Below are positions 1 to 46,855 of a DNA stretch of 46,855 nt, in pieces. The notes below the pieces were generated by a model. The model had not been told where the DNA came from. It searched no databases and worked only from the letters and a program-made list of their open reading frames with translations. Made by a program: the position numbers and the translations under genes. Position 1 is the stretch's first letter. Each line of letters starts with the position of its first letter. Source of the stretch: Desulfurococcales archaeon (lineage in GTDB: Archaea > Thermoproteota > Thermoprotei_A > Sulfolobales > AG1); contig WYEN01000078.1 in the NCBI GenBank assembly GCA_009903825.1, forward strand, positions 1 through 46,855. The letters run 5' to 3'.

Positions 1-2591
1 TCCACGACCGTGACAGCTCCAGTCCTCACATTTCTAAACTCGATCAACGCTTTACCAACGTTTCTATTTAACATATCAACAAGCCTCACCCTAAGATCAA
101 ATAATGCGGGCGTTAGCTCAACTGTTTTATTAAGATCATTGAAAAGCTCTATTCTGCTAGTCACAGACATAAAATATCTCGATGTTATATCTACATCATA
201 GAGACCCGCCGGTAGTACTAGCGGGGATGTAGAGTGGATGTTAATTGAAGTGCCACTCCAGAGAGGCCCTCTTATCAGAAGAGTTATATTAAGCAACGAA
301 GTATTTATAATGTTTTTATCATCAGATCTTACTATATTCATATTTAATGTATAAGTTTTTGCCACAAGATCTGTGAAAGCAGGGCCTGGACTATCTATTT
401 TTAAAGATCCTGTCGCTATAATAAGATCTTTATATAATAAAGATATGTTGTATATACCATCTCCTAAGTAAATTCTCAGAGGATTTGATCTTAACGATAT
501 TTTTGTAGATAGATTTGTAGCTAGATTTGTAATAATAAGGTCATTACCTGCCTCAGCATATATAGGAGGTAGCGAGATAGATGCTTTCTCTAAACCTACT
601 CTTACAAAAAGATCTATGGGATAGACCTTAACATATAGATTCAGTCTAGAGTCTCCTGGAGAGATCATTATATTATCGTATGTGACTCTACCGATCTGGG
701 CGCTCTCAATTGTTAAATCATATTTTGAAGATGGAAGATAAAGCTCGGCCTTTGAATTATTGATCATGCCAGTTGCAACTAGATTATTATTCTCTTTAAC
801 AAAGATCTGTCCGTAAATGCCTATATAATCTTCTTCTATAGACTGTATCTCAGGAACAATGTTGATCTTAATCTTTTCAATAGGACATATATCGATATTA
901 TATCTACTTGTATCTATAATGTATATCCCTGTGTCTCCAACATCAACAGAGTATGATCCGTCGACAGATATGTAAGTATAAAATGGTCTAGTAAAACTTT
1001 CAAAGCCGCTGTACTCATTGCTTCTAGTACATGATTTAAGAAGGCCATCTGAGATATGAAATATGTTGATCATACGATCATCTGTTACAACAGAGATTTT
1101 TTTATCTGAAGACATGCTCAAGCTATTCACCTTGCCTAGAAATACATAACTTGATGCAACAACATGTTGTGAGAGAGAAGTCTCGTATCTTAATAGATAG
1201 AGTCTGTCATCAAAAGATGTTATAATATAGCCGCCGTCTGAAGATATCAAGCTGTTGAACGTCTTAGGATCATTAATTTTATAATAGTAAAATATGTAGT
1301 TGAGACCTCTCACAGGAATGATGTTAAGATTCTGATCATAATATATTATATATATGCCGTCATATGACGACAAAACAACTAGATATTTATATGGATATAT
1401 GTTCTCAAGAGGCTCAAAAAGATATGCTTTAACAATTTTTGATGGAATAATCATGACCCCTCTCTGAGTAGCCTTATAAGGCTTCTGAGACAGATCCAGC
1501 TCTATTATAGAGAGAAAACTTCTCTCAATAATCGGCTGAGCCGCCTCAAGAATGCCTATGCCGCTTTTTAACGAGACTGTAAGATATATAGTCTCCTCAA
1601 CCTCTCTGGGACTGGGCAGATAAATTATTTGAGTATATGTCTCATAAGATGGATGTGTAATTTTTAAGAGATAATATGAGCCATTTACATCAGGGATCGG
1701 AAGATCTATAGAGACAGAGCCATTTTTAGTAACAGCTGTATAATAAAGATCTTTGTTATTAACATATTCTAGTCTCACCACAGCATTATTAATAGGCTGA
1801 CCATACTGATCTGTAACATTGATCACGAGCTTTATCTTTGGCGGAGTATATATTAAAAAGATCTTTGAAAGATCATAGGCTATTAATGATGAAGACACTT
1901 TAATGAGCGGAACCACATCTATTATAGACGCTGGCATGAAGCCTAGAAGAGCTGTGCTATTTATAGGACCGATCTCTAGCCAGCCTGGAGCCATATATCT
2001 ATATGAATATATAAATTCTCCATCAAAACCCACGATGTAATATGAGCCTCTGACGCTAGATATATACACGCTCTTAATAGAATTACGAGAGGCCTGAATA
2101 TAAGTGACTTTATTAAGATTCAGATCTATTATAGCAATCTCTCCGAGAGACGTTCCAACAGCGATAAGACCTGTCTGAGTATCTGGTGTAGAAATATATG
2201 TGACACCTCCGTGAACTACATAATCTACATACGAAGCCGAAGAAAGATCTTGCCTCAGAGATATTACTCTCACAATATTCTGGCCATTTTTCACACCTCC
2301 TAATATTATGATTCTGTTGTCGAGAGCATATCCTCTCAGGATCTTTATATCCGAATAGATAGTTTTTGCATAATAAAGATTAGTGGAGATAAGACTTATA
2401 GAATACTCTTCAGCTTTCACTAAAATACTTCGAGAAACATCTGACTCATTATAAGAGGGGACGTATGAGACAGATAGCCCCACGAGTATACTTAATATAA
2501 AAATTATCAGAAGATAATAACTCATATCATCTTTTAAATGGAGGATTCTTTTATTAATCTTCAAAAAACATGACATATTAAATAGATTCAT
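1..2591 (-). CDS. Large surface/secreted repeat protein, cut by the window edge
   Basis: Translating the minus strand from the ATG at 2591 gives an uninterrupted frame of 863 codons that runs off the left edge, so the C-terminus is missing. A GGAGA motif lies 4 nt before the ATG. Residues about 23-43 form one hydrophobic segment after a basic start (signal peptide or N-terminal anchor), so the rest should be outside the cell. After it come propeller-like repeats with alternating 'SSDGGYIIT', 'SSDKKISVVTDD' and 'GEIAIIDL' strands. These resemble WD/YVTN-type blades. Between them is a region starting 'VTDQYGQPINNAVVRLEY', which looks like a carboxypeptidase-regulatory/Ig-like fold, and another such unit ('VRLVDMLNRNVGKALIEF') sits near the cut end. 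No catalytic motif is visible. It is probably a structural or adhesion protein of the cell surface. The fold assignment is by eye only. Confidence 0.75.
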   Translation of the reverse strand, partial: MNLFNMSCFLKINKRILHLKDDMSYYLLIIFILSILVGLSVSYVPSYNESDVSRSILVKAEEYSISLISTNLYYAKTIYSDIKILRGYALDNRIIILGGVKNGQNIVRVISLRQDLSSASYVDYVVHGGVTYISTPDTQTGLIAVGTSLGEIAIIDLNLNKVTYIQASRNSIKSVYISSVRGSYYIVGFDGEFIYSYRYMAPGWLEIGPINSTALLGFMPASIIDVVPLIKVSSSLIAYDLSKIFLIYTPPKIKLVINVTDQYGQPINNAVVRLEYVNNKDLYYTAVTKNGSVSIDLPIPDVNGSYYLLKITHPSYETYTQIIYLPSPREVEETIYLTVSLKSGIGILEAAQPIIERSFLSIIELDLSQKPYKATQRGVMIIPSKIVKAYLFEPLENIYPYKYLVVLSSYDGIYIIYYDQNLNIIPVRGLNYIFYYYKINDPKTFNSLISSDGGYIITSFDDRLYLLRYETSLSQHVVASSYVFLGKVNSLSMSSDKKISVVTDDRMINIFHISDGLLKSCTRSNEYSGFESFTRPFYTYISVDGSYSVDVGDTGIYIIDTSRYNIDICPIEKIKINIVPEIQSIEEDYIGIYGQIFVKENNNLVATGMINNSKAELYLPSSKYDLTIESAQIGRVTYDNIMISPGDSRLNLYVKVYPIDLFVRVGLEKASISLPPIYAEAGNDLIITNLATNLSTKISLRSNPLRIYLGDGIYNISLLYKDLIIATGSLKIDSPGPAFTDLVAKTYTLNMNIVRSDDKNIINTSLLNITLLIRGPLWSGTSINIHSTSPLVLPAGLYDVDITSRYFMSVTSRIELFNDLNKTVELTPALFDLRVRLVDMLNRNVGKALIEFRNVRTGAVTVV

Positions 2592-2717
2592 TGTTTCTCC
2601 ATATAAATTTCTTCTGATACATATATAAATAACATCTACTCAGATAAGATCTCTATATCTTTCTAAAGATAGCTGATCACTAAGCCTTCTCTATCGTCAA
2701 ATTTTTAATCTTTTAAA

Positions 2718-3134
2718 ATGACAGCTTCTTCAATAGGTTATGAAGAATTGTATAGGTCTGAGGAGGAGCTGGAATATATAGAGATAGCCGGAAGAAATGG
2801 AGAACTATTTTATAAGACCCTTAGAAATGCTGTTGAGGCTTCTAGAATTCTCATGACAAAATATAACAGAAAAGTTCTTGCAGTCCCAATTGAGAGAATA
2901 TTTGATCTTGAGTATGATATCTTTGTTGAAAGCGTCTATATAAAATTGAGAAAAAAGATCTATAGGAGAAATTCTCCGCCTCCTATAGACTGGTTTATCA
3001 ATAAGATATTAAGTTATGTAGAAGATGAGAAGACTGAAGAAGAGCCGGATATAATAACAATGAAAGAGGATCGCGACATATTAGCTGGCCAAGAGGCTTT
3101 AAGCTATTTAACATTATATGAGAGGTCTTCTTAA
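2718..3134 (+). CDS. Conserved-looking small hypothetical protein
   Basis: A 138-residue soluble, charged protein that I do not recognise. It has no membrane segment, no Cys pair and no obvious catalytic motif. The C-terminal third is strongly acidic (EDEKTEEEPD). It is divergent from the large surface protein, with 126 bp between the two starts, and convergent with the thiolase (30 bp gap). No SD precedes the ATG. The AT-rich stretch directly upstream could be part of a promoter for a short-leader transcript. Codon use (AGA, ATA, GAT-CTT) matches its neighbours, so it is probably a native gene. Confidence 0.6.
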   Translation: MTASSIGYEELYRSEEELEYIEIAGRNGELFYKTLRNAVEASRILMTKYNRKVLAVPIERIFDLEYDIFVESVYIKLRKKIYRRNSPPPIDWFINKILSYVEDEKTEEEPDIITMKEDRDILAGQEALSYLTLYERSS

Positions 3135-3164
3135 TTAAAACTATAATTCAAACATAAATAAGGA

Positions 3165-4379
3165 TCAGATCTTTTCTATGAGAAGTGCTGTGGCTCCTCC
3201 AACTCCGTGACATAATGATGCTACGCCGTATCTTAATCCTTTTATTCTGAGAGCATTTATTAATGTAGTCGTTATTCTGGCTCCTGTGGCTCCTATTGGA
3301 TGTCCTAACGCTATTGCTCCTCCAAATATGTTCAGCTTTTCTCTACTTATCTTCAGCTCTTTCACAAAGACGTCTGTAGATACTGCAAAAGCCTCATTAT
3401 TCTCAAACAAGTCTATATCTGAGATGCTCATTGAGAAACTTTTTAAAAGTTCTCTCACGGCTGGCACAGGCGCTCCTGGAAACTCCATAGGATCTGTATC
3501 AACACCTGAGAAGCCATGTATTTTAGCCAGGATCTTGAGACCTCTCTCTCTGGCATAATCTTCATCAGCTAAAACAAGTATGGAGGCTCCATCACTTAAC
3601 TGAGAAGAGTTTCCAGCTGTATGAGGCCCCTCAGGAGTGAATACAGGTCTTAGCTTAGACAATTTTTCTATACTTGTGTCATCTCTGATCCCTTCGTCGT
3701 TATAAAGTTCTATGCTGACGCCATCTACAACTGTCTTCACAGGAACTATCTCATTTTTAAAATAGCCACTGTCTCTAGCCTTAGCAGCTCTCATATGACT
3801 CTCATAAGCGATCTCATCAAGCTCTTCTCTTCGAGAGCCTATTTTTCTGGCGAATAGATCTGCTATCTTGCCCATATGATATAATGAGAAAGGATCTGTT
3901 AGACCGTCATATACCATTGAATCTATTATCTCAATCGTTCTTCCTGTAAGATGTTGAACGCCCCATCTGAATCTATTTGAAAGTATGAGTGGCGAATAAC
4001 TCATGCTTTCTATTCCTCCTGTAATGACAAGCCTAGCTGATCCATGAGATATATGTAGAGCTCCAACCTCGATCGCTGCCATACCAGATGAACAGACCAT
4101 GTCGATATTCATGCTCTCAATAGTGGGCGGCAGACCAGCTTTAATAACTGATTGTTTAGCTGTAAGCTGTCCTAGTCCACATCTAATCACATTTCCTAAC
4201 ACAACAAGATCTATTTCAGAAGGCCTAAGATCTAATCTGTTCAAGGCTTCTTTAATTAATATAGCCCCTAGATCAGAGGGATGAAGATCTTTCAAAGATC
4301 TTCCGAATCTTCCTATAGGAGTTCTTAAAGCTTCTAAAACTACTACATTTTTAAATTTGATTATGATAAAGTTCACCAA
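3165..4379 (-). CDS. Thiolase (acetyl-CoA C-acetyltransferase family)
   Basis: A thiolase fold of about 400 residues. All three catalytic elements are visible: the nucleophile Cys96 in 'MVCSSGMAA', His360 in 'GGAIALGHPIGATGAR', and Cys390 in 'ASLCHGVGG'. The 'NNEAFA' motif is also present. It would condense or cleave acyl-CoA in the cytoplasm, possibly supplying acetoacetyl-CoA for the mevalonate pathway. The HMG-CoA synthase and DUF35 genes that often accompany archaeal thiolases are not here. The start is uncertain. In-frame TTG (4379) and GTG (4376) lie on or before a GGTGA motif at 4373-4377. At the spacing used elsewhere in the window, that motif points to ATC (4367) or ATA (4364), which would give a more family-like N-terminus (IKFKNVVVLEALRTPIG). 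Confidence 0.9.
   Translation of the reverse strand: MVNFIIIKFKNVVVLEALRTPIGRFGRSLKDLHPSDLGAILIKEALNRLDLRPSEIDLVVLGNVIRCGLGQLTAKQSVIKAGLPPTIESMNIDMVCSSGMAAIEVGALHISHGSARLVITGGIESMSYSPLILSNRFRWGVQHLTGRTIEIIDSMVYDGLTDPFSLYHMGKIADLFARKIGSRREELDEIAYESHMRAAKARDSGYFKNEIVPVKTVVDGVSIELYNDEGIRDDTSIEKLSKLRPVFTPEGPHTAGNSSQLSDGASILVLADEDYARERGLKILAKIHGFSGVDTDPMEFPGAPVPAVRELLKSFSMSISDIDLFENNEAFAVSTDVFVKELKISREKLNIFGGAIALGHPIGATGARITTTLINALRIKGLRYGVASLCHGVGGATALLIEKI
4373..4377 (-). promoter_or_regulatory. GGTGA ribosome-binding motif of the thiolase gene
   Basis: GGTGA on the minus strand is followed by 5 nt and then ATC-ATA in the thiolase frame. The canonical TTG and GTG codons overlap or precede this motif, so it cannot serve them. 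See the finding on non-canonical starts. Confidence 0.4.
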
Positions 4380-4412
4380 ATTAATATTAATTTTATCACG
4401 ATATAAATTTAT

Positions 4413-6041
4413 ATGTTGATAAAAGATATAGACAGATATATATTGACGAGACCTGATGTAAGAGAAAGCTTAGAATATAATGTTGTGAGAAAAAATCCTC
4501 TCAGAGTCTCTTCAAGAATCGCATTTATCTACCCTAGTTTATATGATGTAATGTTATCTAGTCTTGCGGTTGACATGATCTATTTCTTAGTCAACGAGAT
4601 CGAAGATGTCTATCTAGAGAGATTTCACGTAAGATCTTTAAAAGGATATGAAAAAGATCCTAGGAGTCTTGAGACAAGATCTCCATTAAAAGATTTTGAT
4701 CTTTATATATCAAGCATTCATTATGAGCCTGATATTGTTAATCTAGTAAATCTGTTAGAAAGCGGAGGGATTCATCCTTTGAGGAGAGAGAGAAAGAAGA
4801 TTCTTATATTAGGTGGGCCAGGCGTGATGGCTAATCCAATACCTTTTGAAGATATTGCTGACGTCTTTGTCATCGGAGAAATAGAAAACACTATGAAAGA
4901 GATCATAGAATTATTTTTAGAATATAAAGATGATAAAAAAAGATTTCTTGAGAAGATCTCTGATCTTTCATATGTATACGTGCCTGAATACACAGAGGGT
5001 TTTGTAAAAAGATCTTATGTTAAAGATCTTGACGAAAGTTTTTATCCGATACGTCAGATAGAGAATATCGAGATAGAGCCTGTTTATGGTAGAGGATTTA
5101 AACTTGAGATAAGCAGAGGATGTAAACATTGGTGTTCATTCTGCTTTGAGTCAAGACTTTTTCAGCCTTATAGAGAGAGAAGTCTTCAACGTCTGAAAGA
5201 GATTGTGGAAAAAGGATCTAGATATACCTTAGGTGGAAAAAGGATCATCATATACTCTCTATTAATGCCAGCATCTATAGATCAGATCCGTTTTCTAGAG
5301 TATTTAGTTGAGAACGGGTATAAGGCGTCTATACCATCTCTTAGAATCAACGATCTTTTTTTAAACACTGATTTTCTAGATCTTGTGAGTCTATTAGGTC
5401 AGAGAACGATTGTGACTGCTCCAGAAACTTTTAGTCTAAAGATTCAAAAGACATATTTCAAATATATAGAGCCTGAGACACATCTATTGTCAAAACTGAT
5501 GTATATAATAGATAGAGGCTTCGATCTTAAGATATATATGATCTATGGTGCTAAATGGGAGAAGATGGAGGATATTAAGACATCCATAGATGCTATCAAG
5601 AAGATAGCTAGGTATTCCAAAGAGAGAGGAAGAAGTCTAAGCGTATCTCTTAATCCTCTCATGCCTCGTCCAAAAACCTTGTTTCAGTGGATTGGAATGA
5701 GAGAGCTAGATCAGCTTAAAAATATTCTGAGAATATTTCGAGAGGAATTAGGCGGGATCATAGATCTTAGGCCATTAGATCTTGAGTGGAGCCTTATTCA
5801 AACATCTATATCATTATCTCCTAGACCTTTGGGAGAGCTTATAATAGAATGGAGCAGAGAAGGTAGAGGAGCTTCTAGCTGGATCAGAATTTTAAAGAGA
5901 CATAATATTGATCTTAGATATGTCTTTGAGGGATATAAATATGGTGATGTACTGCCTTGGGACAGAATAATCATTGGTGAAAATGTTGAAGAAGTTGCTA
6001 AAAAACAGTACGAGACTTTAAATATGATCCTTTCAAGATGA
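4413..6041 (+). CDS. B12-binding-domain radical SAM protein
   Basis: 542 residues. The N-terminal part (about 30-165) has the 'ILILGGPGVMANP' and 'DVFVIGEIENT' pattern of cobalamin-binding-like Rossmann domains seen in MiaB/BchE-type radical SAM proteins. The radical SAM cluster motif is C237-x3-C241-x2-C244 ('SRGCKHWCSFC'), followed by a TIM-barrel-like region. It should bind [4Fe-4S] and SAM and perform a methylation, methylthiolation or C-C bond reaction on an unknown substrate. No classic B12 DxHxxG motif is evident, so cobalamin binding is inferred. It diverges from the thiolase (33 bp) and overlaps the tail of the AMMECR1 gene by 9 bp. No SD precedes the ATG. An AT-rich TATA-like stretch just upstream suggests a very short leader. 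Confidence 0.85.
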   Translation: MLIKDIDRYILTRPDVRESLEYNVVRKNPLRVSSRIAFIYPSLYDVMLSSLAVDMIYFLVNEIEDVYLERFHVRSLKGYEKDPRSLETRSPLKDFDLYISSIHYEPDIVNLVNLLESGGIHPLRRERKKILILGGPGVMANPIPFEDIADVFVIGEIENTMKEIIELFLEYKDDKKRFLEKISDLSYVYVPEYTEGFVKRSYVKDLDESFYPIRQIENIEIEPVYGRGFKLEISRGCKHWCSFCFESRLFQPYRERSLQRLKEIVEKGSRYTLGGKRIIIYSLLMPASIDQIRFLEYLVENGYKASIPSLRINDLFLNTDFLDLVSLLGQRTIVTAPETFSLKIQKTYFKYIEPETHLLSKLMYIIDRGFDLKIYMIYGAKWEKMEDIKTSIDAIKKIARYSKERGRSLSVSLNPLMPRPKTLFQWIGMRELDQLKNILRIFREELGGIIDLRPLDLEWSLIQTSISLSPRPLGELIIEWSREGRGASSWIRILKRHNIDLRYVFEGYKYGDVLPWDRIIIGENVEEVAKKQYETLNMILSR

Positions 6042-6725
6042 GGATCTTTTACACTTCTCTCTATATTCTCTCTCAATATCTCTATAAAAGATCTCTCCTC
6101 CAGGACTTTTCTCAGAGAATATTTTACCTGGTATTCTATAGATCTCTGTATCATTCTCAAGCCAACACGTGGGGTCTAGACCAGCTTTGATACATGTCTC
6201 TCCGAGAAAAGTCTCTACATCCCAACAATAGTCTATAGGAACCTGAGGAAGTAATACTCCACTGAATAATCCTTTTACTATATATAGACCGTCTCTTCCT
6301 ATTACAACTTCTTTCAAAGGATCTTTTACTCTCTCAGAGATGCTCAGTATAGAGAGTTCGATGATTATATGATCAAGCTCGTCTCTCTCCACAGGATTAA
6401 ACCTAGGATCTTTAAAAGCAGATGATATAGCTGATTCAGAGACTGCCCTCCAGAGAGGCAGATATGGTATTACAAAACCTATGCATCCTCTCAACTCTCT
6501 ACGAGACCCGACCAGCTTCTCTAATGTTATAAATACGGCACCTCTCTTCTCTACGATAGGATATTTATTCGCAAGATCTTGTGGCTTAGGCGGAGTATCC
6601 TCATGCTCTAGATAATACTCGATCGAGTATCTGGCAAACTTGATCAGCTCACTGGCTACCTCATAATCTATCTCATCTATTGATACAATCTCCTCACGAC
6701 GTAGTCTCTCCTCAAGAAATCTCAT
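6033..6725 (-). CDS. AMMECR1 domain protein
   Basis: 230 residues, about the family's normal length. It contains the hallmark 'LRGCIGF' motif near residue 79, the 'FKDPRF' region, and the late 'LPQVP' motif followed by a Trp-containing 'CWDVETFLGETC' segment. Family members are conserved in archaea and eukaryotes, and their biochemical role is unsettled. In many prokaryotes AMMECR1 travels with Memo and a PflA-like radical SAM gene. Here the convergent neighbour is a radical SAM protein of a different type and no Memo gene is present. It lies 32 bp downstream of the CitG-like gene on the same strand, so the two may be co-transcribed. Confidence 0.9.
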   Translation of the reverse strand: MRFLEERLRREEIVSIDEIDYEVASELIKFARYSIEYYLEHEDTPPKPQDLANKYPIVEKRGAVFITLEKLVGSRRELRGCIGFVIPYLPLWRAVSESAISSAFKDPRFNPVERDELDHIIIELSILSISERVKDPLKEVVIGRDGLYIVKGLFSGVLLPQVPIDYCWDVETFLGETCIKAGLDPTCWLENDTEIYRIPGKIFSEKSPGGEIFYRDIEREYREKCKRSSS

Positions 6726-6757
6726 TAAGACCCCAGTTAATTATTAGATATCTATGA

Positions 6758-7696
6758 TTAAAATAAGACATTTGTAGAAAGATCTTTTTTAACTAAAGAT
6801 AGATTTCTAACGCCTATGGCACATGCCATTATATCTGCTATAGACCCCGGGTTGAGACTGATCTTTCTATAGATCTCGTCAAAAAACTCTATACATTTAT
6901 CAAACAATTTCTCAGAGATCTTCATAAGATCAAGACAAAATCTCATATGATCTCTATAGATCAGAGCTAGAAAGAGGCTTTTTCTTCTAGCAATATGAGT
7001 ATCTATATATCTCGAAGATATTTTGATGAAAAGATCTTTTATAACCACATATAACTCTGGTTCTCGAGAATCTTTTATAACCTCAACTACGCTTCTCGTC
7101 CTAGGATAGCTGCTGTACAATTCATCTAGTACAACATCTGATCTTCTGCCATGTCTAATAAGATCCCAGAGACTTACATACTCATCTGAGAATATATCTG
7201 GAGTATATCCTCTGTGAATAGCAACGTCTTTACCATATATCTCATGTAAGAGCTTAAGAAGAAATCTTCCATCAGATCTTGTCCCGCACTCTTTAAGATA
7301 TTCATGAGATATATCAAATATCTTTTCATGATCAGATAATATATTGATCAAAGATCTCTCATCATTAGTATCATAAAATCTGTTTAGACCTAAAGCTATA
7401 GGCAAGATCATTAGTACAAATCCTAGATGAAGATTTCTCATACCATGTATTCTCTCACCATATTTATAGACTTTATATATAGCCTCGCCAAGATCTATAC
7501 AATCAGATTTTTCATAGCTTCTCATCACATCTAACAGGCCGTGGCTAATCATATGAGATGCTAATATGAACCCGTGATGAAAACTATCTCCAACTCCTCT
7601 GAGAGGACTTACATTACCAGGTTTGTGAACAGAAGACTCTATAGCAAGTCCAGATGCTAGTGCTACAGAGATCATTTTTTGAATAAATTCTCTCAT
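6758..7696 (-). CDS. CitG/MdcB-like triphosphoribosyl-dephospho-CoA synthase family protein
   Basis: The N-terminus 'ALASGLAIESSVHKPGNVSP' and the downstream 'GVGDSFHHGFI' resemble the conserved nucleotide/metal-binding face of the CitG family, which is all-helical. A late 'SLNPGSIADIMACAIG' matches the family's C-terminal motif. Bacterial members make the prosthetic-group precursor of citrate lyase or malonate decarboxylase. Neither enzyme is present here, and the role of archaeal homologues is not known to me. I place the start at the ATG at 7696 because a GGAG motif (7707-7710) lies 10 nt upstream. A longer frame begins at 7765 but adds 23 residues not expected for the family. Length is 312 residues. 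Confidence 0.75.
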   Translation of the reverse strand: MREFIQKMISVALASGLAIESSVHKPGNVSPLRGVGDSFHHGFILASHMISHGLLDVMRSYEKSDCIDLGEAIYKVYKYGERIHGMRNLHLGFVLMILPIALGLNRFYDTNDERSLINILSDHEKIFDISHEYLKECGTRSDGRFLLKLLHEIYGKDVAIHRGYTPDIFSDEYVSLWDLIRHGRRSDVVLDELYSSYPRTRSVVEVIKDSREPELYVVIKDLFIKISSRYIDTHIARRKSLFLALIYRDHMRFCLDLMKISEKLFDKCIEFFDEIYRKISLNPGSIADIMACAIGVRNLSLVKKDLSTNVLF

Positions 7697-7813
7697 AAAA
7701 TATTTTCTCCTACAAATTTCATAGACAGTCCCAATATAAATCTGAGAAATATGTTCAAAAAGCATGAAAGACTTTTCAAGATGAAGTTTTTAATCTATAA
7801 AACTCTTATTAAA

Positions 7814-7867
7814 ATGATGATGAATGGGTTATGAACAGAATAGATGAAGAATAGGGGCGAGGTCTGA
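7814..7867 (+). ncRNA. Candidate C/D-box sRNA
   Basis: A perfect C box ATGATGA (7814-7820) is followed 43 nt later by a D box CTGA (7864-7867), so the 54-nt span is typical of archaeal methylation-guide sRNAs. Internal degenerate boxes are CAGA (7836-7839, D'-like) and AGATGA (7842-7847, C'-like). They leave guides of about 15 and 16 nt. The D-box guide would pair with a target containing ACCTCGCCCC. A T-rich TATA-like stretch (about 7786-7793) lies near -25, and a T run follows the D box. The internal boxes are weak and I did not find the target in this window. Confidence 0.4.
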
Positions 7868-8388
7868 AGATCTTTTTATAATAGTTATTAAAAGAATTTC
7901 TCACCGGAAGATTATCAGCTGAATAAATAGTAAATACTCATTATCAAGGATCTGATCGATATTTTATACTATTTCAGATTTCAGATGTTATTTAAGCACA
8001 TTCTTTATCAGCAATTCACTTAAAAATTCTCCGTAATTTCACCTACAGTTTCTCTCTGATCTTTATCGTTAGTCTATCTAAGCTCCATATGTTGTCTTCT
8101 CAACGTTCTTCTAATATATATAAGAACCTTAGTCATGACAGTCCAACGGCTCTGATTATAAAGTTCATAAGAAGATCTATTATCATGAATATGTTAGATC
8201 ATAAGATGTTACTATGATGATCTTAGTCAACTTAATATGATTTTTATCAGTATTATGACTATATTAAAGAAAATAGATAGAAGATGAAAACATATAAAAT
8301 TATGAAAGAAAATGCTTATAAAATATAATTTATAAAGATCCCTGCGGTAAAAACATATTTTAATTCATTATTATAATAATAACAAGCC
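7868..8388. other. Gene-free region of about 520 bp
   Basis: AT-rich with stops in all frames. After the T run that follows the sRNA candidate I see no ORF, repeat or GC-rich RNA-like segment. TATA-like strings (for example atatatataag near 8120, and an AT-rich block at 8290-8380) occur. The latter may be the promoter of the membrane-protein gene at 8399. Confidence 0.4.
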
Positions 8389-8393
8389 GGTGA
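8389..8393 (+). promoter_or_regulatory. GGTGA ribosome-binding site that fixes the start at 8399
   Basis: GGTGA is followed by 5 nt and then GTG at 8399. The longer frame starting with GTG at 8390 overlaps this motif, so 8399 is the better start. Confidence 0.65.
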
Positions 8394-8398
8394 CTTGG

Positions 8399-9220
8399 GT
8401 GAGCTCTGACTCACAGTATGTTAAGTTCATTATAAAAGGGGTTGTCAGACTTCAACATTTTCTAATATCATGGATCATAATCAACATTCTTTTAGCCATA
8501 ATATTTATAGCTATAGCATTTATCATAGGATCAGACATTGTGGCAGGAAGACCTATAAATGTTTTGTCTCTTGCCATCGCTTATTTTATAATTGTATTGA
8601 TAGGTCTCGTTCCAATGTTTCTTTATTATGATGCTACTAAGAATCTAGTTAAATGGAGAGACAGCTTTAGCATGTATAAGACTGTAGCAATGTTAATAAT
8701 TATGTTCACAATAATACTGACACCATTTGTTCTCTACATGATAAGTAACAGAGTCAATGAACTTAATAATATAATTAACATGATCAAAAGTTCAGAACCT
8801 GAAGCCCGATCTGTTCATGTGGCTAGACTCATTGCAGAACTCTCTAATCTTCGTCTCTACATAGCTCTCATAGGAGTATTGGTAAGTATCATAGGCACTG
8901 GAGCGAGTCTATATTTAATAGGTATTCTCAATGTTGTTAGAGAGGAGTCTTTATATCTATTATCAGAGAGGTCTGAATATGTAGATTATTGGAATGAATT
9001 TTGGAGATTAAGTGATTCAGTAAAGTTTTTAAGAGCATCTTTGATACTCAATCTCTTAACCTCTATAGCAAATACTTTTCAAGCATTTGGAGTCTCGTTT
9101 ATAACAGGTCTAATAGGCTTAGTGCTTTATATCATAGGAGTTGTGAGAGCTCATGGCGGTCTAAACGAGGTCAAAGATTTTGTAGAAGGGATCTCTTTTG
9201 AAAGTTCTTCGACCTCTTAA
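8399..9220 (+). CDS. Polytopic membrane protein
   Basis: 273 residues with about six hydrophobic helices: after the first 20 residues (two N-terminal helices), a third around 'MLIIMFTIILTPFVLYM', a fourth at 'LYIALIGVLVSIIGTG', and a final pair near the C-terminus. A charged loop separates helices 3 and 4. I recognise no transporter signature or catalytic residues. It resembles the general run of crenarchaeal DUF-type membrane proteins. It lies 120 bp upstream of a three-gene ABC exporter on the same strand. It could be an accessory protein of that exporter, but only proximity supports this. Confidence 0.7.
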   Translation: MSSDSQYVKFIIKGVVRLQHFLISWIIINILLAIIFIAIAFIIGSDIVAGRPINVLSLAIAYFIIVLIGLVPMFLYYDATKNLVKWRDSFSMYKTVAMLIIMFTIILTPFVLYMISNRVNELNNIINMIKSSEPEARSVHVARLIAELSNLRLYIALIGVLVSIIGTGASLYLIGILNVVREESLYLLSERSEYVDYWNEFWRLSDSVKFLRASLILNLLTSIANTFQAFGVSFITGLIGLVLYIIGVVRAHGGLNEVKDFVEGISFESSSTS

Positions 9221-9340
9221 AATCCTCTTGAAAGATCTTGAGGATCTCAATCGATCTTGTTGACAAAAGATCTTTGGTTTTGAAATGCTTATCACTAAAT
9301 TTTTTGAGCTTTATGAATATATTATTAACTGGTTCAGAAG

Positions 9341-10291
9341 TTGAGCTCTGGTAGAGATGTGGCTATTAGCATAAGAAATTTCGTCAAGAGATTTGGAGAT
9401 ATAGTTGCTGTCAGAGGTCTTAATCTAGATATTTATGATAGAGAGATCTTCGGTCTCTTAGGCCCCAATGGATCTGGGAAATCCACCACTATGTTGACGA
9501 TCGCGACGGTGTATAGACCTACTGAGGGAGATATATATGTATATGGAAAAAGTGTGTCTAGAGAAAGCGATGAAGTCAGAAAATATGTTGGAATAGCTTT
9601 TCAAGAGCCTAAGGCTATGTGGATTGATAAGCCTATTGAGATCTTGACATGGCATGCCAGAGTGATCGGGTATAGCATGAGTGATGCTAGAAGAGTCGTG
9701 AGAGAAGTCATGGAGATGCTAGATCTTTGGGAACAGAGAAATAAAATGTTCTCAGAGCTTAGCGGCGGAACCAGGAAAAAAGTGGAGGTTGCCAAAGTAC
9801 TTATACAGAGACCTAGAGTAGCCATATTTGACGAGCCTACTGCACAGCTTGACGTCATAGCGAAACATATTGTGTGGAAAGCTATTAAAGAACTTAGTAG
9901 AGAAGGATCAACAGTGATCGTAGCAACAAACGAGATGTATGAGGCCGAGGCTTTATCAGAGAGAATAGGGATAATATATAAAGGTGAGTTAAAAGGTCTT
10001 GGCACTCCAGCAGAGCTTAAAGATAAGATACCTGGAGGAGATATAATAGAGATCCATATAGAAGGATCTTTAGATCCTTTGACAAAACAGATGCTTGCGG
10101 AAAAATTAGGAGCATATAAAATAGATCATAACAACGGATTGATCAGGATATATGTCGATAAGGGCGAGGAGAAGATTACGCCTGCAATAGAGATGTTGAG
10201 CAATAAAGTTAAGATTAAGATGATCTCTATGAAAGAGCCTTCTCTGGATGATGTGTTCATGTTTTTCACCGGAGCTAGATTAGGTGAATAA
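9341..10291 (+). CDS. ABC exporter ATP-binding protein
   Basis: 316 residues. Walker A is residues 41-49 (GPNGSGKST), the Q-loop Gln is 88, the signature is LSGGT (140-144), and Walker B plus D-loop is 'VAIFDEPTAQLD' (160-171). An H-loop His is not obvious: the switch region reads 'VIVATNEMYEAEAL', with Asn where His is usual. The C-terminal extension is of the DrrA/CcmA type found with ABC-2 permeases. It energises export of an unknown substrate (drug, lipid or polysaccharide) at the inner face of the membrane. The start is TTG with no good SD. The next gene starts 2 nt after the stop, so the three genes form an operon. Confidence 0.92.
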   Translation: MSSGRDVAISIRNFVKRFGDIVAVRGLNLDIYDREIFGLLGPNGSGKSTTMLTIATVYRPTEGDIYVYGKSVSRESDEVRKYVGIAFQEPKAMWIDKPIEILTWHARVIGYSMSDARRVVREVMEMLDLWEQRNKMFSELSGGTRKKVEVAKVLIQRPRVAIFDEPTAQLDVIAKHIVWKAIKELSREGSTVIVATNEMYEAEALSERIGIIYKGELKGLGTPAELKDKIPGGDIIEIHIEGSLDPLTKQMLAEKLGAYKIDHNNGLIRIYVDKGEEKITPAIEMLSNKVKIKMISMKEPSLDDVFMFFTGARLGE

Positions 10292-10293
10292 TT

Positions 10294-11091
10294 TTGAGAG
10301 ATGATCTTCGATTATTATATCTTTTAATAGTCTACGACATCCGTAAGATCATGAGATATAAAGTTTTTATATTAATGAGAGTCGCATGGTTCTCAGTGCA
10401 GGTAGGCTTCTTCGCATATTTAATATCACATATAGTCGGTCAACGTTTTGGTGGTGAGTTGACATATTATCATTTCTATCTTCTCGGGGCATACACATCA
10501 ATACTCTTTACAGTATCTATGTTTAGAGGCTACGAGACTGCTCAAGAATTTGAGGAGGGACTTATAGAATACATGCTTTCTCTACCTATCAAAAGAAAGA
10601 TCCTGGCTATAGGAAGGATCTTGGGAGGAAGCATAGCCTCTTTCATCTTGACGCTTCCTATGATGTTGATCGTATTGTTTCTGCTAGGAGCTTTCGATCT
10701 ATTCTCTATATTATTGGCAATGGCTTCAGCAATGATCTTTTCAATAGGCATAGTAAGTCTCTCAATATCATTAGTTTTTCTAATAAAATCTGGAGATGCT
10801 ACAGATATAACATTTGGGATCTTAGATTCTCTGCTGGTTAGATTAAGCACGGTCTTCTACCCAGCGATCATATTATTATCTTTCATCCCATATTATTATG
10901 TAAGCTCTGTAAATCCGCTTTCATATTTAGCAGATTTCTTGAGATGGATCTTTTATCCACAAGAGCTGAGCAAATATCTTATTAATAATCCTATGAATCT
11001 AGCTTTTTTCATCATAGGTTTCGCAACATCAATGCTTGTTTTAGCAACAATTTTTATCGAAAAAAAGATCGAAGGCGGAGGCTGGAAATAA
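10294..11091 (+). CDS. ABC-2 type permease
   Basis: 265 residues with six hydrophobic segments and an N-terminal cytoplasmic stretch, typical of ABC-2 permeases. It starts at TTG, which is supported by GGTGA at 10283-10287 inside the end of the ATPase gene (6-nt spacing), so translation is coupled. It pairs with the next gene as the two membrane halves of the exporter. The 'EEGLIEYMLSLPIKR' segment matches the coupling-helix region, and an equivalent 'QYLLSLPLSR' occurs in the next protein. Confidence 0.9.
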   Translation: MRDDLRLLYLLIVYDIRKIMRYKVFILMRVAWFSVQVGFFAYLISHIVGQRFGGELTYYHFYLLGAYTSILFTVSMFRGYETAQEFEEGLIEYMLSLPIKRKILAIGRILGGSIASFILTLPMMLIVLFLLGAFDLFSILLAMASAMIFSIGIVSLSISLVFLIKSGDATDITFGILDSLLVRLSTVFYPAIILLSFIPYYYVSSVNPLSYLADFLRWIFYPQELSKYLINNPMNLAFFIIGFATSMLVLATIFIEKKIEGGGWK

Positions 11092-11092
11092 A

Positions 11093-11872
11093 ATGATAAA
11101 TATAAGAAACATATCAATAATCATATCAAGAGATCTTCAGAGATTTTGGAAATATAGATGGTGGCTTGCAGGACTCATAACTATGAATCTAGCAGATCTT
11201 TTTATATTTGCCTTATTATTTAATAACATGGTTAGAAGAGATCTTATACCAAATTATTTTCTTTTCATAGCCACAGGAATAGCGGCAATAGCTTCATTTG
11301 CCTCAGCTTTTTCTATAGGAAGAGAGGTAGGGGTCGAGATCAGAAGAAACTATACTCAATATCTGCTTTCTCTACCACTATCAAGAATAGAGCTCGCCTT
11401 TGGCAGAATCCTCTCTGGAACTGTGAGAGGACTTATATATCAGACGCCTTTTATAATACTATTGTTTATATTGATTGATCTTCCTTCTCCTCTCCAAATA
11501 ATCTACATATTGATCGCTTCGACATTATTATCAACAACTATGTCAAGCATCTCAATAGCAATCTCCACAGCTACTAGAAATTTTGATATGCAAGCTACTT
11601 TGAGAAGTTTCACATATTTCATTTTATTTTTTATATCAAACGTCTTTTACCCAGATGCATTGATTAGACAGAGATTCCCGGGAGTTCTATATAACATAGC
11701 ATATTATAATCCTGTGTCTCTCACAGTATCTCTCTTCAGAATAATATTTAAAATATATGCTACCCCGCCTTCTGGATACTCTGAGCTTCATATAATAATG
11801 TATTTAGCGATCTGGGCTTTAATAAGTATGTTCATGGGTGGATATCTTTATATAAGAAACTTAGAGAAATAA
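11093..11872 (+). CDS. ABC-2 type permease
   Basis: 259 residues with six membrane segments, weakly similar to the preceding permease. Both have the 'xYxLSLPxxR' coupling region and an 'FYP' motif after the fourth helix. It starts 1 nt after the upstream stop, with GGAGG inside the preceding gene. Together with that permease and the ATPase it forms a heterodimeric exporter. The gene is convergent with thermosome beta, 28 bp apart. Confidence 0.9.
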   Translation: MINIRNISIIISRDLQRFWKYRWWLAGLITMNLADLFIFALLFNNMVRRDLIPNYFLFIATGIAAIASFASAFSIGREVGVEIRRNYTQYLLSLPLSRIELAFGRILSGTVRGLIYQTPFIILLFILIDLPSPLQIIYILIASTLLSTTMSSISIAISTATRNFDMQATLRSFTYFILFFISNVFYPDALIRQRFPGVLYNIAYYNPVSLTVSLFRIIFKIYATPPSGYSELHIIMYLAIWALISMFMGGYLYIRNLEK

Positions 11873-11900
11873 TTGAAGAATATAAAAAATGACTAAGATC

Positions 11901-13568
11901 TTAGTCTTTTTCTTTCTCCTCTTCTTCTTTCTCTTTCTTCTCTTCTTTCTTCTTCTCTTCAGTCTTGCTCCTTGCGGCAGCGATCATATCATCTATTCTA
12001 AGTATCAATGTCGCAGCCTCAGTCCCGGCCTTAATAGCGTTAGCTTTCACTAGGACAGGCTCTATAACTTTAAGACTCTTCATATCACTTAAAGTTGCTC
12101 TAAGAACATCTACGCCAAGCCATCTCTGACCTTCTCTATGGCCCGCTCTAAGTTTCATAACATTTTCAACAGGATCCATGCCTGCGTTCTCTAGCAATGT
12201 GACTACTAATCCTTCTAAAGCCTTTGCGAAAGCTTCGACAGCCAGAGCCTCTTTACCTCCTATCTTAGGAGCATATTCTCTTAGATACATGGCAACCTCG
12301 ATCTCTGCAGCTCCTCCTCCATATACTACTCTATTGTCTCTTAACACATCAGCTACTGCACTCATCGAGTCTCTTAATGTTCTCTCAGCCTCATCTACCA
12401 GTCTCTCGAGACCTCCTCTAACAAGTATTGACACGCTCCTAGGATTCTTCGTGCCTTCTATAAACACCATCTTATCTTCCCCGACTTTTCTTTCTTCGAC
12501 AAGTTCTGCATATCCAAGATCTTTCTCCGAAAGATCGTCTATATTACTCACTATTCTTCCTCCTGTTGCTCTCTCAAGTTTCTCCATATCACTTCTTTTA
12601 ACTCTTCTAACAGCAAGAATACCTTTCTTAGCTAAGAAATGCTGTGCAACATCATCAATACCTTTCTGACAAACAACAACATTAGCACCAACAGAAGCAA
12701 TCTTATCTACATATTTAGATAATATGTTTTCTTCCTCCTCAAGGAACTTTCTCATATAAGTAGGATCACTTATTCTGATCTCTGCATCTATCTCTGGTTT
12801 CTCAATTTCTAGAGGAGCATCTAACAAAGCTATTCTAGCTCCAACAACTCTTCTAGGCATTGCAGGATGAACAACCTCTTTATCTAATATGACGCCTTTA
12901 ACTAATTTCGTGTCTAATAAAGATCCTCCATGTTTCTTCACAACTTGTATATTATCAAGATCAACATACCATCTTCCGTCACGATTCTCAGCAACAGTTG
13001 TCACAGCCTCAACAGATATCTCAGCTATATGATCTCTGGCGCCATGAACTGCCTTGCTGGTTAATGCTGTCTTCGCCACTTCTCTAAGAAGCTCTTTATT
13101 AGTTATGTCAATAGGCTCAGCAATTTTATAAAGATAATCTATAGCCAGCTCAAGAGCCTTTTTATAACCAGAGACTATAGTCGTGGGATGAATCTCTTTC
13201 AACAAAAGCTCTTCACTTTGTTTCAGAAGCTCTCCAGCAAAGATGACAGCTGTCTTAGTGCCATCGCCAACCTCCTCATCCTGACCCTTGGCTATCTGTA
13301 CAAGCATTTTAGCAGCAGGATGCTGAAGATCCATTTTATCTAATATGGTCGCTCCATCATTTGTTATAGTGATGTCTCCCAGCGAGTCTACAAGCATTTT
13401 ATCCATTCCTCTAGGCCCATAGGTTGTTCTTAACATCTCAGCAACAGCTATCGCAGCCATCATATTGACTCTAAGAGCATCTCTTCCAACAGTTCTACTA
13501 CTACCTTCTTTTAAAATTATCACAGGAATACCTGTAGGCTCAATATATCCAGCTCCTGCAGACGCCAT
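11901..13568 (-). CDS. thsB: Thermosome (group II chaperonin) subunit beta
   Basis: 555 residues. It folds proteins as a subunit of the double-ring, lid-containing cytoplasmic chaperonin. ATP-site motifs are present: 'YGPRGMDKML', 'ITNDGATIL' and 'VGDGTKTAV'. The 'GKGQDEE-GDGTK' type signature and 'LYKEIHPTTIVSGYKKA'-like segment match crenarchaeal beta subunits. The tail is a Lys/Glu-rich run. I set the start at the ATG at 13568 because GGTGA (13574-13578) sits 5 nt before it. A GTG at 13580 would overlap that motif. Two DNA tracts are nearly identical to the alpha gene at 41.5-43.2 kb, and the promoter is shared with it. Confidence 0.95.
   Translation of the reverse strand: MASAGAGYIEPTGIPVIILKEGSSRTVGRDALRVNMMAAIAVAEMLRTTYGPRGMDKMLVDSLGDITITNDGATILDKMDLQHPAAKMLVQIAKGQDEEVGDGTKTAVIFAGELLKQSEELLLKEIHPTTIVSGYKKALELAIDYLYKIAEPIDITNKELLREVAKTALTSKAVHGARDHIAEISVEAVTTVAENRDGRWYVDLDNIQVVKKHGGSLLDTKLVKGVILDKEVVHPAMPRRVVGARIALLDAPLEIEKPEIDAEIRISDPTYMRKFLEEEENILSKYVDKIASVGANVVVCQKGIDDVAQHFLAKKGILAVRRVKRSDMEKLERATGGRIVSNIDDLSEKDLGYAELVEERKVGEDKMVFIEGTKNPRSVSILVRGGLERLVDEAERTLRDSMSAVADVLRDNRVVYGGGAAEIEVAMYLREYAPKIGGKEALAVEAFAKALEGLVVTLLENAGMDPVENVMKLRAGHREGQRWLGVDVLRATLSDMKSLKVIEPVLVKANAIKAGTEAATLILRIDDMIAAARSKTEEKKKEEKKEKEEEEKEKD
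12550..12709 (-). repeat. 160-bp tract shared with thermosome alpha
   Basis: Compared by eye with 42388-42547 on the opposite strand: 159 of 160 positions are identical (the one change is within 'cacaRcat'). It encodes the apical segment '[17 protein letters not shown]' through '[12 protein letters not shown]'. Confidence 0.9.
12805..12887 (-). repeat. 83-bp tract identical to thermosome alpha
   Basis: Identical over all 83 positions to 42210-42292 in the opposite orientation. It encodes '[18 protein letters not shown]' and the residues that follow, up to 'PLE'. Flanking codons differ, which marks a conversion boundary. Confidence 0.9.
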
Positions 13569-13595
13569 ATATCTCACCACAATATTTTAAGTTGA

Positions 13596-13614
13596 GGTTC
13601 TATATAAGCTTTAC
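13596..13614 (-). promoter_or_regulatory. Core promoter of thsB, shared with thsA
   Basis: On the minus strand this reads gtaaagcttatatagaacc, a TATA box with flanking sequence. The thsA promoter at 41468-41486 differs at one position. In both genes exactly 27 nt separate the element from the start codon. The bases between the element and the GGTGA motif are largely different. Confidence 0.75.
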
Positions 13615-13754
13615 GCTGGCGAGAGGCTCATCAGAAGGATCTTTTGTAACGCTAGACTCATTTCTAATTCTGTTATAAAATAAATTCAAAATAACTTTTA
13701 AAGAGACTATAGCTTAAAATCTCTCATAAAATTATTATTAGGAGTGGCCATCTA

Positions 13755-14006
13755 ATGGGCAATGTGAGAACCAGAGGCATTAAAGTGATCGCTAGAAAAC
13801 TCCTGTCTTCATATCCCGACTTATTTAAGCCTGATTTCGAATATAATAAAAAACTAGTTGCACAACTAGTTAATACTCGAAGTAAGAAAGTTAGAAATCA
13901 GATAGCCGGTTATATAACACATCTGATCAGAATCCAAGAAAAGCTAAAAAGATCTTTAGAGACACAGTCTATAGAGACTTCTCAGTCACCCTCAGGTGAG
14001 GCTTAA
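13755..14006 (+). CDS. rps17e: 30S ribosomal protein S17e
   Basis: 83 residues with the S17e signature 'MGNVRTRGIKVIARKLL' and 'FEYNKKLV' plus a basic helix-rich body. It is a component of the archaeal small ribosomal subunit. GGAG upstream of the ATG serves as the SD. It is the first gene of a compact run (S17e, zinc protein, MoaD-like, Cgi121), with 1-nt overlap to the next gene. It is divergent from thsB. Confidence 0.95.
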   Translation: MGNVRTRGIKVIARKLLSSYPDLFKPDFEYNKKLVAQLVNTRSKKVRNQIAGYITHLIRIQEKLKRSLETQSIETSQSPSGEA

Positions 14007-14329
14007 TGAAATATAAGACTTGGAAATGTGGCATATGTGGAGAAACCATAATAGAAGGTCAGAGATTCATATTTTTAAGAGAAATAGGTTTTGCCCATCT
14101 AGAGTGTGTTTTAGAGAGATTGACTGAGAAAAATAGTGTGAATAGAGATCTTCTGTCTCTTATAGATGCTAATGAACTTATAACGTATTCGATTATAAGA
14201 CTTAAAGAGTCAGAGACGTTAGCCGCAGATAAAGACATTAAAGAGAAGATTATTAGCGTAAGAAAATCATTAGAGAAATATTCAGTTGAACTCAGCGATC
14301 TTCTCTTCAAATATATGAACTCAGGATGA
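14006..14329 (+). CDS. Small zinc-binding protein, DUF2175-like
   Basis: 107 residues. The N-terminus has C8-x2-C11 ('CGICGETI') and H31-x2-C34 ('FAHLEC'), a treble-clef or LIM-like zinc site, followed by a helical, charged C-terminal half. It matches my recollection of the crenarchaeal DUF2175 family, whose function is unknown. The ATG overlaps the S17e stop by 1 nt, and GGTGA lies 6 nt upstream, so translation is coupled. The position next to S17e suggests a role linked to the ribosome or RNA, as an inference only. Confidence 0.75.
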   Translation: MKYKTWKCGICGETIIEGQRFIFLREIGFAHLECVLERLTEKNSVNRDLLSLIDANELITYSIIRLKESETLAADKDIKEKIISVRKSLEKYSVELSDLLFKYMNSG

Positions 14330-14333
14330 TCTA

Positions 14334-14624
14334 ATGAATAATTTCATTAAAATAAAAGTCAGATACTTAGGCTCTCTCAGCATAGAGATAACATCTGAAG
14401 AGGAATACACATTTGATCAAGAGATATCTCTGAGAGATCTATTGAAAAAATTGTTGGAGAGACATGAGAAATTAGAGAGAGTGATCAGTTCTAAAGGAGA
14501 TCTGAAGCCTGGCTATATGATGTTTATCAACGAGATAGATTATCAATTAATAGGTCTAGATTATGTTTTTAAAGAATCTTCTGAGATAGTGATAATGCCT
14601 ATAAGCCATGGTGGAGATATATAG
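14334..14624 (+). CDS. MoaD/ThiS/Urm1-like beta-grasp protein
   Basis: 96 residues. The pattern 'IKVRYLGSLSIEI', 'LRDLLKKLL', 'MMFINEIDYQLIGLDYVFKESSEIVIMP' fits a ubiquitin-fold sulfur carrier or protein modifier. Such proteins act in molybdopterin synthesis, tRNA thiolation or SAMP conjugation after activation of a C-terminal GlyGly. Here the tail is 'SHGGDI', so two residues follow the GG and would need trimming for activation. The start has a GGATGA motif. The end overlaps the beginning of the next coding frame. Confidence 0.75.
   Translation: MNNFIKIKVRYLGSLSIEITSEEEYTFDQEISLRDLLKKLLERHEKLERVISSKGDLKPGYMMFINEIDYQLIGLDYVFKESSEIVIMPISHGGDI
14610..14616 (+). promoter_or_regulatory. GGTGGAG motif before the Cgi121 frame
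   Basis: Located inside the end of the MoaD-like gene. It places an initiation site at ATA 14621, which overlaps the MoaD stop (ATATAG). No ATG, GTG or TTG is available in that frame until 14804. Confidence 0.4.
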
Positions 14625-15181
14625 AGAGATTATTCTCCATAATCAAGATCTTATCATATTTAGAAAAAAATTGTGTCATCAGATATTATTTTATTGAAAA
14701 GTGGAGTGAAGATCTATGGAAAATCTTTTCTAAAAAATTCTCTGATACGAAGATATATTATCAAATATTCGATCCATATAAAACTCCTTCTCAGAGAATT
14801 TTAATGTACTCCCTCGCACGTGCATTAAGATCTTTTGAGATGAAACAAAATATATCGAGAAACATCAATATTGAGATTCTTCTGATAATCTCCGGCAGTA
14901 GAGATATTAATAAAGCTGTACAAAACCTAGGACCTCGAGTTGGAGACCCGGCTATGCTGACCATCATAAATTGTGAAAAAACTTTTTTGCACCCAGATCT
15001 AGAGTTTAAAGAGATTAAGCCAGTTGATATAGGCTTGGAGAGGTTATTAGAAAATCTTGAGAATCTAAGTAAAACTCTTAAAATCTCTAATGTTCTCTGC
15101 AATGAAAAGAAGGATCTTGGTGAGAGGATACTTTGTATAGAGAAGAATATTATAAACAAGATCTCTTTATTAAGAGATTAG
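14621..15181 (+). CDS. cgi121: KEOPS complex subunit Cgi121, non-canonical start
   Basis: The segment 'QRILMYSLARALRSFE' and 'EILLIISGSRDINKAVQNLG' is diagnostic of Cgi121/TPRKB. This KEOPS subunit binds tRNA ends and stimulates Bud32 in t6A37 tRNA modification. The first ATG in frame (14804) falls inside the conserved core. Coding sequence extends upstream ('IYYQIFDPYKTP' aligns with the family's 'QLFDA' strand). The frame is open back to 14585 but holds no ATG, GTG or TTG. The best-placed initiator is ATA at 14621, 6 nt after GGTGG and overlapping the MoaD stop, giving about 186 residues, normal for the family. A sequencing error or a -1 frameshift from the MoaD gene remain alternatives. 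Confidence 0.8.
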   Translation: MERLFSIIKILSYLEKNCVIRYYFIEKWSEDLWKIFSKKFSDTKIYYQIFDPYKTPSQRILMYSLARALRSFEMKQNISRNINIEILLIISGSRDINKAVQNLGPRVGDPAMLTIINCEKTFLHPDLEFKEIKPVDIGLERLLENLENLSKTLKISNVLCNEKKDLGERILCIEKNIINKISLLRD

Positions 15182-15219
15182 ACAACTTATATTAATAAGG
15201 TCTATATATCACATTAAAT

Positions 15220-15224
15220 GGTGA
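15220..15224 (+). promoter_or_regulatory. GGTGA ribosome-binding motif pointing to an ATT start of mtnP
   Basis: GGTGA is followed by 6 nt and then ATT at 15231 in the mtnP frame. The first canonical start (GTG 15261) is 36 nt downstream of the motif and has no SD of its own. Confidence 0.5.
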
Positions 15225-15230
15225 TTAAAA

Positions 15231-16049
15231 ATTCTTGTCAAACCTCCGACTAAGATAGATGTGGGCGTGATAGGAGGGTCAGGACTTTATGATCCTGGGG
15301 TTCTAAGAGATGTTAAAGAGTTCAAAATTTATACCCCATATGGAGAGCCTAGCGATAGTATAATTGTAGGAGAACTAGGAGGTAAGAAGGTGGGTTTTAT
15401 CCCTAGACATGGAAGAGGTCATAGGATACCTCCTCATAAAGTAAATTATAGAGCAAATATATGGGCATTAAAATTTTTAGGAGCTAAATATATAATTGCT
15501 GTAAGTGCTGTAGGAAGTCTGAGAGAAGAGTATGCTCCTGGACATCTAGTAGTTCCGAATCAGTTTATAGATATGACCAAAGGTTATAGAGCTCACACAT
15601 TTTTCGAGGGGCCAGTTGTTGCTCACGTCTCAGTAGCAGATCCTTTCTGCGAATATCTTCGAGAAGAGCTTATTAAAGGAGGCAGAGAACTTGGTTATAT
15701 AATTCATGATTCAGGAACATATATATGTATTGAAGGGCCGAGATTTAGTACTAGAGCCGAGTCTAGATTATGGAGAGATGTATTTAAAGCTGATATAATA
15801 GGAATGACATTAGTGCCAGAGGTAAATCTCGCCTGCGAAGCTGAGATATGTTATGCAACACTTGCATTAGTAACAGACTATGATGTGTGGGCTGAAAAGC
15901 CTGTCACTGCTGAAGAAGTATCTAAAGTGATGAGTGAAAATGTTTCTAAGGCTAAAAAAATTCTTGAACTAGTGATCCCTAGATTAAGAGATGAACCGCC
16001 ACACGAAAAATGTTCTTGTTGCAGATCTCATGAGACTGCATTGATCTAG
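15231..16049 (+). CDS. mtnP: S-methyl-5'-thioadenosine phosphorylase
   Basis: It phosphorolyses MTA to adenine and 5-methylthioribose-1-phosphate, recycling a by-product of polyamine and SAM metabolism. Motifs: '[11 protein letters not shown]' (phosphate loop), '[18 protein letters not shown]', 'AVGSLRE', '[15 protein letters not shown]', '[12 protein letters not shown]'. The C-terminus has a Cys-Ser-Cys-Cys cluster like the CXC motif of the Sulfolobus enzyme, which stabilises it at high temperature. Starting at GTG 15261 removes the N-terminal residues that precede the first strand in homologues. Starting at ATT 15231 gives 272 residues, close to the usual 270, and is preceded by GGTGA at the normal spacing. 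The function is certain; the start is an inference. Confidence 0.92.
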
Positions 16050-16071
16050 AGCCGTTTGATAAGGAAGTAAT

Positions 16072-17037
16072 ATGACAACAAAAGATCTTAGTAAAGATCC
16101 TGTTAAGTCATTGATGATCATAGTATCTGACATGATTAGTAGAACAGATCCTGGCATAAAGATCTTGAGAGAATTTATTTCAAGAGAAAAAGATCTTTAT
16201 ATATTGTACTCAGGCAACGAGTTTACTATAGCCTTATCTTTTTATCTACTTATGAAAAGTCTGATGTTTAGAAAAAAGATCTTTATAGAAGAGATCGAGA
16301 GATTCTCTCTTTTTATGGCGCCATATGATGAAGGTTTTGAGCCTTCTCTAATAATAATATCATCTGAGGAGAATTATAAAAAGATCTTTAGATACATCCC
16401 TTCTCTAGTTTTTACAGGTCACGAGATACTTATGATACGTCCTAAAACTGATCATGAGATTATGTATAAAGAGATGATTACTTCAATAGATATTGAGGAG
16501 AAAGATAATTATGATCTTTATCTCATATATTTACTACTAGGCGCAGGCATTGATTATATAAAAAAAATCTCTAGCTCTCCAAGAGTTGAGAGATTATATA
16601 GAGAGATACATTCTCTCGCAGATTTAATAAAAGATCTATATGAAAAATATGGAGAAACTCTGCATAAAATATCAAATCTTCTTAATCAAGATCTTTATTT
16701 AGACATAATATCGACACCTTCAGCGAAAATTTTCGCTGAGATCATTAGAAAAATTCGAGAGAGAAATAAATTAAAAGCTGATATTTTGGTCCTGGACTAT
16801 TTTGAAGAAAAATTTGTTCGAAAAGATTCGTATACAATTGTAGTGTATACAGAAGTTGAGAAACAGATGATCTCTGAGATAATAGGTAGAAGTGTCTTAT
16901 ATAAAAAAGATAAGCTAATAGATCTTTATTTAAACACAGACCCTTTGATCTCTCCTTTATACTTTGCGTTGTTAGCTAAGTTTTTAGAAAGGATCTGTGC
17001 GAATATTTCTATAAAAGATCATACAAAGCTTTTATGA
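16072..17037 (+). CDS. Unrecognised protein, possibly a degenerate SIS (sugar isomerase) fold
   Basis: 321 residues, soluble. The alternating strands and helices 'DLYILYSGNEFTIALSFYLL', then 'KIFIEEIERFSLF' and 'PSLIIISS', mimic the order of a SIS domain as in GlmS or phosphosugar isomerases. The usual glycine-serine sugar-phosphate loop is weak ('YSGNEF'). A second such half may occupy residues 225-310. I would not assign an activity. It follows mtnP by 22 bp on the same strand and overlaps the tail of the CBS protein on the other strand by 29 bp. Confidence 0.55.
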   Translation: MTTKDLSKDPVKSLMIIVSDMISRTDPGIKILREFISREKDLYILYSGNEFTIALSFYLLMKSLMFRKKIFIEEIERFSLFMAPYDEGFEPSLIIISSEENYKKIFRYIPSLVFTGHEILMIRPKTDHEIMYKEMITSIDIEEKDNYDLYLIYLLLGAGIDYIKKISSSPRVERLYREIHSLADLIKDLYEKYGETLHKISNLLNQDLYLDIISTPSAKIFAEIIRKIRERNKLKADILVLDYFEEKFVRKDSYTIVVYTEVEKQMISEIIGRSVLYKKDKLIDLYLNTDPLISPLYFALLAKFLERICANISIKDHTKLL

Positions 17038-17872
17038 TTACTCTCTTCGTCACAAGACCTTTCATAAGATCTTTTTCATCAACCACTGGAAGAGCTCCAA
17101 ATCTATTTTTATACATTATGTCTGCTGCAGCTGATAAGTCTTCATTCTCGTTTATAGTCAGAGGATCTGGCGTCATAAGATCTTCAGCTACAGGAATTAT
17201 ATAATCTCTCACTATGCTGAGATGTCCTCTCGCCGTCAGACCTCTTCTCTTCATATAACTTCCTTTCACCCAGAGACTTCTAGGCTCTATAAAGACTATA
17301 TCACTTTCTGTAATTATTCCAATAGGTCTGTCATCTTCTACAACAACAACTTTTCTATCAGGATCTTTATTCAAAAGATCTATAATATGAAACAACGAAT
17401 GATCTCTTCTAGCAATCTTGTAGTCTTTACGCATATATTCAGATACTTTAACTCTTCCTCTGACATGATCTCTGAAAGCTCTAAGAAGATCTGTTGCAGT
17501 TAATATTCCTTCTAATCCTTCTTCTAATGATATGACAGGAAGACTATTAATATTGTTTTTAAGCATAAGCTCGGCAGCTTTTTTAATAGAGGTGTTAGGA
17601 GAAACTTTTATCAACGGGCTTCTCATGATCTCTCTCGCATATACTTCTTCAAGTCTTTTCTCAGCTCTCCTACGGTCAGCGAAATAATTTATGATATCAT
17701 GTCTTGATATGATTCCCACAGGCTTATGATTCGTGTCTACAACGACAACCCTACTTATTCTATATCTCAACATGAGATTTCTTACTCTAGCAATATTATC
17801 GCTCTCGTACACAGATATCACGGGAGAACTCATGTATTTCTCAACTTTGATGGTCATTAAAAACACATCCAT
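17009..17872 (-). CDS. Four-CBS-domain protein
   Basis: 287 residues made almost entirely of CBS repeats, at about 10-65, 75-135, 140-195 and 230-287. Each has the 'M...PVI.V' start and 'P.GIIT..DI' end. CBS pairs bind adenosyl ligands such as AMP, ATP, SAM or MTA. No catalytic domain is attached, so it is likely a ligand-sensing regulator or oligomer partner. An internal ATG at 17857 (MTIKVEKYM) is an alternative start. It is divergent from the next CBS gene, with 86 bp between starts. Confidence 0.9.
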   Translation of the reverse strand: MDVFLMTIKVEKYMSSPVISVYESDNIARVRNLMLRYRISRVVVVDTNHKPVGIISRHDIINYFADRRRAEKRLEEVYAREIMRSPLIKVSPNTSIKKAAELMLKNNINSLPVISLEEGLEGILTATDLLRAFRDHVRGRVKVSEYMRKDYKIARRDHSLFHIIDLLNKDPDRKVVVVEDDRPIGIITESDIVFIEPRSLWVKGSYMKRRGLTARGHLSIVRDYIIPVAEDLMTPDPLTINENEDLSAAADIMYKNRFGALPVVDEKDLMKGLVTKRVIIKALYDLL

Positions 17873-17958
17873 ATAGATAATATTTTTTAGAGATATTAAG
17901 ACGTCTCTATATATTTTTATTATTTACGATATAACAATTATCTATGGGTATGTAATAT

Positions 17959-18777
17959 TTGTTTAAAAAATTACTTCTAGATCGTTCTTTGATAAGAAAA
18001 ATTCCTTCGATCTCTCCATATGATCTTGCTACGAAGGCAAGATCTCTAATGAGAGATCTTGGATTGAGAATAATTGTTGTTGTAGACGATGAGAACAGAA
18101 TAGTAGGGGTTGTCTGGAGAGAAAATGTTTTAAGTATCTCATCCACTAGATCAAATCTTTATGTAAAAGATCTTATGGAGGATGTTTTATTAATAGGATA
18201 CCTAAATGATGATCTATTGTATATTCTCAGAGAGATGTTTATGAGAGATATTTGGTACATACCTGTCTCAGACGATAGATCTAGAAGATCTTATCTAGGC
18301 GTCTTCGGATTCGAGAATTTTTTCGAAAAGATATTAAAAGAACAAGAGCTATACGATATTTTCAAGGATCTTAAGGTTGAGGAGGTCATGAGTAGAGAGC
18401 CTAAAGCTTTTCAGCCTAATATCTCTGTCACCACATTGTGGAGAAATATGTTAAAGGACAGATACGCGGCATACCCAGTTGTTAATGATAAAGGAGTAGT
18501 TATAGGAATCATATCTCAACACGATCTTTTAGGCATCTCAACGGCTTTTCAAAGCGAGAGTGGCCCTAGAAGAGGTCCTAAGATATCCTCTGTCATGACG
18601 AGACCTGCAATAACTGTTAAGAGAAATGATAACGTGACTAATATCATAAAGATCATGGTTGAGAAAAATATTGGGAGAATCCCTGTTGTAGATGATAGTA
18701 ATGTCCTTATAGGAATAATAGATCGTTCTGATATAATTAGATCGTTTCTGAAGAAGATGGGTGAGACATATGTATAG
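17959..18777 (+). CDS. Four-CBS-domain protein
   Basis: 272 residues. The N-terminal CBS pair is diverged ('LGLRIIVVVDDENRIVGVVWREN'). The C-terminal pair is classical ('VEEVMSREPKAFQPNISVTTLW', 'PVVDDSNVLIGIIDRSDI'). No other domain is present. The start is TTG, and no ATG is available before conserved sequence. Its end overlaps the start of the next CBS gene, so the two are translated together and may hetero-oligomerise. Confidence 0.88.
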   Translation: MFKKLLLDRSLIRKIPSISPYDLATKARSLMRDLGLRIIVVVDDENRIVGVVWRENVLSISSTRSNLYVKDLMEDVLLIGYLNDDLLYILREMFMRDIWYIPVSDDRSRRSYLGVFGFENFFEKILKEQELYDIFKDLKVEEVMSREPKAFQPNISVTTLWRNMLKDRYAAYPVVNDKGVVIGIISQHDLLGISTAFQSESGPRRGPKISSVMTRPAITVKRNDNVTNIIKIMVEKNIGRIPVVDDSNVLIGIIDRSDIIRSFLKKMGETYV

Positions 18778-19702
18778 AAAGATCTCTAGGATTTATGATA
18801 GATATCGTTGGCTTAGAAGCGATGGAACACCTAACTTTAGTCAAAAAATCAAGAGAGTTGAGGGAGATGCTAAGAGATTTGCAAAAACATTAAGAGAAAT
18901 TTATTCACCTAATATATCACTGCTTAAATTATTTGAGATATTTTATAAGGAAAAACTCGTGGCACTGCCACTTATAAAAACAGGCACCATAGTTGATTCA
19001 GTTGTTTCAAATAAAGATCTTATCTCATTCCTCGGGGGAGTATATAGCGGAATAATTGAGGTTCGTCATAAGGGAGATCTGATAGAAGCTCTTTATAAAG
19101 AGATAGCAAGATATATAGCCAGAAGAGATTTTCCACGAGTTTATGAAAACGATGATCTTGAGACAGTGTTAGAGACTATGGTCTTAAGCGACGCAGGCTA
19201 TGTCATAGTTATTGGAGAGAAAAACAATTTTGTAGGAATAATAACTGACACTGACATCATAGAATATTTCAGAGGAAGACCTACAGGAGTCTTGATCAGA
19301 GATGTTATGTCTAGAAATGTTGTAGCAGCCAGATATACTGACGATTTATGTAAAATTATTAAAGATATGAATGATCTTGGTATAAGAAGAATTCCTTTGA
19401 TCAGAGATGATGGAAGTCTAGCAGGCATAATCTCATCTAAAGATCTGATCGAGTTCATAGGCTCTCACAAGATCTTTAGTTATCTAAATACAGGAAGATA
19501 TGAGGAGTTTTGTAAACTACCTGCACATATATTGTTGAGAGAAGCTGTTATAGTCTCTGAAGAAATAGACATAGGAGAGGTTTCTGAGAGAATGTTTAAA
19601 GAAGATGTAGAGGAATTTATAGTAGCTAGAGATAATGAGATTATAGGAATAGTCTCTAAAAGAGATCTTGTGTATGGCTTTGTAGTTTTATCAAAACAAT
19701 GA
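18770..19702 (+). CDS. CBS-domain protein
   Basis: 310 residues with a basic N-terminal tail ('RKISRIYDRYRWLRS') followed by up to four CBS-like repeats. The clearest are 'AGYVIVIGEKNNFVGIITDTDIIE' and 'LGIRRIPLIRDDGSLAGIISSKDLIE'. I set the start at ATG 18770 because GGTGA (18760-18764) lies 5 nt upstream. The GTG at 18761 overlaps that motif. It overlaps the preceding gene by 8 nt and converges with the phosphoribosyltransferase-like gene, with no gap between the two stops. Confidence 0.88.
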   Translation: MYRKISRIYDRYRWLRSDGTPNFSQKIKRVEGDAKRFAKTLREIYSPNISLLKLFEIFYKEKLVALPLIKTGTIVDSVVSNKDLISFLGGVYSGIIEVRHKGDLIEALYKEIARYIARRDFPRVYENDDLETVLETMVLSDAGYVIVIGEKNNFVGIITDTDIIEYFRGRPTGVLIRDVMSRNVVAARYTDDLCKIIKDMNDLGIRRIPLIRDDGSLAGIISSKDLIEFIGSHKIFSYLNTGRYEEFCKLPAHILLREAVIVSEEIDIGEVSERMFKEDVEEFIVARDNEIIGIVSKRDLVYGFVVLSKQ

Positions 19703-20419
19703 TCATCCTAATAAATGAACCATCACATGAACTTTATCAATTAAAGCTTTTCTAACAACATTAACCCACTCGTTTCCTATAGCAACTATTGAGAAGACGC
19801 CTACTGGATACGCTTTTGCATCTCTTATTATATTGATCAGAGATGATAGAGTTCTGCCACTTCTCAAAAGATCATCTACTATGAGAATTCTATAATTCTT
19901 TTTAATAACAGCTTTAGGCACATATATAGATGTGAGAAAAGGAGGATCTCTAGATAGATATGTCTCCTCATAATAATCATTATATCCAAGCTCTTTTCTT
20001 CTTTTAGCAACTATAAGTTCCGCGTCAAATAAAAAAGCCGTTGCCACTGCGACAGGAATGCCGTCAACCTCTACAGTGGCGACAGCGTCTATATCAAGAT
20101 CTTTGAAATAATAATAAGCCTCGTATCCAGCTAGTTTCACAAGATCTTTGTTATAAACAAGGTCATATATATCGACAATGTCTTTACCTATGATCCTTAT
20201 GTTTTTAAGGATGATGTTTCTTAAGACGCCCCCCTCTATAAGAGATCGTAATATATGTTCAGCTCTTTCCTGAGAGGGTCTCATTCCGTTTACAATATAT
20301 CTCCATAAGATCGGTGGTGAAAGCCCTGTGTATTTCTGAAGATCTTTGTATTTAAGAAATTTTTTGACTGAAACAAGAACTTCACGAGAGAAATCTCTTA
20401 AATCTGGTCTAGAGTTCAT
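19703..20419 (-). CDS. HTH plus phosphoribosyltransferase-domain regulator (GfcR-like)
   Basis: 238 residues. An N-terminal helix-turn-helix-like region (about 18-62, 'YTGLSPPILWRYIVNGMRPS') is fused to a type I phosphoribosyltransferase domain. The PRPP loop is at 178-190 ('ILIVDDLLRSGRT'). This is the arrangement of archaeal orotate-PRT-like transcription factors such as haloarchaeal GfcR, which sense phosphorylated ligands. An enzymatic purine/pyrimidine PRT role is less likely given the HTH. Its ATG overlaps the stop of the upstream CBS gene by 4 nt, so the two form an operon. That hints that CBS ligand sensing and this regulator act together. Confidence 0.8.
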   Translation of the reverse strand: MNSRPDLRDFSREVLVSVKKFLKYKDLQKYTGLSPPILWRYIVNGMRPSQERAEHILRSLIEGGVLRNIILKNIRIIGKDIVDIYDLVYNKDLVKLAGYEAYYYFKDLDIDAVATVEVDGIPVAVATAFLFDAELIVAKRRKELGYNDYYEETYLSRDPPFLTSIYVPKAVIKKNYRILIVDDLLRSGRTLSSLINIIRDAKAYPVGVFSIVAIGNEWVNVVRKALIDKVHVMVHLLG

Positions 20420-20871
20420 CGTCTCTGCCTTCTCAGACTCATCTTTCTTCTCTCTCTCATAGCCTCTGTATATATCTCAAGGATCTCAAATATCTCAGGC
20501 CCCATAGAGATTATATCAAATTCTGCTATTATACCTACGAGTTTCTTCTCCTTATTTACAACAGGTACATGTCTAATTCCATATTTAATCATAAGCTGAA
20601 CAACATCAGATACAGGCTTGCTATCTTCTACAAAAATCACAGGCTTGCTCATTATGTCGCCAGCTGTGGTTATCTTAGGATCTTTCCCCTCGGCAACTAC
20701 TTTAGATATTATGTCAAAACTTGTCACTATCCCAACCATATCACCTCTGCCATCAACAACTATTACGGACCCGATCTTTAGATCAGACATTAATCTAGCT
20801 ATTTCTGAGACTGGAGTATCCGGATCTACAGTAACAGGGTTCGGAGTCATAATATCGCTTGCCAATATCAT
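20416..20871 (-). CDS. Two-CBS-domain protein
   Basis: 151 residues forming one complete CBS pair ('ASDIMTPNPVTVDPDTPVSE' and 'AGDIMSKPVIFVEDSKPVSD'), ending in a basic tail (RERRKMSLRRQRR). It is the first gene of a two-gene operon with the HTH-PRT regulator. A GAGGG motif lies upstream of the ATG. The basic tail could contact nucleic acid, which is speculative. It is the fourth CBS-only gene within 4 kb. Confidence 0.9.
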   Translation of the reverse strand: MILASDIMTPNPVTVDPDTPVSEIARLMSDLKIGSVIVVDGRGDMVGIVTSFDIISKVVAEGKDPKITTAGDIMSKPVIFVEDSKPVSDVVQLMIKYGIRHVPVVNKEKKLVGIIAEFDIISMGPEIFEILEIYTEAMRERRKMSLRRQRR

Positions 20872-21144
20872 CGTTACTGCCCTCTTATGATTTTATCTAA
20901 CCTATAAAAAACTTATACTCATCTGACTTCATGGATCTTTTAGAGATATTTTTTTGATCATCTTCAATAAATTAATCAGCTTCAAAATTTTAATGTCTCA
21001 GATCCTTGGTCTCAAGTTTCTCAAGCCAAAATATTATGAAAACAGTCTCATCAATTTAAATGAAAATGAAAAACTATCAAAAGATCTAGAAATTAAGGTT
21101 TGGCATTAGTTAAACAGTCTTATCATAGATCTGATTTCATCTAA

Positions 21145-21897
21145 TTAAGATATTTCTTGATATACATATACATCTCCTGGAGACATATCATCTATAGGAG
21201 GGCTTCGATATATGATCTCGTCATCATTATTAAGTATGATCAGCTGTCCCTCAGAGAAAGGTTTTATGATATCTATTATCGGGATCAATGCTATGCCACT
21301 TTTTATGATCGCCTCTCGAACGAGACCGTTATAGATCAGTCTTACTTTGTATCCTTTAGGGAGATTAGTTATTATAACAGATCCTCCTGCAAATGAAAAC
21401 AAGTTTCTGGAGGGGATCACCTCTTCAATAGATTTTCCTCTTCTCCAACCTAACTCTATTTTTCCAAAGGCTCCTATATTATAGTATTCTATTTCTATAC
21501 TATACACACCTTTTCTAAGAAAGATCTTGTCTGAATAGGTTTTCTCAAGCGTTTTTCCTGTCCATGCGTCTATGATCATTTTCTTATCTATATATAGTCT
21601 TGCTCCGTCATCAGCGATCAGATAAAAGACGTATGAATCTTCTTTGTCAATCTCTATAAAACCTTCCCATTTTACAATCATCTGCTCTAGCTTTATTTTA
21701 GGCGTAAGGCTATTATCATAAAAGACCAGATTTAACTCAGGATCGATCTTGTCATATACATAGTTCTTCTTTATATTCATAATCTCTCTCTCAGCATCAG
21801 ATTCGTTGCAGACCTCATTATTACATCTCATATTTGCGTAGAGACCTCTTAAACCTATTAATCTGCCAGACCTGATTCTAGTCAGCAGAGACGGCAT
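21145..21897 (-). CDS. PA14-domain protein without a visible signal peptide
   Basis: About 250 residues. 'GLRGLYA' near the N-terminus, 'VKWEGFIEIDKEDSYVFYL', 'ADDGARLYIDKKMIIDAW', 'GVYSIEIEYYNIGAFGKIELGW' are the ordered motifs of a PA14 beta-barrel, a carbohydrate-binding module. The C-terminal 80 residues look like a beta-sandwich. PA14 proteins are usually exported, but no hydrophobic leader is visible at either candidate start. I prefer ATG 21897, which has GTGGAG 6 nt upstream, over GTG 21909. A C-x4-C pair lies near residue 25. Confidence 0.75.
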   Translation of the reverse strand: MPSLLTRIRSGRLIGLRGLYANMRCNNEVCNESDAEREIMNIKKNYVYDKIDPELNLVFYDNSLTPKIKLEQMIVKWEGFIEIDKEDSYVFYLIADDGARLYIDKKMIIDAWTGKTLEKTYSDKIFLRKGVYSIEIEYYNIGAFGKIELGWRRGKSIEEVIPSRNLFSFAGGSVIITNLPKGYKVRLIYNGLVREAIIKSGIALIPIIDIIKPFSEGQLIILNNDDEIIYRSPPIDDMSPGDVYVYQEIS

Positions 21898-22038
21898 TAT
21901 AAACTCCACAAAAGATAGCTGATATAATAATCCTTATAAACTCTGTGTATAATCTTCTTCATCTTAACCTTTTGAATTATAAAAACCAGGACATAATCCG
22001 AATATAATTTATATTATACATATTTAATCTATCAACTG

Positions 22039-23448
22039 GTGTCTATTCTGAGTGTATCATATAAAGATCTGCTTGAAGAAGGCTTGAGATACATTGAGAA
22101 ATTAAATGTGAAATACGGAGATCTTAGATATCAAGAGTATGAATATGAGACAATATATGTAGAAGACGGAGGCTTAAGAGAATATTCAAAAATGGTTAGA
22201 AGAGGAATTGGAGTAAGGATCTTTAATAATGGTTCTTGGGGTTTTTCTTCTACAAACATTTTAGATATAAATATGTTGCAGAAAGCAATTGATAAAGCTT
22301 ATTCTATGGCAAAAACTTTCAGGGGCAGTAAAGATATCAGCGAAAGAAAGACTGTGAGAGAAAAAATAGAATCCTTATATAAAAAAGATCCTTTCGAAAT
22401 ATCTCCTGAGGAAAAGATCAAGATAGCTATTGAAGCAAACAAATCTTCAATGATCAGTGGCATAAGATCTGTTGTTACCAGACTAGGGCTTCAGAAAGAT
22501 AAAAGGATCATATTGACACTTGATGGTGCAGATATAGAGATAAAGACGACATTCGTGGGTCTCAGCCATTTAAGCGTAGCTTATGAGAACGGGAAAATAG
22601 AGAGAGTTTTTGATCAGAAGTCTAAGGTGGCTGGTTGGGAGTTTATTGAGAAAGAAGATTGGAATAGTTTTACTAAAGATCTGAGCGAGCTTGCTGTCAA
22701 AGCCGTTCGTGCACCAATGCCCAAAGCCGGTAGATTCAAAGTTGTTGCAGATCCAGATCTAATCGGATTAATATTGCATGAAGCTTTCGGACACGCCAGT
22801 GAGGGAGATCTTGTCTCATCAGGAACTTCAATATTAAAAAATAAGATAGGTGAAAAAGTGGCCTCTGAGTTTGTGACAATAATTGATGAAGGAGTTGTTG
22901 AGGGAGGATATTTTGTCCCCTATGATGATGAAGGGAATAAAAAGAAGAGGACTGTAGTTGTTGAGAAAGGAGTTCTAAAAGGTTATTTGACTCATCTCAC
23001 ATCTGCAAAAGAGCTGGGCATAGAGATCTCTGGAAACGGAAGAGCCCAGGACTTTGAAAACCCGCCTATAGTGAGACAAACAAACTTTTACATGCTTCCA
23101 GGAGACCAGTCTTTTGAGGAGCTGATTGAGGATATAGATGAAGGTTATTATCTGCTTGGGAGAGGGGCGGGCGGCGGCCAAGTTGACACAGGTGCAGGAA
23201 CATTTACATTTGCAGTAGGACCCTCATATCGTATTGAGAAAGGGGAGATAAAGGAGCTGGTAAGATCTACTGTAGTCTCAGGATTCATATTAGATACTCT
23301 TAAAGAAGTCGATGGCGTCGGAAAAGATCTTAAGATAGAGACTTCAGTATTCGGCGGATGTGGAAAAGATGGTCAGATGGTTAGAGTAGGTCATGGAGGT
23401 CCTCATGTGAGGATAAGAAATATTCTTGTCGGAGGTGAGTTGAAATGA
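22039..23448 (+). CDS. tldD: TldD metalloprotease subunit
   Basis: 469 residues. The zinc motif is H247-E248-x3-H252 ('HEAFGHASEGD'), and the family's 'GGCGKDGQMVRVGHGGPH' glycine-rich region is near the end. TldD pairs with TldE (PmbA) to degrade unfolded peptides in a closed heterodimer. The GTG start lies about 26 nt after a TATA-like stretch (22008-22015), consistent with a leaderless message. A GGTGT motif overlapping the GTG could alternatively point to CTG 22048. The stop overlaps the tldE start by 4 nt. Confidence 0.93.
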   Translation: MSILSVSYKDLLEEGLRYIEKLNVKYGDLRYQEYEYETIYVEDGGLREYSKMVRRGIGVRIFNNGSWGFSSTNILDINMLQKAIDKAYSMAKTFRGSKDISERKTVREKIESLYKKDPFEISPEEKIKIAIEANKSSMISGIRSVVTRLGLQKDKRIILTLDGADIEIKTTFVGLSHLSVAYENGKIERVFDQKSKVAGWEFIEKEDWNSFTKDLSELAVKAVRAPMPKAGRFKVVADPDLIGLILHEAFGHASEGDLVSSGTSILKNKIGEKVASEFVTIIDEGVVEGGYFVPYDDEGNKKKRTVVVEKGVLKGYLTHLTSAKELGIEISGNGRAQDFENPPIVRQTNFYMLPGDQSFEELIEDIDEGYYLLGRGAGGGQVDTGAGTFTFAVGPSYRIEKGEIKELVRSTVVSGFILDTLKEVDGVGKDLKIETSVFGGCGKDGQMVRVGHGGPHVRIRNILVGGELK

Positions 23449-24776
23449 TCGATGTTATGGAGATTGTAAGAAAACTAGAGAGAAAAGGGGCTTCAGAAGC
23501 TGAGGTAGTCATGTGGAGAAACAGAAGATTTAGAGTAAGTTTTTCGGAGGAGATTAGCGATATAATAGATCTCGAGCTTATATCAGTCAGTTTAAGAGTG
23601 GCTGTTAATAAGAAAATCGCTGTGATAGGAGTCGAGGATATCTCAAGTGAGAATATAGAGAGGAAGATCGAAGAGATCATTAGAATAGCCAGAGCTTCTT
23701 CGGAAGATCCCTACTGGGGAGGTCTTAACACAGTATTCGGAAAAACAGTTGTGGAAGAAATTTATAATAAAGAGCTTGACGAAGTCTCATACGATGATGT
23801 GAGAGATATTATAAGAACCATGGTTGATAATGTTCATGATGTTCATCCTAAAGTTAGCGTGAGCAGAGGAAGCTTCAATATACTCAGAACAGAATATAAT
23901 TATGCCAACAGTTATTCAAATGAGATATTAAAAAGATCTGAGAATAACTTCGGTGGATATATATGGGTTAGAGCTGACGTTGATAACATAGGCACTTTCT
24001 CAGACTTTTTCATAGGAAGATCTATTAAAAAAGATTTTGACCCAGCCTACTTCAGCAGAAAAGTTGCCGAAAGATCTTTAGAATTTTCCAGAGCAAGAAA
24101 AACTACGGCAGGAAAATATAAGATAATTTTTGAAAACAGCGTCGCCGGATCTATATTGACCTCCGTATTTTCACCAGCGGTTTCTGCTGAGACTATATTT
24201 AGAAAAAGATCTCCTTTAATAGATAAGATAGGGACACAGATATTTGATGACAAAATATCTATAGTAGATGACGGCACAATTGGAAGATATATAGGAGCTA
24301 GAGAATTCGATGACGAAGGACATCCTACACAGAGAACAATTCTAGTTGAGAAAGGGATTTTAAAGACTTATCTTTATGATAGTTATTATGCCAAATTATT
24401 AAACACAAGATCCACTGGCAACGCGTGGAGAGGTTTAGCGTCCTCTCCAAGACCTTCACATAATGTATTGATATTTGAGCCAGGAGATCTAGAGATAAAC
24501 GATCTTATAAAAGAGGTTGGAAGAGGGATATATGTGGTCAGAGTCATTGGCGAATGGCTCTCTAACCCAGTCTCAGGATATGTTCAGGCAACAATTACAC
24601 ATGCATATGAGATAGAAAATGGAGAGATTAGAGAACCGCTGAAAGGCGGAACTTTAACTATGAATTTATATGAGAATCTGAAAAGATCGTTTATAGGAGC
24701 TTCTAAAGAGATTAGAGCAACTCCTGCAAGAATTGTGGTGCCCTCGATAGCTGTAGACAATGTCTCGATCTCATAA
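23445..24776 (+). CDS. tldE: TldE/PmbA, partner of TldD
   Basis: 443 residues of the PmbA/TldA superfamily: 'KYKIIFENSVAGSILTSVF', 'DDEGHPTQRTILVEKGIL', 'STGNAWRG', and a C-terminal 'VPSIAVDNVSIS'. It lacks the HExxxH zinc motif of TldD, as expected for the non-metal-binding subunit. It overlaps tldD by 4 nt (ATGA), so translational coupling would give equal amounts of the two halves. Confidence 0.92.
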   Translation: MIDVMEIVRKLERKGASEAEVVMWRNRRFRVSFSEEISDIIDLELISVSLRVAVNKKIAVIGVEDISSENIERKIEEIIRIARASSEDPYWGGLNTVFGKTVVEEIYNKELDEVSYDDVRDIIRTMVDNVHDVHPKVSVSRGSFNILRTEYNYANSYSNEILKRSENNFGGYIWVRADVDNIGTFSDFFIGRSIKKDFDPAYFSRKVAERSLEFSRARKTTAGKYKIIFENSVAGSILTSVFSPAVSAETIFRKRSPLIDKIGTQIFDDKISIVDDGTIGRYIGAREFDDEGHPTQRTILVEKGILKTYLYDSYYAKLLNTRSTGNAWRGLASSPRPSHNVLIFEPGDLEINDLIKEVGRGIYVVRVIGEWLSNPVSGYVQATITHAYEIENGEIREPLKGGTLTMNLYENLKRSFIGASKEIRATPARIVVPSIAVDNVSIS

Positions 24777-24822
24777 GTTTTATCATTCATTACTATTTTT
24801 AATATTTAATTTTATGTCTGAT

Positions 24823-25257
24823 CTAAACATTTTCTGGCATTTCTTTGATCCAGAGAGGTTTTCCTTGAGAAGTTCTTGGAGCAATCCAATCAATAATCTC
24901 CTGAGGATTTGTTGTCTCAATAACTACTCTGATAGAACCTAAACTACTCTCTTTCTCATCTTCTACGAAGCTGACTTTGCCAGCATACGCAGCCTGTTTA
25001 TGAAGTAAGAAAGATATTGTGTTGCCACTGACGCCTCTCAGAAATACTTCTCTTGCTGTATCAAGTATTTTTTGTTGCCATATCTTTTCTCTAAATCTTT
25101 TGAGAGAAATAATCTTTTCAGAGAAACCTATAATCTTCATATATCTTGTGCCTTGTTCAACTCTTATATCATCCAGATCAAAAAGATTCTTAAGCGCCAT
25201 AGTAACTCTCTCTTTATCCTCTGTATATCTAAGATCAGCCTCTACATAAAGTTTCAT
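24823..25257 (-). CDS. UPF0201/COG1325-type RNA-binding protein
   Basis: 144 residues. 'VEADLRYTEDKERVTMALKNLFDLD', 'LDTAREVF', 'FLLHKQAAYAGKVSFVEDEKE' and 'PLGSI'-like motifs match the archaeal UPF0201 family, predicted to fold like ribosomal L5 and to bind RNA. The exact role is unknown, though the family is often near exosome or ribosome genes. A GAGGG motif precedes the ATG. It is the last of a minus-strand run with the PIN nuclease and aIF2 gamma. Confidence 0.8.
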   Translation of the reverse strand: MKLYVEADLRYTEDKERVTMALKNLFDLDDIRVEQGTRYMKIIGFSEKIISLKRFREKIWQQKILDTAREVFLRGVSGNTISFLLHKQAAYAGKVSFVEDEKESSLGSIRVVIETTNPQEIIDWIAPRTSQGKPLWIKEMPENV

Positions 25258-25362
25258 ATAGAGATAGCCCTCATAATCTTATTATCACAATAGAATTTTA
25301 AGTTTCGTCTGGAGTATTCGTATCATGAGAGATTATTTGTGAAGAAACTCAGAGCATTCTAA

Positions 25363-25770
25363 TTATCTGATCATGATTCTTTTATCAGATCCTTTGTAAA
25401 TCAAGATCTGATCTATCCCCTCTTTTCTAAGCTCTTTAATTAACTCCTTATCTAAAGTTATCACAGGGATCTTCATAATTGAAGCTGCTCTTAGTAAATC
25501 TATGTCAGCATTTTCTTTCTCGTAATCTTCTGAGAGGGTATATACTACGCATTTATTAAATATTTTCTCAATATAGCTTACTAAAAGATCTTTTTTCTCC
25601 TCCCCTGCTAGCATGAAAAGCTCTCTTATAACGCTGTCAACAGTTGCGCATGTATATTTCTCCTCAAGTTCATTAGATATATTATCTATTACATCGAATC
25701 CTTCTTTTATAAGAAGAAATATGTTTGTGTCTATGAGAACACATTTATTATCTTCTGATTTTTTTGACAT
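25363..25770 (-). CDS. PIN-domain RNase, Fcf1/Utp24-like
   Basis: 135 residues. The first acidic residue is in 'VLIDTNIFLL', the second in 'VIRELF', the third and fourth in 'NADIDLLRAA' and 'ITLDKELIKEL'. Together these are the four-carboxylate metal site of PIN ribonucleases. Archaeal proteins of this type (COG1412) resemble eukaryotic Fcf1, which cuts pre-rRNA. They are usually found directly after the aIF2 gamma gene, as here (22-bp gap, same strand). That fixed neighbourhood supports a housekeeping rRNA-processing role rather than a VapC toxin. No antitoxin gene is adjacent. Confidence 0.85.
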   Translation of the reverse strand: MSKKSEDNKCVLIDTNIFLLIKEGFDVIDNISNELEEKYTCATVDSVIRELFMLAGEEKKDLLVSYIEKIFNKCVVYTLSEDYEKENADIDLLRAASIMKIPVITLDKELIKELRKEGIDQILIYKGSDKRIMIR

Positions 25771-25792
25771 GTCTGTCTTATATGTCTCTCTG

Positions 25793-27025
25793 TTATAATA
25801 GTTTTCCGTAGCCAGCTAGCCTCCATCTTCCAGCTACTTGTCTACTTATGGCTACGCTGTTATTTTTAAGAGGTATAGTAGGTTTAGCTAGTACGAGGTC
25901 TAGTATATCATCTCTTATTCTCTCCACTGTTGCATAACTTATCATAGTTCCTATACTTATTAAGATCCTCTCCTTAGGTTTTAAAGATCCTAATTTAATA
26001 GGATCTTTTGTTCCAACAATTCTCTCTAGCAAAGTATATTTGATTGATATGTTATATTCAGGCTCAGGTAATTCACCTGCAAGCCCTACAAAATTGCCTA
26101 CAAGTTTATCTGATTTAGTATAGAACGGATCCAACTCTGTCCCTAATGCCACAAGACCTCCTGGCACAGCATCTTCAAACTCTTCTTCTCCATATCTTAT
26201 CGATACTATCCTAGTATAAAGAGGCTTATATGTAGCTCTTCCACTAGAGTCTTTGATCTCGATGCCAGGTTTGATCTCGATTTCATCTCCGATCTTGAAA
26301 ATTCCTTTCACTACAGAACCTCCTATTATACCTCCCACCAGCTTATCATATGAAGTGCCCGGCTTATTTACGTCAAAACTTCTTGCTATATATAAAAGAG
26401 GCTTCTCGTTAACATCTCTATTAGGTGTAGGCATATACTTCTGGATCGCAGATAACAATATATCTATATTGATCTTGTGAAGAGCGCTGATCGGTATTAT
26501 AGAAGAATCTTGATAGCCCATCTCTTTAATAAAACTTTTGATCTCTTCATAATTTTTCAAAGCCATCTCGCGAGATACAGCATCTACTTTATTTTGAACA
26601 ACTATAACATTTTTAACTCCAATTATTTTAACTGCCATAAGATGTTCTCGTGTCTGTGGCTGAGGACAAGGGTCTGTGGCAGATATAACTAATAAGGCGC
26701 CGTCCATTAGAGCAGCCCCGCTCAACATTGTAGCCATAAGAATCTCGTGTCCAGGCGCATCTACATAAGATACTTTTCTGAGAACAACTGATTCTTTTCC
26801 ATTTGGACATATTTTCTCTGTGACAAAACCCTCAGGATCTCCAAGATCAGGACAGTAGCCTATTATTCCATCAGCATATCCCAGTTTGATCGTCATTGCT
26901 CTCATAAGCTCTTCAGAATGTCTCGCCGTCCATATACCTGTTAATGCCTGAACAAGAGTTGTCTTCCCATGATCTACGTGACCTATAACGCCGATATTTA
27001 TCTCAGGTCTACGCTTTAACTCTAT
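25793..27025 (-). CDS. Translation initiation factor aIF2 subunit gamma, no canonical start codon
   Basis: The GTPase subunit that carries initiator Met-tRNA to the ribosome. G1 ('GHVDHGKTTLVQALTG'), 'GITIKLGY'-type switch ('RAMTIKLGYADG'), 'DAPGHE' and 'NKVD' are all present. The first ATG (26905) lies after the G1 motif, so 40 essential residues are upstream. That frame is open back to a TAA at 27047-27049 but contains no ATG, GTG or TTG. Candidate initiators are ATA 27025 (410 residues, normal length, near the predicted start of a leaderless transcript) or TTA 27019, which sits 6 nt after GGTGT. The zinc knuckle keeps only two of the usual four Cys ('YCPDLG' and 'ICPNGK'). Confidence 0.9.
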   Translation of the reverse strand: MELKRRPEINIGVIGHVDHGKTTLVQALTGIWTARHSEELMRAMTIKLGYADGIIGYCPDLGDPEGFVTEKICPNGKESVVLRKVSYVDAPGHEILMATMLSGAALMDGALLVISATDPCPQPQTREHLMAVKIIGVKNVIVVQNKVDAVSREMALKNYEEIKSFIKEMGYQDSSIIPISALHKINIDILLSAIQKYMPTPNRDVNEKPLLYIARSFDVNKPGTSYDKLVGGIIGGSVVKGIFKIGDEIEIKPGIEIKDSSGRATYKPLYTRIVSIRYGEEEFEDAVPGGLVALGTELDPFYTKSDKLVGNFVGLAGELPEPEYNISIKYTLLERIVGTKDPIKLGSLKPKERILISIGTMISYATVERIRDDILDLVLAKPTIPLKNNSVAISRQVAGRWRLAGYGKLL

Positions 27026-27026
27026 A

Positions 27027-27034
27027 CACCTCTC
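27027..27034 (-). promoter_or_regulatory. GAGAGGTG motif upstream of aIF2 gamma
   Basis: An SD-like sequence one base before ATA 27025 and seven bases before TTA 27019. A TATA-like stretch (about 27051-27060, minus strand) would start transcription close to 27030. Both leaderless ATA and SD-led TTA starts are therefore possible. Confidence 0.4.
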
Positions 27035-27060
27035 TATAATAATTCTTTAATATAAAGCTT

Positions 27061-27109
27061 TTATCTCACAAACATACCGTCTTAATCATATAGAAAGCTC
27101 GTGAGATAA
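27061..27109. repeat. Inverted repeat in the aIF2 gamma-tmcA intergenic region
   Basis: Perfect 9-bp arms (TTATCTCAC at 27061-27069 and GTGAGATAA at 27101-27109) with a 31-nt spacer. It could be a hairpin in a short RNA or an operator for the divergent genes. Nothing further supports either reading. Confidence 0.35.
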
Positions 27110-27258
27110 GTTGATGGCGAAAAAATATATTGTTGTAATATATTTTAACGTATAATTGAGAGGTTTAAATTTCGAAATGTCGGCAAGATATTGTCTTCTA
27201 TTTATTAAACCATAGATCATTGTATTCAATAGTTAATTATTTTCGTTAGAAATCATGT

Positions 27259-29688
27259 GTGGATAAAGATATGACTAAAAAAGTTTTTCATATCTCAATA
27301 AGAAGAGATGACATTGATAAAATTTTAAGTGGCAAATATAAATTCTTCGTCAGATCTATAGTGGCTATAGGCAGAGATGCTGTAAGAAAAAGATATAGAA
27401 TCTTAATTGTCTTATCAAGTTCACAACCTGTGGCACATGGATTAGCTGTAGCATATCTATTAATGAAATATTACAATAAGCTCCAGGATCAATTTAAGAA
27501 ACCTAGGATTCTTTATATGTATCGTAAAGATTTTGATGAAGAAATCATTAGAACGGCTGTGACAAAAAGATTATTAGAAAAGAAGTCTGAGAGAATAATA
27601 CTTTTAACAGATGAGTTCAAAAGATCTGAGGATCATATGGGGAAGACTTATCAAGGTCTAGTAATGGATCTTTCAGATGGTATTAAGCCTAATGATATAG
27701 GAAGACTGGTAGGTGTTGTAGAAGGCGGTGGACTAATAATCATTTTGTCTCCTCCTCTCGAGAGATGGCCTGAAAGTAGAAACATATTTGCTGAATCACT
27801 TGTGGTGCCGAGATATCCAAAACCTAGAAATGTGTTTATAAGATGGTTCATAAGATCTTTGGAGAATAGTAGCGGAGTATATATATTTGATCTCGACAAG
27901 GGAGAGACTATAAAATTCTCTGAGGCAAAGGTAGAAGAATATGAGAGAAAAGAGATCAAGCTTCCAGAAAATTATGTTTTTTCACAACAGATCTATAGAC
28001 TTGCTCTCACGCAAGATCAAATAAATGTGATCAAAGCTGTTGAGGAGCTGATACCTAAGCCTAGCAAAAAGAAGATGATTGTTGTAACTGCTGATAGAGG
28101 CAGAGGAAAAAGTGGTGCTTTAGGTATTGCAATACCAGCTTTAATTAAAGAATTGCTTAAAGTTAAGAATAAAGTTAGAGTGGGAGTGACAGCTATTTCA
28201 CCAGCAAATATTGATACTCTTATGAGTCTTGCTAAAAAATCTCTTGAGATATTAGAGATGAAGTATAAAGTTATTGAAAGAAGAGGAAGGATCATAGAAT
28301 TGAAAGGATCAAACTTCTCAATAGAATATTGGGAGCCAGCCATAATTCCAAGACTAGATCTAGATGTAGTAGTAGTTGACGAAGCAGCAGGTCTCCCGGT
28401 GACTATACTAAATAAGATATGGAAAAACTTTAATAGAATAATAATGGCATCAACTATACATGGTTATGAAGGCGCTGGAAGAGGTTTTTCTATAAGATTT
28501 CTAAAGAGAGTTAAAAATGATTCTAATACAGATCTTATATATCTGACTATGGAAGAGCCTATAAGATATTCTAGAGACGATCCTGTCGAGAAATGGGTTT
28601 TTAAAACATTATTATTAGATGCAGAGCCTGAAGAACTTACAGACGAGGATTATCAGATGATTAGAAACAGAGAGTTTATATATCTAACTTTTGAACCAGA
28701 AGAACTTTTTAAAGAAGAAAATATTGATAAGCTCAAAAGCATATTTGGGATATATGTAGAGGCTCATTATAGAAATGAACCTGATGATCTTGCTATGATC
28801 GCTGATGCTCCTCATCATAAGATCAGAGCTTTGGCATTAAATAACGGAAAGATCGTTGCATCAGCACAGATAGCTGAGGAAGGCGGGTTGCCAGAAGATC
28901 TTATTAAAATGATTTTAGAGGAGAAGAGTGTTCATGGAAACATAATTCCTGATAGAGTAATAAAATATTATAGAGATCCTGTGTTTGGAAAATGGATAGG
29001 ATATAGAATAGTTAGAATAGCAGTTCATCCTCAGGCTCAGGGCATGGGGATCGGAAGCTTTTTTATACAAAAAATAATTGAGGAAGCAACTAGTAAAGGT
29101 CTCGACTGGGTGGGGTCTGGGTTTGGAGCATCTGAAGAACTTCTTAGATATTGGATTAAAAACGGTTTTGTACCAATTCACATATCCCCCTCTAGAAACC
29201 CAGTCTCAGGAGAATATTCTGTGATAGTATTAAAAGGTCTGAAAGAAGAGTCTGTCAAATTAATAAGATATTTTAGAGAGAAATTTAGAGAAAGATTTCT
29301 GCTAAGCTTATATGATACCTATAGAGATATAGAGCCTGAGATAGCAATTCTTCTTTTAAAACCTGATCATTTAGATGAATGTTATAATGAGAAAACTGGT
29401 GTAAAAATAGAGCTTGATGAGATTGATAGAGATAGAATAAGACTATATATTAAAAGACTGATGACATATGAGGTGGTCAATGATCTTATATATAAGATTG
29501 TGATGAGCTATTGGAAAGATCCATGCATAAGAAATAGACTTAAAAAAGAATATGAAATGCTAATGGTCTCTAAAGTTCTTCAGGGGAAAAGCTGGGAAGC
29601 TTCTTCATCAGAGATCAATGTTTCAACAGGTAGAGCTACAGAATATATGAGAAATATAATAACAATGATACTTGAGCTTATAAAATAA
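27259..29688 (+). CDS. tmcA: tRNA(Met) cytidine acetyltransferase TmcA
   Basis: 809 residues. Domain order: N-terminal DUF1726-like region, RecA-like helicase with Walker A at about 278-286 ('ADRGRGKSG') and Walker B 'VVVDEAAGLP', GNAT acetyltransferase at about 585-605 ('VHPQAQGMGIG'), and a C-terminal tRNA-binding part. It makes ac4C in RNA with ATP and acetyl-CoA. Archaeal homologues (Nat10 type) can also modify rRNA in hyperthermophiles. The start is GTG 27259, with ATG 27271 as an alternative. No SD is visible. It precedes tRNA-Gln, which lies on the opposite strand. Confidence 0.93.
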   Translation: MDKDMTKKVFHISIRRDDIDKILSGKYKFFVRSIVAIGRDAVRKRYRILIVLSSSQPVAHGLAVAYLLMKYYNKLQDQFKKPRILYMYRKDFDEEIIRTAVTKRLLEKKSERIILLTDEFKRSEDHMGKTYQGLVMDLSDGIKPNDIGRLVGVVEGGGLIIILSPPLERWPESRNIFAESLVVPRYPKPRNVFIRWFIRSLENSSGVYIFDLDKGETIKFSEAKVEEYERKEIKLPENYVFSQQIYRLALTQDQINVIKAVEELIPKPSKKKMIVVTADRGRGKSGALGIAIPALIKELLKVKNKVRVGVTAISPANIDTLMSLAKKSLEILEMKYKVIERRGRIIELKGSNFSIEYWEPAIIPRLDLDVVVVDEAAGLPVTILNKIWKNFNRIIMASTIHGYEGAGRGFSIRFLKRVKNDSNTDLIYLTMEEPIRYSRDDPVEKWVFKTLLLDAEPEELTDEDYQMIRNREFIYLTFEPEELFKEENIDKLKSIFGIYVEAHYRNEPDDLAMIADAPHHKIRALALNNGKIVASAQIAEEGGLPEDLIKMILEEKSVHGNIIPDRVIKYYRDPVFGKWIGYRIVRIAVHPQAQGMGIGSFFIQKIIEEATSKGLDWVGSGFGASEELLRYWIKNGFVPIHISPSRNPVSGEYSVIVLKGLKEESVKLIRYFREKFRERFLLSLYDTYRDIEPEIAILLLKPDHLDECYNEKTGVKIELDEIDRDRIRLYIKRLMTYEVVNDLIYKIVMSYWKDPCIRNRLKKEYEMLMVSKVLQGKSWEASSSEINVSTGRATEYMRNIITMILELIK

Positions 29689-29696
29689 ATATGAGA

Positions 29697-29769
29697 TAGC
29701 CGGGCGGGGATTCGAACCCCGGTCTCGGGGGCCAAAGCCCCGCATCCTTGACCGCTAGACGACCCGGCT
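29697..29769 (-). tRNA. tRNA-Gln (UUG anticodon)
   Basis: On the minus strand a full cloverleaf can be drawn. The acceptor stem is AGCCGGG/CCCGGCT and the discriminator is A. The anticodon stem is CGGGG/CCCCG with loop CTTTGGC, so the anticodon is TTG. The T arm is CGGGG-TTCGAAT-CCCCG. There is no intron and no encoded CCA. The stems are GC-only as expected for a hyperthermophile, in sharp contrast to the surrounding AT-rich DNA. Confidence 0.95.
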
Positions 29770-29804
29770 TCATATAATATATTTCTTATAGAAAAATAAA
29801 GTTT

Positions 29805-30842
29805 TTATGTCTCAAGAATCCATTTACCTGTTCTGAGATACTCATCTACAGAATTTGCTGCGGCTATTCCTGATGCAAGCGCTTTTCCTATGAAGCTGGG
29901 TCCTATAACTACGTCTCCTGCTGCAAAAACTCCTCTCATAGTTGTTCTATTCTTTTTATCTACCCATATTGTGCCATCTCTGTTTAATTTGATCTCTGGG
30001 TGCATTTTAAATGGTGGGGTAGGGATCTCTCCTATAGCCACTAAAACGCTATCAACATCTAAATATGTCTCAGAACCTTCTATAGGAATAGGTCTAGGTC
30101 TTCCGGTATGATCTGGCTCTCCAAGTCTCATTCTTATAAGCTCTATCTTTCTCAGACGTTTATTTTCATCTCCTAAGAATCTCTTGGGAGTTGCCAGTTC
30201 AATCCATTTGATTCCCATCTTAATCAATCTCTCAATCTCTCTTTTTGCTGGAGCCTCATTAATTGTTCTCCTATAGATCATATATACCTCTTTGGCACCA
30301 AGTTTATGAGAAACTTCTGCGGCATCTACAGCTGTTAATCCTCCTCCTATAACAGCCACTTTATCGCCTAAAGAAGGCAGTTCTTTGAAATCTATATATC
30401 CGAGTTCAGCTCTGCTATATTCAAATAAAAATGATAACGCTGGATATACCCCCTTTAGATCCTCTCCCTCGACACCTAATTTTCTCTCCTCCCATGTGCC
30501 TGTGGCTATTATTACTGCATCAAAATTTTTCACCAAAAGATCAAATCCTATAGTATTATTCTCCTCCTTGTCTCCTTCGACAACTCTCTTATTCACATGA
30601 AAAATTACTCCTAACCTCCTAAGATCTTCAACTCCTTCTTTCACATTTTTCTTAGGCACTCTAAAACCAGGGATCCCGAATAATAAGAGTCCGCCAGGCT
30701 CTGGTAGCGCGTCGAAAACATGTACTTCATAACCTTTGCAGATGAGAACTCCGGCAGCTCCTAAACCTGCTGGGCCTGCTCCTATTATTGCAATTTTCTT
30801 ATCTATTTTATACTTAACATTATCACATCTAGAGAATTTCAA
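29805..30842 (-). CDS. GltD-like NAD(P)-dependent FAD oxidoreductase
   Basis: 345 residues. FAD-binding 'IAIIGAGPAGLGAAGVL', the GltD signature 'PEPGGLLLFGIPGFRVPK', a second Rossmann site 'VAVIGGGLTAVDAA', and the C-terminal 'GVFAAGDVVIGPSFIGKALASG'. It is the flavin core of the glutamate synthase small subunit and NADH-dependent ferredoxin:NADP oxidoreductase (NfnB) family. It lacks the N-terminal double-[4Fe-4S] domain of full-length GltD, and no large subunit is nearby, so the electron partner is unknown. TTG start with GGAGG 5 nt upstream. Confidence 0.88.
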   Translation of the reverse strand: MKFSRCDNVKYKIDKKIAIIGAGPAGLGAAGVLICKGYEVHVFDALPEPGGLLLFGIPGFRVPKKNVKEGVEDLRRLGVIFHVNKRVVEGDKEENNTIGFDLLVKNFDAVIIATGTWEERKLGVEGEDLKGVYPALSFLFEYSRAELGYIDFKELPSLGDKVAVIGGGLTAVDAAEVSHKLGAKEVYMIYRRTINEAPAKREIERLIKMGIKWIELATPKRFLGDENKRLRKIELIRMRLGEPDHTGRPRPIPIEGSETYLDVDSVLVAIGEIPTPPFKMHPEIKLNRDGTIWVDKKNRTTMRGVFAAGDVVIGPSFIGKALASGIAAANSVDEYLRTGKWILET

Positions 30843-30920
30843 TCTAGCCTCCTCACTATAAACAATGTTAACTATAATATAAAGATGAGTCTTTGTTTTT
30901 AATTTTTTAAATAACGCAAC

Positions 30921-30930
30921 ATTTAAATAG
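30921..30930 (+). promoter_or_regulatory. TATA-like box of the M14 peptidase gene
   Basis: atttaaatag lies about 25 nt before the GTG at 30951. This suggests a leaderless transcript and supports that GTG over the ATG at 30963. Confidence 0.45.
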
Positions 30931-30950
30931 CTTCATGATATGAGAGGGTT

Positions 30951-33518
30951 GTGGGAAAAACGATGAGTCCCATACCTTCTCCTGTTGAGTTCTTTGGATT
31001 TAAAATAGGAGAAGATCGAAAGCTCGCTGACTGGGATCAGATAGCGGAATATTATAAGCTGGTCGCGAAAAATAGTGATAGAGTTATCGTAGAAGAACTT
31101 GGAAAAACTTCAGAAGGGAATCCTTTTATAGTTGCATACATTTCTGATCCTAAGAATCTTAGTATGTTAGATTATTTCAGAGAATTGTCTTGTAGAATAT
31201 CTAATCCTCGAGAGCCTTTAGAAGAAGATGAGTTAGAGAGACTTATTAAAGAGGCCAGAGTTGTTGTCGTTATAACAAATAGTATACACGCTACCGAGGT
31301 GGGCGGTACTCAAAGTTCTATCGAGCTTCTCTACAAGCTTGCATTATCTAATGAGCCTGATATACTTAACATACTTGAGAATGTGATCATAATATTATTC
31401 CCTTCATTTAATCCCGACGGCCTCAAATATGTGAGAGAGTGGTACTATAAATATCTGAATACAGAATACGAGGGAACGCCTCCTCCCTATCTATACCACA
31501 GATATGCTGGTCATGATAATAATAGAGATGCATATATGTTGAATCTTGTTGAAAGCAGAATGTTTGCTGAAATAGCATATAAAAAATGGTGTCCTCAGAT
31601 ATATATAGATCATCATCAAATGGGTAGTTATGGAGCAAGACTTTTCATAACTCCAGAGATGGATCCTATATATCCAGACATAGATCCTTTGAACTGGCGT
31701 GAGGCACAGTTTTTAGGCACTTATGCAGCAACAAAGCTCGAGTATGCAGGCGTCTCAGGAGTTGAGACATATGCTCCTTTTACACCAGATTTTGCCTCGG
31801 CGTTTCAGACCATGGCTTATTTCATGAATATAATAGGAATATTAACAGAGTCTGCTTCAGTAAAAATAGCTTCGCCAATATATATACATAGACATCAGTT
31901 GAAAGGCTATAATAGAGGCAGATATAGCGACAGGCCTTTCGCAAATTATCCTAATCCCTGGAAGGGGGGCTGGTGGAGGCTTAGCGATATTATCAGGCAA
32001 CAGACTCTCTCTACATTAGCTATATTAGAGGCGGCAGCAAGATTTAGAGAACAGCTGTTAAGAAACTCATATATCAAAGCCATCAGATCTATTAGAAGAG
32101 GATTAGAGGAGAAGCCTTTCGCATTTATAATACCAGAGGATCAACACGACAGATTTGCTGTATACAGACTAATTAAACTTCTGCTTGATCTAGGTGTAAG
32201 AGTTCATAAAGCTGAGGAGCCTATAAGAGTAGGAAACACGATCTATACAATGAACAGCTACATAGTCTTCACGGCGCAACCTAGAAGAGCTTTAGCTAAA
32301 CATTTGTTAGAGAGATTCATATATCCTGATTATGAGGCCACGCGAGATCCTCAGGGGAAACCTTTAAAGCCTTATGACACAGCGACTGACAGCGTTGCAG
32401 AGTTTCTAGGAGTTGATGTGATAGAGATAAACGAGAGATTTCAATGTAAGACTAGAGAGATATCACATATAGAGATCCCTGATCCTAAGATAGAAAAATC
32501 GAAAGGTTATATCATAGATCCGAGGATTAATGAAAGTTACAAACTTGTGAATATCTTGCTAAAAAGAGGCTATCCAGTATATAGAGTGTTTGAGAGAATA
32601 AAGATCAATGATATAGAGCTTCCAGCAGGATCATTTTATATAGAGTATGAAGAAAAACTTTTTGAAATATTTAAAGAGGCTGTATATTTAACGAAAATTC
32701 AGCCTGTAAACATAGACAGAGACATAGATATACCAATTAAAAAAGTTCTTCCAAAGAGAATAGGGGTTTATCAAAGATTTTATGGAGGCAATATGGAGGA
32801 GGGATGGACACGTTTTGTTCTCGAGGAATTCGAGTTTACATACACTCAGATAAGAGATCAGCCTATTAAGAACGGAGAGTTAGACAAATATGTTGATATA
32901 ATAATATTTCCAGACGATCCTTTGCCATACATAATCGGTGAGAACATAGAAGAAGAGATGAGCAAAAGACTCAAAAGACCATTTAAACTACCTCCATATC
33001 CTCCTGAATACAGAAGTGGTATCGGCAGTGATGGGGTAGATAAATTAAAGAAATTTGTTGAGAATGGAGGAGAGATCTTGACTATGGGTGCCGCAGCTGA
33101 GCTAGCGATCAAAGGTTTGAAGCTTCCTATAAAAGATCTTACGGAAGACATAACAGATCCTAGTCAATTTATGTGCCCCGGATGTACATTATATGCTGAA
33201 GTAGATACAGAACATCATCTAGGTTTTGGAATGCCTCAAGAGACATATATATTTTTCTGGGACAGACCTGTTTTAGAGATAATACCTAATCATTATAACG
33301 AGAATTTCAAAGTTGTAGTTCAATATCCAGAACAAAACATTCTGAGAAGTGGCTGGCTCATAGGTGAGAAGCTTTTGAGTAGAAAACCTGCACTTATAGA
33401 GGCATTAGTAAACAAAGGCAGAGTCTACATATATGCCTTCAGACCGATATTTAGAGCACAAACCAGAGGAACATCTAAATTATTCTTCAACTCTCTATAT
33501 AAGTACGAGAATCTTTAA
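30951..33518 (+). CDS. M14-family zinc carboxypeptidase-like protein
   Basis: 855 residues. Zinc ligands are H113-x2-E116 ('SIHATEVGG') and a His at 221/222 ('YIDHHQMGSYG'). The 'NPDG' (154-157) and 'HDNNRD' motifs of M14 peptidases lie between. The C-terminal third ('KRIGVYQRFYGGNMEEGW') resembles a class I amidotransferase-like domain, as in other large M14 proteins of thermophiles. No signal peptide is visible, so it may act in the cytoplasm. It could release C-terminal residues from peptides, but the substrate is unknown. Confidence 0.85.
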   Translation: MGKTMSPIPSPVEFFGFKIGEDRKLADWDQIAEYYKLVAKNSDRVIVEELGKTSEGNPFIVAYISDPKNLSMLDYFRELSCRISNPREPLEEDELERLIKEARVVVVITNSIHATEVGGTQSSIELLYKLALSNEPDILNILENVIIILFPSFNPDGLKYVREWYYKYLNTEYEGTPPPYLYHRYAGHDNNRDAYMLNLVESRMFAEIAYKKWCPQIYIDHHQMGSYGARLFITPEMDPIYPDIDPLNWREAQFLGTYAATKLEYAGVSGVETYAPFTPDFASAFQTMAYFMNIIGILTESASVKIASPIYIHRHQLKGYNRGRYSDRPFANYPNPWKGGWWRLSDIIRQQTLSTLAILEAAARFREQLLRNSYIKAIRSIRRGLEEKPFAFIIPEDQHDRFAVYRLIKLLLDLGVRVHKAEEPIRVGNTIYTMNSYIVFTAQPRRALAKHLLERFIYPDYEATRDPQGKPLKPYDTATDSVAEFLGVDVIEINERFQCKTREISHIEIPDPKIEKSKGYIIDPRINESYKLVNILLKRGYPVYRVFERIKINDIELPAGSFYIEYEEKLFEIFKEAVYLTKIQPVNIDRDIDIPIKKVLPKRIGVYQRFYGGNMEEGWTRFVLEEFEFTYTQIRDQPIKNGELDKYVDIIIFPDDPLPYIIGENIEEEMSKRLKRPFKLPPYPPEYRSGIGSDGVDKLKKFVENGGEILTMGAAAELAIKGLKLPIKDLTEDITDPSQFMCPGCTLYAEVDTEHHLGFGMPQETYIFFWDRPVLEIIPNHYNENFKVVVQYPEQNILRSGWLIGEKLLSRKPALIEALVNKGRVYIYAFRPIFRAQTRGTSKLFFNSLYKYENL

Positions 33519-33592
33519 AATTTTATATTGTAAGATCATAAAATGTCTTTAGTTAAAGACTGTCTCATAAAATTTTATTTTCATCAATAATC

Positions 33593-34279
33593 TTAACGCT
33601 GATCAATTTTTTTGTCAAAACCTTCTAAACCTCTTAAGGGCACGAATACACAGGGTATATCTTCTATAGTGATATATTCTGTTTCAGAGATCTTTTTTAT
33701 TATATAAAGGATCTGATGCCATCTAGAGCCTATGGGAACTACCATTATACCGTTTATCTTCAGTTGTGACAAAAGTTTTTTAGGTATCTTAGGAGATGCA
33801 GCTGTCACTATGATCCTATCATATATCATTTTATTCTCGAATGTTCCTAGGCCACCGTCACCAATTATTATAGAAACCCTATCATAAAATCCTGTTTTTA
33901 TAAGATTTTTTCGTGCAAACTCTGCTAGTTCCGGTATAAATTCTATAGACACTACATGTCCTATACCTCTAGACTCAGGATCTATGATATCTGCTATTAT
34001 AGCTGCTTGATAGCCTGATCCTGTTCCAACCTCGAGCACGATCATGCCCTCGTCTAGCTCTAATCTCTCTGTCATTATAGCCACCATATGAGGCGCTGAT
34101 ATCGTCTGATCATAGCCTATAGGCAACGGCGTATCTACATATGCGTATTCTCGATAATTTTCAGGCACAAACTCTTCTCTAGGGACTTTTTCAAAAGCTC
34201 TTCTCACTTTCTCGCTTACTATATAGCCTTGCAACATCAGATCTTTGATTAACAATCTTTTCTTCTCTAATAAAGACAT
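33593..34279 (-). CDS. pcm: Protein-L-isoaspartate O-methyltransferase
   Basis: 228 residues. It methylates isoaspartyl residues with SAM to start repair of aged proteins, a need at high temperature. Motifs: 'VPREEFVPENYREYAYVDTP', 'QTISAPHMVAIM', the SAM site 'VLEVGTGSGYQAAII', and 'IIVTAASPKIPKKLL'. I prefer ATG 34279, which has a GAGGT motif upstream and gives the family-like N-terminus 'MSLLEKKRLLIKDL'. A GTG at 34300 gives seven extra residues. Confidence 0.93.
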   Translation of the reverse strand: MSLLEKKRLLIKDLMLQGYIVSEKVRRAFEKVPREEFVPENYREYAYVDTPLPIGYDQTISAPHMVAIMTERLELDEGMIVLEVGTGSGYQAAIIADIIDPESRGIGHVVSIEFIPELAEFARKNLIKTGFYDRVSIIIGDGGLGTFENKMIYDRIIVTAASPKIPKKLLSQLKINGIMVVPIGSRWHQILYIIKKISETEYITIEDIPCVFVPLRGLEGFDKKIDQR

Positions 34280-34395
34280 GTTATTAAGACCTCGGCTCAC
34301 TAATAAATATGTTTGTTCAGAAAAATAGTTGTTAAATAAAAATATTCTCTAAAAGAAAGCAAGCTCAGAAACCTGTTTTCGGAGCAAGAGAAGTA

Positions 34396-34794
34396 TTATG
34401 TTCTCCAGTTAATATTTTTATAAGGGATCTTTAGATAATCAACTATTTTTAGAAAAACATTTCTATAAGTTACGTCTCCAAAGATCAATTTAAATTTGAG
34501 TTTTCTATATTTCATTTTAAGAATCATCTCTCCATTTTCATTATAAATATATATATAGCCGAAAACTCTTTTCTTAATGTTCATCTTAAGATCTATCTGA
34601 GCAACATAACAGCCTCTCTCTAAAGATGCTCTGATCATGTATGCGTCACCTATGACATAGGTAGGCTTTATATCTATTCTCTCTCCTTCTATCTCACTTA
34701 TCTTGTCTCCACATATTTTTAAAGCGATTCTTCTTCTTCGATGAAGTCCTCTTCTACTTTTAGAATTCTCAAAATAAATCTCAATATATCTCAT
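34396..34794 (-). CDS. Small hypothetical protein, orphan pair member
   Basis: 132 residues, basic, predicted mostly beta strand ('YVIGDAYMIRASLERGCYVAQIDL', 'VFGYIYIYNENGEMIL'). I do not recognise it. It overlaps the preceding 82-residue gene by 4 nt (ATGA), so they form a two-gene operon. The upstream protein has a similar strand-rich phrase ('LEASVYNEEGSLTREYKY'), so the two may be related or form a complex. Confidence 0.55.
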   Translation of the reverse strand: MRYIEIYFENSKSRRGLHRRRRIALKICGDKISEIEGERIDIKPTYVIGDAYMIRASLERGCYVAQIDLKMNIKKRVFGYIYIYNENGEMILKMKYRKLKFKLIFGDVTYRNVFLKIVDYLKIPYKNINWRT

Positions 34795-35039
34795 CTTATC
34801 ACTAATCCTCTGTCACTCTCCAGAACTTCTGCGGCACCCTCAAGTAGAAGGATCAGTTTATTATTTTTTATGTCTAAAAATCTGATGCTGACCCCGCTAT
34901 TTATATTTAAAACATTATTATTTTTCAAATGATATTTATATTCTCTCGTGAGAGACCCCTCTTCATTATATACTGATGCTTCTAATATTATTTCGCCAGA
35001 GTTTTTTCTCTCAATCTTTAGTAGCATCATGACTCTCAA
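34791..35039 (-). CDS. Small hypothetical protein, orphan pair member
   Basis: 82 residues, strand-rich, no motif recognised. The start is uncertain among TTG 35039, ATG 35030 and ATG 35027. It is divergent from the proteasome beta gene (97 bp) and overlaps the next gene by 4 nt. Codon use matches the neighbours. Confidence 0.5.
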   Translation of the reverse strand: MRVMMLLKIERKNSGEIILEASVYNEEGSLTREYKYHLKNNNVLNINSGVSIRFLDIKNNKLILLLEGAAEVLESDRGLVIR

Positions 35040-35136
35040 TCTATATTTTCAGAGAACTAATTAATCTATGATGTTCATCTCTTTAATCTCATATATTTAA
35101 AATCTTCTGATTTAATCTATAGATGGGAACGATATA

Positions 35137-35739
35137 ATGGCTTACGAGATAGGGACAGGAGCTACCGCTTTGGGAATGAAACTAGATAATGGAGTGGTTC
35201 TGGCTGCTGAGAAAAAATTTTCTTACGGAGGTTTTGTGATGAGTAGAAGCGTTAAAAAAATATTCAGAATCCATGATAGAATCGCTATTGCCGCGGCAGG
35301 TTTATTTGCAGATATGCAGACTATATCTAGAATCATTAGTAACGAGATTAGATATTATGAGATCTCTTCTAAACATCCTATAAGTGTAAGAGGAGCTGCT
35401 AAACAGCTCTCTGTAATTTTATATTCATATAAATACATGCCCTTCTTAACAGAGCTAGTTATAGGTGGAATAGATCATGAGGGCTCTCATATATATGTAA
35501 TGGATCCTGTCGGATCTCTTATAGAAGATGATTATGCGGCAGTAGGTACAGGAGCACAGATCGCTATAGGACTGTTGGAAGATAAATATAACAAGAATAT
35601 GAGCTTAGAAGAGGCTGTGAAACTTGCTGTTGAAGCAATAAGAATAGCGTCTAAAAGAGATACTATGTCTGGCGAGGGTGTCGATGTAGCTGTGATAACT
35701 AAAGACAGCTATGAAGAGAAGTATTATCCCATCAGATAG
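35137..35739 (+). CDS. psmB: Proteasome beta subunit, apparently non-catalytic
   Basis: 200 residues with the beta-subunit core: 'GVVLAAEKKFSYGGFVMSRSVKKIF', 'GVDVAVIT', 'IGGIDHEGSHIYVMDPVGS'. In active subunits the propeptide ends in Gly followed by the nucleophile Thr1. Here the junction reads 'GTGATALGMKL'. Aligning from the conserved Gly5, Glu17 and Lys33 puts Ala at position 1. It should therefore be a structural beta subunit that forms mixed rings with an active paralogue encoded elsewhere. Crenarchaea are known to have such paired beta subunits, and Sulfolobus has one reading 'ATAIG' here. It is followed 11 bp later by endonuclease V. Confidence 0.9.
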   Translation: MAYEIGTGATALGMKLDNGVVLAAEKKFSYGGFVMSRSVKKIFRIHDRIAIAAAGLFADMQTISRIISNEIRYYEISSKHPISVRGAAKQLSVILYSYKYMPFLTELVIGGIDHEGSHIYVMDPVGSLIEDDYAAVGTGAQIAIGLLEDKYNKNMSLEEAVKLAVEAIRIASKRDTMSGEGVDVAVITKDSYEEKYYPIR

Positions 35740-35750
35740 AGACAGAGATC

Positions 35751-36494
35751 ATGCCTCTGGACTTGTTAAAAGCGTCACGTATTCAAGAGATACTTTCTAA
35801 AAAAGTTCAGATCAAAAGATTAGATTATAGACCTAAGACAGTTGTTGGGCTAGATATATCTTACAAACCAGGTCAAGACACAATAGGTTGTGCAGCAGCT
35901 GTAGCTATCAGATTAGATGATCTTAAGATAATAGATTATTCTATAGTAATCGACGAGGTTACTATCCCATATATACCAGGTTTTCTAGCTTTCAGAGAAA
36001 TGCCTCTAATGTTTAAAGCCTTGATCAGGTTGCTGAAAAGATTAAATGAAAAGCCTGTTCTAATGGTGAATGGACATGGCATATCTCATCCCAGAAAACT
36101 TGGGATAGCAAGTCACATAGGCGTTGTCACAGATCTTCCGAGCATAGGTGTCGCTGGAAAATTATTATATGGAGACATTGTAAGATTAAAAGGTAGAGAC
36201 ATGATTATTGTAGAGGGCATTATAGCAGGTTTTGTGGTTAGTGGAGGAAGAGATAGAAAGAAAAGTTATTATATATCTATTGGACACAAGATATCTATAG
36301 AGGATCTCGAGTACTATATAGATAGGCTTTTCGAGCCAGAATTTCATTGTGCAAAACCTCCTTATCCAATTCATATTGCAGATGTAATGTCTAGAGAAGC
36401 TGCTAGAGGCAGAGATAATTTTATTAAGTGGATAAGTAGAAATAAACACTTATTTGATCTTTATACGGAACATCTTGAGATCTTTAGTAATTAA
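35751..36494 (+). CDS. nfi: Endonuclease V
   Basis: 247 residues. It cleaves DNA or RNA near deoxyinosine or inosine. Motifs: 'VVGLDISY' (first Asp), 'YIPGFLAFREMP' (Glu) and 'GHGISHPRKLGIASHIGV'. The third catalytic Asp, which in the Thermotoga enzyme precedes the GxG-xxHPR motif, is replaced by Asn here ('VNGHG'). The C-terminal third is normal for the family. The gene is 11 bp after psmB, so the two are probably co-transcribed, and its tail overlaps the methyltransferase gene by 4 bp. Confidence 0.9.
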   Translation: MPLDLLKASRIQEILSKKVQIKRLDYRPKTVVGLDISYKPGQDTIGCAAAVAIRLDDLKIIDYSIVIDEVTIPYIPGFLAFREMPLMFKALIRLLKRLNEKPVLMVNGHGISHPRKLGIASHIGVVTDLPSIGVAGKLLYGDIVRLKGRDMIIVEGIIAGFVVSGGRDRKKSYYISIGHKISIEDLEYYIDRLFEPEFHCAKPPYPIHIADVMSREAARGRDNFIKWISRNKHLFDLYTEHLEIFSN

Positions 36495-37573
36495 TTTTCA
36501 TCAAGATCTTTGTGAAACAGATTTTTACAAATATGATTCGTAGCTTTGATGTATACATATACTCTTTGAAGAGTTTTATGAAGATACTGTGAGGCTACTC
36601 CTCTGATCTGAAAGACGTTATCATGAAAGATCTTATGTTTTCTCACAAGATCACGCCATTGATCTATGCTTATAGCAATCATAATAATAGATCTTTCATA
36701 TGAGATTCTTTTAAACTCTTCAAACAATTTTTTCATAAACTCTTTCTCGCTGGAGAAATGTATGATTCTACTTCTTCTGCCGTATGGAAGATCTGAGAGA
36801 ATTACATCTATAACACAATCTCTAAAAGGTGTTCTAAAAGCGTCTGCAACAATATGTTCAGAATAGTCGCAGCCTGTTTCACTATAGATCTTTTTTGATC
36901 TCTCGACTTTCAAAGGATCTATATCTGATAACAGTAACATTTTGATATCATTTTTACAAAGATCCTTTAACAAATATCCGTTGCCTGCAAAAGGATCATA
37001 TATGATCAGATCTGTTAATGAAGATCTATCTAATATAACTATGTTGTTCATAAATTTAATGTCAATATACTTCATAGTTGCTGAAGATCCTTTGATCTTT
37101 TCTAAAATAAAGAGATCTCTTACATATATAGATCTTCCTATAAATACTTTTGATCCTATTAAAATAGTTGTTTTTTTAAGAATATTTTCTTCGCTACACA
37201 ATCTCAAAGATCTTTTTATCTCAAAAGGATCTGGGTGAAGATATTTGTAGCCTAAAGTTTTTATTTCTATCTCTCTGGTTATGCAGAGAACTTTCTCAAC
37301 AGATCTTATGAACTCGTATAACTCTTTTTCATTTTTAACTTGGTCTAATACATAAAGTATAAGGCCGATCTCTTTAATAAGAATAGGTTTTATATCACTC
37401 AATGAAATGATCTTTTCTATGTGTCCTTCATAGACTATTATCCCAGGCTCTCTATAAAATTCTTTTAGTTCTAATCTTCTGCTTAAAGCCTCTGCCTCTA
37501 ATAAAGCTTCCTCCACACGATCCATTGATAGTAGAAAATAAATTTTTCCACTAAATTCTCTTAATAATCTCAT
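36491..37573 (-). CDS. THUMP-type RNA guanine-N2 methyltransferase (Trm11/TrmG10-like)
   Basis: 360 residues. A poorly conserved N-terminal half, probably THUMP-like and RNA-binding, precedes a SAM methyltransferase domain. That domain has 'IYDPFAGNGYLLKDL' (motif I) and 'ILSDLPYGRRS' (the N/DPPY motif; here Leu replaces the first Pro). Archaeal homologues make m2G or m2,2G at tRNA position 10 or 6. GAGGT lies just before the ATG. It converges with endonuclease V and is 12 bp downstream of the radical SAM gene on the same strand. Confidence 0.82.
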   Translation of the reverse strand: MRLLREFSGKIYFLLSMDRVEEALLEAEALSRRLELKEFYREPGIIVYEGHIEKIISLSDIKPILIKEIGLILYVLDQVKNEKELYEFIRSVEKVLCITREIEIKTLGYKYLHPDPFEIKRSLRLCSEENILKKTTILIGSKVFIGRSIYVRDLFILEKIKGSSATMKYIDIKFMNNIVILDRSSLTDLIIYDPFAGNGYLLKDLCKNDIKMLLLSDIDPLKVERSKKIYSETGCDYSEHIVADAFRTPFRDCVIDVILSDLPYGRRSRIIHFSSEKEFMKKLFEEFKRISYERSIIMIAISIDQWRDLVRKHKIFHDNVFQIRGVASQYLHKTLQRVYVYIKATNHICKNLFHKDLDEN

Positions 37574-37585
37574 AAAAAACCTCGT

Positions 37586-39127
37586 TTAAGATATAGATAA
37601 CATAACCTCCTCATATTTATATAGATCTTTTTTAATTGAATACGCCTTTCTTCTGACCATGTTGAGAAAGAACTTTAATATGCTTCTTAGAATAAAATAT
37701 TTACCGCCTTTAACATAGAATCTGCTCATAATATCCTCTGCCCAATAAATGCTATGTTCAAGAGATGTCCAGAGAGCCTCTATATGAGATCTGGTTAATT
37801 TAATGCCTTGTATACCTGATTCTTTATCTCTCTTCAACACCCCCATAGGCACAAAGATCATTGGAACGATCAGGCTTCTGTAAGGTTTTAATCTCTTTAA
37901 CAATTCAATTGTTGCATCAACATCCTCTGGCTTCTCCCCAGGCAGACCTAAGATGAAGGTTGCTGCAGGAATAATGTTATGATCATGCATTATAGCAAAT
38001 GCCTCCTCAACTATATCAGGATACTCTTCCACTCTATAAGGTGCTGCTTTTGCAGGCATGATCATCTTAGCTAATCTAACAGATCCTGTCTCAATACCTA
38101 CTTCAACACCCATGAAATCTTGGCCAGTCTTAGAGTAGATAAGGTCTGTAAGTTTAGATATCAATTTATATTCTCTCTGAGCAACTACAATAGCCGCTAA
38201 TGAGGCATGGCTCCATGCAATGTTTTTATAATATTTAAGAGCCAGCTCATGAAGTTTTAATAAAGGATCAGGAGAAGGTATTATACCTTTAGCACCATAT
38301 AGAAGCACATCATCACTATGAAGAATACCTGAAGTGACACCGTTTTTCACATTAACTAATATCTCTCTCTCTATCTTCTCAAGAGGATAATATCTGAGAG
38401 GTCTCAAAGTGACTGAGCAGAAACTACATCCTCTGGGACATCCTCTCATGATCTCTACGAGGCCATTTACTGAAGCACCTTTGATCTCTGATATCTCATC
38501 TAGAGACGGAGCATCGTTGACACCTACATAAATATATCTGGGGACGTCTTTATTTTCTAAAAGTCTTTCAATTAGATCAGGCAGGATCCTTTCGCTCTCA
38601 CCGTCTATAACAACATCTATTCCAAAACTCTCCCAGTATCCAGGCTCCCAATACCATTGCCACGCGGCTGGACCTCCGGCGACTATCTTAAGACCTTTTT
38701 CTTTTGCTCTTCTGATCCTTTCATCAGACATGAATTTTATGAAACTTCTTCTGTTGACAGGGATCTTCTTGGCGATAAGCCACCACTCGGAGCTCGGAGG
38801 ACCATAAGCAAAATAATCGTGATGACCGATCATTAAGATCTTTATACGATCAAGATATCTATGTATATGATCAGGATCAATTATTGTAGCTTTAAAACCA
38901 GAATCGATAAGCTTAGCCTCTACTTTTCTAAGACCGTAAGGAGCCTCCAGAGGTCTTCCAAAACGATCTGTTTTCGGCTTAGGACAACACATATACATCC
39001 AGAGGAATTCTGGCATGAAAAGAGAAGGCCCTGTAGCCATAAAACCTATAAATTCTCTTCCATGATGATTGCTCATCATAGTTCTATCAGATGTTATAGC
39101 AATGTCTATATCTAAGATGTCTCTCAA
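37586..39127 (-). CDS. B12-binding-type radical SAM protein
   Basis: 513 residues. The N-terminal half carries a cobalamin-domain-like fold ('EAKLIDSGFKATIIDPD', 'KIVAGGPAAWQW', 'DVVIDGESERILPDLI'). The radical SAM motif is C230-x3-C234-x2-C237 ('RGCPRGCSFC'). The barrel has 'VEVGIETGSVRLAKMIMP' and 'FILGLPGEKPEDV', typical of the class. Tetraether-lipid modifying enzymes (Grs, Tes) belong to the same broad class, but I see nothing that singles this protein out as one. TTG start with GGATGA upstream. Confidence 0.85.
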   Translation of the reverse strand: MRDILDIDIAITSDRTMMSNHHGREFIGFMATGPSLFMPEFLWMYMCCPKPKTDRFGRPLEAPYGLRKVEAKLIDSGFKATIIDPDHIHRYLDRIKILMIGHHDYFAYGPPSSEWWLIAKKIPVNRRSFIKFMSDERIRRAKEKGLKIVAGGPAAWQWYWEPGYWESFGIDVVIDGESERILPDLIERLLENKDVPRYIYVGVNDAPSLDEISEIKGASVNGLVEIMRGCPRGCSFCSVTLRPLRYYPLEKIEREILVNVKNGVTSGILHSDDVLLYGAKGIIPSPDPLLKLHELALKYYKNIAWSHASLAAIVVAQREYKLISKLTDLIYSKTGQDFMGVEVGIETGSVRLAKMIMPAKAAPYRVEEYPDIVEEAFAIMHDHNIIPAATFILGLPGEKPEDVDATIELLKRLKPYRSLIVPMIFVPMGVLKRDKESGIQGIKLTRSHIEALWTSLEHSIYWAEDIMSRFYVKGGKYFILRSILKFFLNMVRRKAYSIKKDLYKYEEVMLSIS

Positions 39128-39206
39128 TTTTCATCCCTATGGATTATTTGTATTTCTCAGGTTGCTTCTTAATTAATAGACACTCAAAGAGATTTAAAAA
39201 GATTTG

Positions 39207-39950
39207 CTAAAGATTTTCCCAAGGCTTAAAAACGTCTTTTATTTTAATGATAAGTTTCAGATGATCATCTACATATATTATGTCATCATAAGATCTATTG
39301 AGTTTAAAGACGGAATATATGTTAAACCTCTTATTAGAATTATATAGACATTCTTTACATCCCAAAATTATTGGATATCCTACTATGTTAAATGCTGGGA
39401 TATCCCATATGCTGTCTCCTATAAATATTGTTTCATTCTCGTCTATACCTAATTTATTTAAAAGTTTTTTAATCACCTCATCTTTGCCCAATGGCTCCAC
39501 GATAGGTAGTCCAGCAGGTATAAGATAGCCTTTTTCATCAAATAATAGATGATTAGCATATATCTCAGAGATGCTGAGCTTCTCAGCCACTATTCTAGCC
39601 AGTATTGAGACTCCTCCGCTTACTATACTAAATATTTTCACATTATTTTCTAAAGATATTTTTATTACACTCTTTATTTCATCATAAATCTCCACCTTAG
39701 AATACGCCTCATAAATATCTTTTCTATGGATTTTTCTTTTAGAATTTCTAAGAAGATACTCTATATCACATGTGATCCATCTTGTATAAGATATTTCTTT
39801 CTTAAGATATTTCTCTAACAATTTCTTTGAAAAATTATCATATGACTCGTCTAGTCTAGAGTTAAAATATTGATGTAGATATCTCCATGAATTTTTTATC
39901 TTAGTTATGACGCCATCCATATCAAATATTATGATCCTAGGCCTTCTCAA
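39207..39950 (-). CDS. HAD-family phosphatase (SerB-like)
   Basis: 247 residues. Nucleophile D10 and acid D12 in 'IIFDMDGVIT', motif II Ser in 'SIVSGGVSIL', and motif IV 'IFIGDSIWDIPAF'. The helical cap between motifs I and II matches phosphoserine-phosphatase-type HADs, but the substrate is not certain. TTG start with GGATC upstream, overlapping the hflX stop by 4 nt, so the two genes are co-translated. Confidence 0.85.
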   Translation of the reverse strand: MRRPRIIIFDMDGVITKIKNSWRYLHQYFNSRLDESYDNFSKKLLEKYLKKEISYTRWITCDIEYLLRNSKRKIHRKDIYEAYSKVEIYDEIKSVIKISLENNVKIFSIVSGGVSILARIVAEKLSISEIYANHLLFDEKGYLIPAGLPIVEPLGKDEVIKKLLNKLGIDENETIFIGDSIWDIPAFNIVGYPIILGCKECLYNSNKRFNIYSVFKLNRSYDDIIYVDDHLKLIIKIKDVFKPWENL

Positions 39951-41059
39951 AAAGATCCTCTCAAAGGTCTATTTATATGATCAATGTTTTTACACAGCGA
40001 CATAAGAAGATTCTCGATCCCATCTCTTTTCAATGCAGATATTGAGAGAATATCTCTTGGAATGATGCCCTCCTCAATACATATTTTCTCTGTGATTTCT
40101 TTATAATCTCTCATAACTTCTTCATTGACAAGATCTGTTTTATTCATAACAATTATAATGGGCTTTTCTATTGCATCTATCTTCTTTAAAACTTCTAACG
40201 AAGTCATCATCTTCTCAATATAATCCTCCAGAGGATCTGAAAGATCTGTCAATAATATTATCTGATCTGAATATTTGATCTCTGAAATAACTGAGTGAAA
40301 CACATCTATAACTTCATCAGGCATCTTTCTAATGAAACCAATAGTATCAGTAACTATAACTTCTCCACAAGGAGTTTTGACAAGACCGCTTTTCGGAGAT
40401 AAAGTTTTGAAAAGTTTAGGACCTGTGACCTTTGTATCTTCCGTGAGAGTATTATAAAGAGTAGTTTTTCCAGCAGAAGTGTAGCCTATTATTGCTATGT
40501 TAGGATATCCAGTCTTTATTCTGTTAAGCGTAAGCATCTCTCTTTTTCTTTTGATCTCATCGAGTTTCCTAGCTATATAAACCTCTCTTCTTCTTAAAGA
40601 TCTTAGAAGTGTCTCGTATCCATACGCGCCTGAGCCCATGAAACCAGATTGCTCGCCAAGTTTTGATAATCTTATATACTCCTTAACAAAAGGTATTTGA
40701 TGTCTTATTCTAAGTAGCTCTATTCTCAGCTTAGCCTCAAGACTTCCTGCGTGTAGTTCGAATATTTTCAGAATTAATGAGGTCAGATCCCATATCTCAA
40801 CAGCTTTTATACTTCTCGATAGATTATAATATTGCCAAGGTTTCAGTCTATCATATATAATAATAAGATCAAAATTTTTATCGTTGTTATCGCTCTCACT
40901 ATTGCTCTCTGAGATCTTTTTCACAAAATCTTCCTGAAGATAATATCTATGATTAGGCTTTTTGACAAAATGTATCTTTACATCATATATATCTAAAGTG
41001 CTCAGAAGGGCGAGAGCTTCCTCCTTATATCTTCTATCCTCTTTTTTTAATACAAGCAA
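39947..41059 (-). CDS. hflX: GTPase HflX
   Basis: 370 residues. An N-terminal HflX domain, a Gly-rich linker ('LGEQSGFMGSGAYGYET'), a coiled coil ('RRREVYIARKLDEIKRKRE'), then the G domain: G1 'GYTSAGKT' (192-199), G3 'DTIGF', G4 'NKTDL'. HflX binds the 50S subunit and splits stalled or stressed ribosomes. The TTG start at 41059 falls at the first Leu of the leading beta strand ('KKALLVLKK'). The frame is open to 41111, and ATA 41098 sits 10 nt after the first G of a GGATGG motif, so the true start may be upstream. Confidence 0.9.
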   Translation of the reverse strand: MLVLKKEDRRYKEEALALLSTLDIYDVKIHFVKKPNHRYYLQEDFVKKISESNSESDNNDKNFDLIIIYDRLKPWQYYNLSRSIKAVEIWDLTSLILKIFELHAGSLEAKLRIELLRIRHQIPFVKEYIRLSKLGEQSGFMGSGAYGYETLLRSLRRREVYIARKLDEIKRKREMLTLNRIKTGYPNIAIIGYTSAGKTTLYNTLTEDTKVTGPKLFKTLSPKSGLVKTPCGEVIVTDTIGFIRKMPDEVIDVFHSVISEIKYSDQIILLTDLSDPLEDYIEKMMTSLEVLKKIDAIEKPIIIVMNKTDLVNEEVMRDYKEITEKICIEEGIIPRDILSISALKRDGIENLLMSLCKNIDHINRPLRGSF

Positions 41060-41467
41060 AGCTTTTTTTGATGAATTGATATCTCTTCTAAATGTTATAT
41101 GACCATCCCATTAATCTTATGAGATATTTGAGATAATTAAGATTTAAGGCCATGTGTCTTTGTTCAGATGTTGTATATGAATCAGGATATAAGGAAAAGT
41201 TGTATAATTATAAGCAAGATCATCGATCATGAGCTTAACAAATATGAAGACCTTAAAAATTTGTAGAAAAGACTGCCTTCTAATAGTTAAGCGATCACAC
41301 CTAGATCGAAGTCTCAGAGACGCCTAGTATATATGAATCACATCCTCCTATCTGTTAAACATAGATCTTTCTAAAGATCTCATTTTTTAATCTTTTTATA
41401 TGAATATGTATCAACGAATCTTTCATATTTTTTAATTGTCTTTTGAATTATATAAATTTTTTTCTAA
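41060..41467. other. Intergenic region between divergent hflX and thsA
   Basis: About 400 bp without a credible gene. The first 50 bp may encode an hflX N-terminal extension. A short palindrome gtctcagagac is near 41310, and AT-rich promoter-like sequence fills 41380-41467. No C/D-box pair with sensible spacing was found. Confidence 0.4.
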
Positions 41468-41486
41468 GTAAAGTTTATATAGAACC
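41468..41486 (+). promoter_or_regulatory. Core promoter of thsA, shared with thsB
   Basis: gtaaagtttatatagaacc contains the TATA box. It matches the thsB promoter (13596-13614) at 18 of 19 positions and lies the same 27 nt from the start codon. Confidence 0.75.
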
Positions 41487-41502
41487 GTTATTTATTATGA
41501 GT

Positions 41503-41507
41503 GGTGA
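41503..41507 (+). promoter_or_regulatory. GGTGA ribosome-binding site of thsA
   Basis: GGTGA, 6 nt before the GTG at 41514. It provides a reference spacing for the unusual starts elsewhere. Confidence 0.8.
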
Positions 41508-41513
41508 ATATAA

Positions 41514-43193
41514 GTGGCGGCAGGATACGGAATTCCTGTATTAATTTTGAAAGAGGGTACTCAAAGAACTATTGGAAGAGAGGCTTTAAGAAGCAATATT
41601 TTGGCTGCAAGAGCATTGGCAGAGGTCTTGAAAACTAGTTTAGGTCCTAAAGGTCTTGATAAAATGCTTATAGATAGTTTTGGAGACGTAACGATCACAA
41701 ATGATGGCGCAACTATAGTTAAAGAGATGGAGATACAACATCCAGCTGCTAAACTTTTGGTGGAAGCTGCGAAAGCAACTGATGCTGAGGTTGGTGACGG
41801 AACAACTAGTGTTATAATTTTAGCAGGTGCTTTATTAGATAAAGCTGAAAAACTATTAGATCAGAACATACATCCGACAGTCATAATTGAGGGTTATAAG
41901 AAAGCTCTTAATGAGGCTCTTAGAATAATTGATGAAGTTGGTACTAAACTTCCAATAGGAGATCTGGAGACCCCCGAAGGATTAGAAAGAACAAAATTTG
42001 AACTGAAGAAGGTTTTAGTCTCGACTTTAGCAAGTAAGTATCTGGCTACTCCAGATATAATGGATAAATTAATGGATATGATCATTGATGCAGCATTAAT
42101 AGCTACTGAGAAGAGAGGAGACAGATATGAGGTGATCTTAGATAACATTAAGATTGAGAAGAAGAAAGGAGGCTCCTTAGCTGATAGCAGACTCATAAGA
42201 GGAATTGTTTTAGATAAAGAGGTTGTTCATCCTGCAATGCCTAGAAGAGTTGTTGGAGCTAGAATAGCTTTGTTAGATGCTCCTCTAGAAATCGAAAAAC
42301 CAGAGATCTCTGCCAAGATCAATATAACTTCCCCAGAACAGATCAAAGCATTTCTAGATGAAGAAGCTAAAATGTTGAAAGAGATGATAGATAAGATTGC
42401 TTCTGTTGGTGCTAATGTTGTTGTTTGTCAGAAAGGTATTGATGATGTTGCACAACATTTCTTAGCTAAGAAAGGTATTCTTGCTGTTAGAAGAGTTAAA
42501 AGAAGTGATATGGAGAAACTTGAGAGAGCAACAGGAGGAAGAATAGTCACTAGTTTAAGAGATCTTACTGAGAAAGATCTTGGATATGCAGAACTTATCG
42601 AAGAAAGAAAAGTTGGGAATGATAAGATGGTGTTTATAGAAGGAGCTAAGAATCCGAGAGCTGCAACAATACTACTAAGAGGAGCAAATGACATGATATT
42701 AGATGAGACTGAAAGAAGCATAAATGATGCTCTTAATGCGATTAGAAACATAATTAGAGAGCCTATGGTTGTTGGGGGAGGCGGAGCTATTGAGATGGCA
42801 GTAGCTATTAGACTGAGAAAATTTGCCGAGAGTGTAGGAGGAAAAGAACAGTTAGCTATACAGGCAGTCGCTGATGCTATTGAAGAGATTCCTTCGATAT
42901 TAGCTAGTACAGCTGGTATGGATGTTCTTGACACGATATTACAGCTTAGAAAATATCATGCAGAAGGCTATGTAATGGCGGGCGTGGATGTTAACAGCGG
43001 TAAAGTAGTTGAAGATGTTTCTAAGTTAAATATAATTGACCCTTCGTTGGTAAAGAAACAGATTATTAAGGGAGCTATAGAAGTTGCTACTACCATACTC
43101 AAGATAGATGATATAGTAGGAGCTGCGCCTAAGAAAGAAGAGAAAGAGAAGAAGGGAGAAGAAAAGAAGCCTGAGACACCTGAGTTAGACTGA
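41514..43193 (+). CDS. thsA: Thermosome (group II chaperonin) subunit alpha
   Basis: 559 residues, partner of thsB in the hetero-oligomeric chaperonin. The '[25 protein letters not shown]' region (shown in part) and '[19 protein letters not shown]' are typical of crenarchaeal alpha subunits. GTG start with GGTGA 6 nt upstream. The C-terminal tail is Lys/Glu/Pro-rich. The middle of the gene carries DNA nearly identical to thsB (42210-42292 and 42388-42547), while the flanking parts have diverged at both DNA and protein level. The strong, shared promoter suggests coordinated heat-shock control. Confidence 0.95.
42210..42292 (+). repeat. 83-bp tract identical to thermosome beta
   Basis: Inverted copy of 12805-12887, with no mismatch by eye. 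The edges coincide with abrupt divergence (for example '[10 protein letters not shown]' against '-IEKPEIDAEI'). Confidence 0.9.
42388..42547 (+). repeat. 160-bp tract shared with thermosome beta
   Basis: Inverted copy of 12550-12709 with one mismatch. The downstream stretch encoding 'EKDLGYAEL' to 'DKMVFIEG' is also unusually similar. Confidence 0.9.
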
Positions 43194-43293
43194 TTTTAAG
43201 ATTCGAGATATTAGTAGAGCCTTCATCTCAAAAAAATTTTATATTTTTAATAAAATTTTTCTACTTCGGCTAAAGAATTAAGGTTGATTAAAA

Positions 43294-43566
43294 TTGAGTA
43301 GGATCTCATACGCGTCTTTGAGAAAAATAACTAGATATGAGTTAGCAAGAATATTAGCGGTGAGAGCACTTCAATTATCTCTTGGAGCACCTCCTCTAAT
43401 AAATATTGACGAAGTCAAGAAGAAAGATTCTTATCATATAGCATTAGAAGAGGTTAGAAGAAAGATTCTTCCCATAGTTATAAAGAGAAGACTACCTAAT
43501 GGTGAGGAATACATTTTTTCTCTAAGAGATCTTGATATAGATCTCTCAGGTTTAGATCATGGATAA
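43294..43566 (+). CDS. rpoK: DNA-directed RNA polymerase subunit K (Rpb6 homologue)
   Basis: 90 residues with the RpoK/Rpb6 core 'LTRYE.ARI..ARALQL..GAPPLI' (here 'ITRYELARILAVRALQLSLG'), followed by 'ALEEVRRKILPIVIKRRLPNG'. It stabilises the polymerase by clamping the two largest subunits. TTG start; the frame is closed 9 bp upstream, and a GGTTGA motif is near. The stop overlaps the next gene's start by 8 bp. Confidence 0.93.
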   Translation: MSRISYASLRKITRYELARILAVRALQLSLGAPPLINIDEVKKKDSYHIALEEVRRKILPIVIKRRLPNGEEYIFSLRDLDIDLSGLDHG

Positions 43567-44680
43567 TAATGTTCCTCGTGAACAGGTTACAGAATATATT
43601 GTAGAAGAAATATCAAAATTTTTCTTAATAAAAGAAGTCGTCTCTCTATCTAGTGAATATATAAAGATGAAAGTGATACCTCGAGAACTTGGTCTCACAA
43701 TAGATTATTTAAAACATCTTTACAAAAAATTTATTAACATAAATTATCATATCTTTTTAAAAGAACAAGATCATGAGTTGATCCTAGAGATACATAAGAT
43801 CAGAAGAATAGGAGTTTCTAACAAGATTTTTCTTCTTATGCTAATAATAACTTTAGTATCAGTCTATATTACATCTCTCATATGGATCAGTTCATGGATA
43901 TATCCTGGGAAAAATAATTTTATGAATATTGAGGTTATATCAAGATCTTTTATTCTGACTATGATGATCCTAGCACCATTAGCGGTCCACGAGTTAGGAC
44001 ATTTTATAGCGTCAAAGAGATTAGGCGTGCCTAGCACGATCCCCATATTTATCCCAGGCGTTCCTGGGATAACTCTGGGCACTTTTGGCGCAGTCATTTT
44101 TATGAGAGCTTTACCACCTACATTAGAAGAACTTGCAATAATATCTCTCTCAGGTCCTCTAGCAGGCACTGTAGCATCGATCATAATGATGATGATGATC
44201 GGTTTACCAATGTCAAAAATAGTTTCGCCTGCATCAATATCTACTCAAGAAGTCACTACTTTGAACATAGCTCCTCTCATATTTTTATTAGGTGAGCATA
44301 TGTTTTTTAAAAATATTGAGGGAGTTGTTCTTTTAAGTCCAGAAGCATTTGCAGCTTATTTAATGTTATTAATTCATTTCATGAATCTTCTTCCAGTAGG
44401 TCAGCTGGACGGTGGCCAGCTACTTAGAGGAATCTCCTCATCGCGAACTCACTCTGTAATTAGTCTGGGTGTCGTCATAATCACGTTATTATTATCAGTA
44501 GTATTTAGACAACAGATACTTCAGATGATAGCTTTATTTGTATTGATCATGTATATATTAACAGGTGGAAGAACTCATTTAGGAGCTAGCTATGACAGGT
44601 ACAAGAATCCTCTTATAATGAAAATATTATTTCTTATATGGCTTCTTTTACTCATACTCTTAATGCCTATCCCTATATAA
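43559..44680 (+). CDS. Site-2-protease-type membrane metalloprotease (M50)
   Basis: 373 residues. A soluble N-terminal region of about 90 residues is followed by about six to eight membrane helices. The zinc motif is H144-E145-x2-H148 ('VHELGH'), and the second ligand lies in 'LLPVGQLDGGQ' (Asp284). It cleaves substrates inside the membrane. The S2P family often releases membrane-bound regulators, but no anti-sigma-like target is evident in this archaeal window. Overlap with rpoK indicates co-transcription. Confidence 0.9.
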   Translation: MDNNVPREQVTEYIVEEISKFFLIKEVVSLSSEYIKMKVIPRELGLTIDYLKHLYKKFININYHIFLKEQDHELILEIHKIRRIGVSNKIFLLMLIITLVSVYITSLIWISSWIYPGKNNFMNIEVISRSFILTMMILAPLAVHELGHFIASKRLGVPSTIPIFIPGVPGITLGTFGAVIFMRALPPTLEELAIISLSGPLAGTVASIIMMMMIGLPMSKIVSPASISTQEVTTLNIAPLIFLLGEHMFFKNIEGVVLLSPEAFAAYLMLLIHFMNLLPVGQLDGGQLLRGISSSRTHSVISLGVVIITLLLSVVFRQQILQMIALFVLIMYILTGGRTHLGASYDRYKNPLIMKILFLIWLLLLILLMPIPI

Positions 44681-44710
44681 TAAAAAATTTGAGAGGCACG
44701 GATCGAGAAA

Positions 44711-44718
44711 ATATATAA
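44711..44718 (+). promoter_or_regulatory. TATA box of alba
   Basis: atatataa, preceded by a purine-rich BRE-like gagaaa. It lies about 43 nt before the ATG, which implies a leader of roughly 20 nt containing a GGTGA at 44747-44751. Confidence 0.6.
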
Positions 44719-44760
44719 GGTTTCATACATAATGAGATAAACGCAGGTGAGTAACGTAAA

Positions 44761-45060
44761 ATGGCCCAGGCAGGAGCTCAAGCAGGGAGCAATACGGTTT
44801 TAGTAGGCAAAAAACCAGTTATGAATTATGTATTAGCAGTCTTGACATTGTTGAACCAAGGTTTTGATAAAATAGTTGTTAAAGCAAGAGGTAGAGCGAT
44901 AACAAAAGCTGTAGATACAATAGAGATATTAAGAAATAGATTCCTTAAAGACAAGCTTAAGGTAGACTCAATAAAAATTGATAGCGAAGAGATCACAAGA
45001 CAAGATGGTAGAAAAGCCAGAGTGTCTATAATAGAGATACAAGTATCAAAACTAGAGTAA
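44761..45060 (+). CDS. alba: Chromatin protein Alba
   Basis: 99 residues. '[24 protein letters not shown]' (K17/K18 match the acetylated lysine pair region of Sulfolobus Alba), '[23 protein letters not shown]', and the C-terminal hairpin '[15 protein letters not shown]'. It coats DNA and binds RNA, and is abundant in crenarchaea. A GGTGA lies 10 nt before the ATG, farther than at other genes here. The insertion element follows 55-90 bp downstream. Confidence 0.96.
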
Positions 45061-45156
45061 ACCAGATAGCTAAAAAATAAAAATCTTTATTTAACCTTAT
45101 TTTTAATTCTTTCTATGAATATTATTTATCTATCTTATAGACAACGTAAGGACAAG

Positions 45157-45176
45157 CCTCGTCCTTCAGGGCGAGG
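45157..45176 (+). repeat. Left-end hairpin of the tnpB element
   Basis: cctcgtcc and gggcgagg pair over 8 bp, with one T-G wobble, around a short loop. A competing pairing aaggac/gtcctt overlaps its left arm. Confidence 0.6.
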
Positions 45177-45218
45177 TATATTTTATAAGTTTAAGTTTAT
45201 AAGTTTTTATAATATTTT

Positions 45219-45304
45219 GAGGGTCGGGTCTTTGGCGGGCGGAAAATTCAGGATGTCCAGCGGGGGGAATCCCCGAGACGTGTCCGCCAGAGAGCCCGAC
45301 CCTC
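45219..45304 (+). repeat. Long GC-rich hairpin inside the element
   Basis: Arms at 45219-45238 and 45284-45304 pair over 20 bp with one bulged G and one T-G pair. The loop contains a second hairpin (GGGG...CCCC, about 45262-45274) and the ATG at 45253. Confidence 0.7.
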
Positions 45305-46779
45305 TTCAGTCTTTTCGAGAGTTTGTTGAGAAAAGAAAGAAAAGCAATAGGAGAACTGTGAGACTGAGACTGCTTCCAGAGAAACATGAGGAGGAGCTAT
45401 TGTTTAACATCGGCTTGGTGTCTGTGAGGTTGTGGAATGAGCTTAATTATGAGAAGAGAAAGCTGTTCTTCAAGGACCATTTGACGCCTGAGAAGAGAGT
45501 TGAGATCAACAGAAGATATTATCATAAATATAAAAAAGTTCTAGGTGTAAATGCTGGTCAGGTTATTAACAAAAATGAAGAGGCTTGGAAATCATTTTTT
45601 AAGCTTTTGAAAATGAAGAGACTGAGAAGATTACCATCTAATATCAGAAAAATTTCTCCGCCAGGATATTGGAAAGATAAGATCACAGGTAAAAAGAAGA
45701 TCTATATGTTGATTAGAAACGATAGATACTATCTGGAGCCTACCAATGAGGGTGAGGGTCGTCTGGTTCTTAAAGATTTTAAACTTAGTATAAGATATGT
45801 CGGCAGAATAAGATGGGAGGGCAAACAAGGGAGACTAGAAATTATTTATGAGGCTGGCAGATGGTTTGCTTATATACCTATAGAAGTTGGAGAAAAACCT
45901 TCTAAATCAAATCTCAAAGGATATTTAAAGCCTAGTTATAAAGATAAGAAAAATAGAATTTCTAATCCTAAAAGTATTAAACAGAGAGATCCTGTTGGAG
46001 ATAAAAAAGCTTTCATAGATATAGGTCTTAACAATTTATTTGCCGTAGTAGTCTCAGACGGGTCAGCATTGCTTGTCAAAGGCGGAGTAATTAAATCGGA
46101 ATACTACTGGTGGAAAAGAGAGATCTCTACATATCAGGCTGTTAGAGATTTATTAAAAAATGCTGAGATCCATAAATGGGTAGAATATCATGAGAAGCTT
46201 CTTAAAGCATTGTATAAGAGGAATGAGAGACTTAGACATCTCTATAGGACAGCAATTAGATTTCTAGCTGAGATGTTATGGAGTAGAGAAGTTGAGAAGA
46301 TATATATTGGATACCCAATAATGTTATCACAATATAATGGTAATGAATACAACAATAACATATGGTGGTATAGAAAGATAATATTGTGGATGATAGATGT
46401 GTTTATTGAATATGGTATAGATGTGGAGATTGTTCCCGAGGATTATACAAGCATGGAATGTTCTATATGTGGTGAGATACATAGAAATGGAAGAATACAG
46501 AGAGGATTATACATATGTAGAAAGACTGGTAAAAAGATTAATGCTGATATTAATGCAGCATTAAACATAGCAAAAAGAATAGGATATAAAATAACAATAA
46601 CAAGAAAGATAGAAAGCTATCTTATAACACATAACGGCGTGAAATCATTAATCCCTCACCAGAGGGCTAACACTCGAGACCCAGAGATTCGAAACCCCGC
46701 CCTTAAAGGCGGGGAGGGGTCATTTTTGCGAGAATTAAATCACAAGTTTTTCTTATATTTTCTATCTCAAAATTTCTAA
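45253..46779 (+). CDS. tnpB: TnpB-family RuvC-fold protein with altered RuvC-II and zinc ribbon
   Basis: The frame is open from 45115. I give ATG 45253 because similarity to TnpB starts at 'RRTVRLRLLPEK', 34 residues after it. Residue numbers here count from 45115. RuvC-I Asp is D302 ('AFIDIGLNNLFA') and RuvC-III Asp is D478 ('NADINAALNI'). Where RuvC-II Glu is expected the sequence reads 'IYIGYPIML'. A Glu (442) occurs later in 'VPEDYTS'. The zinc ribbon has C449, C452 and C468, but the fourth position is Thr ('CRKTG'). In the family this is an RNA-guided nuclease encoded by transposons. Activity of this copy is doubtful or unusual. The last 40 codons run through the right-end hairpin. Confidence 0.85.
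   Translation: MSSGGNPRDVSAREPDPLQSFREFVEKRKKSNRRTVRLRLLPEKHEEELLFNIGLVSVRLWNELNYEKRKLFFKDHLTPEKRVEINRRYYHKYKKVLGVNAGQVINKNEEAWKSFFKLLKMKRLRRLPSNIRKISPPGYWKDKITGKKKIYMLIRNDRYYLEPTNEGEGRLVLKDFKLSIRYVGRIRWEGKQGRLEIIYEAGRWFAYIPIEVGEKPSKSNLKGYLKPSYKDKKNRISNPKSIKQRDPVGDKKAFIDIGLNNLFAVVVSDGSALLVKGGVIKSEYYWWKREISTYQAVRDLLKNAEIHKWVEYHEKLLKALYKRNERLRHLYRTAIRFLAEMLWSREVEKIYIGYPIMLSQYNGNEYNNNIWWYRKIILWMIDVFIEYGIDVEIVPEDYTSMECSICGEIHRNGRIQRGLYICRKTGKKINADINAALNIAKRIGYKITITRKIESYLITHNGVKSLIPHQRANTRDPEIRNPALKGGEGSFLRELNHKFFLYFLSQNF
46695..46714 (+). repeat. Right-end hairpin of the tnpB element
   Basis: CCCCGCC and GGCGGGG form a 7-bp stem around CTTAAA, followed by gaggggtca. This is typical of the 3' end of tnpB elements and their guide RNA. 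Confidence 0.65.
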
Positions 46780-46785
46780 ATGAAT

Positions 46786-46855
46786 CTATTTATTATTTTC
46801 AATACATAGATTATATCTCTTGATAAGCTCATGTAATGTTCTTTGGGGTACCACA
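46786..46855 (-). CDS. Possible C-terminal end of a gene entering from the right
   Basis: On the minus strand a frame with no stop runs from the window edge to TAG at 46786-46788, encoding 'VVPQRTLHELIKRYNLCIEN' and two more residues. Twenty-two codons are too few to identify a family. It ends 6 bp from the tnpB stop, convergently. Confidence 0.35.
   Translation of the reverse strand, partial: VVPQRTLHELIKRYNLCIENNK

Follow-up and report, generated by a model that had tools for sequence, protein, structure and literature searches.

The window analysed here is a stretch of 46,855 nucleotides from a heat-loving Desulfurococcales archaeon (contig WYEN01000078.1), and it carries a cluster of genes for ribosomal protein S17e, a DUF2175 protein, a ubiquitin-like (Ubl) protein of the Urm1/ThiS/MoaD type and the KEOPS subunit Cgi121, with a thermosome-like gene upstream of the cluster on the minus strand (Table 1). 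A preliminary description of this DNA, made from the sequence alone, had called the Ubl gene MoaD-like, and both the Urm1 and the ThiS profiles were indeed matched above cut-off. The Cgi121 frame lies at -1 relative to Ubl and stays open between 14585 and the stop codon that ends at 15181, overlapping the Ubl stop in the ATATAG region as had been described. The next gene downstream is MTAP-like; within its frame, the Shine-Dalgarno (SD) sequence GGTGAT points to ATT 15231, and the first canonical start is GTG 15261.

Table 1. Coordinates of the features discussed in the text, numbered from the first letter of the window.
Feature	Position	Strand	Evidence or remark
S17e (ribosomal protein) gene, first of the cluster	13755..14006	+	PF00833, E=1e-15
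DUF2175 gene	14006..14329	+	PF09943, E=1e-23
Ubiquitin-like (Ubl; Urm1/ThiS/MoaD-type) gene, ending HGG-DI-stop	14334..14624	+	PF09138 and PF02597 above cut-off
HGG codons CAT GGT GGA, holding ATG 14608 (+1 frame) and GGTG 14610-14613	14607..14615	+	Sequence
Alternative +1 frame from ATG 14608, 29 codons and then TGA	14608..14697	+	
GGTG, Shine-Dalgarno-like	14610-14613	+	Register offset 14 to ATA 14621
Coding region of the KEOPS subunit Cgi121, with its stop	14621..15181	+	PF08617, PDB profile, AlphaFold2, Foldseek
Putative AUA start of Cgi121, sharing AUAG with the Ubl stop	14621..14623	+	Coincides with ATG+5 of L062
Ubl stop codon TAG	14622..14624	+	Sequence
Seven-A run (A7), likeliest place of an indel if one occurred	14664..14670	+	Sequence, switch-point profile
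First in-frame ATG of the Cgi121 frame, within a core helix	14804..14806	+	Sequence, AlphaFold2 model
Phosphorylase (MTAP-like) frame	15225..16049	+	PF01048

The identity of the downstream frame as Cgi121, already proposed in the preliminary description, is firm. The frame matched PF08617 (CGI-121) with 28.0 bits against a cut-off of 25, a profile of its relatives matched the Cgi121 chains in the PDB (PF0523, MJ0187 and human TPRKB), and the AlphaFold2 model beginning at 14621 had a mean pLDDT of 93.8, including a confident N-terminal helix at residues 2-17 (pLDDT about 90-95). In Foldseek, all 20 of the PDB matches with E<0.001 were Cgi121/TPRKB entries. The window protein is like other archaeal Cgi121 proteins (MJ0187, PF0523 and that of Saccharolobus islandicus, which is functional; PMC10989989) in sequence profile and fold, but it is divergent in sequence and is encoded without a canonical start codon. 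A Cgi121 subunit would be expected to bind Bud32 and the 3' CCA end of tRNA, and to be required for t6A. A scan of the named genomes with the window protein returned no match. The best explanation of these sequence features is that the gene encodes a functional KEOPS subunit, located downstream of Ubl in the S17e-DUF2175-Ubl-Cgi121 cluster. A decaying pseudogene would also lack a start codon; however, 186 codons are open from 14621 to the stop, the coding score of the core is good, the predicted fold is confident and the frame is the sole PF08617 match in its genome, all of which make decay highly improbable.

Direct reading of the sequence found no ATG, GTG or TTG in the Cgi121 frame upstream of ATG 14804. 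Counting from ATA 14621, this codon encodes residue 62, and its position inside a core helix, predicted at residues 58-73, makes it an improbable natural start; the earlier observation that the core begins before the only available ATG is thus borne out. The reading that we put forward as the likeliest, at roughly even chances, is that translation of Cgi121 starts at AUA 14621. Translation of Ubl would end at TAG 14622-24 and that of Cgi121 would begin at the overlapping AUA, with AUAG replacing the usual AUGA, while the 30S subunit would be positioned by the GGTG at 14610-14613, a sequence supplied by the diglycine codons of Ubl itself. The AUA would presumably be decoded by initiator Met-tRNA, and initiation on Cgi121 would probably be coupled to termination on Ubl. 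Canonical starts in the window genome (G000) and its congener (G001) have an SD sequence whose register begins 12-15 nt 5' of the codon; for ATA 14621 the offset of GGTG is 14, with a match of only 4 nt, which is weak. The confident N-terminal helix of the model beginning at 14621 also agrees with a start there. The GGTGG at 14610-14614, lying 6 nt 5' of the ATA, had been pointed out in the preliminary description and is present. The window Cgi121 accordingly combines the two marks by which candidate near-cognate starts were recognised in this study, the absence of a canonical start at a conserved N-terminus and an SD sequence at normal spacing, the latter being 4 nt long. The arrangement is like that of the overlapping archaeal gene pairs with termination-reinitiation described in PMC10666635, where the downstream start and the upstream stop share a few bases; compared to those pairs, the window has AUA instead of AUG, GUG or UUG.

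The junction between the two genes was compared at loci across the whole order. Ubl and Cgi121 are separate genes in most relatives, and in the commonest unfused state the Cgi121 ATG straddles the codons for H and G in the Ubl HGG, in the +1 frame (cATGGnGG). This ATG, at -8 to the end of HGG, is found in many relatives, including G004 of the window's own family. Other states include short overlaps, such as ATGA or TTGA, and an ATG at +5 in L062, exactly at the site of the window's ATA 14621. That relatives have their Cgi121 start at this junction speaks for a start there in the window too. The homologue of the HGG-borne start codon in the window is ATG 14608, which the preliminary description missed, and its frame stops before the Cgi121 core. 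The main rival reading, if on the unlikely side, is that a one-base indel, arising in sequencing or assembly or by recent mutation, parts the true start at ATG 14608 from the core. The protein would then have MVEIYREI... at its N-terminus, read in the +1 frame, and cross into the Cgi121 frame near A7; in a natural version of the same explanation, RNA polymerase slippage or +1 frameshifting would occur near A7. Besides the position of the ATG in relatives such as G004, codon usage across 14624-14664 gives a weak preference to the +1 frame beginning at ATG 14608 (Bayes factor 3.4 against the Cgi121 frame), the switch-point profile is highest at the A run, and the +1 peptide has YR(D/E) in common with Desulfurococcaceae archaeon AG1 (G002) and G004. 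However, the -1 peptide aligns equally well, and ungapped, with that of the congener, neither codon usage nor the N-terminal alignments settle the choice of frame, and no other frameshift was found among the about 550 conserved genes of the window genome that were examined. Two other frameshift-like matches in that genome were antisense shadow ORFs. In addition, AG1 is start-less independently: only the window and AG1 have side-by-side loci in which the Cgi121 frame is -1 and has no canonical start, and where AG1 has its ATA, its sister G004 has an aligned ATG. The Ubl gene of AG1 (L063) has no ATG, GTG or TTG at its conserved start, with a CTG at SD offset 14.

The preliminary description had offered, as the alternative to an ATA start, a fusion of the MoaD-like protein to Cgi121 that would tie a ubiquitin-like protein to the t6A machine. 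Such a fusion does exist in the congener, where Ubl and Cgi121 form an uninterrupted frame of 283 aa, and in several genera of another family, f2 (L103, L108, L112 and L118); in L103, Urm1 and CGI-121 are both above their Pfam cut-offs. The link is not new, since a Ubl-Cgi121 fusion next to S17e was described in Thaumarchaeota by Makarova and Koonin in 2010 (PMC2948915). The window is like the thaumarchaeal case in having a ubiquitin-like domain with KEOPS Cgi121 beside ribosomal protein S17e, but here a stop codon (TAG at 14622) and the -1 offset split the two, and no continuous Ubl-Cgi121 frame is present in the window; furthermore, the congener and other genera of the order have the in-frame fusion, whereas PMC2948915 listed Cgi121 as absent from that group. 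If two bases (TA) are skipped in the window, the distance from HGG to a conserved Cys is 18 residues, exactly as in the congener, and because this two-base difference restores the spacing it is plausible that a fused ancestor was split at the short repeat.

The same spacing, and the fused frames of the congener, the f2 genera and Thaumarchaeota (PMC2948915), are consistent with the two proteins still being made as one in the window, by a recoding event at the stop codon of Ubl, such as peptidyl-tRNA-Ile hopping +2 from AUA 14619 to AUA 14621, by slippage on the TA run, or with the run being one unit too long in the assembly. Among archaeal genes, fucA1 of Saccharolobus solfataricus has a known -1 frameshift (PMC8211752) and is similar to the window in that two frames overlap by about 40 nt, with the second in -1. 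Unlike fucA1, the window has no A-AAA-AAT site at the overlap, and the second of its frames encodes an entire domain, homologues of which have starts of their own. Direct reading of the overlap (14585-14624) found no X-XXY-YYZ slippery heptamer, the canonical kind for a -1 shift, and local folding gave z = +1.35. A hairpin predicted around the Ubl stop (7 bp, 14611-14617 with 14634-14640) was no better than those of shuffled sequences and was dropped as evidence. With the two genes separate in most relatives and an assembly that is clean, which makes an assembly error unlikely, production of a single fused protein from the window seems improbable.

Fusion of Ubl to other proteins is not restricted to Cgi121. 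At 25 loci downstream of S17e (L013-L017, L020, L022-L029, L032-L034, L037, L043, L045, L058, L059, L067, L071 and L084), Ubl continues in frame, right after HGG, into a phosphoribosyltransferase-like domain, and PF00156 was confirmed at both of the loci tested (L024 and L033). HGG is invariant in the Ubl alignment, and in the window it is followed by DI rather than standing at the very C-terminus, so that a mature terminal GG would need the removal of two residues. A Prok-JAB (JAMM) protein is encoded in both the window genome and its congener, and, order-wide, in 45 of 50 genomes with a long (fused) Ubl frame of at least 240 aa compared to 22 of 86 others, related genomes not being independent. 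According to PMC6043591, Rpn11 processes the ubiquitin precursor of Caldiarchaeum; by analogy, the JAMM protein may cut Ubl after GG, which in the window genome would remove only DI. The recurrent fusion of Ubl to Cgi121 or phosphoribosyltransferase, always after HGG and mostly together with JAMM, suggests ubiquitin-style precursor cleavage in Crenarchaeota.

The start at AUA 14621 gains plausibility from other start-less genes in the lineage. These came from a comparison of the window genome with its congener and AG1, in which conserved genes were sought whose conserved N-terminus lacks a canonical start. In both congeneric genomes the apparent start of the uS3 gene is ATA, preceded by an SD match of 7 nt (GAGGTGA on C14 of the window genome, GGAGGTG on C4 of the congener; L261 and L262), with an offset of 14 in each. 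ATG or GTG stands there in G003 and G005, and likewise in almost every relative from outside the family that could be read; in a sister genus (g2; L264 and L269) uS3 has no canonical start either, and TTC stands at SD distance. Within the window, the gene for aIF2-gamma (25793-27046, minus strand) has no ATG, GTG or TTG before residue 48; its SD sequence GAGGTG points to TTA 27019 (offset 14), ATA 27025 is closer to the SD, and the congener's gene has canonical start codons. A 981-aa gene that is LeuRS-like by eye (C118 in the window genome, C8 in the congener) has TTC as its first codon, at SD offset 14, in the window genome, where it has no canonical start near the conserved N-terminus.

When genes whose canonical start is backed by an SD served as the reference, start-less targets that had an SD themselves numbered 1 of 163 in the window genome, 4 of 180 in the congener and 4 of 74 in AG1, versus 1 of 303 in controls. 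Of the 20 genes in the three family genomes that had an SD match of at least 6 and no canonical start, 16 carried a near-cognate of AUG at offset 13-15 (against a background of 16.5%, P=7e-10), compared to 1 of 7 such genes in the controls; as a rate per gene, the near-cognates amount to 16/1383 in the family versus 1/451 in the controls, which is not decisive. These counts are exploratory, with thresholds that were explored rather than fixed beforehand and with fewer control loci, and only filtered counts were used, because shadow ORFs, and local alignments that extended into leaders, had made the first lists too long. Loss of aIF1 was considered as a cause of relaxed starts and rejected, as SUI1 was found in all 40 of the genomes searched; aIF1 is present in the window's family.

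In Escherichia coli, infC has an AUU start with feedback. The start-less Cgi121 and aIF2-gamma genes of the window suggest, by analogy, the hypothesis of an infC-like feedback; the likeness is that of a translation-fidelity gene without a canonical start, and the difference is that feedback is only hypothetical here. In yeast, loss of t6A nearly doubled non-AUG starts, and t6A has been proposed to prevent the decoding of near-cognate codons by initiator tRNA (PMC4717488). Cgi121, through t6A on initiator tRNA, and aIF2-gamma would both bear on the fidelity of start-codon choice. In Sulfolobus, aIF1 disfavours non-canonical starts according to work cited in PMC6237735. The combined proposal is that the lineage tolerates near-cognates of AUG (AUA, AUU, CUG and ACG) in about 1% or more of genes with an SD at the best distance, and that with Cgi121 and aIF2-gamma among the start-less genes a loss of t6A or of start fidelity would raise their own synthesis; we hold this proposal to be doubtful at present. 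If AUA is used, annotation pipelines that accept only ATG, GTG and TTG would truncate or miss essential genes in an archaeal family (uS3, aIF2-gamma and Cgi121), and start-codon selection in archaea would follow looser rules than those taught. A KEOPS gene with a near-cognate start would also, given the proposed role of t6A (PMC4717488), make the feedback hypothesis directly testable.
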